DNA of 50,889 bases from Ignavibacteriales bacterium (GTDB taxonomy: Bacteria > Bacteroidota > Ignavibacteria > Ignavibacteriales > Ignavibacteriaceae): NCBI GenBank assembly GCA_012517155.1, contig JAAYVN010000057.1, positions 1 to 50,889 on the forward strand, read 5' to 3'. Positions 1 through 50,889 of this stretch are shown one piece after another. Numbering within the stretch: position 1 is the first letter of the stretch; each line of letters starts with the position of its first letter. Under the pieces are notes generated by a model. The model saw only the letters and a program-made list of their open reading frames with translations. It did not search any database and was not told the origin of the DNA. The translations under genes were made by a program, and so were the position numbers.

Positions 1-101
1 CATCATTCTGCTCCACACCCTCCTTCGGAACCTGTAATCATTAAGATAAATAAATCCCTTTTCACCTATTATCACCCCCTTCCACCCCTCTTCCTTCGAT
101 G

Positions 102-189
102 TGAATACGTACTGAATACGTACTGAATACGTATTGAATACGTGGTGAATACGTGGTGAATACGTACTGAATACGTACTGAATTCGATT
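102..189. repeat. 11-bp tandem repeat array, about eight units
   Basis: Seven head-to-tail units of 11 bp with consensus TGAATACGTAC, plus an eighth degenerate unit (TGAATTCGATT). Units begin at 102, 113, 124, 135, 146, 157, 168 and 179. The third unit ends in AT, and the fourth and fifth end in GG instead of AC, so variation is confined to the last two bases. Each unit contains the ACGT palindrome, and five contain TACGTA. The 11-bp period is close to one turn of B-DNA, so identical faces of the core would line up on one side of the helix. The array lies about 200 bp before atpD. Function is unknown. Confidence 0.9.
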
Positions 190-334
190 CGAACTCATCA
201 TAATCTTTTGATACTATAAATAGAATATTTTCCCTTTTCTTCAACCCTGCTACTTTTTACCCCTCTTTTTTATCATTATTTTCCTATGAATATTTTTTAT
301 CATTTTAACTTCTTCATTTTCCCCAAAAAACCAC

Positions 335-365
335 TTTCAAATCTTCCCTGAAATTCTTAATTTTG
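335..365 (+). promoter_or_regulatory. Candidate Bacteroidota-type promoter for atpDC
   Basis: TAATTTTG at 358-365 matches the TAnnTTTG -7 element of Bacteroidota-type housekeeping promoters. A TTTC at 335-338, one mismatch from TTTG, lies 19 nt upstream as the -33 element. Transcription would start near 372, giving a leader of about 15 nt that still includes the AAGGA site at 379-383 before the atpD ATG. This is a pattern match in AT-rich DNA, so chance occurrence is quite possible. Confidence 0.35.
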
Positions 366-380
366 TAGATACATTTTTAA

Positions 381-1796
<1,416 letters not shown>

Positions 1797-1815
1797 AATA
1801 TTTGGTGCTTAATAT

Positions 1816-2220
1816 ATGAAAGAATTTTATCTGGAAATCGTCACCCCTGTTAAACCCCGTTTCAAAGGGGAAGTTACCTCGGTTATTCTGCCCGGTATCA
1901 AAGGCGAATTCCAGGTATTATTCAATCATGCCCCCGTAATCACAGACCTCCTACCGGGTAGAATTATTATTCGCCAGAATAACTCCGATATTCTTTTTGC
2001 TACTAGTGGTGGAACCGCTCAAATTAAAAATAACCACGTCACCGTACTCCTCGATACATTGGAAAATGCTTCTGAAATTGACATAAACCGCGCATCTGAT
2101 TCTGCTAATAGAGCAAAAGAAAGACTTTCCATTAACAATAAAGAAAAAATTGACACCGCCCGCGCAGAAGCTTCCTTAAATCGTGCTTTGGTCAGAATTA
2201 AAGTCGCTAAGTCAGTTTAA
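1816..2220 (+). CDS. atpC: F1F0 ATP synthase subunit epsilon
   Basis: Epsilon subunit of the F1 central stalk, which couples rotation to catalysis and can restrain ATP hydrolysis. The 134 residues match the family. The N-terminal beta-sandwich carries the typical LEIVTPVKPRF opening and a PGIKGEFQVLFNHAP stretch at roughly residues 26-40. A short helical C-terminal region with AxxxxxRAKERL-like sequence follows and represents the two-helix inhibitory hairpin, here complete enough to be functional. The gene starts with ATG 19 bp after the atpD stop and must be co-transcribed with it. A hairpin directly after the stop suggests the atpDC transcript ends here. Confidence 0.96.
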   Translation: MKEFYLEIVTPVKPRFKGEVTSVILPGIKGEFQVLFNHAPVITDLLPGRIIIRQNNSDILFATSGGTAQIKNNHVTVLLDTLENASEIDINRASDSANRAKERLSINNKEKIDTARAEASLNRALVRIKVAKSV

Positions 2221-2229
2221 CTTCTTACT

Positions 2230-2270
2230 CCGTTTCATCCTCTTCTTTTTATCTGTTGAAACGGTATTTT
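2230..2270 (+). terminator. Possible terminator after atpC
   Basis: An 8-bp perfect inverted repeat, CCGTTTCA (2230-2237) and TGAAACGG (2257-2264), encloses a 19-nt loop and is followed by TATTTT. It lies 9 bp after the atpC stop. The loop is large and the T-run is short, so termination may be weak. The hairpin overlaps a TTG codon at 2256 that is in frame with the next gene, which supports placing the start of that gene downstream at 2301. Confidence 0.45.
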
Positions 2271-2300
2271 ACTTTAAACATTAACCAAACTAATGTAACT

Positions 2301-5300
2301 ATGAAAAAATTTGTTTCAATTTTAATACTTCTTACCTTCTTTCAATCCTTGTCATTCGCAACTTCAAATTTCTCAAATCAAGGATCAGAAAAAGATGCAA
2401 ATACTAATCCACCGATTTATATAGCGTTTCTCTGGCACATGCATCAGCCAATTTACTTCCCCTATGAATCCATTGTCCAGACTCAGCTTAATAACCGCTA
2501 TCCCTATTCTGTTTTCGACATTCACAATCAGCGCTGGGGTCCTTACACTTCATGGCCTAAAAATGCCGTTTCAAAAGGTATTACTGCAAATCTTCCTCAT
2601 TTTGGAGCACAAGTAAGTTTTTCTGGTTCTCTTGTCGAAAACCTTAACAACCTGGAAAATTACGGTAATGGTAATTTCACAAACTGGAAATCACACTGGA
2701 ATTCAATTAAAAATCAAAAAACATCTCTTAACAATCCCCGTCTCGATCTTGTAGCTTTTGGTTATTTCCACCCTCTTATGGGGCTTATAGACTATACAGA
2801 TATCCGCAAACAAATTTCTATGCATCGTGACATCTTCTCAACTAACTTTCCGGGCACATATTCAAAGGGTATCTTCCCTCCGGAAAACGCTTTCTCAAAT
2901 AGAATGATCCCTGCTCTTAAAGATGAAGGTATCGAATGGGTACTCGTTGATAACATTCACTTCGATCGGGCAGCACTTGGTTATCCATTCTCAACCGGTG
3001 GAAATATCTACGAACCAAATAAAGCAGACATCCTCAATCCCAACCCAAATGATTGGGTACAATTAAATGGACTCTGGGCTCCAACTCGCAACTCAGCACG
3101 TTGGGGAAGAACTCCACATTTTGTCGAATATGTCAATCCTTCCACCGGTGAAAAATCTAATATTATTGCTGTTCCATGCGATCGCTACATGGGAAATGAG
3201 GATGGACGCGGTGGCTTCGGTGCACTTAATTATGAAGCGGTTATGAGCCAGCTTGAATCCTACAACACCGATCCTTCTCACCCTATACTTATTGTTCTCC
3301 ATCATGACGGCGATAACTACGGAGGTGGAAGTGAATCCTATTACAACTCGAATTTTCAAGCCTTTGTAAACTGGCTTCAGGCCAATCCCTCTCGTTTCGT
3401 TTGTACAACCGTTCAGGATTACCTTCAGATGTTCCCCCCTGATCCTAACGATATCATTCACGTCGAAGATGGTAGTTGGAGCGGTGCAGATAATGGAGAT
3501 CCGGAATTCAAAAAATGGCTCGGTGACCCCTACGATGGTTACAGCCCGGATATTAATTCTTGGGGTGTCCTTACAGCTGCTCAAAACTATGTACATACAG
3601 CTGAGCAGATTTCTCCAACTAATCCCAATACAATTCAAGCCTGGAAATACCTGCTTGTTGGTGAATCAAGTGATTACTGGTATTGGGATGGATCAATGAA
3701 TGGTATCTGGGACTCTCATCCCACTCGCGCTTCCAATCTTGCCATTCAGTCCGCTTCCCAGGTTTCGGGAACAGATATGACACCTCCCACAATTTTCATT
3801 CCCCAAAGAGAACCCTACAATCCGGGTGGTACTGAATGGGGCATCTCTCAAACAAATAACCTTCAAGTATGGTCTTATGTATTCGATAAGAGTGGTTTAA
3901 CATCTGTTAAACTTAAATATAGAATTGATGTTGATGGCACAAACTCAACACTTTCAACCGATAATGAAACTTATGCAGGTGGACCTGAAGTCGGATCTTG
4001 GATTGAAACCGATATGTTGGGTTCTCACAAACCTTCTAACACCGATCCTTTACCATTGGTTAAAGCAAAAGAATTTACTGCCACAATATCTGGAATAAAT
4101 AATAAACTAATTGATTATTACATAGAGTCAACTGATAGCAATAACAACGTTGCACGCTCTCCGATACGTCATTGTTGGATTGGGGAAAACTCTGGCGGTG
4201 GTGGCACCAATTCAGGAGTTTCGTGGACTCCGGTAAATCCAACAAAAAACGATTCAATTACAATAACTGTGGGCTCTAATCAAGGTGCAAAACTACATTG
4301 GGGAGTAAATAACTCGGGAAGTAATTGGAATTCCCCCAATCAGGTCTATTGGCCTGCTGGGACCACTTTGTTTTCAGGTACTGGCCCTGCCGTTGAAACC
4401 CCTTTTATCGGACCCGATTCGGCTAATAATCTTACTCTGAAAATCGGTCCTTTTAATAATCCTGCTCAAAATGTCGAACGCCTGGCTTTCGTCATCCATT
4501 TTAACGACAATTCGTGGAATAACAACAATGGACAGGATTTTCATATTACTTTTGGCGATAGTGCAACCTCTCAATCATTTATAATGGATGGTCAGTTAGA
4601 TGCTTCCGCAACTCTGCAAATCTCAAACCAGAATCAGACGCTCAACATTGGATGGAATGGATCGGAATTATATGTAGCCACAAACACAGCTACTTCTGCA
4701 GGTGGAGATGTCTTTATTATTATCTCTGATTCCCTTCGGAATCTCAGCCCTGCTCCTTGGGCAAAGGCAGGTCAGGTTGCTGCTTGGTCACTTTTCCTTG
4801 CTAATGAAAGCACTAACAATTGGGCCGGATGGTTCGATAACTCTACCTCTCCTGGGAAAGCAGTTGGTTCAGTACTTGAAGGTTCTTTTAACGTCCAGAG
4901 TGAATTTGGCTATATTCCTCAAAAATTATACGTTTCTGTAGGTGTCTACGGAACTAATGACGGTGCTTCTCTCCTTAAACAAGTTCCTGCTGGGAATGGT
5001 GATGGCGATATTCAAAGCAACGAATTTTACATTTTCAACTATTTAGTTACCGGACTGAATAACTCTGTTACTGCACTCAACAGTTTCAACTTATGGCAAA
5101 ATTACCCAAATCCCTTTAATCCTTCTACTATCATCTCTTTTGCATTGCCTTCTCCGGATTTGGTCTCCCTTAAAGTGTATGATATTATTGGAAATGAAGT
5201 CGCAACCCTGGTAAACAATTTCCTCTCTGAGGGATTGCACGAAATCAGATTCACCCCGTTGGGATTATCAAGCGGTGTTTACTTCTACAAACTCCAGACT

Positions 5301-5342
5301 TCCGGACATTCATTGATAAAAAAGATGCTTTATCTTAAATAA
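2301..5342 (+). CDS. Secreted GH57-family glycoside hydrolase with T9SS sorting domain
   Basis: Predicted extracellular alpha-glucan-active enzyme, 1013 residues. ATG 2301 is chosen because it directly begins a signal peptide (KKFVSILILLTFFQSLSFA, residues 2-20); an upstream in-frame TTG would add 15 residues. The catalytic domain shows GH57 marks: HMHQP (46-50), an FPPENAFS segment matching the nucleophile motif, and HHDGDN in the position of the acid/base motif. After about residue 500 come beta-rich modules: an HWGVNN/NWNSP segment like starch-binding CBM25/26 folds, then a DGQLDA region like the C-terminal module of bacterial amylopullulanases and glucodextranases. The last 85 or so residues are a T9SS type A sorting domain (NYPNPFNPST ... 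SGVYFYKL), so it should be exported by Sec and then T9SS and attached or released at the surface. Specificity (amylase, pullulanase or branching type) cannot be read from sequence. Confidence 0.85.
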   Translation: MKKFVSILILLTFFQSLSFATSNFSNQGSEKDANTNPPIYIAFLWHMHQPIYFPYESIVQTQLNNRYPYSVFDIHNQRWGPYTSWPKNAVSKGITANLPHFGAQVSFSGSLVENLNNLENYGNGNFTNWKSHWNSIKNQKTSLNNPRLDLVAFGYFHPLMGLIDYTDIRKQISMHRDIFSTNFPGTYSKGIFPPENAFSNRMIPALKDEGIEWVLVDNIHFDRAALGYPFSTGGNIYEPNKADILNPNPNDWVQLNGLWAPTRNSARWGRTPHFVEYVNPSTGEKSNIIAVPCDRYMGNEDGRGGFGALNYEAVMSQLESYNTDPSHPILIVLHHDGDNYGGGSESYYNSNFQAFVNWLQANPSRFVCTTVQDYLQMFPPDPNDIIHVEDGSWSGADNGDPEFKKWLGDPYDGYSPDINSWGVLTAAQNYVHTAEQISPTNPNTIQAWKYLLVGESSDYWYWDGSMNGIWDSHPTRASNLAIQSASQVSGTDMTPPTIFIPQREPYNPGGTEWGISQTNNLQVWSYVFDKSGLTSVKLKYRIDVDGTNSTLSTDNETYAGGPEVGSWIETDMLGSHKPSNTDPLPLVKAKEFTATISGINNKLIDYYIESTDSNNNVARSPIRHCWIGENSGGGGTNSGVSWTPVNPTKNDSITITVGSNQGAKLHWGVNNSGSNWNSPNQVYWPAGTTLFSGTGPAVETPFIGPDSANNLTLKIGPFNNPAQNVERLAFVIHFNDNSWNNNNGQDFHITFGDSATSQSFIMDGQLDASATLQISNQNQTLNIGWNGSELYVATNTATSAGGDVFIIISDSLRNLSPAPWAKAGQVAAWSLFLANESTNNWAGWFDNSTSPGKAVGSVLEGSFNVQSEFGYIPQKLYVSVGVYGTNDGASLLKQVPAGNGDGDIQSNEFYIFNYLVTGLNNSVTALNSFNLWQNYPNPFNPSTIISFALPSPDLVSLKVYDIIGNEVATLVNNFLSEGLHEIRFTPLGLSSGVYFYKLQTSGHSLIKKMLYLK

Positions 5343-5350
5343 TCTTAATA

Positions 5351-5386
5351 GGAACCCATAACATCTCTATTATGGGTTCCTTTTTT
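5351..5386 (+). terminator. Rho-independent terminator
   Basis: Perfect 11-bp inverted repeat GGAACCCATAA (5351-5361) and TTATGGGTTCC (5370-5380) with an 8-nt loop, immediately followed by six T residues. It lies 9 bp after the stop of the GH57 gene and separates it transcriptionally from the deacetylase downstream. This is the clearest terminator in the window. Confidence 0.93.
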
Positions 5387-5452
5387 CCTTTCTGCAGATT
5401 TTTATTATATTTATATGTCAGAATTTCCACTTTTCATTGAAAGGAGTTTGTT

Positions 5453-6310
5453 GTGGTTCGTTGTTTGAGAATCCCATTTTTTATTTTCTTAATTCTTTTT
5501 TACTTTCTTCCTCTTCAGCAAGATTCTATTGGGCAAGTAAATCCCAAAACCAAAGTCGCTTTTACTATTGACGACTTGCCCTTTTCTTCTTATAGAACTC
5601 TTAATACTACAGAAAAGAATTTCATTTATGATAAAATAATTTCCACTTTCGCGAAATATAAAATCAAAGCTGTTTGTTTTGTCATCGGAAGCAACTATAA
5701 ACCAGTTGATCAACCTTTCCTGAAAAAAATTGCGGATGCAGGTCATATCCTCGCTAATCATACATTCTCCCATTATGATTATAACACGGTCTCCTTTGAA
5801 CAATATTCTAAAGACATTCTTAAACTTGATGAACTCCTTAAAAAATTCAATGTCCCCAAAAAATACTTTCGCTTCCCCTACCTTTCCGAAGGTAATACAA
5901 AGGAAAAGCTTGAATCAATTTATTCCTTCCTTAAGCAAAATGCTATAACTCCCGTGCCAGTCTCAATTTTCTGCACTGATGTTAATTTCAGTCAGGCTTT
6001 TGAAAAAGCTTATACAAAAAACGACAAAAAGGAAATTGATAGAATTGCATCTGAATACTTAGCAGACTTTAAAAATAATACTAAACGCGGACTTGAATTT
6101 GCTAGAAATCACACGAGAAAGAATCCCGGTCACATAATGCTTTTCCATATGAGTCTGCTTAGTGCATATACGATTGATGGACTGTTGGAAATCTGTCGTG
6201 AATATAATCTTGAATTTGTCACAGTGGATGAAATTCTTAAGGAGGAGTGGTATCAAAAACCCCCTAAATATTTTGGTGGTGCTGGTTATACACATTTTGA
6301 AAGATATTAA
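5453..6310 (+). CDS. Polysaccharide deacetylase (NodB domain)
   Basis: Predicted exported carbohydrate esterase family 4 enzyme that removes N- or O-acetyl groups from a polysaccharide. The start is GTG at 5453 behind GAAAGGAG; residues 4-20 form a hydrophobic signal peptide. NodB motifs are visible: FTIDDLPF with the catalytic/metal aspartates D40 and D41, HTFSH with the metal ligands H103 and H107, and RFPYLSEG (140-147) for the active-site groove. A later LFHMS segment near residue 232 supplies the last conserved histidine. At 285 residues it is a single-domain enzyme. The next gene begins 10 bp after its stop and encodes a TPR/outer-membrane-barrel protein, so a role in modifying a polymer exported by that protein, as PgaB does for PgaA, is a reasonable inference. 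Peptidoglycan or chitin remain possible substrates. Confidence 0.9.
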   Translation: MVRCLRIPFFIFLILFYFLPLQQDSIGQVNPKTKVAFTIDDLPFSSYRTLNTTEKNFIYDKIISTFAKYKIKAVCFVIGSNYKPVDQPFLKKIADAGHILANHTFSHYDYNTVSFEQYSKDILKLDELLKKFNVPKKYFRFPYLSEGNTKEKLESIYSFLKQNAITPVPVSIFCTDVNFSQAFEKAYTKNDKKEIDRIASEYLADFKNNTKRGLEFARNHTRKNPGHIMLFHMSLLSAYTIDGLLEICREYNLEFVTVDEILKEEWYQKPPKYFGGAGYTHFERY

Positions 6311-6320
6311 TTTTTTTTGT

Positions 6321-7937
6321 ATGCCATCTAAAGTCATAGCTCTGAAAACATTTTTTCTGATGTCTTTAATAATTGGAGTTATCTTTTCTATTTCTTCTCC
6401 ACTTCAGGCTCAGATAAAAAATATTGAGTTAAAAAATGAGGCTCAACGTCAAATTGCCATAGGACGTTATGGTGAAGCCATTGAACTGCTGAATAAGTTC
6501 ATCACTGCCAATCCTCGACTGGCGGATGGGTATAACCTCCGTGCTCTCTGTTACGAAAAACGAACCCAATATGAATTCGCTGTCTATGATTATCGAAATG
6601 CTCTTAAACTCCCCTCGGATGATAAATCAATCACGAATAACCTCGCAAGGGTCATTCAAGTATGGTATGATCAATTGTATCTTAAAATAGAGGGCCATAG
6701 ACGGGAAATTGCAATTAATCCGGATAAAGGTATTAATTATTTGGAGATCGGAAAATCATACAAACATATGGGGCAATGGAGCCTTGCTGAACAATGGTAC
6801 GACGAATTCCTTAAACGCGAAGAAGCTTCTGCTGATGAAATCATTCGATATTCAGAGATTCTTGCTAAAAACGGACATATTGAAAAAGGAGAAAAAATCC
6901 TAAAGATTTACGTGGAGAAATATCCTCGTGATCACAGACTTTGGAGCCGTTATGGTTATTTCACTCTCTGGTTGGGTAAAACTAAAATTGCCATTGAAGC
7001 TTTCCAAACTGCTCTGGAAATCCGCCCTTTCTTTCTGGAAGCTCAGGATGGTCTTGACCAGGCGCTTGGCAAGGGATACACATATTCTATAAACGATACT
7101 TCTTACAACGCTAGAAAACAATCTGTTGAAGGCCCTCCAAAACCTCCTGTACCACAGGAGTACCCCATTGATCGCTATTACAGAATACTGAAAAGAAATT
7201 CGAAGGATGACGCTACTCGATTCTTGCTTATTAAGGAACTTTCAAATGTAGGTAGATTTGAGGAGGCTTTGCAACAACTGGACATCCTTGCTCCTGCTCA
7301 TGCTGAATCTCCTGACTTCCAAAATCTACTAACTTCAATTACTGCTCAAAGGGATTCAATTTATTATCAGAATATTGAAGAAATCAAAACTCGCTTTGCT
7401 GATAATCCTAATGATAAGGATGATCTTCTTAAACTCACTTCCTTTTATAACAAACTATCCATGTTCGATGAGTCCATTGCTGCATTTACTCGCTTCTTCG
7501 AGCTTAATCCAAATGATGATAATCTTGAAATTCGATACAGATTTGCTGAAACTGCAGCATGGAATAAAAACTTTGACCTTGCTCATGAACAATCAGAATA
7601 TCTGCTAAATAAAGAACCCGATAATCTGGACTATCAACTCCTTTCAGCTCAACTGTCAGCATGGACTGATTCCGATTTGGAACGCGGGAAGGGACTTATT
7701 GATAACGTACTTGCAAAACAACCGAAAAATTTCTTTGCGTTAATAACAGCTGGACTTCTTACTGTAGCACTCAAGGACTTCGATGCAGCTGACAGTTTTT
7801 TAGCTCGCTCTCGCGAAGTAAATCCAGATGCAAACGAGATTAATACCCTTGATCTCCGTATTACTTTTGAAAAACTTCGATTTGAAGAAAACAAACTTTT
7901 CGAAATTCTTGACCGTGCTAGAGAAACCGTTGCTTAG
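6321..7937 (+). CDS. TPR protein, N-terminal part of a TAG-interrupted TPR/beta-barrel gene
   Basis: The 538 codons encode an exported tetratricopeptide-repeat protein. ATG 6321 is chosen because it opens a signal peptide (VIALKTFFLMSLIIGVIF, cleavage near LQA-Q31); earlier in-frame codons lie inside the deacetylase gene. From about residue 40 the protein is a chain of TPR helix pairs (for example ALRYGEAIELLNKFI-like and YNLRALCYEKR units). It stops at TAG 7935-7937, yet the same frame stays open with TPR-like sequence and then a beta-barrel until 9263. The complete product would be 980 codons and resemble TPR-barrel exporters such as PgaA or BcsC. Eight T residues fill most of the 10-bp gap to the deacetylase and no Shine-Dalgarno is evident. 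Either the gene is a recent pseudogene, or a truncated periplasmic TPR protein is made. Confidence 0.8.
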   Translation: MPSKVIALKTFFLMSLIIGVIFSISSPLQAQIKNIELKNEAQRQIAIGRYGEAIELLNKFITANPRLADGYNLRALCYEKRTQYEFAVYDYRNALKLPSDDKSITNNLARVIQVWYDQLYLKIEGHRREIAINPDKGINYLEIGKSYKHMGQWSLAEQWYDEFLKREEASADEIIRYSEILAKNGHIEKGEKILKIYVEKYPRDHRLWSRYGYFTLWLGKTKIAIEAFQTALEIRPFFLEAQDGLDQALGKGYTYSINDTSYNARKQSVEGPPKPPVPQEYPIDRYYRILKRNSKDDATRFLLIKELSNVGRFEEALQQLDILAPAHAESPDFQNLLTSITAQRDSIYYQNIEEIKTRFADNPNDKDDLLKLTSFYNKLSMFDESIAAFTRFFELNPNDDNLEIRYRFAETAAWNKNFDLAHEQSEYLLNKEPDNLDYQLLSAQLSAWTDSDLERGKGLIDNVLAKQPKNFFALITAGLLTVALKDFDAADSFLARSREVNPDANEINTLDLRITFEKLRFEENKLFEILDRARETVA

Positions 7938-9263
7938 GGTGATTGTGATGGTTCTTTAGTCCACTTTGAAGAATTCATTGCAAAAGCACAACCCAATAGA
8001 CTTGTTCAAAAAGAATACGCTGACGCATTAACTTGTGCAAAACAATACGACAGAGCTATTGATATTTATACTAATCTTCTTCAGGAGGATTATAATTTTA
8101 ACGTCGACTACAGCAGGGCTAAAGCATACTTGTGGAAAGGTGATTCCTTAACAGCTGTAACTGAACTTGAACGGCTCAGAGAAGTCGAACCTGAAGACTT
8201 CTATCTAAACATTTTCCTCGGTGATGCTTATAAAAGCGCTGGTATGAATAAAAAAGCTCGAATACAATATGAAAATATGCTCGATGCTACTGAAGACTCT
8301 TCTGAAATCGCTTTATTGGAACAAAGAATTGGCTGGCTCCCGGTTAGTGGTGTCAAATCGTTTTTAAGCTCTTTCCCGATTTATTCATCTTTGACACCAT
8401 CAGCATCCTATTTTTCTGATAATGCTGGTTTTGACATGCTGAATTATGGACTCAATTATGAAATTGGAGCACTTGATTTTCTTTCACTCTCTTTAGCATA
8501 CAATCGTGGTTCTTATCTTTACGGGTCCTCCACATCCTCTTTACTTCCTTCCCATTTTTCATCAATCACTTCGGGAATTTATTTCAGGATTTTAAATCTA
8601 ACCTTAGGATCGGTCTACGGCACTAAAATTTTCTCGGCTTCAAGTAGAAAATCTGATATACTTAATCTCTTTGCTAGGTTTTCGCAAGACAGTGTTTATT
8701 CTTTCTCACTTACTTATTTGACAACTGATGCACCGGAGATCCTATACTCCAAACTCCTTACAAATGCCACATTCCGTCCCGAGATGTATATTTTGTCCGG
8801 TGATTACAAATATCTTGATGTCTTTAGAATTTCAGGGAACTATAAATTTCTTGACATTAACGATACTATTAAAAATAAGGGAGAAATTTATGATCTTCGG
8901 TTCGGAAAATACTTCTTGCCTGAATTGATAGCTGGTTACGAATTTGCAGTGACAAATTTTGTAAAAACCACTCGTTTCTATTTTTCCCCTCATAATTTCA
9001 CCTCTCATTCCTTATGGGGTGAGTACACTGGACTAAGTTTTGATGAACACAATATCTTGGTTGGTGCCAAATTGGGTATTATTATGGATCTCTACTTCAT
9101 TACTTCAGAGATATATGCATCCTACAAAGTCAAGTTACTTGAACCTCTGCTCTTTCAATTACAGGGAAGACTTGGAAGAACGACTCAGGATATAGGTATA
9201 TATGCAGGACAAAGCATTTATAACTCCAGATCTATTTTTGCTTCTCTAAGTTGGGCTCTCTAA
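7938..9263 (+). pseudogene. C-terminal part of the interrupted gene: last TPRs and outer-membrane beta-barrel
   Basis: This open stretch continues in the same frame directly after TAG 7935-7937 with no frameshift. Its first 130 or so codons read as TPR helices (for example EYADALTCAKQYDRAIDIYTN and the repeat ending GDAYKSAG). The remaining roughly 300 codons alternate polar and aromatic residues in the manner of a transmembrane beta-barrel and end in a strand finishing LSWAL at the C terminus. The first possible non-ATG start is TTG 8130, which has no signal peptide, so this half cannot reach the outer membrane unless joined to the upstream half. Its good codon structure over 442 codons says the nonsense mutation is recent, or that TAG is read through, or that the base call is wrong. 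The barrel resembles the exporter part of PgaA/BcsC-type proteins only in architecture. Confidence 0.75.
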
Positions 9264-9808
9264 TCTATGTGATAAGATAAAAGTTTTTTTAACACCGAAA
9301 TCGCTTTATTCATCTGGTTCTTTACAGTTTGAAGAGATACATCCATTATTTCAGCAATCTCATAATAATTAAATCCGCCATATCTACTTAACAAAAATGT
9401 GGCTCGACACCTCTCGGGTAACATATTAATTGCTTTCTGACAATCATCATGAAAAAACACCCTCCTCAATTCATCTTCCCTGTTTTGACTTAGTAAAATC
9501 AAGTAATCATCTTCGTTTGGAATTTTTAATGGTTTTTTTTCTCTAACTAAATAATTTAAGGACAGATTTCTGGCAATTTTAAATAAATATCCTTTAGGGG
9601 AAGAATTATAATCTAGTTTGTCCCTGCTGGCCCAAAATCTGATAAAGGTCTCCTGCGTTAAGTCTTCGGCAGATTCTCGATTTGAAGTATATTTGAGAAT
9701 AAAACTGAAAACTATCGGTTGCATAATAAAAAAGAATTCCTTAAAACAATCTTGGTTGTTTCTTTGAATTTCTTTTACAAGAACTGCTATTTTTTCTTCA
9801 GTTATCAA
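9260..9808 (-). CDS. ECF-type RNA polymerase sigma factor
   Basis: Alternative sigma factor of the extracytoplasmic-function group, 182 residues. Region 2 contains ESAEDLTQETFIRFW (about residues 46-60), the core-binding and -10 recognition helix. Region 4 contains LPERCRATFLLSRYGG and a helix-turn-helix (YYEIAEIMDVSLQTVKNQM) for -35 recognition. The start is a TTG at 9808; no ATG exists before region 2. No FecR-like anti-sigma gene or TonB transporter lies next to it, unlike many Bacteroidota ECF loci. Its stop codon (TAG, read from 9262 to 9260) interlocks with the TAA of the convergent TPR-barrel gene at 9261-9263. Target genes cannot be deduced, but it ends the polysaccharide gene array. 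Confidence 0.92.
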   Translation of the reverse strand: MITEEKIAVLVKEIQRNNQDCFKEFFFIMQPIVFSFILKYTSNRESAEDLTQETFIRFWASRDKLDYNSSPKGYLFKIARNLSLNYLVREKKPLKIPNEDDYLILLSQNREDELRRVFFHDDCQKAINMLPERCRATFLLSRYGGFNYYEIAEIMDVSLQTVKNQMNKAISVLKKLLSYHID

Positions 9809-9867
9809 CTCTGTCTATCTTACTAAATCACCTGATACAAATTACAAAAAAAAAATTTATATTCTGT

Positions 9868-11322
9868 TTATCTTTTTATAAAAGTTTTGAAACCCTCGTA
9901 TTCTTTTTTTGATATTACACCAGTGAGTATCAATAATAAAATGAATAAAATTGTCATTAATCCTTTGGTTATTGAATTAATACTTTCCACTGGAATAACA
10001 ATATAATATAGTATTCCAATGCATCCAATACTTATAGCCATTTTTAAGATTTTTAACACCTCATATTTTATAAAATAAAGTTTTTGCGATACTATGTAAT
10101 AACCCGCAGCCATTACGATATAACTTGCCAGCGTAGCTGCTGCTGCACCGGTTATTCCCCACACTGGAATTAACAGAAAATTTGCCCCTATATTAACAAT
10201 TGCGCTAATTCCCATAATTACAGGTACTGAATCACTCTTTTCTTTTATGTATAATCCGGCTGAAAAAATCACATGAAAACCGTTAAACAGATATCCTAAA
10301 AGTACTATTGGAACAATGTTTATACCACTCCAATAAGCAGTCCCTATCAAATGTCGTCCAAGTATACTGATTCTAACAATATCATCAATAAATAGGGAAA
10401 GAGTTACCAGAATTAAACTCCCTGTAATTGTAAAGTATGTAAAGACCTTTGCAAATAATTCCTTTGCATGCGGATCTTTTGCATTCTTTAAAAAAAATGG
10501 TTGCCAGGCAAATTGAAACATTGAGACAAATAGCATCATGAAAATCCCCAGCTTATAATTGGCTTGATAGATCCCCAATTGGTTTAGATCAGTTAGTTGT
10601 TCAACTATTGGTCTGTCTATTACTTGTATAAATATTGATGCAAGCCCTGCAGGCAGATATGGTAGACCAAATCTAATAAACCTCCTGAATATTCTCTTAT
10701 CAAACCTGAAAACGAAAAGTTTTCGATATATCGGTAGTACACACATTAATGAGAATAATGAAGCGGCTAAGTTACTAACAAACACTCCCTCGATTCCCCA
10801 CTTAAAACCTACAATAAGTACAATATTTAATGCAACATTAATAACAATATTGCTGACTTTAATAATTGTAAAAAGCACAGCCCTGTTTTCAAGTCTGAGA
10901 TATAAAAATGGAATTACAGCGAGTGTATCGAAAACTAAAATCAGTAGGGATAGTAAAATAACAAACGAATAGTCTGTTCCTATACTTAGGAATCCCATGA
11001 TGGGTTCTTGAACAAAAATAATTAACATTGATATTATGGAGGTACTTACAAGTATTGTTATTGTTGGAACAGAAAAAACCAGTTTCTTATCTTTTAAATC
11101 AACTTCGGTGGCAAATTTAAGATAGGAAGAATCAAGCCCATATAGAAAGACTACATTTAGTATAGCAATTAAAGCATAAACATTTGTAATAATACCGTAT
11201 TCTTCTGGGATAAAAATATTTGTATAGAAAGGTACAAGAATAAAGTTAAGAAATCTTCCAAGTATTGTACTTATACCATAAATCACCGTCTCTTTTGTTA
11301 GTTGTCTTAACTTTTCAATCAT
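9868..11322 (-). CDS. Oligosaccharide flippase-like membrane protein (Wzx/MATE family)
   Basis: Polytopic membrane protein of 484 residues with about 14 hydrophobic segments, belonging to the polysaccharide-export branch of the MOP flippase superfamily. The N-terminal YGISTILGRFLNFILVPFYTN stretch, with PEEYGI shortly after, is typical of RfbX/Wzx proteins. It would move undecaprenyl-pyrophosphate-linked sugar repeats across the inner membrane. It is the most distal large gene of the minus-strand polysaccharide locus and overlaps the end of nadC by 8 bp, so translation is likely coupled. A second, unrelated-looking flippase lies at 23.8-25.3 kb. A homopolymer of ten A residues on the plus strand lies a few bases after its stop. 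Confidence 0.85.
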   Translation of the reverse strand: MIEKLRQLTKETVIYGISTILGRFLNFILVPFYTNIFIPEEYGIITNVYALIAILNVVFLYGLDSSYLKFATEVDLKDKKLVFSVPTITILVSTSIISMLIIFVQEPIMGFLSIGTDYSFVILLSLLILVFDTLAVIPFLYLRLENRAVLFTIIKVSNIVINVALNIVLIVGFKWGIEGVFVSNLAASLFSLMCVLPIYRKLFVFRFDKRIFRRFIRFGLPYLPAGLASIFIQVIDRPIVEQLTDLNQLGIYQANYKLGIFMMLFVSMFQFAWQPFFLKNAKDPHAKELFAKVFTYFTITGSLILVTLSLFIDDIVRISILGRHLIGTAYWSGINIVPIVLLGYLFNGFHVIFSAGLYIKEKSDSVPVIMGISAIVNIGANFLLIPVWGITGAAAATLASYIVMAAGYYIVSQKLYFIKYEVLKILKMAISIGCIGILYYIVIPVESINSITKGLMTILFILLLILTGVISKKEYEGFKTFIKR

Positions 11323-12169
11323 TTATTTTATGTCTTATCATTAACGATATATCAAGACCTTTAACACTGTGGGTAATGGCTCCGGTTGAAACAAAATCTA
11401 CTCCTGTTTCAGCTACTTCAGCAACATTTTCAAGAGTAATACCCCCAGAGGCTTCTGTCAAACACCTTCCATTTACTAGTTTTACTGCTTCTTTCATCAT
11501 CCCTGTCGAAAAATTATCCAGCATAATAATTTCCACATTGCATTTTAGTGCTTCTTCGATTTCATTTAGATTCTTTACCTCGACCTCTATTTTGTAATTG
11601 GTCTTATTCCGGTTTTGATAATCTCTGCATTGTTCTATCGCTTCTGTTATTGAACCAGCAACTTCAATATGATTATCTTTGATAAGAAACATATCATACA
11701 ATCCAAATCTGTGATTCTCTCCCCCTCCTAACTTGACAGCTAGCTTATCAAAATGTCTCAATCCAGGAACAGTTTTTCTTGTGTCCAAAATTTTTGCTTT
11801 AGTGTGCTTAATCTTTTTTACGAACTTGTTCGTTATTGTTGCTATCCCGCTCATCCTCTGTAAAAAATTTAAGGCAGTTCTTTCGGCTTGTAAGATCGAA
11901 CTCGCATCTCCCTTTACTGTTGCAATAATTTTCCCTTCTTTAACTTGTGTACCATCCTCAATAATGGATTCGAATTCTAGCTCGCTGTTCTTCAGCAAGA
12001 ATACTCTTTCACATACTTTTACTCCTGCTATTATCCCACACTCTTTCACAAGAAATTCCGCAAAAGCCTTTCTCTGATTAATCAATATAGCAGATGTAGT
12101 AATATCTCCATTTTGAATGTCCTCTTCCAGTGCTGATACTATTGCTCCATCATAATTATATGTTTTCAT
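11315..12169 (-). CDS. nadC: Nicotinate-nucleotide pyrophosphorylase (carboxylating)
   Basis: Cytoplasmic quinolinate phosphoribosyltransferase, converting quinolinate and PRPP to nicotinate mononucleotide, CO2 and pyrophosphate in NAD synthesis. The core motif DTRKTVPGLRHFDK is followed by KLGGGENHRFGL, and a LIKDNH segment with downstream EVEVKNLNE and MLDNFS strands completes the phosphoribosyltransferase barrel; an N-terminal DIQNGDITT matches the family start. ATG 12169 gives 284 residues; a TTG two codons upstream is possible. It overlaps the end of the thioesterase gene by 14 bp. nadA and nadB are not in the window, so its place inside a polysaccharide locus looks incidental. Confidence 0.96.
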   Translation of the reverse strand: MKTYNYDGAIVSALEEDIQNGDITTSAILINQRKAFAEFLVKECGIIAGVKVCERVFLLKNSELEFESIIEDGTQVKEGKIIATVKGDASSILQAERTALNFLQRMSGIATITNKFVKKIKHTKAKILDTRKTVPGLRHFDKLAVKLGGGENHRFGLYDMFLIKDNHIEVAGSITEAIEQCRDYQNRNKTNYKIEVEVKNLNEIEEALKCNVEIIMLDNFSTGMMKEAVKLVNGRCLTEASGGITLENVAEVAETGVDFVSTGAITHSVKGLDISLMIRHKIND

Positions 12170-12578
12170 CTTCAAAGCATTTCTTAACTAAACTAATAAA
12201 TATTTCTGGTACTCTGGTAACTTTATAGCTCCCGGTCCTCATAAAACAATGAATAGTATAACCGGTTGCGATTAATCGCTGACTGTTTTTCTCTCTTACT
12301 GTATAGTCTACTCTCATCTTGGCAGATGGAATTTCCCGCATCTCACTTGTAATTTCCAAGACCTCATCATATTTACCCGGTGTTTTATAATTCGTATGGG
12401 ATTCAATTAATGGAAGATAATATCCGGTATCTTCAAGTGATTTATATGATAATCCCGTTTTTCGAAGCATCTCGGTTCTTGCAACTTCAAAATATTCAAG
12501 ATAGTTGCCGTGCCAAACAAAGGCCATTTGATCTGTATCTGCATAACGTACACGAATTTCACACTTGTTTTGTAACAT
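12156..12578 (-). CDS. Acyl-CoA thioesterase, YbgC/FadM-like hotdog fold
   Basis: Single hotdog-domain protein of 140 residues. The signature RVRYADTDQMAFVWHGNYLEYFE at residues 9-31 includes the catalytic aspartate region and the HGNYLEYFEVAR helix of 4-hydroxybenzoyl-CoA thioesterase-like proteins. Such enzymes hydrolyse acyl-CoA or acyl-ACP thioesters; YbgC acts with the Tol-Pal envelope system in E. coli, but no tol-pal genes are here. The adjacent accA suggests a lipid context. The gene begins with ATG about 30 bp after accA and overlaps nadC. Confidence 0.88.
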   Translation of the reverse strand: MLQNKCEIRVRYADTDQMAFVWHGNYLEYFEVARTEMLRKTGLSYKSLEDTGYYLPLIESHTNYKTPGKYDEVLEITSEMREIPSAKMRVDYTVREKNSQRLIATGYTIHCFMRTGSYKVTRVPEIFISLVKKCFEDENI

Positions 12579-12608
12579 AGCTATATCGCCTCGTTTTAAA
12601 TTCCTGAG

Positions 12609-13559
12609 TTATTCATTGAATTCGCCCATTGCACCAAATTTTTCGATACGGTTTTCGAGCAATTTTTCTGGTTTGATTTTGAGTAACTGCGAAAGTTCTT
12701 CTTTCAATACTGATTTAAGAGTCAATGCCATTTCTTCGTGATTTTTATGTGCTCCACCTAGTGGCTCGGCAACTACCCTGTCAACCACTTTCAATTTAAG
12801 AAGATCTTCTGACGTTAATTTTAAAGCTTCGGCTGCTTGTTCCTTGTAGTCCCAGCTTCTCCATAGAATGCTTGAACATGATTCCGGACTTATAACAGAA
12901 TACCAGGTATTTTCCAACATCAAAACCCTGTCACCCATTCCGATTCCTAATGCTCCTCCACTCGCTCCCTCACCTATGACTACAACAATTATGGGAACCT
13001 TTAATAAGCTCATTTCAAGAAGATTTCTTGCAATTGCTTCTGCTTGACCTCGCTCTTCAGCTTCAATCCCTGGATAAGCACCTGGAGTATCTAAGAAGGT
13101 AATAATAGGTATATTAAATTTTTCAGCTAACTTCATTAATCGTAAGGCTTTCCTGTATCCTTCCGGATTTGGCATTCCAAAATTCCTGTAGACATTACTT
13201 TTTGTGTCTCTCCCTTTCTGATGCCCTATAATCATCACGTTGAATTCATCAATTTTTGCGAATCCCCCTACAATTGCTTTATCATCTTTATATTTCCTAT
13301 CTCCATGTAACTCTATAAAATCATGAGTCATCAGATAAATATAGTCAAGCGTGTAGGGTCTTTCAGGATGTCTCGCTAATTGCACTCTTTGCCATCTGGT
13401 CAAGTCCTTATACACCGTTTCTTTTAGCATTTTTACTTTTTCTTCAATTACTCTAATCTCTTCGTCAATATTTAAAGTTGAAGAAAGATTCCTCATTTCT
13501 ACCAATTTTTCTTCTAATTCAACTATTGGTTTTTCAAATTCAAGTAAAGTTTTTGCCAT
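12609..13559 (-). CDS. accA: Acetyl-CoA carboxylase carboxyltransferase subunit alpha
   Basis: Carboxyltransferase alpha subunit, which with AccD transfers carboxyl from biotin to acetyl-CoA to give malonyl-CoA, the first step of fatty acid synthesis. The N-terminal [14 protein letters not shown] helix, the [12 protein letters not shown] motif, the HGDR and [15 protein letters not shown] segments and the [16 protein letters not shown] active-site region are all present, as is [19 protein letters not shown] 13559 (316 residues) is preferred over a GTG three codons upstream because [11 protein letters not shown] matches the family start. It overlaps the end of the preceding gene by 20 bp. accD is not in the window. 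Confidence 0.97.
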
Positions 13560-15516
13560 CTTTTTCACTGTTTATTATTCTTAATATTGATTTACCTATT
13601 ATTTCTAAATCAAGCCAAATATTTTGATTTTTAGCATAGAAAATATCCGTTTTTTCTATATCTATACTTTCCTCAATAAACCACATTCCTGTTATTCCCT
13701 TTTTCCCTAAAAATAAATCATTTGCTTCGGAAACTACTCTCGGTCCTACAATACTCAACTTCCCGATTAAAACATATGGAATTTTCTTAAGTATTCTGAC
13801 CGTATAGCTTCCTTTATTCCGAATTAAAGAGATAACCGGATAAAAAAGGATTATACAAATACTAATAACAATATCTAACATTCTTTTTAATGCCTTGTTA
13901 ACTGGATCTGCTATTTTATAACTTATTTCAACTACTGGTAAATCGGTTAACAAATTAACAGATGATTTTCCAACTAGAAAGTCCAAACCGTCTCCGGCTA
14001 ATTTGAACTCCACGTTTTCCTTCTGACAGTATGAGACTATTCTCATGATTTCTTTATAAGATAACTCTTTTGAACTGAATATCACTTCATTAACTTTTTT
14101 ATCGCTAATAATTTTCCGTATGTTATCAGTACTCCCTATCACTTCATAGTCTTCAATTTTTTTTCCGATTTCTTTTCTTGTTTTTGAAATCAGTCCAATA
14201 ATTGAATAAAGTGTGGTCTTCTGAGCTTTTAGTTTATTTGCAATTTCAATTTCCGCTTGTGAAGTTCCAACTATTAAAGTTTTTATTCTCGCATTCTTAA
14301 TACCCCCGTCTTTTAGAAATATTTTATACAACACTCTCCACAGAGTAGTTGTTGTAAATATTATAAAATAACTAATAATAACTACTACCCTGCTGTATGC
14401 ATACTCTTTGAAAAAGAATGTCAATGCGGAAATAACAAAGAATCCTGTAAGGACCGCGGTAAAGTTGCTTAATACTGATATAGTGTCTCGCTTGTAATTC
14501 CCAATTATTATACCAATTAATACCTGAATTATGGCTGGTATCGTTAGTATTATGACTAAGGATTCCGGGCTAAATCCACCCCATGTTGTAATATTTCTAT
14601 AAAATTCTTCAGATACTAGAAGTGCAAGACCGAATAAAATATAATCAGTGAATATAGATATTATAACTATTTTGTCTCGTGCAAGGAAAGCCACAAACTC
14701 TCGCATCATTATTGCCATGCGAAGTAAAGTTTCAAACATAAACGAACTTGTAATATGCTTTTTAACGAACAGATGCATTGCATTATAAAAATGTCTTATT
14801 TCATCAATACCACTTCTTTTTGTACTCTCTCCCTTATAATGGATAATCTGCGTTTTGTGAACGTAATAGACTTTATATCCACTCTGCTGCACGCGAAAAC
14901 AATAATCAAGATCTTCACCATACATGAAAAAATCCTCGTCTAATCCTCCAATTTTTTCATATACATTTTTTCTCAACATCATAAATGAACCCGATATAGC
15001 ATCCACTTCGTGTGTCTGGTTTTCATCTAAATAAGTAAGATTATATTTAGAGAATAGTTTGTTCTTTGGAAATAACGCACTCAATCCTGATACTTTACAA
15101 AATGAGTTCCATGGTCCGGGAAAACTTCTCCTACAACCCAACTGCAAAGTACCATCTGGATTAAGTATTTTACATCCGGCTAATCCAACTTCTGGATTTT
15201 TTCTGAAAAATGACACCATAATTTCAAAAGTTTCTTCTTCAACAATAGTATCTGGATTCAGTAATAATAAGTATTCCCCTTTAGCAATCTTTAAACCTAA
15301 ATTATTAGCCTTACTAAATCCCACATTTTCTTTGTTTTCTATTAATTTTATGTTGGAAAATTTCCCTTTGATTAACTCAATACTCCCGTCATCGGATGCA
15401 TTATCAACTACTATTACCTCTGAACGTATTTTTCGTGTGGCTTTATCAAGAGAATTCAATAAGTTTTCTAGAAACTCTTTAACATTGTAGTTTACTATGA
15501 TTATTGATAGATCCAT
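13540..15516 (-). CDS. Fusion: GT2 glycosyltransferase plus degenerate polyprenyl-phosphate glycosylphosphotransferase
   Basis: A 658-residue two-part protein. Residues 1-240 are a family 2 glycosyltransferase with [17 protein letters not shown] (37-46), LNPDT (86-90) and a [10 protein letters not shown] acceptor-side motif, like rhamnosyltransferases. Several hydrophobic helices follow (about 265-395), then a Rossmann-like domain ([10 protein letters not shown], near 410) as in WbaP-type enzymes. From residue 539 the sequence enters a phosphoglycosyl-transferase domain ([11 protein letters not shown], later LSIVGPR), but the whole catalytic centre between them, with the KFRSM stretch and the Asp-Glu dyad of xxDELPQ, is missing. 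The second half is therefore probably inactive as a transferase and may act as a membrane anchor or partner. The intact paralogue at 16.3-17.7 kb is for comparison. Confidence 0.82.
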
Positions 15517-15521
15517 TAATT

Positions 15522-16253
15522 TTATTTTAAGATACCTAGAATACTCTTAATCCTTAACTTCCATACCATAAAAACAGCCTCCCACACTATCTTCTTGGAC
15601 ATTTTTGAACTCCCTTTTTCTCTTTCAGTAAATACAATTGGTATTTCACCAATTTTAAACCCCTTCTTCCACGCTTTGAATGTCATTTCAATCTGAAACG
15701 AATAACCGTTTGAATGTATATTATTCAAATCTATTGCCTCTAAGACTCTTCTTCGAAAGCATTTAAATCCACCAGTCGCATCCGAAATAGGCAATCCCGT
15801 AATTAATCTAGTGTACTTATTGGCAAACCAGCTTAATAGAAGTCTTTGCATTGGCCAATTGACTACTGTTATACCTTTTAGATATCTACTCCCCACGACT
15901 AAATCATACGGTCCAATCGCGATTAAAAAATTACCGATCTCTTTTGGATCATGAGAAAAATCCGCGTCCATCTCCATTATATAATCAAAATCATTCTCTA
16001 AAGCAAACTGGAATCCTGCACAATAGGCTGTTCCCAATCCAAGTTTTTTTTCTCGCTTTAAAATATGTAACCTTGAATGTTTTTTGCTCTCCTCTTCAAC
16101 CCAGGTACCCGTGCCATCAGGTGAATTATCATCCACGATTAGAATTTCAACCAAATTATCATACGAATCCAAAATAAGTTGCACTATATTCTTTATATTA
16201 TTAATTTCGTTGTATGTTGGGATAATTATTAGTGTTTTTTCCATATATGTCAT
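15522..16253 (-). CDS. Polyprenyl-phosphate mannosyltransferase-like GT2 (DPM1 type)
   Basis: Soluble or peripheral family 2 glycosyltransferase of 243 residues in the dolichol-phosphate-mannose-synthase group. IIPTYNE opens the nucleotide-binding fold, VDDNSPDGTG and MDADFSHDP are the donor- and metal-binding motifs, and SDATGGFKCFRR with SFQIEM is diagnostic of the DPM1/polyprenol-mannose branch. It lacks C-terminal membrane helices, as in single-domain bacterial forms. It would charge undecaprenyl phosphate with a hexose from a nucleotide sugar for use outside the membrane. It sits between the intact phosphoglycosyl transferase and the GT2 fusion, with 5 bp to the latter. Confidence 0.88.
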   Translation of the reverse strand: MTYMEKTLIIIPTYNEINNIKNIVQLILDSYDNLVEILIVDDNSPDGTGTWVEEESKKHSRLHILKREKKLGLGTAYCAGFQFALENDFDYIMEMDADFSHDPKEIGNFLIAIGPYDLVVGSRYLKGITVVNWPMQRLLLSWFANKYTRLITGLPISDATGGFKCFRRRVLEAIDLNNIHSNGYSFQIEMTFKAWKKGFKIGEIPIVFTEREKGSSKMSKKIVWEAVFMVWKLRIKSILGILK

Positions 16254-16311
16254 ATAGGTTAATAATTTAATTTATAGTTTAAAATACTTAAAATAATTCT
16301 TAAGTTCAAAC

Positions 16312-17715
16312 TCAATCATAATGTCCTTTGCCAAAAAATACGACAAAAACAGTCCTAAAAAGTATCTTGAAATCCATCCTTAAAGACATATTCTCAATAT
16401 AAAACAAGTCATATTTTAATTTTTCTCTTACATCTTCTACTGATTCATCATATTTATGTTTTATCTGGGCCCAACCGGTAACACCGGGTTTAACCTTTAA
16501 ACGTCTCTTGTAATAAGGTATCTCTTTAGCAAGTTTTTCAACAAAGAAAGGCCTTTCTGGTCTTGGTCCCACTAAACTCATATCCCCCTTCAGAACATTT
16601 ATCATTTGTGGAATTTCGTCAATCCTTACTTTCCTCACAATTTTGCCTACACGCGTTACTCGTGGATCGTCTTTTTTTGACCATATTGGTCCGGTATTTT
16701 TTTCTGCATCCACAACCATGGATCGGAACTTGAAAATCTTGAAGGTTTTCCCATCCTTGCCGGTTCTCTCTTGTCGATAGAAAACGGGACCATTTGAATC
16801 AATTTTTATAGCAATTCCGACCAGGATAATAAGAGGCAACGAAAATATTATAGCAATAAAGGCAATTATAATGTCCAAAAGCCTTTTTATTTTCTTTTCC
16901 CACTCCGGCATCAATTGAGGATTGATATCTATCAATGGCAATCCATAAAGTTGCATAGTTTTGGCTTGACCACTAAGAATATCGTATAAATCAGGAACAA
17001 TTTTTATTCCGACATCCCTGTTCTCACATTTGCTAATTATTTCAACTAAAATGTCCTCATCATGATGCTCTAAACCTATTATTACCTCACGAATCTCCTT
17101 ATTACTAATGATATCTGTTATTCGGTCAACTTTCCCTAATACCCTAAAACCTTTATACTCTTTTTCTAGATTATCTTCACTGACTTCAATGAATCCCAGA
17201 ATATCCAGCCCTAAACCCCGATGATTAAGAATCTCATCTGCAACCTCCATTGATTTTTTATTGAAGCCTACTATAATTGCGTTCCTTCTCCCAATACCCC
17301 GAATTAACAAATTTCTTTGGATGCTTCTTACTAAAATTCTTCCTGCAGAGACATAAATAAAAATGAATCCCCAATAAATAAATATCAAATATCGGTTTGA
17401 TGATTGAACACCATGTGTGAAATCATCAAAAAATATTATGGAAAATAGAATTAATACACCAAAGAATGTTGATTTTAATAATACTGATATCTCATCAAAT
17501 CGAGAAAGTGCGAACCAGGTCCTATACATTCCCACAAAAAAGAATACTAATAACCAGTATATATATACTACTATCATGGATATGTACATTTCTGGCGATG
17601 TAATTAATTGAAACAACCCACTTTCTACTCTAAAATAGAAAAATGTTAACCAAGCAAGATTAATGGTAATAAAATCGATTAGAAGAATAACTGCTTTGTT
17701 TATTTTCTTATCCAT
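16312..17715 (-). CDS. Undecaprenyl-phosphate sugar phosphotransferase (polyprenyl glycosylphosphotransferase)
   Basis: Initiating phosphoglycosyl transferase, moving sugar-1-phosphate from a UDP-sugar onto undecaprenyl phosphate at the inner membrane. The 467-residue protein has four or five N-terminal membrane helices, a Rossmann-like CoA-binding-type domain (RNAIIVGFNKKS near 140), a further helix, and an intact catalytic domain: KRLLDI (from about 277), KFRSM (329-333), the Asp-Glu dyad in RIDEIPQ (D366, E367) and GDMSLVGPRPE. This is the classic WbaP/EpsE/WcaJ layout. It is the only complete initiating transferase in the locus, so it likely starts repeat-unit assembly. Which sugar is used cannot be told. 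Confidence 0.93.
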   Translation of the reverse strand: MDKKINKAVILLIDFITINLAWLTFFYFRVESGLFQLITSPEMYISMIVVYIYWLLVFFFVGMYRTWFALSRFDEISVLLKSTFFGVLILFSIIFFDDFTHGVQSSNRYLIFIYWGFIFIYVSAGRILVRSIQRNLLIRGIGRRNAIIVGFNKKSMEVADEILNHRGLGLDILGFIEVSEDNLEKEYKGFRVLGKVDRITDIISNKEIREVIIGLEHHDEDILVEIISKCENRDVGIKIVPDLYDILSGQAKTMQLYGLPLIDINPQLMPEWEKKIKRLLDIIIAFIAIIFSLPLIILVGIAIKIDSNGPVFYRQERTGKDGKTFKIFKFRSMVVDAEKNTGPIWSKKDDPRVTRVGKIVRKVRIDEIPQMINVLKGDMSLVGPRPERPFFVEKLAKEIPYYKRRLKVKPGVTGWAQIKHKYDESVEDVREKLKYDLFYIENMSLRMDFKILFRTVFVVFFGKGHYD

Positions 17716-17721
17716 TATTTG

Positions 17722-18885
17722 CTATCTTTTGGTTGATTCCCAAATAACACTATGACTGTTAGAAATATATTTCGCAAGTCCTAAAATAATTGCCGTATTT
17801 GCCATTATAAAAAAGAATGGAATAGAAAATATAGTCAGTTTCTTTTTTAATTTGGTCATTAAGTATCCCAAAAAAGCTAATACAAAAAATAAAATCTGAG
17901 TATAAAGAAAATATTGATAAAGGACTTTTTCTCTCGCTATTAAGACAGTCAAAATGAATAAAAAAATTGCCAAAAAAGGAAAAAACCATCTGATGACTTT
18001 GTGGGATAAAAAAGCATATGAAACCAAAGCAGGTCGGAAAAATAAAAAATCCTTAAAAAAGGCAATCGTTTGAAAATTAGTTGCGGAAAATCGAACTTTT
18101 CTCTTAAATTCTGTTTGCACATTCTGACCAACATCTTCAAAAGCTATGGCATCCCTTTCATATATAAATTTGTAACCCTTACTTAATACATTTAAGGTTA
18201 AAAATAGATCATCGGTAACAGGTCTATTAACTGGGATCTCTTGAAAGAGGTCTTTTTTAATTGCAAAAATCCCCCCATTGGCACCTATTAAGATACCTAA
18301 TTTCCCTTCCATTTGTTTAATTTGAGTTTCATATCTCCAATACCTTCTTTCCTCTAAAGGTTCATTTATCTGCACTCGATCATCATTTAGAATTAAGCGC
18401 CCACATACCCCTCCGACAGTTAAATCTTGAAATCCTCTTAACAGTACACTAAGAGCATCTCTTTGAAAAACTGTATTTGCATCCGTAAAAACTAAGATTT
18501 CTCCCTTAGCTTCTTGATATAATTTATTTAATATTCCGGCTTTTCCGTTTCTTACCTGGAAATTATAAAACTTAAGCCACTCATACTTTTTCGATAATTC
18601 AATTAGAATATCATTTGTGCTATCCGAGGAGTTGTCCGATCCTACAAGCACTTCAAAATACTGAAATTCTTTATGCGCTTCTGATAGATTTTCAATTCTT
18701 TCCCTGATTACTTTTTCTTCATTATAAGCTGCTATTAGAATCGAGACAGTACTATATTTTTCAACGCTTCCATGGGTGGCTTTTCCCTTTAATTGACAAA
18801 TCAAGTAAATACTTATTGGATACAAAAAATATGTATGAAGCATCAAAAACAAAACGATAATAAAAATAGTTTCTAAAACTACCAT
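17722..18885 (-). CDS. Membrane glycosyltransferase family 2, processive-type
   Basis: Family 2 glycosyltransferase of 387 residues with one N-terminal membrane helix (about 4-30) and three or four C-terminal helices. The catalytic domain shows ILIAAYNEE (49-57), GSDNSSDST, FTDANT and a TDD motif followed by a KRKVRFSA helix, which is the arrangement of cellulose-synthase-like and hyaluronan-synthase-like enzymes. It may be processive or may add single residues on the cytoplasmic side. It overlaps the upstream GT4 gene by 7 bp and is followed by the phosphoglycosyl transferase after 6 bp, so the three are one transcription unit. Confidence 0.87.
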   Translation of the reverse strand: MVVLETIFIIVLFLMLHTYFLYPISIYLICQLKGKATHGSVEKYSTVSILIAAYNEEKVIRERIENLSEAHKEFQYFEVLVGSDNSSDSTNDILIELSKKYEWLKFYNFQVRNGKAGILNKLYQEAKGEILVFTDANTVFQRDALSVLLRGFQDLTVGGVCGRLILNDDRVQINEPLEERRYWRYETQIKQMEGKLGILIGANGGIFAIKKDLFQEIPVNRPVTDDLFLTLNVLSKGYKFIYERDAIAFEDVGQNVQTEFKRKVRFSATNFQTIAFFKDFLFFRPALVSYAFLSHKVIRWFFPFLAIFLFILTVLIAREKVLYQYFLYTQILFFVLAFLGYLMTKLKKKLTIFSIPFFFIMANTAIILGLAKYISNSHSVIWESTKR

Positions 18886-20099
18886 GCAATATTTCTCATC
18901 TTATTAAATTCTATTATCTTCATGTATTCATTTTCAAACCTTTTAGCAATTATTGGCCATGTATAAGAATCTCTTATCAAATCTTTTGCATTATTTGAAA
19001 TTAATTCTTTATCGTATTTGCCATTTAAATAATCAATAATTATAGATTTGAATTCTTCTGCACTATTACCTATTAGTAAATGCTTTTTGTTTTCTGCATT
19101 TATACCCTCTTTGCCTATCTCGGTTGTAAGAATATTACAACCCATTGCTAGCATCTCTAAAATCTTTAATCTAATTCCACTTCCGATTCGTAATGGAACG
19201 ATCATCAATTCTTTATTTAAGATATTTTGCGCTAGATTAGATACAAATCCACATATCTCAATATTGTCTTTAACTTTACTATCTATTTTTAACTTTTCTG
19301 CACCGCTTCCATAAATAAATAGCTTTATTTCTGGTATTTGTTCACTCAAACTTGGCATCACCGAATTTAGGAACCATTCTAAACCATCCTTGTTGGGGTA
19401 CCAGTCTAAAGACCCAATATGAAAAAGAGATTTGGGAATAACTTCTTTTTTTCGATAATTTAATAAATGTTCATCAATACCTGCTTCAATTGTAGTGGTA
19501 TCAATTCTAGAATCAAGTTGCCTTATTTGTTGCTCATCAACAGAAGTAATCATTATACACTTATTGAATTTTCTACAGTACTTAACTTCATAATTTTCAA
19601 GTTTTTTTGCTTGACGAGCAGAATACCATCTCAACAAAATATTACTCTCTTTCTCAGAAAACCTTTTCATGATATTTGTCTCAACATTGTGCTCTCTTAG
19701 TACTATTGGTGCGTTTGTAAGTTCTCTTATATCATCCACTATCCATGCCATGTGAAGATGGTCAATATGTATTATATCAGGTTTGTTATTCTTGAAGTAC
19801 TTAATTATAAATTCTCGAAGATCTCTATTTATATACTTTGAAACATTGTAGGGAACATGCGAAAAAACATTAAATATTGCAGATATAACATTGTTTCCTG
19901 TTTGTATATCTAAAATTGTAGGATCACAATATGGTCTCAGATCTTTTAGTGTACTTTCTAAATTGAAATTCTTTCTGTATGAAACAAAATCAATTTCATG
20001 ACCCAATAAAGAAAGGTACTTGGTTATACCAAACACACTGATATTTGCACCTGTATTGGGTGGTACACCTAAATGTGGAGATATTTGTAGGATTTTCAA
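18879..20099 (-). CDS. Glycosyltransferase family 4 (GT-B fold)
   Basis: GT-B glycosyltransferase of 406 residues. The opening KILQISPHLGVPPNTGANI is typical of family 4 enzymes, as is the C-terminal donor-binding region: FHIGSLDWYPNKDGLEWF, IYGSGAEKL, and PLRIGSGIRLKILEMLAMG with the conserved glutamate, then TTEIGKEGI. It would transfer a sugar from a nucleotide sugar to the growing lipid-linked oligosaccharide. The start is a TTG at 20099, the only plausible codon for this N terminus. A 155-bp AT-rich gap separates it from the upstream GT2, leaving room for an internal promoter. Confidence 0.9.
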   Translation of the reverse strand: MKILQISPHLGVPPNTGANISVFGITKYLSLLGHEIDFVSYRKNFNLESTLKDLRPYCDPTILDIQTGNNVISAIFNVFSHVPYNVSKYINRDLREFIIKYFKNNKPDIIHIDHLHMAWIVDDIRELTNAPIVLREHNVETNIMKRFSEKESNILLRWYSARQAKKLENYEVKYCRKFNKCIMITSVDEQQIRQLDSRIDTTTIEAGIDEHLLNYRKKEVIPKSLFHIGSLDWYPNKDGLEWFLNSVMPSLSEQIPEIKLFIYGSGAEKLKIDSKVKDNIEICGFVSNLAQNILNKELMIVPLRIGSGIRLKILEMLAMGCNILTTEIGKEGINAENKKHLLIGNSAEEFKSIIIDYLNGKYDKELISNNAKDLIRDSYTWPIIAKRFENEYMKIIEFNKMRNIAW

Positions 20100-20254
20100 C
20101 TTTTCTTAAATTTAATTAAATATTAATTATAAATTTAACCTTATTAGATGAAAAATAAAACTACCCATATCCTTATTATCTAACACAGCAGGTTAATAAA
20201 TGTTATTAATATTGAGAATAAATCGCACAATTTCAGATAGATGTAATAAGCTTT

Positions 20255-21181
20255 TTATCTTTTAGGGAGTTGAACAAACAATTGCTTGCAGTAATAGTAA
20301 CTTTTTTTAATTAGGTGAGATTCGAATGAAAAGATACCACCTAAAAAATAAATTGGGACTCGAATGATAATTCCCCAATAATGAAATAGAACAACAAGCT
20401 GATAATTAAGCCCCGAATAATGCTTTTTATAAAATATTCGTTTGCTCAGAGTCTGATTTTTGAACATAAACCAATGAAGATTACGAGTCGTCCCCCCACC
20501 CAGATGTACTAAAGAAGTCAATGGATAGTATATTACCTTACCCCCTGATTCTTTAAACCTGTAACACATATCTACTTCTTCTGAATAAAAGAAATAATCC
20601 TCATCAAACCCACCCATTCGTATTGCATCTTCTCTTTTCATGAAAATAAATGCCCCTTTAACAGTATCTGTTTCCACGACAGTATCAATATTCTTGTAAT
20701 TCAGGTGATACTTGTTTAAGCTTTTTGAATTGGGAAATATCTTATACAGAAAAAATGCTTCTCCGAAAATATTTGCAGGTGAGTCAAAATCCGCTATACA
20801 TTCTTGATGTGAATGATCTTCATTTAGAAGTTTACAACCTATAATCATATTTTTATTTAATGAATTATCGAAATAATCCAGTACCTTTTCCAAAGTATTT
20901 TCAATAAAAATCGTATCGTTATTCAAATAAAGAATGTAGTCACCTTTCGCTATCCTTAGACCCTGATTATTAGCTTTAGCAAATCCTAGATTTTCTTTGT
21001 TCTGAATTATCTTAACTCCTTCAAAATCTTTTATGATGTCTCTTATATTTCCTTCCTCAGAGTTATTATCAACCACAATAATTTCGTACAAAAGATTAAC
21101 ATGACAGTCTTTAATTGACTTTATACATTGCCTTAAATACTTGAAATTATTGAAATTCACAATTATAACTGATACTTTCAT
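20255..21181 (-). CDS. Glycosyltransferase family 2, rhamnosyltransferase-like
   Basis: GT-A enzyme of 308 residues. SVIIVNFNNFKYL opens the fold, IIVVDNNSEEGNI is the donor site, and YLNNDTIF (about 84-91) replaces the usual NPD motif. MGGFDEDYFFYSEEVDMCYR is the conserved acceptor-side region. Architecture matches the WbbL/rhamnosyltransferase branch. Its start overlaps the end of the next upstream GT2 by 4 bp (ATGA-type coupling). Substrate is unknown. Confidence 0.9.
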   Translation of the reverse strand: MKVSVIIVNFNNFKYLRQCIKSIKDCHVNLLYEIIVVDNNSEEGNIRDIIKDFEGVKIIQNKENLGFAKANNQGLRIAKGDYILYLNNDTIFIENTLEKVLDYFDNSLNKNMIIGCKLLNEDHSHQECIADFDSPANIFGEAFFLYKIFPNSKSLNKYHLNYKNIDTVVETDTVKGAFIFMKREDAIRMGGFDEDYFFYSEEVDMCYRFKESGGKVIYYPLTSLVHLGGGTTRNLHWFMFKNQTLSKRIFYKKHYSGLNYQLVVLFHYWGIIIRVPIYFLGGIFSFESHLIKKSYYYCKQLFVQLPKR

Positions 21182-22038
21182 ATCTGAAGTTTTCCAGTTT
21201 TCCTTTTCTGGTAATCTTTTAAACCACGTAGCATCATTTTAATTTTTTCTCCTTTTTTCTCTTCAAAAAGAAGCATTTTTATTACATTTTTTATAAAAAA
21301 AAGTCTCTCTCTATGAATTTCGTATGGAAAGTTATTGGAGTATTCTAAACATAGATATTTGTAGTTCCTCGTTTTATAATAGAATCTCAGGGGACTGTTA
21401 TTGTATGGATATACTTTTCTAATAATAAAGTGCTTTTCACTTATGTTTGCCTCGTTATGATTAAGTAACGCTGTATTTACTTGAATTACTTTGTATCCGA
21501 CTTTTTTTAACCTAAGACAATATTCAATATCAATATAATCTATAAAGTATTCATCCTTGAAATTTCCGGTTTTATCATATGCATCAAGACTGAGAAGATT
21601 GCCCGATGTCATTGCCGTGGTGATTTGAAGATATTTCTCAATACCCGATTTCTTGGTTCCATATTTGTTCTGATAAAAAGGTGTCGCTAATCCGGTGTTT
21701 TGTATCTCAATAAAGGCAGAAAGCAATTCCTCAACATAATTTGGTGATGTACTACTGTCCTGATCCATTGTCAGCACATATTTATATCCTTCCATTTTTG
21801 CTTTTGATGCTCCTATATTCAGAGCATATCCAATTCCTTTATTAGAATTTTCTGTTATATAAATGATGTTATTAATTGCCCTTATTTTTTCAATCAATTT
21901 GGAATTTAATGTATCCGAATTATCATAAACATAAAGCTTGTTAACCTGGGAAGAATAGGAAAGTATATTCTTAATAACTTCGTTGTCGGGATTGTAAAGT
22001 ACTACTATCCCTGCTATTTCACTCTTTTTAACCGGCAT
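21178..22038 (-). CDS. Glycosyltransferase family 2, rhamnosyltransferase-like
   Basis: GT-A enzyme of 286 residues. The motifs IAGIVVLYNPDNEV, VYDNSDT, TENSNKGIGYALN and TMDQDSS (the DxD motif) are those of dTDP-rhamnosyltransferases (RfbF type), and DYIDIEYCLRLKKVGYKV is the conserved acceptor-side helix. ATG 22038 is preferred to a TTG seven codons earlier; AAAAGG precedes it at suitable distance. It overlaps the upstream gene by 11 bp and the downstream one by 4 bp. Confidence 0.88.
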   Translation of the reverse strand: MPVKKSEIAGIVVLYNPDNEVIKNILSYSSQVNKLYVYDNSDTLNSKLIEKIRAINNIIYITENSNKGIGYALNIGASKAKMEGYKYVLTMDQDSSTSPNYVEELLSAFIEIQNTGLATPFYQNKYGTKKSGIEKYLQITTAMTSGNLLSLDAYDKTGNFKDEYFIDYIDIEYCLRLKKVGYKVIQVNTALLNHNEANISEKHFIIRKVYPYNNSPLRFYYKTRNYKYLCLEYSNNFPYEIHRERLFFIKNVIKMLLFEEKKGEKIKMMLRGLKDYQKRKTGKLQI

Positions 22039-22822
22039 GCCTTTTTTCAATTTCTGCAAGAATTATACGTACTTGATCCCCATTGAATTTGGGTAGTTCT
22101 TCGATTCTACAACCGATTTTTTTGTTAAAAAGATGAGTATAATACCTCAGACGCAACCCATAAACTATTTTGTTTTTTCTGATTACGCTCCTTGTCAAAT
22201 CGGGATCAAGATCTCTGATCATTTTTTGACTTTCAGCTAAGTCAGCGAACCACCAAAAAGGCGGATGGTACCCAGCCTTAATGATTCTGAGCGTGTGTTC
22301 AACATGTTCATGATAATTCTTAAATCTTTCATCAAGATAGCCAACTTTTTCTATAACATCTTTATGATAATAAGAAAATGCCCCTCCAAGATAATAATTA
22401 AGCCCTATTAATATTTCCTTATATTGAATAATCATACGAGATTTAGAATTCCCATTTTCATCTTTATTATCTGGGCCATGATATGCATAATTGAAATGTT
22501 TTATCCCCGTTAATTTTGATGCCTGAATATATTTATAACATATTTCTGTATCGATTATTTCAACATCGTCCTCACTGATAAAAAGATGATCACACCCTGC
22601 GTCCATCATCATTTTTAATGCTTCATTCTTAGATTTTCCAATTCCAACATTTCTTTTATGCTGAATATAATCATCAATTTTTAATTTATCACATCTCTCT
22701 CTCAGCGGCTTTCCGTCATTAATCACAACATTATAATCAACTTTTGGAAGTGACTTTAGAGCAGATTGAAATAACTCCTCCCGGTTACATGTTATAATTG
22801 CAAGCCCTGTTTTATCGTTCAT
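22028..22822 (-). CDS. Divergent glycosyltransferase family 2-like protein
   Basis: A 264-residue protein of GT-A type. ITCNREELFQSALKSL begins the fold, HKRNVGIGKSKNEAL is the donor-side helix and ISEDDVEI supplies an acidic EDD metal-binding triad in place of DxD. GYLDERFKNYHEHVEH is the acceptor-side helix. The C-terminal half is unusual, with many aromatic residues, so a confident subfamily cannot be given. It overlaps both neighbours by about 11 bp, so it is part of the same tightly packed array. Confidence 0.8.
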   Translation of the reverse strand: MNDKTGLAIITCNREELFQSALKSLPKVDYNVVINDGKPLRERCDKLKIDDYIQHKRNVGIGKSKNEALKMMMDAGCDHLFISEDDVEIIDTEICYKYIQASKLTGIKHFNYAYHGPDNKDENGNSKSRMIIQYKEILIGLNYYLGGAFSYYHKDVIEKVGYLDERFKNYHEHVEHTLRIIKAGYHPPFWWFADLAESQKMIRDLDPDLTRSVIRKNKIVYGLRLRYYTHLFNKKIGCRIEELPKFNGDQVRIILAEIEKRHAG

Positions 22823-23822
22823 GATTATTTTTGATTAGATTTTTAATTCTGCGATGAAGAATAATAGCACTATCATTGTTTTCATATTTCTTGCATAACC
22901 TTAGGGCTTTCTGATAATTCCCTTCATTCTCTAATAAAACAGAAATTATAAAAGTGAGGTATATTCTTGTTGGTACGATTTTTCTTTTGTAGTGACAATC
23001 ACATATTTTTTTTATCAGCCCATATAATTTTCTGGGAATTTCTAATAGTAGCAACAATCTCAATACTAATGTTTTCCTGTCTTCCTTAGAAAGCGATTTA
23101 ATGTATAGTGGGGTGTATACTTCTTGAATTTTTATTGTTTCATTAATGGTCTGTGAAGTGTTTTGAAATTCTTTATTAGTGTTATTTGTAGATTTGTAAT
23201 AATATCCCACAAATTCATTGATATGACTAATCTTATGTTTAAGTGCCACTCTGGTTATGAATTCATAATCTCCGGCTACTTCGTAAGAATCGTCAAACCA
23301 AATATTCTCCTGAAAGTGAAGACTGCTTCTCCACATCGATTGCGAACCTGCGAAATATTGATAGCATAGTTGAAATGAAGAATAGTCTGGAGTAATATAT
23401 TCATCTATTATATTCTCTTTTATTGAAGCCTTATCAACAGATTTAACTATGTATTGATTTCCATATACCAATGCAACGTCTTCATTATTAGTGAGATAGG
23501 TGCTTAGCATTTCTAAGGCATTACTCACCAATCGGTCGTCAGTATTTCCGTTTGTTATATACTCTCCTGAAGCTATTTTAATTGCTCTGTTCCACGCTCT
23601 ATATATAGTTTCGCGTTCATTAGTTCGATAATATTTGATATTTCCATACTTTTCAAGGAATAGTTTTATTTTATTTTCTTCATCCTGTAGAGAACCGCTA
23701 TTGACAATAATTAATTCAATGTCTTCAAATATTGTCTGTTCAATTAGATCCTCTAATCGTCCGACAATAAAATTTTCAGAATTATATGTTGAGATGATAA
23801 CAGATACTAATGGTTTTTTCAT
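22812..23822 (-). CDS. Glycosyltransferase family 2
   Basis: GT-A enzyme of 336 residues with VSVIISTYNSENFI, ELIIVNSGS and GNTDDRL near residue 100 as the metal-binding motif. About 80 C-terminal residues form a basic helical tail (RRIKNLIKNN). MWRSSLHF plus AGDYEFITRVALK is the acceptor-side region common to colanic-acid-type transferases. It begins with ATG directly after the flippase gene (1 bp gap) and its stop overlaps the next gene's start by 11 bp. Confidence 0.88.
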   Translation of the reverse strand: MKKPLVSVIISTYNSENFIVGRLEDLIEQTIFEDIELIIVNSGSLQDEENKIKLFLEKYGNIKYYRTNERETIYRAWNRAIKIASGEYITNGNTDDRLVSNALEMLSTYLTNNEDVALVYGNQYIVKSVDKASIKENIIDEYITPDYSSFQLCYQYFAGSQSMWRSSLHFQENIWFDDSYEVAGDYEFITRVALKHKISHINEFVGYYYKSTNNTNKEFQNTSQTINETIKIQEVYTPLYIKSLSKEDRKTLVLRLLLLLEIPRKLYGLIKKICDCHYKRKIVPTRIYLTFIISVLLENEGNYQKALRLCKKYENNDSAIILHRRIKNLIKNNHER

Positions 23823-23823
23823 A

Positions 23824-25320
23824 TCACAAGTTTTTATTTCCTATCTTATCTTTAAATAATAGAAATATTTCTATGCCATAATTGCGAATTAATCTGAAAT
23901 TTAGTATCATACTAAATAAACTGATTATTGATATTACTACATACAAATTGAAATCACTATATTTTACAGATAAATATGAGACTAACATTAGTATAATTAG
24001 TGCGTTGATCCTGAAAAGATAAATTCTTTTAAGATAATCAACTACTTGTAATCCAAGTATTCTTTTGCAATACACAATCATAAGTATAAATGATAATATT
24101 ACAGATAGTGTTAGTCCGAATAGTCCTGAATAGCTGTCATAATAATGATAGCTTATTAAAAGCATAATCACAACAAATGATAAATTTATCAGTTGTATTA
24201 TAGCTAGTAAAAAAGCTTTACCAATCCCTAGTAGAAAAATATATATTGAATATCCCATGGTATTTAAAGCTTCCGGAATAGCTAAAATTAAATAAAGTAG
24301 GATTATTTCCTCGTAACCAAACCACAATTGAATTATAGATATGATGATAATACTTAAAATTCCAAACACTATTCCGGAGTACAGAATTCCGTAATTTGAT
24401 AATTTAACCCCTTCTTTTAATATGTATTGCTCATATTCAGTTTTACTCACGAGAACACTAGATTTCGGTATAAACGTTCTGAAAGAAGCGTAAAATAAAC
24501 CGGATAATGAAATCGCAAATTTTCGTGCAATTTCATAAAATGTTATTATCGATAATGAAGAATAGCTCCCAAGTATATATTTAATAATTGGATCAAATAA
24601 CGCACTGAAAATAGAACTAATTTGAATATGAATACTAAAGCTGAACATTCTTTTGATTTCAGACATTGAGAGTAAATGATGTTTAATCTTTATTTCTTGA
24701 AATCTTTTTCGCAGAATAATAATAAAAGTTATTAACGTAATACACGAAGAAAAGCTATACATTAAAGTTAACTCAATAAGAGATAAATCAAATATTGTTA
24801 CAAACATTACCGCTAGAAGTATCATCAAATTATATATAATTCCAAGTTTGCTCGAAATTGAAAAATAGTTCAATCCTTCAAACACAGATCTGAAGAAAAT
24901 TGAAAGATATTGAAATAGAAAGTTGATCCCCATTATAGGAACTAACCAAATAGCTATATCACGGTTTTTTATCGATACAAAATCTTCATTCAAATAATAA
25001 AGAATGAATGATAAGTATATTCCCCCTAATAGCACTATAAGTCCTATAATTATAAAAACAATAAAAGCATTTGTTACGATTGCATTTGTTTCTTCAATGT
25101 TATTATTTCTCCTGCTTCCGGAAATATGCTTAATCACGGCAAGTCCAAAACCCAGATCCAGTGCAGTCCCCATTGTCCATAATGAAGTGAGCGCGATCCA
25201 CATTCCAAACAACTCATTTCCGAAATGCATCATATTAAGTTTAATGGTAATAAATGAGATCAGTAACGTGGACAAATACTGGACTGCAAGCCAGAATGAA
25301 TTAGTTCCATCTGATTTCAT
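23824..25320 (-). CDS. Second Wzx-like flippase / polysaccharide transporter
   Basis: Polytopic membrane protein of 498 residues with about 14 hydrophobic segments. The opening SFWLAVQYLSTLLISFITI, then GNELFGMWIALTSLWTMGTALDLGFG, is typical of RfbX/PST-type oligosaccharide transporters. It would flip lipid-linked repeat units across the inner membrane. It starts at ATG 25320, whose first base is also the last base of the upstream polymerase stop codon, so translation is coupled. It shows no obvious close similarity by eye to the other flippase in this locus (9.9-11.3 kb). Confidence 0.87.
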   Translation of the reverse strand: MKSDGTNSFWLAVQYLSTLLISFITIKLNMMHFGNELFGMWIALTSLWTMGTALDLGFGLAVIKHISGSRRNNNIEETNAIVTNAFIVFIIIGLIVLLGGIYLSFILYYLNEDFVSIKNRDIAIWLVPIMGINFLFQYLSIFFRSVFEGLNYFSISSKLGIIYNLMILLAVMFVTIFDLSLIELTLMYSFSSCITLITFIIILRKRFQEIKIKHHLLSMSEIKRMFSFSIHIQISSIFSALFDPIIKYILGSYSSLSIITFYEIARKFAISLSGLFYASFRTFIPKSSVLVSKTEYEQYILKEGVKLSNYGILYSGIVFGILSIIIISIIQLWFGYEEIILLYLILAIPEALNTMGYSIYIFLLGIGKAFLLAIIQLINLSFVVIMLLISYHYYDSYSGLFGLTLSVILSFILMIVYCKRILGLQVVDYLKRIYLFRINALIILMLVSYLSVKYSDFNLYVVISIISLFSMILNFRLIRNYGIEIFLLFKDKIGNKNL

Positions 25321-26714
25321 TATTGCTCAATACTGATCTTGTTGACAATACGATACAATCCCCCAAGTAATCCAATAAAAAAGCCCCAGACTATTATACC
25401 CACCCCCCACAACCAGGCATCAGTCATTGATAAAGAAACGGTGATATATATTAATACCCATAGCAGTATTGTGGCAATAAACCTTTCCTCTCTGTTTCGA
25501 CTCTTATTAACAACTCTGTTTGCATTTTTTATTATCATAAATAGTAAAAGAATGAATCCGGAAAATCCTATTAACCCTGTTTCAGCTAATACAGCAAAAT
25601 AACCAACATGAGGCGTTAATCCCTCTACATATTTTTCAAAAAGAATTTCAGGCAATTGCGAGTACTGTTCAGAAACTATTGGGAAGGAATACCAGCCAAT
25701 CCCGACTATAGGATGAGCTGAAAATGCTCTGAATGTTGTATCCCAAATAAGTAACCTGGTAAGCAGTGAATTGCCTATGTCTTCTTGAATATCTACTTCC
25801 TCTTTGATCTCAATATTTGTTACTCGATCACTGAAATCAGTTCTGCTGACAATAAAAAGAACCGTAATTCCCATTAAGAGTATTATTACTGACACAAAAT
25901 ATGCGATTTTCGCCCTGCTAATATTATACAATTCACTTTTGGTGTACAAGTACATTACTAGTAATCCGAATGTAATGGCAATCGAGACCCAGGAATTCCT
26001 TGTTTGCATTAAAACGGATACAATAACTAATAATGCTAGCGTTAAAAGAAAAATGAATTCCAAATATCCTCGGTCTCGTCTCAGAACAACTAGAAGAAGA
26101 TTCACGATAATTGCAATATTAACATAATCCACAAACATGATTCCAGCAAATCCAAATTTTCTTCCTCCATACAATATAACCTGTATAACAACGTGAACTG
26201 CATTAATCAATGATAATATCATGAAAAGTTTAATATAACTTTTAATCTGCGAAGTGCTCTTAATATATGAAGTTAGAATATAGATAACAGTAATAAATGC
26301 AATAAACTGAGTAGCTATTAGCAAACTTCCCCCTAATGCATTACAATTAATAAGGGAAGGTAAACATAATAAAAAGTAAATTAATAAAAATTTGGTTAAA
26401 GGATTATAAAATTCTTCCTTTTTTAAATGCTGCTGAGTAATTAGAAATGAAAGCAAAACAACTGGGACAAACAGTACAGAAACTCGAAAATTCATGAAAA
26501 GATAATTAATAAAAAATGCTACAATTAGTACTCTTATAGTTATGTCTAGATTAAAAACCGCAAGAAGAACCAATCCAATCCCAGCCATCATTATCATTGC
26601 TAACTCTGATCTTACTAAAGTTGTTAGAAGAAAAAGAATAGGAATAGCTAAAATGGAAGATACAAATAAGTATCTCTTGCTTGATATTGATAAGTTGCTG
26701 AAACTATCTGTCAA
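25320..26714 (-). CDS. O-antigen polymerase/ligase-like membrane protein (Wzy/WaaL family)
   Basis: Polytopic protein of 464 residues with about 12 membrane helices. The large periplasmic loop contains WDTTFRAFSAHPIVGIGWYSF and later TPHVGYFAVLAETGLIGF, the HPxxGxG and H...ETG signatures of the Wzy_C/O-antigen ligase family. It would polymerise undecaprenyl-linked repeats (Wzy) or ligate polymer to an acceptor (WaaL); the adjacent chain-length protein and flippases favour polymerase. The start is a TTG at 26714; there is no ATG before the first helix. About 20 bp separate it from the chain-length gene. Confidence 0.86.
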   Translation of the reverse strand: MTDSFSNLSISSKRYLFVSSILAIPILFLLTTLVRSELAMIMMAGIGLVLLAVFNLDITIRVLIVAFFINYLFMNFRVSVLFVPVVLLSFLITQQHLKKEEFYNPLTKFLLIYFLLCLPSLINCNALGGSLLIATQFIAFITVIYILTSYIKSTSQIKSYIKLFMILSLINAVHVVIQVILYGGRKFGFAGIMFVDYVNIAIIVNLLLVVLRRDRGYLEFIFLLTLALLVIVSVLMQTRNSWVSIAITFGLLVMYLYTKSELYNISRAKIAYFVSVIILLMGITVLFIVSRTDFSDRVTNIEIKEEVDIQEDIGNSLLTRLLIWDTTFRAFSAHPIVGIGWYSFPIVSEQYSQLPEILFEKYVEGLTPHVGYFAVLAETGLIGFSGFILLLFMIIKNANRVVNKSRNREERFIATILLWVLIYITVSLSMTDAWLWGVGIIVWGFFIGLLGGLYRIVNKISIEQ

Positions 26715-26733
26715 GTTCTGGTCTCTTTTAGGT

Positions 26734-27897
26734 TTATATTTTCCTGAATTTAAAAAGATTATCTTTAATGAAAATCACTTTCTCATTTTTTGTATTGATT
26801 AATATTTCCCGCATAATTAATACAAATATGACCATGGCAAGAATAATCAAAGTAATAACAAACGCCATTATGGTTCGTTTGGGATAGGATCTTTTTTCGG
26901 GGGGAGTTGCTCTGTCAATTACTTGAAAAACCGGTACTTCTTTTTGTTCATCAAATTTTGCCTGCTCGTATAAAGGAATTATAAATTTCAGTAATGTATT
27001 ATTTATTTCTAAGTCCCGATAAAGTCGGAAATATTCCATAACATTTTCCGATAAATTACTAAAGGGGATTAAAAAAGAGTCTTTCTTTTTTCCACTCTTA
27101 ATTTCATTAAGTTTATCAGTAAATTCCTTTACACTGACTTCCGCCTGTTTAACTTGTGGCGCACTTTCCCCCCACAGTTTATTCATTACCGATAATTCTA
27201 TTTGTTTTAAGGCCAACTCTGCTTCCATCTCAGAATATGACTCAATGGTCGCTTTAATCTGGTTTTCTGCTTCAAATACTCCTGATATTTTTTGGAAGCG
27301 TTTCATTTCATCTTCCGCTTTTCTAAGGTTGGATTTGATCTCATTATATCTGTTCTCAAGAAATATTCTGTTCTCCCTTGACTTTTTAATATTCAAAGTG
27401 ATAACAGATTCATTTAAAATTTCTACAAGAAAGTTGGTCATTTCAGCAGATTTTTGGGGAGAACTTCCCCTCACTGTAATTACAAATGCTTTTTCGTTGG
27501 TCTCTTCCGTTATAATATTTTTTTGCAATTGCTTGATGGTTTTCTCCCAACTTTCTAAATCGTACTCTTTGTATAAATCAAATTTCTTGATCATCTTGTT
27601 TGCGGTTGAGCGACTATATATTATAGTTATATATAGATCCGTTGGAGAGGCTTTTTTTAATCCTCCGACGCTTAAAGGCAAACTACTGAAACTCTTCATC
27701 AGTGAAGATACGCCACCAATCCCTTCTTCTTCGGAAGGTAAAATCAAGGCTGTTGAATCATATTGTGGTTCTGCAACAAAATAAATAAATATATAAGAAA
27801 TAACCATACTACTGATTGCAAGAACAATTAAGAACTTTTTCCACTTGACTAAAAATACCAAATAGTCAAGGAAATCGATACTCTTATCTTTAGACAT
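26734..27897 (-). CDS. Polysaccharide chain-length determinant protein (Wzz type)
   Basis: Inner-membrane polysaccharide co-polymerase of 387 residues: a short cytoplasmic N terminus, a helix at about 19-37, a large periplasmic region rich in coiled-coil helix (about 150-260), then the proline-rich ATPPEKRSYPKR motif directly before a second helix (about 348-368). It would set the length of the polymer made by the adjacent Wzy-like protein. There is no C-terminal tyrosine kinase domain, and no Wza-type outer-membrane exporter or Wzc kinase is in the window. AGAGGA ahead of the ATG is a good ribosome binding site. It is the first gene of the leftward locus. Confidence 0.9.
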   Translation of the reverse strand: MSKDKSIDFLDYLVFLVKWKKFLIVLAISSMVISYIFIYFVAEPQYDSTALILPSEEEGIGGVSSLMKSFSSLPLSVGGLKKASPTDLYITIIYSRSTANKMIKKFDLYKEYDLESWEKTIKQLQKNIITEETNEKAFVITVRGSSPQKSAEMTNFLVEILNESVITLNIKKSRENRIFLENRYNEIKSNLRKAEDEMKRFQKISGVFEAENQIKATIESYSEMEAELALKQIELSVMNKLWGESAPQVKQAEVSVKEFTDKLNEIKSGKKKDSFLIPFSNLSENVMEYFRLYRDLEINNTLLKFIIPLYEQAKFDEQKEVPVFQVIDRATPPEKRSYPKRTIMAFVITLIILAMVIFVLIMREILINTKNEKVIFIKDNLFKFRKI

Positions 27898-27913
27898 TGA
27901 TCCTCTTTTTAAT

Positions 27914-27999
27914 CAAAAATACTTGATTTAAACAAATTTTGTTATTTAAATGTTTAAAATAACCATAATTCTTCTATACAACAAGCTACAAAAAGTAGC
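27914..27999 (-). promoter_or_regulatory. Candidate promoter and operator region between wzz-like and YqaA-like genes
   Basis: The 171-bp divergent spacer (27898-28068) contains TATTTTTG on the minus strand (27921 to 27914), which matches the TAnnTTTG -7 element, just before the chain-length gene. A perfect 6+6 inverted repeat AACAAA-T-TTTGTT (27931-27943) lies upstream and GCTAC-AAAAA-GTAGC (27985-27999) forms a small hairpin. These could be regulatory sites of the polysaccharide locus. All are short and AT-rich, and chance is a real alternative. Confidence 0.3.
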
Positions 28000-28068
28000 A
28001 CAATTATTTTTCAGAATCCACTTAAAACCATTAAATTACATATTGTTATTTAAAAATTTAAGTATTGA

Positions 28069-28683
28069 ATGAAAATCATCCGTAAACTCTATGACTGGGT
28101 GCTCCATTGGGCTGTTACGCCTTATGGAGTAATTGCCCTTTTTCTCCTTGCATTTGCTGAATCATCATTTTTTCCCATACCACCTGACGCCCTTTTAATT
28201 GCTCTTGTTTTAGGATTTAGACAAAAAGCATTTAAATTCGCATTGTATTGTACTATTGCATCCGTTTTAGGTGCGCTGCTGGGTTATGCAATTGGTCACT
28301 ATCTTTGGTGGACACCTTCGAATTCTTTCACAGGCATCGCTCATTTTTTCTTCACTAATGTGCCCGGATTCACAGAAACTCTTTTTTATGAAGTGGAAGA
28401 TCTTTACCATCAGTATGATTTCTGGATAGTTTTCACTGCTGGATTCACTCCCATTCCATACAAAGTCATTACGATATCCTCTGGAGCCTTTAATGTCGAC
28501 CTTTTAATGTTCATCATTGCTTCTATAATAAGCCGGGGAGCTCGTTTTTATGTCGTATCTCTGTTATTATGGAAATTCGGAGAAAAAATTAAACTTTTCA
28601 TTGATAAATATTTTAACTGGCTTTCACTGGCTTTTACCGTTTTACTTATTGGAGGTTTTGTTTTGATTAAACTCCTGATCTAA
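28069..28683 (+). CDS. YqaA/DedA-family inner-membrane protein
   Basis: Membrane protein of 204 residues in the SNARE-associated (DedA/VTT) family, closest in layout to YqaA: an N-terminal basic segment, helices with the FxESSFFPIPPD entry motif (about 33-43), a GxxxGYxxGHYLW helix, and the FTAGFTPIPYKV re-entrant motif (about 128-139) with conserved glycine, proline and arginine/lysine. Members act as lipid or undecaprenyl-phosphate carriers or affect envelope homeostasis. It is the only plus-strand gene in the 10-49 kb region and lies between the chain-length gene and the lipoprotein. A recycling role for lipid carriers is possible but not shown. Confidence 0.9.
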   Translation: MKIIRKLYDWVLHWAVTPYGVIALFLLAFAESSFFPIPPDALLIALVLGFRQKAFKFALYCTIASVLGALLGYAIGHYLWWTPSNSFTGIAHFFFTNVPGFTETLFYEVEDLYHQYDFWIVFTAGFTPIPYKVITISSGAFNVDLLMFIIASIISRGARFYVVSLLLWKFGEKIKLFIDKYFNWLSLAFTVLLIGGFVLIKLLI

Positions 28684-28690
28684 ACCTCGG

Positions 28691-28733
28691 TATTTAACAA
28701 AAAGCCGTCTTAGTTTGACGGCTTTGCTAAATA
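28691..28733. terminator. Bidirectional terminator between convergent genes
   Basis: Inverted repeat AAAGCCGTC (28701-28709) and GACGGCTTT (28717-28725) with a 7-nt loop, extended by TATTTA (28691-28696) and TAAATA (28728-28733). On the minus strand the stem is followed by TTTTTGTT, giving a good terminator for the lipoprotein gene; on the plus strand the T-tract is poor but the stem lies just after the YqaA-like stop. Confidence 0.8.
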
Positions 28734-28754
28734 CTTCTGATTTTGAACCACTAT

Positions 28755-29681
28755 TTATTCATCAATAACAATTAGTAAATACTTAGATACTTTCAAAAAA
28801 GCTGTTTTATCCTTTATCTGAAGCAAAGTGCTGTTTGGTCCTCTGCTCGTGAATATATAAGAATCCTGATCTCGTTGTGGAATTATCTTTTCGATTGAAT
28901 CGATTTTTTTATTAATAATTATTTGATTTTCATCTGATAAGTCAATGTCTTCAGAAAACTTTGCTGTCGATATATTCGGAGCAAGTTGCATTGTTCTTCC
29001 AATTCCTAGTACCCCCCCCGTCTTCATGGCAAATCCACCCTCTACGAGTTCATCATCACTTCCGATTTTATAGTAAATTGTGTTGGAAGTCCGTGTAAGT
29101 TGACTCAATTCAGTCTTGGTCTTCTGGACGGTTTCTCCTAGTTCTACATTAGACTTTGTTAGCTCATTATTCTGAGCTATCAATTCTTGATTTTGTTGTT
29201 CAAGTTCTCCAATTCTGAGTTGCATTGACTTTATTTCTTCTTGATTTTTCTTAATGATCCCCTCATAATTAGCAAGCAACTTTTCCAATCCGGATATCCT
29301 AAAATTGCTATCCTTTAACCGCTTGTTTAGAGACGAAATATTCTTTTGTTTGGTTCTCAAATCATCCGCGATTAATTGCAATGAGGACATTATTTCTTCT
29401 TTTTGTGTCTTCTGAATTTGCTTTCCAAGTTCGTTCGATTTCTCAATAAGTTGAATACTTATACTTTCTCGATTAATCAGTTGCTGGATAATGCCAAGCG
29501 TATCTTGGATTCCATTCAAAGTCGTTGCCATCTCCTCAATAAAGATGTTCTTTTCTTCTTCTTTGCTTTTTAATTCCTTATTCTCCGTTTCAAGACGCTT
29601 AATTGTTTCATCAGTTGATTCGGATCCGCACCCCGCGAATAGGAATAATCCAATAATTAACACAAAGAAAAATCTTTTCAT
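28755..29681 (-). CDS. Coiled-coil lipoprotein
   Basis: Predicted lipoprotein of 308 residues with lipobox LFAGC (Cys18) after a hydrophobic signal. Residues about 25-200 are a nearly unbroken heptad-rich coiled coil (E, K, Q and L rich). The C-terminal 100 residues begin with TSNTIYYKIGSDDELVEGGF and form a small beta domain with a KTGGVLGIGR stretch; this resembles the Bacteroidota family of Cbp1-like putative lipoproteins. A run of eight G on the coding strand lies in that stretch. No function is recognised; a role as periplasmic spacer is plausible. It stands alone between two operons of surface-polysaccharide genes. Confidence 0.78.
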   Translation of the reverse strand: MKRFFFVLIIGLFLFAGCGSESTDETIKRLETENKELKSKEEEKNIFIEEMATTLNGIQDTLGIIQQLINRESISIQLIEKSNELGKQIQKTQKEEIMSSLQLIADDLRTKQKNISSLNKRLKDSNFRISGLEKLLANYEGIIKKNQEEIKSMQLRIGELEQQNQELIAQNNELTKSNVELGETVQKTKTELSQLTRTSNTIYYKIGSDDELVEGGFAMKTGGVLGIGRTMQLAPNISTAKFSEDIDLSDENQIIINKKIDSIEKIIPQRDQDSYIFTSRGPNSTLLQIKDKTAFLKVSKYLLIVIDE

Positions 29682-29767
29682 ACATTTAACCTATTTATTA
29701 ATAATTTTTTATATATCTCTAAAATGGATAGTCGCTTGACATATTCATTAATAAATTGTAGTTACCA

Positions 29768-30355
29768 TTAAATTTCAGTTACTTTGTTGTCTTGCAACTT
29801 ATAATTCTTTCCTGATTGCTTACAAAATGCTACTCCATCCTTATCGAAAACCAATCTTTTTCCTGCTTCGCTTACCCATCCAATTTGTCTGGCCGGATTA
29901 CCCACCATCAAAGCATAATCCGGAACATCTTTCGTAACCACGGCACCGGCTCCTATTAAACAGTGTTTCCCAAGCGTATTCCCACATACTATTGTAGCAT
30001 TCGCTCCGATCGAAGCGCCTTCTTTAACCAGCGTATTTATATAATACTCTGCACCGACTTGTGGATATTTACATTTTGGATCAAGTATATTTGTAAACAC
30101 CATTGATGGACCACAGAACACATAATCTTCAAGCGTTACACCTTCATATACAGATACATTATTTTGTATCTTTACAAAATTACCTATTGTCACATTATTA
30201 CCAACATTTACATTCTGTCCCAGCACACATTTTTTTCCGATTTTACTCCCCGACTGCACATGTGAAAAATGCCAAATCTTGGTTCCCTCTCCAACTTCTA
30301 CTCCATCATCTACTACTGCAAAGTTATTCACATAATAATTTTTTGTCTCTGTCAT
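29768..30355 (-). CDS. wbpD: UDP-sugar 3-N-acetyltransferase, WbpD/WlbB-like
   Basis: Left-handed beta-helix acyltransferase of 195 residues with hexapeptide repeats (VGNNVTIGNFVKIQNNVSVYEGV and similar) and the conserved IGAGAVVTKDVPDYALMVGNPARQIGWV end. It would acetylate the 3-amino group of UDP-2-acetamido-3-amino-2,3-dideoxyglucuronate to UDP-2,3-diacetamido-2,3-dideoxyglucuronate with acetyl-CoA. The C-terminal NPARQIGWVSEAGKRL segment matches WbpD/WlbB rather than general maltose acetyltransferases. It is the last of four genes in the pathway order E-A-B-D. Confidence 0.88.
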   Translation of the reverse strand: MTETKNYYVNNFAVVDDGVEVGEGTKIWHFSHVQSGSKIGKKCVLGQNVNVGNNVTIGNFVKIQNNVSVYEGVTLEDYVFCGPSMVFTNILDPKCKYPQVGAEYYINTLVKEGASIGANATIVCGNTLGKHCLIGAGAVVTKDVPDYALMVGNPARQIGWVSEAGKRLVFDKDGVAFCKQSGKNYKLQDNKVTEI

Positions 30356-30373
30356 TTTATCTTCCTTTCAATT

Positions 30374-31339
30374 TTAATTTTTCATTGATTTTGTAGCTTG
30401 TTCCAGTATTCTAAGTACATCCAGAGCATGTTTCCCGTCTGTAAGCGGAGAAACATTTTTTTCAATACAATAAAAGAAATGTCTTTGCTCTTCTGTCAAT
30501 GGTGACTTTTCTTCATAATTTATTGGCACATAATCATTCTCAAATTTTTCAATTATTCCGTTATTAATCCGAAATCCTTTTTCGTAATATTTGAGTTTTT
30601 CGGTCTTCAAGGAATCCTCGAATACATACATCCCTTTTTCACCGATTACTACCATTCTCTGTTCCTTAAATGGATGTAACCAGCTCACGAATATATGCGC
30701 ATTTATATTATTGGGATATTCAAGATAAGTTATTGTGGTATCCTCAATATTATTTTGTAGTATATCCAACCCTTTTGCAAATATTTTTGTGGGATTATTA
30801 TCAACCAAAAATTGAATTATCGAAATATCATGTGGTGCAAAACTCCATAAAATATTTTCCTCACTCCTGATTGCTCCGAGATTCAGTCTATTGCTGTATA
30901 TGTACTGCAGCTTCCCTATTTTTCCGTTGACCACTTCTTCTTTTATCTTCTGAAGCGCAGGATGATATAGTAACACATGCCCCACCATCAACTTTAAATT
31001 GAATTTCTGACTTATAGCTAATAATTCTTCCGCTTCATAGGAGTAAAGCGTAATAGGTTTTTCTACAAGACAGTTTTTTTTTGCATTTAAACAATTTTTC
31101 GCAATTTCGTAATGCGTTTCAGCTGGCGTTGATATTATACATGCGTTGATTTTAGGATCATTTAATATATCCGATATCTCTGTTGTGAACTTAATATTTT
31201 CATTAATTGCCGATATTTTTTCTCTAGTTTTCGGATTTGCATCACATACAGTTATATCTGAGGGTTCTAATAGTAATACCGATGTCTTAAGATGGTTCAT
31301 TCCCCATCTGCCCGTTCCTATTATTGCTAACTTAATCAT
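30374..31339 (-). CDS. wbpB: UDP-GlcNAcA 3-dehydrogenase, WbpB/WlbA-like
   Basis: Oxidoreductase of the Gfo/Idh/MocA family, 321 residues. The N-terminal Rossmann motif is LAIIGTGRWGMNHL, and the VEKPITLYSYEAEEL segment has the catalytic lysine region of the family. It would oxidise C3 of UDP-N-acetyl-glucuronic acid to the 3-keto sugar with NAD, ready for transamination by the WbpE-like enzyme. In known systems WbpB and WbpE work as a coupled pair using 2-oxoglutarate. It lies 5 bp downstream of the WbpA-like gene. Confidence 0.87.
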   Translation of the reverse strand: MIKLAIIGTGRWGMNHLKTSVLLLEPSDITVCDANPKTREKISAINENIKFTTEISDILNDPKINACIISTPAETHYEIAKNCLNAKKNCLVEKPITLYSYEAEELLAISQKFNLKLMVGHVLLYHPALQKIKEEVVNGKIGKLQYIYSNRLNLGAIRSEENILWSFAPHDISIIQFLVDNNPTKIFAKGLDILQNNIEDTTITYLEYPNNINAHIFVSWLHPFKEQRMVVIGEKGMYVFEDSLKTEKLKYYEKGFRINNGIIEKFENDYVPINYEEKSPLTEEQRHFFYCIEKNVSPLTDGKHALDVLRILEQATKSMKN

Positions 31340-31344
31340 CTTTT

Positions 31345-32700
31345 TTATGCCTTAAATATTTTTCCGTTTAGTATTCCCTTTTGCTTGAATGCGTTCCTGG
31401 TATCGACTATCAAATTTGCATTACTATGTATAAACTCATAATCGTAATCATCATGATTGGTGCTTAATAAAACCAAATCGTAGCTTTTCAGATTTTTTTC
31501 CGTTAATTCAACTGATTTCATCTTGAAGTTATATTTCCTTGTCTCAGGAAGAACTGGAATGTATGGATCATTGTAATCAACTTCTGCACCGTTTTCCCTC
31601 AGTATCTCAATTAATTTCAGTGATGGTGACTCCCGCATATCATCTATATTTTTTTTGTATGCCGCTCCAAGTATCAGAATCCTCGAACCATTTAATGCTT
31701 TTTTATGCATATTAAGAAAATGCATTACTCTCTCAACCACATAAAAAGGTTGATATGTGTTTATCTCACCAGCCAGTTCTATAAACTTTGTATTTATTTC
31801 ATACTCTCTGGCTTTCCAGGTCAGATAAAATGGATCAATCGGGATACAATGCCCTCCTAATCCCGGCCCGGGATAGAATGGCATGAACCCAAATGGCTTA
31901 GAGTTCGCAGCTTCTATTACTTCCCAAACATCTATCCCCATTCGGTCAAACACCATTTTTAATTCATTAACCAAAGCAATATTTATCCCCCTGAATGTGT
32001 TTTCAACTATTTTGGCTGCTTCCGCCACCCTTGCAGAACTTACCGGTACAGTTTTTACTATAACCTTATTATATAAAGCCACCGAAAGTTCAAGACAATT
32101 TGCAGTAATTCCCCCCACTAGTTTTGGTATTGTTGATGTGTTAAAATCAGGATTATTTGGATCTTCTCTTTCCGGACTGAAGGCTAAAAAGAAATCTTCT
32201 CCAACCACATAGGGCTTCGGATCAACTTTAGGTTGATAATTTGCTGATTGAATAATAGGTGCTTCCTCAAACTTTGGTAATAAGATCTCGTCCGTAGTAC
32301 CCGGATATGTTGATGATTCCAGTACTACTAACTGTCCTTTCCTTAAATATTTCTGGATTGTGTCACCTGTACTTACAATATAAGACATATCCGGTTCCCT
32401 GTGTTCGTCCAGAGGCGTCGGAACACAGATTATTATTGCATCAACTTCCGTTAATCTGCTGAAATCCGTAGTGGTCTTTAATTTTCCGTTATCTGTTACC
32501 GATTTAATTCTTTCTGCCGGTATATGTTTTATATAGGATTGGCCCTTGGAAAGATACTCTATTTTTTTGGGATCAAGATCAAAACCTAAGACTTCAAATC
32601 CTGTATGCGCAAATTCTAATCCCAGTGGCAAACCTACATACCCCAATCCTATGATCCCTACTTTTGCTGTCTTATTTTCTATTTTTTCAATGGTTATCAT
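31345..32700 (-). CDS. wbpA: UDP-N-acetylglucosamine 6-dehydrogenase, WbpA-like
   Basis: Nucleotide-sugar dehydrogenase of 451 residues: N-terminal Rossmann GIIGLGYVGLPLGLEF, a central domain with VFDRMGIDVWEV, the catalytic cysteine in GPGLGGHCIPIDPFYLTWKA, and a C-terminal UDP-binding domain (GAAYKKNIDDMRESPSL). It would convert UDP-GlcNAc to UDP-GlcNAc uronic acid. ATG 32700 is chosen over a TTG four codons earlier because a GAGGG site then lies at proper spacing. Context (WbpB-, WbpE- and WbpD-like neighbours) argues for the GlcNAc rather than the glucose or ManNAc substrate. Confidence 0.9.
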   Translation of the reverse strand: MITIEKIENKTAKVGIIGLGYVGLPLGLEFAHTGFEVLGFDLDPKKIEYLSKGQSYIKHIPAERIKSVTDNGKLKTTTDFSRLTEVDAIIICVPTPLDEHREPDMSYIVSTGDTIQKYLRKGQLVVLESSTYPGTTDEILLPKFEEAPIIQSANYQPKVDPKPYVVGEDFFLAFSPEREDPNNPDFNTSTIPKLVGGITANCLELSVALYNKVIVKTVPVSSARVAEAAKIVENTFRGINIALVNELKMVFDRMGIDVWEVIEAANSKPFGFMPFYPGPGLGGHCIPIDPFYLTWKAREYEINTKFIELAGEINTYQPFYVVERVMHFLNMHKKALNGSRILILGAAYKKNIDDMRESPSLKLIEILRENGAEVDYNDPYIPVLPETRKYNFKMKSVELTEKNLKSYDLVLLSTNHDDYDYEFIHSNANLIVDTRNAFKQKGILNGKIFKA

Positions 32701-32714
32701 TTTTTCCCTCAAGT

Positions 32715-33845
32715 TTATCCGATGAATGCTTTAACTGACTTAACTACATAATTTATTTGTTCTTCCGTTAGTTCCGGGAATATCGGTAATGCCAACGAAT
32801 GCTCCGCTGCGTAGTTGGCAACAGGGTAGTCCTCATCTTTACATTTCAGGTCCGCAAAGCACTCCTGTCTGTGAAATGGTACTGGATAGTATATTTCCGA
32901 ACCAATCTCTTTTTCTTTGAGGAATTTTATCAATTCATCTCTCTTTTCAACTCTTATTACATACTGATTATAAATATGATAATTCTTCAGCCCCATTCCA
33001 TCATATATAGCTTTAGGAAGCTCTACTTTTCCTTCTAATCCTTCTTCCTTAAATAATTTCGTGTAGAGATTTGCGTTCTGCCTTCGTTTCTCTGACCATC
33101 CGTCCAAATAAGGTAATTTAACGTTCAGTACTGCAGCTTGTATGGCATCCAATCTGAAATTCCCTCCGATTATCTTGTGATAATATTTTGGCTTACCTCC
33201 ATGAACCCTTAATATTCTTAATTTTGCCCCCAGTTCATCATCATTAGTTGTCACCAATCCACCATCCCCAAAACAACCAAGGTTTTTACTTGGGAAAAAT
33301 GAGAAACACCCAATATCACCGTGATTTCCAACTTTTCTTCCGTCTTTGTAGTGAACTCCTATTGCTTGAGCTCCATCTTCTACAACCTTTAAATTGTGCT
33401 TCTTAGCAATAGCTACTATTGGCTCCATATCCGCACTTTGTCCATATAAATGAACTGGTATTATTGCTTTTGTTCTTGAAGTGATCTTCTCTTCGATTTT
33501 TGCCGGATTAATATTAAATGTAACTGGATCACTATCCACAAATACTGGAATTCCGTTTAGTCTTGAAATCACTCCCGCAGTTGCAAAAAACGAATAAGTC
33601 GGACAGATAACTTCGTCTCCCGGCTTAATATCTATTGCCATTAGGGCTATTAATAAAGCATCAGTTCCGGAGGATACTCCGATCGCATGTCTGCAACCGA
33701 TATATTCGCACATGTTCTTTTCCATTTGCTCAACATCCGGACCAAGAATAAAATATTGTGACTCAGCTACTCGTATTAGTGCTTCATCAATGGCTGGTTT
33801 CATTGTTCTGTATTGCGCTTTCAGATCTAATAATGGGACTTTCAT
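32715..33845 (-). CDS. wbpE: Sugar 3-aminotransferase, WbpE-like (DegT/DnrJ/EryC1/StrS)
   Basis: Pyridoxal-phosphate aminotransferase of 376 residues. VSSGTDALLIALMA is the substrate/cofactor-binding loop, VVEDGAQAIG carries the cofactor aspartate, and SFFPSKNLGCFGDGG holds the PLP lysine (K187). It would aminate UDP-3-keto-GlcNAc uronate from glutamate. The opening VPLLDLKAQYR is typical of WbpE/QdtB-type sugar aminotransferases. It is the first gene of the unit and begins 37 bp after the GH13 gene stop, so it may be read from an upstream promoter. Confidence 0.88.
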   Translation of the reverse strand: MKVPLLDLKAQYRTMKPAIDEALIRVAESQYFILGPDVEQMEKNMCEYIGCRHAIGVSSGTDALLIALMAIDIKPGDEVICPTYSFFATAGVISRLNGIPVFVDSDPVTFNINPAKIEEKITSRTKAIIPVHLYGQSADMEPIVAIAKKHNLKVVEDGAQAIGVHYKDGRKVGNHGDIGCFSFFPSKNLGCFGDGGLVTTNDDELGAKLRILRVHGGKPKYYHKIIGGNFRLDAIQAAVLNVKLPYLDGWSEKRRQNANLYTKLFKEEGLEGKVELPKAIYDGMGLKNYHIYNQYVIRVEKRDELIKFLKEKEIGSEIYYPVPFHRQECFADLKCKDEDYPVANYAAEHSLALPIFPELTEEQINYVVKSVKAFIG

Positions 33846-33882
33846 TTTTTGTTTCTCTGTCTTTAGTGAATATATAAAATAT

Positions 33883-36800
33883 TTATTTGATTTTCGTTAA
33901 TAAGTCTTCTAATTTATACGAGGCTTCGCCGGCTATTTCTTCCAGTTCGGTCAGTGTCTCATTCATCTCTTTAATTAAATTATAGAAGTCTCTTTTCTTA
34001 ATGAGTTTACCAATTTCATCTACGGTTAAGATATTCGAATCCCCCCCCTTTTCTACTAACTTCATTCCGCATCTAAAAACATCAAGTGTGAAATTCCATT
34101 TCAACAGAAGTTCGAATCTTTCTTTACTAAAGTAATCAACCCCTTCATAATTATTTACCCCAATGAAATCTTTTATCTCCTCCCTGCTTAGTAATTTTTC
34201 AAATGGATTAAGCATCTTTGAAAGAATTTCTGGCTTTTTTGATTTATTGACTCTTCTGCTTGTTGCTTTAATTTTCTTTTTTCGTTCAGAGAATAAACCT
34301 TCACTTGTTGCGAGTATTTTGATTAATTCATACTCCTCTTTAATAAGTTCATACTTTGAACTTAGCCTTATAAGTGCGTACCAAACCGGATTTTGCAGAA
34401 CTAATTCGTTAAAAGTTACGTTCTTCCCTACTGCTTTGGATGTTGCTTGAATAAATCTCCGGATGACTATATAAATACTGAAAAGGTTCTTGTAAGGATC
34501 CCCATTTTCAATATCAAAAAGTATGAATGCACTTTTAACTGAATTTTTACTTTTTAACTCCTTATCCGATTTTATCTCTTTTGTTGCTTCAAGCAGTTCG
34601 ATTATCTGCCTTAAAACAATAAAGTCTTTTTCAATATCATTATTAAGCACAATTTCGTTTATCTGTACATCAAGAAATTTTTTAATTTCCGATGCAACCG
34701 AACTTATTTTAGCTTTTACAAATGGAGATAACTTTTCATTATCCCTGTCGCTCTTACCCGTAACAAAATCATTTAATTCATTCAGTATCTCAAAATTAAA
34801 CAGTTCTATTACCGATGTGTGAAGCGGTTGAAGAGCTAATTCTCTCTTCGCATCTTCCACCGATTTAACAGTCTTGCCGTTAAGATAATTGTACAAGTTC
34901 TTGTATTCTCCGGTCGTATCTTTTACTTCTCTGAATTCAAGAAATACTTTATACTCATATCCGGAAAGGGTTATCCAGAGCCCGTTATCGCTTAACTCCT
35001 TGGCTGAAAGTAAGCTTTCGAGTTTCGTTTTATGCTCCATGCATATATAAAAGAAATCATCGCCTCTGTTTAATCCCAACGATTCGCTTATATCACTGTG
35101 TCCAAGTAACTTCGGTGTTCCGTCGGGATTAAATTCCGCAACCTTCCCTGTCGTTAGCTTTATTCTTCCCCGAGTCTGCTCATAAGAATTATTGTATATA
35201 ACAATAGCTCTCTCTTTATTATTCGTGTTCGTGAATGCAAACACATTCTGATTAACCCCTCCTTCATCTTGATTAAAGTCATAGAGTTCAAAATTCTCAA
35301 CCTGGCTGAATAAATGTCTCTGCTTCATTAGCGGAAATATTTCATACTCATGTCTTTTAACAAGCCCTTCATCAACATATTCGTTATAATATGCCTTCTT
35401 GTACTCCATCCCGTACTTCTCGGTAAATCCTTCTAACTGTCCATGTGCAAACATCGGTAATCCGGGCAAAGTCACCAGCATTACGGCGATTCCGAAATAC
35501 TTGTCCCCCTTGCCAAATTGATTAACCGCAGTCTCTTCATCAGGATTGCTCATGAAATTAACATACCTTTTAAGTATTTCCGGATTAAACTCTAAAGTGT
35601 TAGTAATAAGCTCCCTGTACTTTTCATTTTCCTCTTTCATGAACATATGCATAAATGCACTGTTATAAACTCTGTGCATTCCTAATGTTCTAACAAAATA
35701 ACCCTCCATAAGCCAGAATGCTTCTGCAAGAAGAAGGGTGTTGGGCATTTCCGCATTCATCCTGTCTACCACTTCACGCCAGAATTCATTCGGGATTGCA
35801 TCATCGAATTCTTTCCTGGTCAATGCATAATCAGATCTCGATGGAATTGCTCCCCCTGTTCCTGGATGCGGAAACCATAATCTTTGAAAATGTTTCTTCG
35901 TTAGTGTCATCGCAGCATCAAATCTGATTATTGGAGTCATTCTAGCAACGTGCATTATTGTCTGTATTAAAGACTCTCTAACATCTGCGTTTAAAAGATT
36001 CAACTGTGCTGTATCATTCCAGGGCATGTTTGTTCCGTCATTTCCATGATAGATATATCTCGTATATCCACTGAAATTATCAACCATTTGGAAGACCACA
36101 GCTGCATCTTGCTTGGAATAATACTTATCCTCTATCCTGATTTGGTATCTTGGATCATCTGAAAGGTCTGGTCCCGAAAATGTGTATCCTGGATATGGAG
36201 GATCTTCTCTTTGTATAAAGTAATGCGGATTTTCTAATAACCACTTAGAAAATATTCCGGTATGGTTTGGCACCATATCACTGGATAATCTGATTCCCCT
36301 TATTCCGCACCTGTATTTTAGGCTTTGGAAAGCCCCTTCTCCTCCCAACTCATTTGCTACTTCATAATCGTATAACGAATATGCGGATGAAGCTGCTTCG
36401 GGATTACCGCAAAACTGTTTGATTTTCCTGGAGGCAGCACTTCTCTCCCATAATCCTATTAACCATAAAGCGGTAAAGTGCCAGCCGGCTATCTTATCAA
36501 GCTCTTCATCCGGTATCTCATCTAATCGTTTTATTTCCCTGCCATATTGCCGCGAAAGCTGGTCTAACCATACAAAGATATTCTTTGCCAGCATTACTAC
36601 CTTGGGCATCCATTCCAGATCTTGAGTAAACTTTTCATATTCAACATAATACCCTATAGAGGGATCATCATAGTGACTTCCGGATGCTTTTAATTTCTTA
36701 AGTTCTTCTTCACTCAGCTTTTGTGAATAATCTGGTACAGGAGGTGTTCCTGTTCCGCCATGCGGAATAAATAATTTAAATTCTTCCTTAATTAAATCCT

Positions 36801-37551
36801 TGCTCTGCAGTATCTTCTTTAGTAATTCCTTGTCTAAAACAACACCCCATTTTTCAATTATGTACTGTAACTGTTCTTCGTAATTCTTAGGATTTTTAAG
36901 TATTGGCTGCTTGAGTGATTTAATCAATGAGAGATTCTCAGCACTGAATGGTACTTCCTTCTCAAACCACTCCTCCATATAAGATATTAGCTCAGTGTAT
37001 ATTGTCCCTTCGGATATTCCTGTATCGTCAAATAATTCCTTTAGATTAAGGAATGGATAGTTGATGTTTTGCAGGAATATTAATAAAATCTCCTCCAGAA
37101 TTATCTCACGATTTGGTTTTTTGCCAGTTGATGCGTTTAAATACTCTTCGGTAGTTAATTCTTTTAAGTATACTTTTAGTGGTGGAAAACTATTTACAAA
37201 ATGTGTTAACAGTTTTTCTGTTTTAAGAATTCCAAAATTTGAATGAACATCCCCTAGAAGTCTTTCAAATACTTTCGGATTTTCTTCTGTCTCGTAAAAG
37301 TTGATTACATAATGAAATATTTCGTGAAGTATTCCAAGGGCTTTTATTTGACCGGGAGTGGTCTCTGATTGTTTTTGGTCGTTTTTTCTCTTTTTATTGA
37401 TTTTATCGGAAAGAAGCCTGGCTTGTTTTGAATCGGCTATTATTAAATTACCCCGGATAGAAAAGAGTGTATTCTCCATTTCATATTTAATTCTGGAATT
37501 GATATTCACATGGAAAAACCTTTCCTCTTTTAGCTCTGTTCTATATACCAA
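33883..37551 (-). CDS. Large multidomain alpha-amylase family (GH13) protein
   Basis: A 1222-residue protein with no signal peptide, so probably cytoplasmic. The GH13 catalytic barrel spans roughly residues 290-780: SSDMVPNHTG (423-432, region I), RFDAAMTL (543-550, with nucleophile D545), LLAEAF (607-612, acid/base E610) and FMSNPDEETA (666-675), where the usual His of NHD is Pro but the catalytic Asp is kept. The first 280 residues are mainly helical and contain HEIFH (76-80). About 430 C-terminal residues after the catalytic part are helical and unlike standard amylase domains. The start is TTG 37551; ATG 37479 would remove a FHVNIN segment that seems part of the fold. The role may be turnover or synthesis of intracellular glucan. 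The substrate is not known. Confidence 0.82.
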   Translation of the reverse strand: MVYRTELKEERFFHVNINSRIKYEMENTLFSIRGNLIIADSKQARLLSDKINKKRKNDQKQSETTPGQIKALGILHEIFHYVINFYETEENPKVFERLLGDVHSNFGILKTEKLLTHFVNSFPPLKVYLKELTTEEYLNASTGKKPNREIILEEILLIFLQNINYPFLNLKELFDDTGISEGTIYTELISYMEEWFEKEVPFSAENLSLIKSLKQPILKNPKNYEEQLQYIIEKWGVVLDKELLKKILQSKDLIKEEFKLFIPHGGTGTPPVPDYSQKLSEEELKKLKASGSHYDDPSIGYYVEYEKFTQDLEWMPKVVMLAKNIFVWLDQLSRQYGREIKRLDEIPDEELDKIAGWHFTALWLIGLWERSAASRKIKQFCGNPEAASSAYSLYDYEVANELGGEGAFQSLKYRCGIRGIRLSSDMVPNHTGIFSKWLLENPHYFIQREDPPYPGYTFSGPDLSDDPRYQIRIEDKYYSKQDAAVVFQMVDNFSGYTRYIYHGNDGTNMPWNDTAQLNLLNADVRESLIQTIMHVARMTPIIRFDAAMTLTKKHFQRLWFPHPGTGGAIPSRSDYALTRKEFDDAIPNEFWREVVDRMNAEMPNTLLLAEAFWLMEGYFVRTLGMHRVYNSAFMHMFMKEENEKYRELITNTLEFNPEILKRYVNFMSNPDEETAVNQFGKGDKYFGIAVMLVTLPGLPMFAHGQLEGFTEKYGMEYKKAYYNEYVDEGLVKRHEYEIFPLMKQRHLFSQVENFELYDFNQDEGGVNQNVFAFTNTNNKERAIVIYNNSYEQTRGRIKLTTGKVAEFNPDGTPKLLGHSDISESLGLNRGDDFFYICMEHKTKLESLLSAKELSDNGLWITLSGYEYKVFLEFREVKDTTGEYKNLYNYLNGKTVKSVEDAKRELALQPLHTSVIELFNFEILNELNDFVTGKSDRDNEKLSPFVKAKISSVASEIKKFLDVQINEIVLNNDIEKDFIVLRQIIELLEATKEIKSDKELKSKNSVKSAFILFDIENGDPYKNLFSIYIVIRRFIQATSKAVGKNVTFNELVLQNPVWYALIRLSSKYELIKEEYELIKILATSEGLFSERKKKIKATSRRVNKSKKPEILSKMLNPFEKLLSREEIKDFIGVNNYEGVDYFSKERFELLLKWNFTLDVFRCGMKLVEKGGDSNILTVDEIGKLIKKRDFYNLIKEMNETLTELEEIAGEASYKLEDLLTKIK

Positions 37552-37636
37552 GTAATTCTCAAAATAAATCTAAATTAACTTATAAATATAAGCATTTTCT
37601 GAAAAATTTTCCCCCTCCTTGCTAAAAAATTATGGA

Positions 37637-38083
37637 CTAGTGCTCTGAAGCCCTTAGTTTTGCCACCGTCACTGGTAAGTCCCCCTTCCCCGGATTTTTA
37701 TCTTTTGAAGTCATGAATAAAACCACGTAATATAACCCCAATATTCCTAAAGAAATTAGAATCGAAAATAACTCTTTATTTTGGTTTCCATCGAAAATAT
37801 TGTCAAATAGAATTATAGTCAAAATCAGTAATACCAGAGGGATTCCATATATTTGTATTGATGCTGAAAAAAGTTTATTTCCCGGCAATGCAAATTCAAC
37901 CAAATCCCCGGATTTGCACCCTATAGTATCCAGAACTATCACTCTCTTTTTTTCATCTTCCCCCCCTTTACAAAATACATTTGCACTGCATTCTTTGCAA
38001 TGATCAGAAGCCAGCAACTCAATTTCTACTGTCGAATCTTTCTTCGAAACAACTATCCCCCGTTCTTTTATTAACTCAGACAT
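37637..38083 (-). CDS. RseC/MucC-like membrane protein of the rnf operon
   Basis: A 148-residue protein with an N-terminal soluble domain (KERGIVVSKKDSTVEIEL), four cysteines of which HCKEC and FC lie at about residues 28-38, and two central membrane helices (about 75-92 and 105-122). This is the RseC/MucC architecture, in which the conserved Cys motif sits in a small beta domain. RseC proteins accompany Rnf complexes and, in E. coli, help reduce SoxR. It is the last gene of the unit, 47 bp after rnfB. Confidence 0.85.
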   Translation of the reverse strand: MSELIKERGIVVSKKDSTVEIELLASDHCKECSANVFCKGGEDEKKRVIVLDTIGCKSGDLVEFALPGNKLFSASIQIYGIPLVLLILTIILFDNIFDGNQNKELFSILISLGILGLYYVVLFMTSKDKNPGKGDLPVTVAKLRASEH

Positions 38084-38130
38084 TTTATATTAATCGTCTC
38101 CTGCACCTGATCCGGTCTTCCATTTTCAGT

Positions 38131-38934
38131 TTAGTTCTTGCTAATTCTTGTAATTGCTCCTGTGCTGCATTTCTCAAATGGTATCTTCTCTGGATCAAGT
38201 TTATCATAGTTTATAACTCCCAGAAAATCAACCATCTCTATTCCGCCGTCAGATTTTCTAGCGCATATTCCGCAACCTACGCAGGCAACATCACATACTG
38301 CTTTCGAAGTTTTCGGATCATCATGGTTCTTGCAGAATACGAAAACTTCCCTGTCGATAGGGTGCATCTCAATTATATCTCTCGGACACGCTTTAACACA
38401 TATTCCGCATCCTGTGCAAATCTCTTCTATAACTATTGGTAATCCGTTTTCCCCCATAATCATTGCATTAAATGGACATGCTTCTACGCAGTCACCCCCG
38501 CCCAGACAACCGTATGTGCACAGTTTGTCTCCTCCGGCAACTATGTGCATTGTTTTACAGCTTAGGGGCCCGTAATAATTAGTCATCTTCTTCACCGCCT
38601 CTTTGTTTCCCCCCTTACAAAGAATCCTGGGCACAATCTTTACAGATGCTCCTGCCTCCAAACCTAAAAGTTCAGCAATTGCCTTTGCTGTATCTTCACC
38701 GCCGACCGGACATCCGTTCACTGGTTTCTTACCTTCTACTAACTGAACGCTGAAATCATAACAACCTGCACATCCGCAACCACCGCAGTTAGCACCTGGT
38801 AATAAATCGTTCACTTGACCAATTAATGGATTTTCTTCAACTCGTAACTTTTTATCTGCTATTGCTAATGCACCGGCAAACACGAATCCAAGTCCCCCCA
38901 TCGTTGCCAGCGCTATCCAGAATGTAAGTTCCAC
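38131..38934 (-). CDS. rnfB: Rnf complex iron-sulfur subunit B
   Basis: Ferredoxin-like subunit that receives electrons from reduced ferredoxin. The 267-residue protein has one N-terminal membrane helix, then an Fe-S binding domain (C50-x2-C53-x4-C58-x16-C75) in LPGANCGGCGCAGC with one extra Cys (C55), and at least two more 4Fe-4S clusters: GDCVEACPFNA, then CTGCGICVKACPRDI and VGCGICARKS. The start is GTG 38934, behind a good AAGGAG. It lies 2 bp after the apbE stop and directly upstream of rseC. Unlike E. coli-type operons it is at the far end from rnfC. Confidence 0.93.
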   Translation of the reverse strand: MELTFWIALATMGGLGFVFAGALAIADKKLRVEENPLIGQVNDLLPGANCGGCGCAGCYDFSVQLVEGKKPVNGCPVGGEDTAKAIAELLGLEAGASVKIVPRILCKGGNKEAVKKMTNYYGPLSCKTMHIVAGGDKLCTYGCLGGGDCVEACPFNAMIMGENGLPIVIEEICTGCGICVKACPRDIIEMHPIDREVFVFCKNHDDPKTSKAVCDVACVGCGICARKSDGGIEMVDFLGVINYDKLDPEKIPFEKCSTGAITRISKN

Positions 38935-38936
38935 TA

Positions 38937-39938
38937 TTAACTCCTTATATATTTTTTAAATCCTTGTGACATATGCTCTTCCCCCTTATTGTCAATTATC
39001 AAACACTCAACATTTAACAGAGTCTTTACTAGTTTCAATCCCTTTTCCCAACCCATTATGAATATCCCTGTGGCTAACGCATCAGCCATCTCAACACTTC
39101 CCGCAATCACAGTTACACTGCGGCATCCAGTCGCGGGATATCCTGTTTTGGGATTTAGTATATGGTGATACCTGACTCCAGCACTTTCGAAAAAATTCTC
39201 ATAATCTCCTGAAGTTGCTATTCTAAATTCCTTTGTCGGGATTAGTTCGTACAATAATCTGTTTTGATTTCTTGGATCCTGTATCCCAATTTCCCACTCT
39301 CCCCCATCTGACCTTATTTCACCCCCGGCATTTATTAGAAAATTTTTCGCCCCCAAACTCTTAATTATTTCAAAAGCTCTGTCCACAGCGTATCCCTTTG
39401 CAATAGCCCCGAAATTCAACTTTATCATCTTTCTTTTTATTACGCCGTTTTTTTCAACAAGTTCAATGTTCCCCCAACCGGAATTTTCCATTGCTTCTTT
39501 TAGGATTGATTCCTTTGGTACTTCCGGTGTCTGAGTGTTGAATTTCCAGGCTTCTGTAACATTCCCTATTGTAACGTCAAATCCCCCCTCTGTGAGTGTA
39601 TTGATTTCGTTACAGTGCCTTAATAAATCATAAATTTCATGTTCAATAATTACAGTATCCCCTTTCGAATTATTAAAGCGATCTATTGGATTATCTTTCA
39701 TATATGCCGAGAACAGTTCATCGATTCTTCTGAACTCCCCAAATGCTGCCTCAAAGTACTTCCCGCTATTGCTTTCCTCGCTCTTCTTGAAAATTACTTC
39801 AACGGAAGTACCAAGCATTATCTTGGTTCTCTTTATATCTCCGTTTACCGCTTTCTTAAATCCAAGGTAGTACCCGGCAACAAAAAGTACTATAATCCCT
39901 GAAACAGCAAGAATTTTTTTCACTGATCCGCTCGTCAA
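38937..39938 (-). CDS. apbE: FAD:protein FMN transferase
   Basis: Periplasmic flavin transferase, attaching FMN from FAD to threonine in the SGAT-type motif of RnfG and RnfD. The 333-residue protein begins with a hydrophobic signal/anchor (KKILAVSGIIVLFVAGYYL), followed by GAIAKGYAVDRAF, LINAGGEIRSDG and HHILNPKTGYPA, all diagnostic. Divalent metal is bound near the C-terminal part. The start is a TTG at 39938; a GTG five codons on is an alternative. Being in the rnf operon, it most likely serves those subunits. Confidence 0.93.
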   Translation of the reverse strand: MTSGSVKKILAVSGIIVLFVAGYYLGFKKAVNGDIKRTKIMLGTSVEVIFKKSEESNSGKYFEAAFGEFRRIDELFSAYMKDNPIDRFNNSKGDTVIIEHEIYDLLRHCNEINTLTEGGFDVTIGNVTEAWKFNTQTPEVPKESILKEAMENSGWGNIELVEKNGVIKRKMIKLNFGAIAKGYAVDRAFEIIKSLGAKNFLINAGGEIRSDGGEWEIGIQDPRNQNRLLYELIPTKEFRIATSGDYENFFESAGVRYHHILNPKTGYPATGCRSVTVIAGSVEMADALATGIFIMGWEKGLKLVKTLLNVECLIIDNKGEEHMSQGFKKYIRS

Positions 39939-39966
39939 AACTCGGTTCCGAATCTCCTCTTTCTTA

Positions 39967-40701
39967 CTATCCCAGCCTTAATATTAAACCATTCGGAGCA
40001 CATGCTATCACTGGATTGATTGCTGAAATCTGATTGTGCTGACATATTTTATTTCTGCATGATGCTGACTTTACATGTGCACTATTTCTGCCGAACGAGA
40101 CTACGGTATTACCGCAGTCTCCGGCAATTATAATTTCACTCTCTTTTCTGTCTAAATCAATTTCGTCAATAATTCCACTATTGTTTTCAATTATCAGTTT
40201 TCCCGGTGATTCCAGTAAACCTGTAAGAAAACTTTTTTTCGATATCTCCGCAGTGAAGAAATAACTTGCTTCTTTCTGCTTCAGTTCTTTCCTCAGTCTG
40301 GATAACATAGAGTCGTAGTTATACTCAGGGTTTAAAACTCTCCCTTCTTTTCGTATCAGGATATCCGATATAGTAGAACTCGATATTCCACTGACTCTTA
40401 CATTAGCGCTTATCCCGCTAAAAAATCCTCCTGTGGACCCTTCTGATAATCCTTTTTCTACTACCTTTTCTACTCCGGTATTACCACTGATTCGAACCTT
40501 GGCTACTGCTTCCGATCCAATTTGTTTCCCTAAAATACTAAATACTCGGTAAACTAATTCTTTATCATTAGGTAAAAAACCATAAATTGATATGAGTTCG
40601 GATTTACTGTTTATCTTTGTAAAACTGCCAAGCCCGAATCCGGCTCCTAACGAAAGGGTTGCAATCCCCGCTGTCTTTAGAAACGATCTGCGAGATATCA
40701 T
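39967..40701 (-). CDS. Tat-exported protein with NusG domain II
   Basis: A 244-residue protein starting at ATG 40701, with a GGAG site at suitable distance. The N terminus is a twin-arginine signal (ISRRSFLKTAGIATLSLGAG), indicating folded, perhaps cofactor-bearing export. The middle part (about 40-180) is a FMN-binding-like or ApbE-partner-like region without a recognised name. The end shows SCRNKICQHNQISA and CAPNGLILRL, the paired cysteines of NusG domain II, a domain that commonly lies next to rnf and apbE genes. It does not resemble the NusG transcription factor outside this domain. Function is unknown; a periplasmic redox accessory is the simplest guess. Confidence 0.8.
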   Translation of the reverse strand: MISRRSFLKTAGIATLSLGAGFGLGSFTKINSKSELISIYGFLPNDKELVYRVFSILGKQIGSEAVAKVRISGNTGVEKVVEKGLSEGSTGGFFSGISANVRVSGISSSTISDILIRKEGRVLNPEYNYDSMLSRLRKELKQKEASYFFTAEISKKSFLTGLLESPGKLIIENNSGIIDEIDLDRKESEIIIAGDCGNTVVSFGRNSAHVKSASCRNKICQHNQISAINPVIACAPNGLILRLG

Positions 40702-40719
40702 TTTTCTCTCCAAAAATTT

Positions 40720-41364
40720 TTATAATACACTGAATAAAACCATTACACCAAGGCTTAATGAAGATACTGTGTCTTCTCCGTCTTCTTTACCGATTAAATT
40801 ATGCAAATGATATTTTACATTTGCATTTAAATCAATTACTGGAGTCTTTAAGTCAACTCCTGCCCCCAATGCAATACCTGTTCTGGTAAAACCATCTGTC
40901 TTAAATTCACTATCAGGAATGCTGTTGCTCTCCCAGTCATACTTTGAGGTAGTCTCGCCAAAATTATTGACCAGTATGTCAAATGAAATGTATGGCTTTA
41001 TTGGTAGCGGTCCCGGAATCAATGAATACTCCGCGCCAACACCAAATTGAAGTATACTTGATGATATGTCAACTGAATGAGCATTTACTATTATCGGTGG
41101 ATTTGCATTCCCCTTGCCTTCCGAGCCAAGTATTATATAATTTATACTTGCAGTTAAATCAAGCGGGAAAACAGGTAAACCTAACTTTCCCTTTAAATTG
41201 ATCATTGGCTCCATACCATATCCTATTCCTTTGGGATATTCATCCGTAAAACCTGCCGGACCGGTAAAATTCACTAATCCGCCACCGATCCCGATCTTAA
41301 AACTCTGCCCGTTGCCTGCTGCAACAAACAAAATTACCATTAAAACCATCATCATTTTTTTCAT
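40720..41364 (-). CDS. Small outer-membrane beta-barrel protein
   Basis: A 214-residue protein with a signal peptide (KKMMMVLMVILFVAAGNG) and alternating amphipathic strands ending in an aromatic/hydrophobic C terminus (SLGVMVLFSVL), typical of outer-membrane barrels of about eight strands. KIGIGGGLVNFTG and DLKTPVIDLNANVKYH are representative strands. It belongs to no family that could be named by eye. Its position between rnfA and the Tat protein inside an Rnf operon is unusual. Confidence 0.75.
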   Translation of the reverse strand: MKKMMMVLMVILFVAAGNGQSFKIGIGGGLVNFTGPAGFTDEYPKGIGYGMEPMINLKGKLGLPVFPLDLTASINYIILGSEGKGNANPPIIVNAHSVDISSSILQFGVGAEYSLIPGPLPIKPYISFDILVNNFGETTSKYDWESNSIPDSEFKTDGFTRTGIALGAGVDLKTPVIDLNANVKYHLHNLIGKEDGEDTVSSLSLGVMVLFSVL

Positions 41365-41423
41365 TTGAGACTCCTATTAAATTATTTATTATTTAACTTT
41401 CTAATTTACTAAATACTTACCAT

Positions 41424-41996
41424 TTAAATCATACCTGCAAATCCCATAAACGCAAGAGCAAGTATTCCGGCAGTAATTAGAGTTATCGGTGCGCCCCTGA
41501 AACCTTTAGGTACGTCTGCTAATTCAAGCTCTTCCCTTATTCCTGCCATTATTACCAAAGCAAGTGTAAAACCGGCTCCAGCACCAACTCCGAATATCAC
41601 ACTCTCAATAAAGTTATAATCCCTCATGCTGATAAACAATGCAAGTCCTAAAATAGCACAGTTTGTTGTTATCAATGGAAGGAATATTCCTAATGCTCTG
41701 TATAGCGGTTGACTGATTTTCTTAATTACCATTTCTACAAATTGAACGAGCGATGCTATCACAAGAATAAAGGATGGAATCTGAAGAAATTCCAGCCCGA
41801 AAGGAACCAGAATAAAATTATATAATAAGTAGCTTACTATCGCTGTCAGTACCATAACAAATGTAGTTGCCATACCCATCGATGACGCTGACGATAATTT
41901 GTTCGATACACCAATGAAGGGGCATATTCCAAGGAAATATGCCAATACAAAATTGTTAACTACTGCGGCTGATATAAATATTATAAAAAGTTCCAT
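41424..41996 (-). CDS. rnfA: Rnf complex membrane subunit A
   Basis: Integral membrane subunit with six helices over 190 residues. FVLAYFLGICPFIGVS at the start and TTNCAILGLALF in the middle are the conserved motifs of the RnfA/NqrE family; the TNC cysteine region takes part in the iron or Fe-S site at the inter-subunit interface. It works with RnfE as pseudo-symmetric partners. It is separated from rnfE by 2 bp and from the outer-membrane protein gene by about 59 bp. Confidence 0.95.
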   Translation of the reverse strand: MELFIIFISAAVVNNFVLAYFLGICPFIGVSNKLSSASSMGMATTFVMVLTAIVSYLLYNFILVPFGLEFLQIPSFILVIASLVQFVEMVIKKISQPLYRALGIFLPLITTNCAILGLALFISMRDYNFIESVIFGVGAGAGFTLALVIMAGIREELELADVPKGFRGAPITLITAGILALAFMGFAGMI

Positions 41997-41998
41997 AT

Positions 41999-42685
41999 CT
42001 ATGCCTCCTGACTGATTATTTCTTCACTACCGGCTTTTTGCACTGGTTTGTATTTTCTCACTAACTCCTCCTGTGCTATTCTCTTTTTTCTTTCAGCTAG
42101 TGTATTACTGAATCCAAGCAATAATCCGTATGTTATGAATGCTCCAGCGGGGAGAATCATCACGATCATTGGCTCAAATGTGTCCGGAAGTATCTGCAAA
42201 CCCAGTACACTTCTCGATCCGAATAATTCCCTTATCGCGCTTAACGCAACTAATGCAATCAGAAAACCGGTTCCGTTACCCAGTGCATCCAGTACCGATC
42301 TTAATGGACCATTCTTTGATGCAAATGCTTCAGCACGCCCCAATATAATACAGTTTACAACTATCAAAGGAATAAATGGTCCTAACGACTTGCTCAGTTC
42401 CGGAAACTGCGCTTTCATCACAAGATCCACTATCGTTACAAAAGTTGCGATAACCACAATATATGAGGCGATTCTTACTTGCGAGGGTATTAGCTTCCTC
42501 ATTAGAGATATTATAAAACTTGAAAATGTTAGTACGAATGTTGTGGCCAGTGCCATCGCTATTCCATTCTCAACGGTAGCTGTTACTGCTAACGTTGGAC
42601 AAGTTCCTAATATCTGCTTGAATGCCGGATTGATTTCCCATATTCCTTTGAAATAATCTTGCCAAAGAGTTACCTGCTTTTTCAT
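41999..42685 (-). CDS. rnfE: Rnf complex membrane subunit E
   Basis: Integral membrane subunit, homologous to NqrD, 228 residues. FKGIWEINPAFKQILGTCPTLAVT is the conserved N terminus with the CPTLAVT cysteine, and VVNCIILGRAEAFA is the second cysteine motif matching the RnfA partner site. The start ATG overlaps the rnfG stop by 4 bp (ATGA). Confidence 0.95.
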   Translation of the reverse strand: MKKQVTLWQDYFKGIWEINPAFKQILGTCPTLAVTATVENGIAMALATTFVLTFSSFIISLMRKLIPSQVRIASYIVVIATFVTIVDLVMKAQFPELSKSLGPFIPLIVVNCIILGRAEAFASKNGPLRSVLDALGNGTGFLIALVALSAIRELFGSRSVLGLQILPDTFEPMIVMILPAGAFITYGLLLGFSNTLAERKKRIAQEELVRKYKPVQKAGSEEIISQEA

Positions 42686-43245
42686 AGTTTACCTCCCTGC
42701 TGGAGTTTTCTCAACTTTGTCATGCCGTCATTAATTATTGCAACTACTGCTTTTGATGAAATCGTTGCTCCTGTAATCGCGATTACTTCATTTTCCTTCG
42801 GCGCAGTCCCCTCTTTAACCCAGTTCAGACTTGGCACCGTCACTAAATTCTTAAATTGATCCTTATAGTGACTCTCCGTTACTTTCGTCCCAAGCCCCGG
42901 AGTCTCTACCTGTTCTAAAACCTCCATAGATACTATTTTATTCAAATCACTGCTTAAACCAACCATCACTCTTATTTTCCCTTGAAATCCATTCCCCTCG
43001 TACGCCAGGGAATATCCTATCGGTTTATTACTTCCGTCAAATACCTTGTATATCTCTACTCCCGGAGCATTAAGATGCTCATACGACTTTCCCTCCGGTT
43101 GTACTAGAAAAATCGCTTCTTCCGTTGCTTTCTGTTTGTTCATCGCAATTAAAGGATCAGCCCAGTTGCTTATCCCTGAAAGTAACCCGCCTGAAATTGC
43201 ACCTATTATTAATAAGGTGGCTATCATATGAATTGCTGTTTTCAT
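42682..43245 (-). CDS. rnfG: Rnf complex FMN-binding subunit G
   Basis: Periplasmic-facing flavin subunit with one membrane anchor (about 5-25), 187 residues. VETPGLGTK is the FMN-domain signature, and ITGATISSKAV holds the flavinylation threonine (T161) to which ApbE would attach FMN through a phosphoester. Stop and start codons overlap those of rnfD and rnfE by 4 bp, so translation is coupled. Confidence 0.95.
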   Translation of the reverse strand: MKTAIHMIATLLIIGAISGGLLSGISNWADPLIAMNKQKATEEAIFLVQPEGKSYEHLNAPGVEIYKVFDGSNKPIGYSLAYEGNGFQGKIRVMVGLSSDLNKIVSMEVLEQVETPGLGTKVTESHYKDQFKNLVTVPSLNWVKEGTAPKENEVIAITGATISSKAVVAIINDGMTKLRKLQQGGKL

Positions 43246-44204
43246 TTTACCTCCCCGAATACCCTTGGTTTGGTGTACTTGTTAATTAACGGAACAAATC
43301 CGTTCATGAAAAGTATTGCATACATCACCCCTTCCGGTAATCCGCCGAATAATCTTATCACTACTATTATCAATGAAATACCTCCCCCATACATCCACAT
43401 CCCCTTCCCGGTAAGTGGCGAGGTTACCCAATCAGTTGCCATATAAAAAGCTCCGAACATAAATCCTCCTGCAAGCAGATGGAAAAATGGATTTGGATAC
43501 TTGCTTGGATCGATTAACCAGAATATGCCTCCAAAAACAATAACTCCCAACACCATGGCTAATGGTACTCTCCAGTTCACAACTCCAATCACAATAAGGA
43601 AAATCCCCCCTAATAAAACCGCTAAACCTGATGTCTCCCCGATGGAGCCACTTATATTCCCCATGAACATCGCTCCCAGATCAGCAGTTATTTTCTCAAA
43701 CTTGAACGCCGCTAATGGAGTGGCTTTCGATACCGCATCACTGAAATTTGGAATTGCCCATGTTGTCATTGCAACCGGAAATGCCGCTTGTAAAAATGCT
43801 CTTCCTACTAACGCTGGGTTAAATATATTATACCCCAACCCACCAAAAATCTCTTTCCCGATTGCTATTGCGAAAATTGCACCAATCGCCGTAAAGAATA
43901 ACGAAAAATTAGGTGGTAAAATCAATGCAAGTAATAATCCGGTTATCGCTGCGCTTCCATCTGAAATTGTCACCTCCTTGTGTCTCGCTTTCTTAATTAA
44001 GGCTTCCGTCCCCACACATACTCCGACACTCACTAGTATCACAAACAATTGATAAAACCCGTAAAATAAAACCGATGCAACCACCGGTGGCAATAATGAA
44101 ATTATTACCAGCCACATCGCCTGTTTCGTATTCCAGCGTGAATGAACATGCGGCGAACTCGTTAATTCTAACTTATACACAGGATTCGCTGTAGGTGTAC
44201 TCAT
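43242..44204 (-). CDS. rnfD: Rnf complex membrane subunit D
   Basis: Membrane subunit of 320 residues with about ten helices, NqrB-like. GDG-like SDGSAAITGLLLALILPPN (near 81-99) and GGLGYNIFNPALVGRAFL (121-138) are conserved. DAVSKATPL (156-164) is the predicted flavinylation site with T162; here the motif has Lys where Gly is more usual (SKAT instead of SGAT). It contributes to cation translocation. It follows rnfC by 27 bp. Confidence 0.95.
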   Translation of the reverse strand: MSTPTANPVYKLELTSSPHVHSRWNTKQAMWLVIISLLPPVVASVLFYGFYQLFVILVSVGVCVGTEALIKKARHKEVTISDGSAAITGLLLALILPPNFSLFFTAIGAIFAIAIGKEIFGGLGYNIFNPALVGRAFLQAAFPVAMTTWAIPNFSDAVSKATPLAAFKFEKITADLGAMFMGNISGSIGETSGLAVLLGGIFLIVIGVVNWRVPLAMVLGVIVFGGIFWLIDPSKYPNPFFHLLAGGFMFGAFYMATDWVTSPLTGKGMWMYGGGISLIIVVIRLFGGLPEGVMYAILFMNGFVPLINKYTKPRVFGEVK

Positions 44205-44231
44205 ATCTTTACCGTATTTCCTTAAAACTTC

Positions 44232-45575
44232 TTATGCCGTTTTTTTCTCTTTTTGTAATTCTATTACTTTCTGCTTACCTAGTCTTATCCACTGAACTAA
44301 AGGTATATTTGCCGGACAAGTGAATGTGCATGTTCCACACTCCATACAGGATGTAATGTTCAAATCCTCCGCATCTTCATACCTTTCAAGCTGTGAGTAT
44401 CTCGAGAGCTTTGTCGGAACTAAATTTATCGGACATGCTTCAATACATTTCCCGCATTTTAGGCAGGGCGTCTCCGGATGTTCATTAACCTCCTCCTTGG
44501 TCAGTACCACTATTCCGCTCGTCGCTTTCATAACAGGTGCAGAAAAATCAAACTGCGCAATCCCCATCATTGGTCCCCCCACTATAACCTTCACTGCTTC
44601 TTCCTTCACTCCTCCGCAGTAATCCAAAACTTCCTGTAACGGAGTTCCTACTTTTACCATTAGGTTCTTGGGTGAATTGATTCCTTTTCCTGTTACGGTC
44701 AATGCAGCATATAATTGTGGTTCCCCTTTGACCACTGCATCATAAATTGCCGTTGCAGTTCCAATGTTCTGAACTATAACCCCTGCATCCATTGGTAATT
44801 TACCCGGAGGAACTTCCCGCCCCACGCAGGCTCTGATTAGCATCTTTTCAGCCCCTTGCGGGTACTTTGTCTCCAGAACTTCAACTTTGATATTCTTAAA
44901 TCTTGTCGCAACGCCTTTTAACTTTTCAATTGCCTCCGGCTTGTTATCCTCAATTCCGATAATTCCGTTTTCTACACCCACAGCCTTCATTATCAAATTT
45001 AAACCAACTACCACATCCTCTGATTTTTCAAGCATAAGCCTGTAATCTCTGGTAAGATAAGGCTCACATTCACAACCGTTTAATATCACATAATCAATCT
45101 TCTTCCCATCAGGGGGCGAAAGTTTAATAAATGTTGGAAATGCCGCTCCCCCCTGCCCCACCAATCCAGCAATTCTCACTCTTTCTCTTATTGCTTCACC
45201 TGAAATAGTCTCATAGTTCAGCGGCTCGAATTTTTCGCTTCCTTCAATTGTTGTGTCAGTCTGTATTATTATTGCATCCTTTGGATAACCGGAAGTATTT
45301 GGTTCTCGGTGAATATTCATAACCTTACCGGATACGGGACTATGGATAGGAATGGAAACAAATCCCTGAGGTTCGGCAACCACACTCCCCAGTGAAACAA
45401 CACTCCCCTTTTTTACAATCGGAGTCGCTTGTTTTCCTATATGCTGGGATAAAGGTACAATTACTGTAGGTGGGTCCGGCATTATCTCAAATGCCAGATT
45501 TTCGGTCATTTCCTTATGTTCAAATGGATGAACACCGCCTCTAAATGTCTTTTTTGCAAAACTGAATAAGCTCAT
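44232..45575 (-). CDS. rnfC: Rnf complex NADH-binding subunit C
   Basis: Peripheral subunit that hands electrons to NAD+, 447 residues. GLVGQGGAAFPTFIKLS is the nucleotide/FMN-binding glycine loop, and the segment VILNGCECEPYLTRDYRL follows. The C-terminal ferredoxin domain has CLKCGKCIEACP and CMECGTCTFTCPANIP, giving two 4Fe-4S clusters. It is the first gene of the unit, with no clear ribosome binding site. Together with the other subunits it would form a ferredoxin:NAD+ oxidoreductase coupled to H+ or Na+ transport. Confidence 0.95.
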   Translation of the reverse strand: MSLFSFAKKTFRGGVHPFEHKEMTENLAFEIMPDPPTVIVPLSQHIGKQATPIVKKGSVVSLGSVVAEPQGFVSIPIHSPVSGKVMNIHREPNTSGYPKDAIIIQTDTTIEGSEKFEPLNYETISGEAIRERVRIAGLVGQGGAAFPTFIKLSPPDGKKIDYVILNGCECEPYLTRDYRLMLEKSEDVVVGLNLIMKAVGVENGIIGIEDNKPEAIEKLKGVATRFKNIKVEVLETKYPQGAEKMLIRACVGREVPPGKLPMDAGVIVQNIGTATAIYDAVVKGEPQLYAALTVTGKGINSPKNLMVKVGTPLQEVLDYCGGVKEEAVKVIVGGPMMGIAQFDFSAPVMKATSGIVVLTKEEVNEHPETPCLKCGKCIEACPINLVPTKLSRYSQLERYEDAEDLNITSCMECGTCTFTCPANIPLVQWIRLGKQKVIELQKEKKTA

Positions 45576-46172
45576 AATTCAAAAAATAATTTTAATAAAA
45601 TCGCTAAAACTCCTCAAATTTTACGCCAAATCACAATTGTGTGAAAAACAATTCAATTTCGTAAAAACCTCGGTAATTCTTCTCAGAAAAACCCTGATTT
45701 TTTGCAAAAAGATAAATTTTTTCCAAAAATGGGAACAGAACTTCAGGTTTTATTCTGTATGCCTCATCTTCTAAAAAAATATAAATTCATGTGGATTTGG
45801 AACGTTTGCTCTTCTTCTTCTAGTTTTAATCAAATCCTCAATCCCCTCAGTTTTTCGAATTGAAAATTTTACGCAAAAAACCTCATTTTCGACAAACCCT
45901 TCCCTTCTGCTACCCTTTCGGTAAGCATCCGACCTTTCTTTTGAGGTCAGATTGAGAAGGTTATAAACTGATTTTGGGGGATTTTTTACCCGGTTTTCGG
46001 GTGATGTAATTTACATACGCTAAATTAGGTAAATAATGTTGATTTTGAAACAAATTCCCCATTTCTTCTACTATTTACGACATTTTTAGCAGCAAACCTG
46101 TAACGATTAAGTACCGAAGAAGCGAAAATCCAGGATCCGGTTAATTTGTCCTTTTGTCGCCCTATCACCTTG
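45576..46172. other. Spacer upstream of rnfC
   Basis: This 597-bp stretch between the rnf operon and the T9SS gene holds no gene in any frame that could be supported. It should contain the rnf promoter (leftward). A 10-bp palindrome CACAATTGTG lies at 45632-45641, about 55 bp from the rnfC start, and may be an operator. ACCCG-GTTTT-CGGGT (45988-46002) and GACCT-TTCTTTTG-AGGTC (about 45929-45946) are small hairpins without T-tracts that would make them terminators. No tRNA-like or repeat structure was found. Confidence 0.5.
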
Positions 46173-48275
46173 TCACTTAATCAGCACCATCTTCCTCGTA
46201 CTCACAAAACTTCCCGCGCGGAGCTGATAGAAATATACACCGGAAGAGAGTTTATAGTTTTTCGTTGAGAGTTTATATTCATGAGTACCGGCGGATTGTT
46301 CCTCATCCACCAGAACAGCAATTTCATTCCCGAGGAGATCAAAAAGTTTAAGGGTTACGCGACCAGGAACCTGTAACCCGTAACTTATCACAGTTGTCGG
46401 GTTAAATGGGTTAGGGTAGTTTTGGGCGAGAGAATAAGTCTCCGGAAAGAGGAATTCATTTTCTGAATTGCTTATCATATTTGTAGTGTCTTTAATCAGG
46501 TAATTAACACCGTTTCCCGTAAGAATTATTCTTTCTCCATACTCTGTGAGTGAAACGGGTTCAAGATTTCCGTTAAAGGAGATATCATATAAAACAATGA
46601 GCCTGCCTTCAATAATTTTTATTTTCCACAGTGCAGAATTATTATTCGTCAGACCTTTCAGATATATGAAGTCATTTGTGGTAATTAATCCGGTGAAAAT
46701 CACCTGGCCCGGAATTGTCAATGAATCGAGTATTACCGGATCTGCCTGATTATTTGCTGTATAGAATAACAATATTTTAGAGTTTTCTCTGACGATAAGA
46801 TAATTATTCAGAACGGCAAAATCGAACGATCCTGACGGCCATTCTCTTTCCCATATTTTTGTAGTGTTGTTAATCCCAAAGCGGTATTTATGAATTCCTT
46901 TTGTGCTGTCAGAAAGATAGAAACAGGAATCTCTGTAAAAAACCTTCCACGGTTTCCTGAACGACGTGCTGAAAGTTACCGTTGAAAAAATATTGTTATC
47001 TTTTTTGAAAATTTTGACAAGGGAGTCCCTGAACCCGAAAAAGTAATTATCGTAATAGTCAAAGGAAACAAAGGTTTCCGGAAGTGTGAATATTTCTTTT
47101 TGATGTAGCTTTTCTTTAACAATATTAAACTTTATATAATTAAGCCCCTGTGTTTTAAATATTGATTCTCCTTTTACAGTCACCGCTCCTTCTAAGGAAA
47201 TTGAATCGGTCATTACCGGTTGGTCATTTAGCCCATATTTCATAAGTACTAAATCATTCTTTTTATATTTAATAACCATACCGGTCATGGGAACAGATTC
47301 ATAAGCGGAATACAAGGAATCAAAACCGAGCCGCGTCCCATTTATATAAATATCATTCTTATAAGCGTAATATTTACTATTGACAAGATTTACTTTGTAA
47401 TCACGTGGAAATTTCTTTTTAAGAATCCCTGCCATATCGTAAATATTTATATAGGGATCTTCATAATTTCCCTTTAACGCAAAAAAATCATGGCTTAGTC
47501 CGTTAAGTTGATAATGAAGAGTAGCAAAAACTGAAAAAATGTCTTTTGTAAAAAAAAGAGTGAAGTTTCCTGCAGCAACGGAATAGAGATTCAATTCCTG
47601 CATCGGTACCATTCCGCTTTGATATGACCTGTAAACCGCAAATATACTATCTTTGAAATCGTAGTATTGAGGACCCTGAATCACCAGATAATTTACCATA
47701 TAGAATGTATATCCCGAGGCCATCCGGTACATTTTGAAAAGGGAGTTGTTTGTGTTTACAATAATATAGGGATATGATACAACTATCGGGTTTCCTGCTG
47801 CAAAAATATCAATATCAGACCTGTAATAAACATTACTGTCGGTGATGTGGACAAGTTTGTAAGTAGTGCCAAAATAAAAAATCAGGTAAGGACCAAAAGG
47901 CTGAATTCCGGTTAATCCGGATGGAGCAGGCCACTTAAAGTCTAATTCGGGTTTGTTTGTGCTGTCCCAGCTGTAGATGTAGAGAGTATCTCCATTTAAC
48001 ACTATTAACTGCCGGTCATTAATTCGTGAATATATGGTTGGTTTGGCGCTAAAAGGAATTGGTGAAGCCTCGTAATCATTCTCCTCATCAATCAACCATA
48101 ATGCGTTGTTAGTGAAAACTAATAGTTTATTTTTATACCCGTCCTGGCAATAAAGATTATTCGTATTCGGGTATGTAAAATCTTCCCTGATAATCTCCAA
48201 ATTTCCCGGCTGCGGAATCAGTTCCGCCGACAAAACACAAATTAATATTAATATGAACATGTATTTAACCATCAT
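46173..48275 (-). CDS. Secreted T9SS protein, beta-propeller-like
   Basis: A 700-residue secreted protein. Residues 1-20 are a signal peptide (VKYMFILILICVLSAEL). The middle 590 residues are rich in beta strands with repeated YIYSWD, LFKMYR and IHKYRF-like pieces, as in WD40- or PQQ-like beta-propellers, but no catalytic motif is seen. The last 85 residues are a T9SS type A sorting domain (QNYPNPFNPTTVISY, ending SSGVYFYQLRAG and MVLIK). It is 2 bp downstream of another T9SS protein and forms one unit with it. Ligand and function are unknown. Confidence 0.8.
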   Translation of the reverse strand: MMVKYMFILILICVLSAELIPQPGNLEIIREDFTYPNTNNLYCQDGYKNKLLVFTNNALWLIDEENDYEASPIPFSAKPTIYSRINDRQLIVLNGDTLYIYSWDSTNKPELDFKWPAPSGLTGIQPFGPYLIFYFGTTYKLVHITDSNVYYRSDIDIFAAGNPIVVSYPYIIVNTNNSLFKMYRMASGYTFYMVNYLVIQGPQYYDFKDSIFAVYRSYQSGMVPMQELNLYSVAAGNFTLFFTKDIFSVFATLHYQLNGLSHDFFALKGNYEDPYINIYDMAGILKKKFPRDYKVNLVNSKYYAYKNDIYINGTRLGFDSLYSAYESVPMTGMVIKYKKNDLVLMKYGLNDQPVMTDSISLEGAVTVKGESIFKTQGLNYIKFNIVKEKLHQKEIFTLPETFVSFDYYDNYFFGFRDSLVKIFKKDNNIFSTVTFSTSFRKPWKVFYRDSCFYLSDSTKGIHKYRFGINNTTKIWEREWPSGSFDFAVLNNYLIVRENSKILLFYTANNQADPVILDSLTIPGQVIFTGLITTNDFIYLKGLTNNNSALWKIKIIEGRLIVLYDISFNGNLEPVSLTEYGERIILTGNGVNYLIKDTTNMISNSENEFLFPETYSLAQNYPNPFNPTTVISYGLQVPGRVTLKLFDLLGNEIAVLVDEEQSAGTHEYKLSTKNYKLSSGVYFYQLRAGSFVSTRKMVLIK

Positions 48276-48277
48276 AT

Positions 48278-49567
48278 TTATTTCAGTAATATTATTTTTT
48301 TGGAGATATTTAATTCATCTGATATCAGGCGCACAATATAAATCCCGCTCGTTAAACTCCCGGAATCTAATTCAATTGAATGATCCCCTTCATCTTTTCT
48401 TTCATTGCACAGATTCTTTACCAGATTCCCCAGTATGTCATACATTTGAATAACAACAATCGAAGAGTTTTTTATATAGTAATTTATACGCGTTGATGAA
48501 TTAAATGGATTTGGATACGGATAACCCAAATCGCTCTTATAAATTTGCTTATTTTCCTCTCCGTTTCTTGTAATAACCGGAACTACCATTAGCTCAATAA
48601 ATCCGGAATCCGGATATGTTTTATAATTTCTAAAAATCGAAGTGTCGGAACTCACAACCCTGTACCGGAAAATATCTCCCAGATTTATCATTCCGGGTGA
48701 TATGTTTATAAATGAAATCAGATAATCCCTGTTGAAATTGAATTTTTCTGACATAACACAACTGTCCCCCCTTATAACTTCCGCCTGGACGTAGAGACTG
48801 TCCATATGTGCCTTCGAACTGAAATACGCCCAGAGATTCATTGCAAAAGGGAAGGTATCGATTGGGTGGTCATGCTGCGCATCTGTCGAATCCAGCCTGA
48901 AAATAATCTCGTTAAATTTCAGCGAATCAATAATCCCGGCATAAAGTTTTGGCTCATCGTATGAAAAAGTATAGTTCCCCGTGAAGTGATAATACATGGC
49001 AAGTCCCTCAACAAATTCATACTTATTACCATTTAAAACATACTTAACCCTCGCCCGGGTTCTCCCCCAGAAAACAATGCTGTCTTTTCCGGTACATTGC
49101 ATCATCGCAGGAGTTCCTTCGAGATACGATTCAAACTGTTCACCGGAATTCTTGTTAAAATCAACAGCAAGTTTTACAGAATCAGAACCAGGGGGGAGAA
49201 TATAGAGAAGATTTGCGACAGAATCGTAATTAAAAAGATAAAATTTAGTCCCGAATTTATAATTATACATTTTCAGGTCCTGAAAAGTGGTCTCAGGTAC
49301 TGAATAAGTGTTTGTAAAGTAGTAGGCATAAACTGATTGTCCCATGGGGGCTTTACGGAAATAATCGATTCTTGAGCAAATACTTTTTATCGATTCAAAC
49401 GGGCAGTAATTCTGGGCTGATACACGGGGAGGAAGGAATAGTAAAATAAAGACAATAAACAGAAATCTTATTTTAAGGTTATGGTTATGCGCTGAATTTG
49501 GAGGAACAGTAAAGAAACCCGGAAGTGGGGAAAGTAAACGATAACCTGATACGAATAAGAATCTCAT
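48278..49567 (-). CDS. Secreted T9SS protein of unknown function
   Basis: A 429-residue secreted protein. The hydrophobic signal segment (IRFLFIVFILLFLPP) begins only around residue 33, after a VSGYRLLSPLPG stretch. ATG 49567 is the only ATG before it, so the N terminus is either unusually long or was wrongly assigned. The body is beta-rich with YHFTGNYTF-like strands and a few cysteines near CPFESIKSIC. The C terminus is a T9SS sorting domain (YPYPNPFNSSTRINYY, ending IYIVRL and IILLK). No enzyme motif was found. It lies first in a two-gene unit with the 700-residue protein. Confidence 0.75.
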   Translation of the reverse strand: MRFLFVSGYRLLSPLPGFFTVPPNSAHNHNLKIRFLFIVFILLFLPPRVSAQNYCPFESIKSICSRIDYFRKAPMGQSVYAYYFTNTYSVPETTFQDLKMYNYKFGTKFYLFNYDSVANLLYILPPGSDSVKLAVDFNKNSGEQFESYLEGTPAMMQCTGKDSIVFWGRTRARVKYVLNGNKYEFVEGLAMYYHFTGNYTFSYDEPKLYAGIIDSLKFNEIIFRLDSTDAQHDHPIDTFPFAMNLWAYFSSKAHMDSLYVQAEVIRGDSCVMSEKFNFNRDYLISFINISPGMINLGDIFRYRVVSSDTSIFRNYKTYPDSGFIELMVVPVITRNGEENKQIYKSDLGYPYPNPFNSSTRINYYIKNSSIVVIQMYDILGNLVKNLCNERKDEGDHSIELDSGSLTSGIYIVRLISDELNISKKIILLK

Positions 49568-49765
49568 TGTATAGTAATTGATTTTTTTTCAAAATTAGTT
49601 AAAAGAGATGAATAAAGCAAATAAAATTCAAGTAAATCTTATTTTTCTATCTCTGCATTTTAATTCTCACTTCTAATTTCTTCTAAAAAAATGTAATTTT
49701 ACTTATTGATTTTTAGGAATAAGTAAGTTACCAACTCATTAATAGAAGAAATTTAAATCGAAGTA

Positions 49766-50889
49766 ATGTCCGTTTTCCAGTATATTAATCTGCTAATCGT
49801 TTCTGTAACCCTAATTGGTGTTGCAATCGGACGCTATCCGGTTCTCCGTATGAACAGGGCTACGATTGTACTGGTCGGCTCTGCTCTCCTTATATTTATT
49901 AATGCAATATCATTTGATCAGGCTCTTTCTTCAATTGACTTGAATACAATCACCCTGCTTTTCTGTATGATGATAATCAATGTCAATCTTCGCATATGTG
50001 GTTTTTTTGATTTAATTACTCAAAAAGTAATACGAATTGCCAGGACGCCTTCACAACTTCTCATACTGGTTATTTTTTCATCGGGAATTCTATCTGCTCT
50101 TTTCCTGAATGACACTATTGTTCTGGTGTATACTCCCTTGGTCCTGGAGATAACCTCCCTTCTTGGTCTGAATCCAATTCCATACCTTATTGCAACTGCG
50201 TGTGCGGCAAATGTCGGATCAGCAGCAACTATTATCGGAAATCCCCAGAATATGCTTATTGGTATTTCATCCGGTATCTCATTTCTTGACTTTACTCTTA
50301 AACTCGCTCCTGTTGCCCTCGGTGCACTTCTTTTTGTTTGGTTGGTCGTTTCTATTGTTTACCGTAAACAGATAAATAATAAAAAATTCTTTGTTGAACC
50401 CGAAATAAAAATTAAACTATATTTTCCACTATTTTACAAAAGTATGATCGCAGCGGTCATAATGATTATCCTTCTCCTCCTGGATTATCCAATACCTTTA
50501 TCAGCTCTGGTTGCATCTTCTATACTTTTAGTAACCCGACGCCTTAAACCCGAAAGGGTATTCCGTGAAATAGACTGGGGTCTTCTGGTATTCTTTTCCG
50601 GACTCTTTGTCGTAACCGCTTCAATTGATACAAGCAAAATTGGGAGTCACCTTTTCTCCTTAATTCTTCCCCTTTTGCAGTCTGATTTCGCAACTTTCTC
50701 CATTATTTCCGCAGTGGTCAGTAATATCGTTTCGAATGTTCCTGCAGTACTTTTGTTCAAACCCGTCGTTCCCTTGTTGCAAAATGCCAATACTCTTTGG
50801 CTGCTCCTGGCTGTATCTACAACATTCGCCGGCAACCTTACTCTCCTTGGTTCTGTTGCCAACCTTATTGTAGCAGAATCCGCCAAATC
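49766..50889 (+). CDS. ArsB/CitM-superfamily (SLC13-like) permease, partial at window edge
   Basis: Membrane transporter whose first 374 codons are visible; the stop codon is beyond the window. ATG 49766 begins directly with a membrane helix (LLIVSVTLIGVAIG). The two pseudo-repeat motifs of the IT superfamily are clear: ANVGSAATIIGNPQN (about residues 143-157) in the first half and SNIVSNVPAVL with AGNLTLLGSVANLIVAE (about residues 354-370) in the second half, with FLNDTIV before the first. These are the helical hairpins of anion/metal-oxyanion carriers such as ArsB, CitM and NhaD. Substrate cannot be given. It is transcribed away from the T9SS pair across a 198-bp spacer. Confidence 0.88.
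   Translation, partial: MSVFQYINLLIVSVTLIGVAIGRYPVLRMNRATIVLVGSALLIFINAISFDQALSSIDLNTITLLFCMMIINVNLRICGFFDLITQKVIRIARTPSQLLILVIFSSGILSALFLNDTIVLVYTPLVLEITSLLGLNPIPYLIATACAANVGSAATIIGNPQNMLIGISSGISFLDFTLKLAPVALGALLFVWLVVSIVYRKQINNKKFFVEPEIKIKLYFPLFYKSMIAAVIMIILLLLDYPIPLSALVASSILLVTRRLKPERVFREIDWGLLVFFSGLFVVTASIDTSKIGSHLFSLILPLLQSDFATFSIISAVVSNIVSNVPAVLLFKPVVPLLQNANTLWLLLAVSTTFAGNLTLLGSVANLIVAESAK

Follow-up and report, generated by a model that had tools for sequence, protein, structure and literature searches.

Two genes for exported proteins, one an outer-membrane beta-barrel and the other a Tat-exported NusG_II protein (TatNusG), lie inside an rnf operon of an Ignavibacteriales bacterium, within the 50,889 nucleotides analysed here (the window). 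This raises the question of whether either protein belongs to the inner-membrane Rnf complex and what it may contribute. A first-pass annotation had suggested that both might extend electron flow or assist assembly. Its interpretation is partly supported overall: TatNusG regularly accompanies Rnf and ApbE, while the barrel does not.

The rnf operon

Ten genes were found on the minus strand in the order previously claimed, rnfC-D-G-E-A, barrel, TatNusG, apbE, rnfB, rseC:

44232..45575, minus strand: rnfC (TIGR01945, E 3.3e-159)
43242..44204, minus strand: rnfD, possible flavin site SKAT 159-162 (TIGR01946, E 4.7e-95)
42682..43245, minus strand: rnfG, ApbE motif TGAT 158-161 (PF04205, E 9.5e-18)
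41999..42685, minus strand: rnfE (TIGR01948, E 2.7e-69)
41424..41996, minus strand: rnfA (TIGR01943, E 1.2e-80)
40720..41364, minus strand: outer-membrane beta-barrel gene (PF13505, E 7.9e-9)
39967..40713, minus strand: TatNusG, Tat-exported NusG_II protein (PF07009 and Tat signal)
38937..39938, minus strand: apbE, FAD:protein FMN transferase (PF02424, E 4.5e-78)
38131..38934, minus strand: rnfB (TIGR01944, E 1.7e-30)
37637..38083, minus strand: rseC-like gene (PF04246, RseC, E 4.3e-23)

RnfC, D, E, A and B passed their NCBIfam cut-offs in the profile search (RnfB with 106 bits, cut-off 68.7). RnfG reached 65.1 bits with PF04205 (cut-off 22) and 89.3 bits with TIGR01947, below the cut-off of 102, and was assigned by PF04205 and position. 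RnfA, B, C, D, E and G are encoded together in one operon. The system resembles RnfABCDGE in its six subunits and ApbE, and departs from it solely by the addition of TatNusG and the insertion of the barrel. In searches of the same genome, rnfG was the sole FMN_bind match and the operon apbE the sole ApbE match. TatC is also encoded. Rfam gave no match within 37000-46500.

Clear flavinylation threonines had been claimed for RnfG and RnfD. This applies to RnfG, whose motif TGAT was found in 39/40 RnfG-like proteins of the loci compared. RnfD has SKAT and no strict [ST]GA[ST], so its flavin threonine is plausible rather than clear. At the loci compared, at least 29 of 43 RnfD-like proteins contain TSAT or SSAT, counted anywhere in the protein and not aligned by position.

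A motif search of the ten operon proteins found no CXXCH, and the multiheme c-type cytochrome (CXXCH) of a porin-cytochrome conduit is not among them. Heme c was rejected for TatNusG and the barrel, CXXCH occurring in neither. TatNusG was also rejected as a flavinylated ApbE substrate, its sequence having no [ST]GA[ST] motif. Neither TatNusG nor the barrel has a heme or ApbE motif that would back electron transfer as far as the outer membrane.

Occurrence of TatNusG

The family of the window was compared across 80 genomes, for which association p-values ignore kinship; the family search listed no further member of the window's genus. TatNusG was present in 35, RnfA in 27 and ApbE in 39. TatNusG and RnfA occurred together in 27 genomes, TatNusG only in 8, RnfA only in 0 and neither in 45. 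For TatNusG and ApbE the counts were 34 (both), 1 (TatNusG only), 5 (ApbE only) and 40 (neither). In 25/25 other measurable Rnf operons of the family, TatNusG lies directly 3' of rnfA with gaps <300 bp. The first-pass condition for refutation, absence from the rnf operons of all relatives, does not apply to TatNusG, which is a regular part of the family's Rnf operons.

TatNusG tracks ApbE, also outside Rnf. The two genes adjoin in 32/34 relatives; in G060, TatNusG is inside the Rnf operon and apbE located elsewhere. Genome G045 has apbE-rnfB-rseC with a contig break upstream and no TatNusG found, and 3/5 ApbE-only genomes had no NusG_II gene near apbE. At one locus, TatNusG was masked by an opposite-strand ORF in simple ORF calling.

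The presence of TatNusG in 27/27 RnfA genomes would suit a structural role in this clade's Rnf, as a subunit or as a lid over its periplasmic side, with no part in flavin transfer. Its sequence distances mirror those of RnfC (r 0.92) and RnfD (r 0.93) in Mantel comparisons of 17 operons. However, ApbE is mirrored as well (r 0.955), RnfB (0.80) and RnfG (0.62) are lower, and the eight genomes with TatNusG and no RnfA also argue against a subunit, which is quite unlikely. The correlations mostly reflect shared descent.

Without Rnf, TatNusG was found in a cluster of porin, FMN_bind, membrane-protein and apbE genes (one such locus annotated with Pfam), or paired with apbE alone, no redox neighbour being recognised. 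In nine loci, DUF3570 and apbE flank a related Tat/NusG_II protein (DUF3570 by Pfam in 9/9), which aligns with TatNusG at an hhalign probability of 99.5 over 204 columns. Thioredoxin-like and DUF4266 genes stand beside this version in L136, and L170 has DUF4266 (Pfam). In L073, a thioredoxin-like sequence was recognised by eye. The arrangement recalls the DUF3570/DUF4266/thioredoxin/ApbE clusters of PMC8238504, with a related Tat/NusG_II protein directly upstream of apbE, but DUF3570 takes the place of Rnf. That paper showed DUF3570 to be flavinylated, and a word count of its main text found no mention of NusG.

Rnf operons of another family of the order lack TatNusG in 11/11 cases read, from 19 genomes with an RnfA-type match in the sample, and apbE lies between rnfA and rnfB in 7/11. 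PF07009 had no match in that family. The eleven operons mark TatNusG as an accessory. It was likewise absent from the four Rnf operons read of more distant members of the Bacteroidota phylum.

In a distant class, PF07009 was detected in 69/149 genomes. Its best 30 NusG_II loci were scanned by six-frame HMM searches, G+C-rich loci being misleading in simple ORF calling. EetB-like genes were found in 21, rnfB in 18 and apbE in 6 within ~1.5 kb; 9 had neither EetB nor rnf nor ApbE at up to 1.5 kb. The FMN_bind/RnfG profile matched in 0/30 of these loci.

The barrel

The barrel scored 36.4 bits with PF13505 (cut-off 28.7). No other Pfam match was obtained at E up to 0.1, and NCBIfam gave a weak match only (NF049866, 20 bits against a cut-off of 135). 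PHROGs had no match for the barrel or TatNusG. The barrel sequence is free of Cys and has neither CXXCH nor an ApbE motif. Its reading as a second DUF3570-like substrate of ApbE was rejected (no PF12094 match, no [ST]GA[ST] motif).

Its position inside the operon, 59 bp downstream of rnfA and 6 bp upstream of the TatNusG ORF, would fit a functional partner in the outer membrane, linking Rnf and the ApbE module with the cell surface. Other outer-membrane-type genes adjoin TatNusG or apbE, namely a porin and DUF3570, which we take to be an outer-membrane barrel. In G045, an unrelated barrel-like gene (PF13568, E 0.0023, below cut-off) directly precedes apbE-rnfB-rseC. Comparison with relatives nevertheless renders such a partnership very unlikely. 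The short rnfA-to-TatNusG gaps of the 25 other family operons leave no room for a barrel, and it is missing from every other measured Rnf operon, L157 included; the first-pass condition for refutation, absence from the rnf operons of relatives, applies to it. Homologues are not enriched in genomes with RnfA (14/27 vs 33/53 others; p 0.47, ignoring kinship) and are, if anything, rarer in those with TatNusG (16/35 vs 31/45; p 0.04, ignoring kinship). In the seven neighbourhoods of homologues that were read, one from an Rnf genome, the homologues lie in another conserved stretch. On these grounds the barrel was rejected as a conserved part of Rnf. The gene is probably a local, one-off insertion, and its product appears irrelevant to Rnf.

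Sigma-70-like promoter matches numbered 33, compared with 23.8 +/- 4.4 in shuffles; the 59 bp before the barrel hold none on the coding strand. A Bacteroidota-type promoter pattern matched three times in the whole window, no more than by chance (mean 3.88), with no match in the operon.

Sequence and fold of TatNusG

TatNusG matches PF07009 (E 1.2e-9, 38.7 bits, cut-off 29.6). Its Tat signal scores 22 bits with TIGR01409 (cut-off 16.7) and falls below the PF10518 cut-off (18.8 vs 22.7). Translation likely starts at the ATG at 40701 (MISRRSFLK). The cysteines of a CX4C...CxP motif (C219, C224, C238) are invariant in the proteins aligned (alignment A3). The motif is not universal in PF07009; alignments showed at least one of the three Cys missing in Listeria innocua 3ld7 and Aquifex NusG. 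The NusG_II fold was recovered, structures of NusG and of DUF1312 proteins matching at Z 9.7-12.6, among them 4esn (Z 12.0, rmsd 2.2, 76 aligned) and 4obi (Z 11.3, rmsd 2.0, 79 aligned). The N-terminal domain was modelled alone with a pLDDT of 81. Foldseek gave no match for this model at E <= 0.001. The best Z was 5.2 (6smo_E, rmsd 2.9, 82 aligned), a likeness of the model that may be just a common arrangement.

TatNusG is related to the EetA-like (NusG_II/DUF1312) proteins. In common with them it has the extracytosolic NusG_II domain, CX4C...CxP and the company of ApbE, EetB-like or Rnf genes, and differs by Tat export and the extra N-terminal domain. A DUF1312 domain is listed for lmo2639 (PMC3091722), and locus tags are given for the eetA neighbours eetB and ndh3 (PMC9864754). 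Structure 4obi is titled EF3258. Together with the locus names, the listing, the tags and the title point to EetA as the DUF1312 protein. A literature search found no paper naming EetA together with NusG, DUF1312 or lmo2639, and none connecting NusG_II with Rnf or NusG domain II with flavin; co-mentions of NusG and ApbE, in the excerpts retrieved, concerned unrelated topics.

Proposed role of TatNusG

The first-pass alternatives of electron flow and assembly fare differently for TatNusG. It follows ApbE across systems, and neither an ApbE motif nor CXXCH occurs in its sequence, so that 'assembly factor' suits it better than 'electron-flow extender', as judged from gene neighbourhood. Tentatively, TatNusG is proposed as an ApbE partner that helps FAD handling or flavin transfer to RnfG and RnfD, with the barrel as an unrelated insertion, a reading that is quite possible and the likeliest of those considered. 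The operon carries its own flavinylation enzyme through the built-in apbE. TatNusG would act outside the inner membrane beside ApbE, aiding FAD handling or the transfer of flavin onto both subunits, probably through the three-cysteine NusG_II domain, to which an extra alpha/beta domain is predicted to be N-terminal. The barrel gene, for an unrelated outer-membrane protein, would have landed between rnfA and TatNusG in this genome. We infer both the biochemical role and the contact with ApbE. Gene neighbourhood does not discriminate between maturation and electron transfer for TatNusG. A point against the proposal is that Listeria with an eetA deletion retains wild-type extracellular electron transfer (PMC9973259).

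As a periplasmic electron carrier, TatNusG would hold a cluster in its three cysteines or cycle between thiol and disulfide, exchanging electrons with the flavins of RnfG and RnfD. The invariant CX4C...CxP is consistent with this, as are export by Tat, a common route for cofactor proteins, the thioredoxin-like or DUF4266 genes near the DUF3570-type version (L136, L170) and the thioredoxin-like sequence in L073. However, the linkage of TatNusG follows ApbE and not one electron route, and its sequence lacks CXXCH and the ApbE motif. No RR.F motif was found near the start of 4/4 EetA-like proteins, so pre-export cofactor loading is no general need. A carrier function is rather unlikely.

Such a partnership with ApbE would bear on how periplasmic ApbE is supplied with FAD in bacteria without EetB, and on the role of EetA-like proteins. 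With its occurrence in Rnf, DUF3570 and FMN_bind systems, TatNusG can be tested as a candidate accessory factor of flavinylation in general, and its three-cysteine motif is singled out as a target for mutation. A very unlikely variant is that TatNusG ferries flavin, folding round FAD in the cytoplasm, crossing by Tat and handing the flavin to ApbE in replacement of the EetB exporter found alongside NusG_II proteins in other phyla; if true, FAD would reach the periplasm by a new route. EetB (PF07456) was detected in 0/80 family genomes, the window's own included, and in 2/14 controls. Elsewhere, eetA is reported beside eetB in 3,328 genomes, and eetB with Rnf in 572 Clostridia genomes (PMC9973259). 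In the window's class, EetB-like, NusG_II and apbE genes were found together in two genomes.

The Rnf operon of the window and its flavin sites

The first-pass annotation gave the gene order as rnfC-D-G-E-A, barrel, TatNusG, apbE, rnfB, rseC. All ten genes were confirmed on the minus strand:

45575-44232, minus strand, rnfC
between rnfC and rnfA, minus strand, rnfD, rnfG and rnfE in that order
41996-41424, minus strand, rnfA
41364-40720, minus strand, outer-membrane barrel (PF13505)
40713-39967, minus strand, open reading frame of the Tat-exported NusG_II (PF07009) protein, TatNusG
39938-38937, minus strand, apbE
38934-38131, minus strand, rnfB
38083-37637, minus strand, rseC-like gene

The barrel lies 59 bp from rnfA and 6 bp from the TatNusG open reading frame, in which the ATG at 40701 is the likely start. 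CXXCH and the ApbE motif are absent from both passengers, barrel and TatNusG. The flavinylation threonine claimed for RnfG was borne out by the ApbE motif TGAT at residues 158-161. That of RnfD had been called clear as well, but the SKAT found at 159-162 differs from the strict motif. TSAT or SSAT occurs in at least 29 of 43 RnfD-like proteins of the loci, counted without alignment. In genome-wide searches for these two families, RnfG is the sole FMN_bind match and the operon's ApbE the sole ApbE match.

Occurrence of TatNusG in Rnf operons

TatNusG is a regular component of Rnf operons in the window's family (80 genomes). The comparison of relatives' rnf operons proposed for both passengers came out in its favour: all 27 genomes with an RnfA match, the window's own included, contain TatNusG, and its start lies less than 300 bp from rnfA in 25 of the 26 others. 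Among these 25, G046 retains only the first part of TatNusG before its contig ends. In G049, rnfA and TatNusG are on separate contigs. In a further genome, G045, apbE-rnfB-rseC stand at the start of a contig, and neither RnfA nor TatNusG has a match. Eight more family genomes harbor TatNusG without RnfA. The order rnfC-D-G-E-A-TatNusG-apbE-rnfB-rseC recurs repeatedly in the larger stretches read; the named loci among them are mostly titled Ignavibacteria and overlap in part with the family genomes. Locus L092, from a record titled Proteobacteria, shows the order rnfA-rnfB-TatNusG-apbE.

Locus L157 (G254, another family of the class) has the same operon with the barrel missing. It is the nearest to the window's among 18 operons compared (RnfC 76%, TatNusG 43%), and G254 has the only strong TatNusG match in the 29 genomes of its family, four others being weak and DUF3570-type. 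This suggests a transfer of the Rnf operon (37637-45575 in the window) as one unit.

In a phylum sample of 392 genomes, RnfA-type matches were found in 96, 49 of them above the cut-off, and PF07009 in 13. The matches below the cut-off are probably Nqr subunits. Another family of the same order has an RnfA-type match in 19 genomes and none of the 13 PF07009 genomes. TatNusG is absent from all 11 operons read there (11 of the 19 genomes); apbE lies between rnfA and rnfB in seven of the 11, and one apbE is split into two reading frames. TatNusG is also absent from the four more distant Rnf operons read (L162, L163, L165, L166). TatNusG thus either joined an Rnf-ApbE operon that already worked or was lost from others; neither Rnf nor ApbE requires it in general.

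The outer-membrane barrel

For the barrel, the same comparison gave the opposite result. In all 25 other measurable operons the space between rnfA and TatNusG is too short to hold it, and L157 lacks it. Homologues occur in 47 of the 80 family genomes, in 14/27 with RnfA versus 33/53 without (p 0.47), and are rarer with TatNusG (16/35 versus 31/45 without, p 0.04). The seven homologue neighbourhoods read (L074-L080) share a conserved stretch away from Rnf with a gene of 990-997 aa, which has TPR repeats by Pfam in L074; only G036 among these genomes has RnfA. The barrel is probably a local insertion, with the caution that G045 too has a barrel-like gene next to its apbE-rnfB-rseC and that other TatNusG modules are accompanied by porin and DUF3570 genes.

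Two of the operons read contain an extra barrel, those of the window and G045. The barrel-like gene of G045 (L137:134-748; PF13568, E 0.0023, below cut-off) stands directly before apbE-rnfB-rseC at the contig start and has no BLAST similarity to the window's barrel. In two further operons, unrelated additional genes separate rnfC from rnfD, at L085:10973-11946 (L105 is this same operon) and at L150:10224-10721; one encodes a Por_Secre_tail sorting domain, the other has no Pfam match.

TatNusG and ApbE beyond Rnf

TatNusG accompanies ApbE outside Rnf systems too. ApbE was found in 39 of the 80 family genomes: 34 have both, one only TatNusG (G074, at a contig end), five only ApbE and 40 neither (Fisher p 5e-16, kinship ignored). 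In 32 of 34 relatives apbE adjoins TatNusG; the other two are G060, whose apbE is elsewhere, and G074, where the contig ends. Among the ApbE-only genomes, the contig of G045 breaks just upstream of apbE-rnfB-rseC, a DUF3570-type NusG_II protein adjoins apbE in G004, and no NusG_II gene lies near apbE in G002, G003 and G024. The most economical reading, drawn from the gene neighbourhood, is that NusG_II proteins would be companions of ApbE outside the membrane, TatNusG aiding the flavinylation of RnfG and RnfD.

Four of the eight Rnf-less TatNusG genomes belong to genus g8 and have TatNusG-apbE with a membrane protein upstream. Pfam identified a TonB receptor, a porin and FMN_bind in one such locus, L066, and left the membrane protein without match. 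G005, G006, G007 (contig of only 3.4 kb) and G066 have the TatNusG-apbE pair and no recognised redox neighbour. Between an FMN_bind-type protein and TatNusG/apbE (apbE alone in L142) lies a membrane protein that has no annotation, measures about 170 aa and contains a TTHNH stretch (L066:7517-8032, L063:7288-7794, L064:184-606, L142:7885-8397). It had no Pfam match in the three loci run (L064, L066, L142) and may serve a small FMN_bind flavin system as its electron donor in the membrane.

In nine loci (L073, L140, L141, L158, L159, L168-L171), DUF3570 and apbE flank a Tat/NusG_II protein that is shorter than TatNusG. Pfam confirms DUF3570 in all nine and PF07009 in four (L073, L140, L158, L159); in the other five, NusG_II was recognised from BLAST together with the Cys motif. 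The relationship of this type to TatNusG extends over the greater part of the protein (hhalign probability 99.5 over 204 columns). PMC8238504 reports experimental flavinylation of DUF3570 by ApbE and lists thioredoxin-like and DUF4266 proteins in DUF3570 clusters. The word 'NusG' is absent from the main text of PMC8238504 and of PMC11334425. In G004, a 348 aa reading frame (L136:3295-4341) beside DUF4266, thioredoxin-like and apbE genes seems to fuse a DUF3570-like start, judged by eye, to a NusG_II domain.

Protein features and the EetA/EetB link

The main rival reading makes TatNusG an electron carrier through its three cysteines. The motif CX4C...CxP is present in 25/25 sequences of the alignment, in 30/30 from the class of L119 (a record titled Coriobacteriia) and in 16/16 further proteins, one shared with the alignment. 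Not all PF07009 members share it: in alignments, at least one of the cysteines is missing from 3ld7 and from Aquifex NusG. In the predicted TatNusG model (pLDDT 72, pTM 0.56), the NusG_II domain (about 168-248) resembles known structures of NusG and of DUF1312 proteins (Z 9.7 to 12.6, rmsd 1.9-2.3, 76-82 aligned); structure comparison of the modelled N-terminal alpha/beta domain gave no convincing match. TatC occurs in 77 of 80 family genomes, including all 35 with TatNusG.

EetA is taken to be the DUF1312 protein. The title of structure 4obi supports this identification. A table entry for lmo2639 (PMC3091722) and the gene numbers OG1RF_12512 for eetB and OG1RF_12510 for ndh3 (PMC9864754) support it as well. 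According to PMC9973259, EetB (PF07456) serves a FAD exporter as its substrate subunit; eetB lies beside eetA in 3,328 genomes and occurs with Rnf in 572 Clostridia genomes. The same paper describes a Listeria eetA deletion without extracellular electron transfer phenotype, and EetA-defective E. faecalis is cited in PMC9864754 with about 10% ferric reductase activity.

PF07456 was found in none of the 80 family genomes (controls positive, 2/14). This absence and the Tat signal fit TatNusG as a Tat-borne flavin ferry standing in for EetB, which is nonetheless improbable. EetB-like, NusG_II and apbE occur together in two genomes of the window's class, G134 (PF07456 and PF07009 both by Pfam) and G319 (PF07009 match, the EetB-like neighbour nearly the same sequence as in G134). 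L119 shows the order rnfC-D-G-E-A-B-NusG_II-PF07456. In its class, 69 of 149 genomes contain PF07009; within about 1.5 kb of the best-scoring 30 loci, EetB-like genes were found at 21, rnfB at 18, rnfA at 14 and apbE at 6, using profiles built from 2 to 5 sequences each. At nine of these 30 (L182, L184, L188, L189, L190, L196, L197, L198, L202), EetB, Rnf and ApbE are all missing within 1.5 kb; all nine carry the motif C[SADG]NQ[VI]C.
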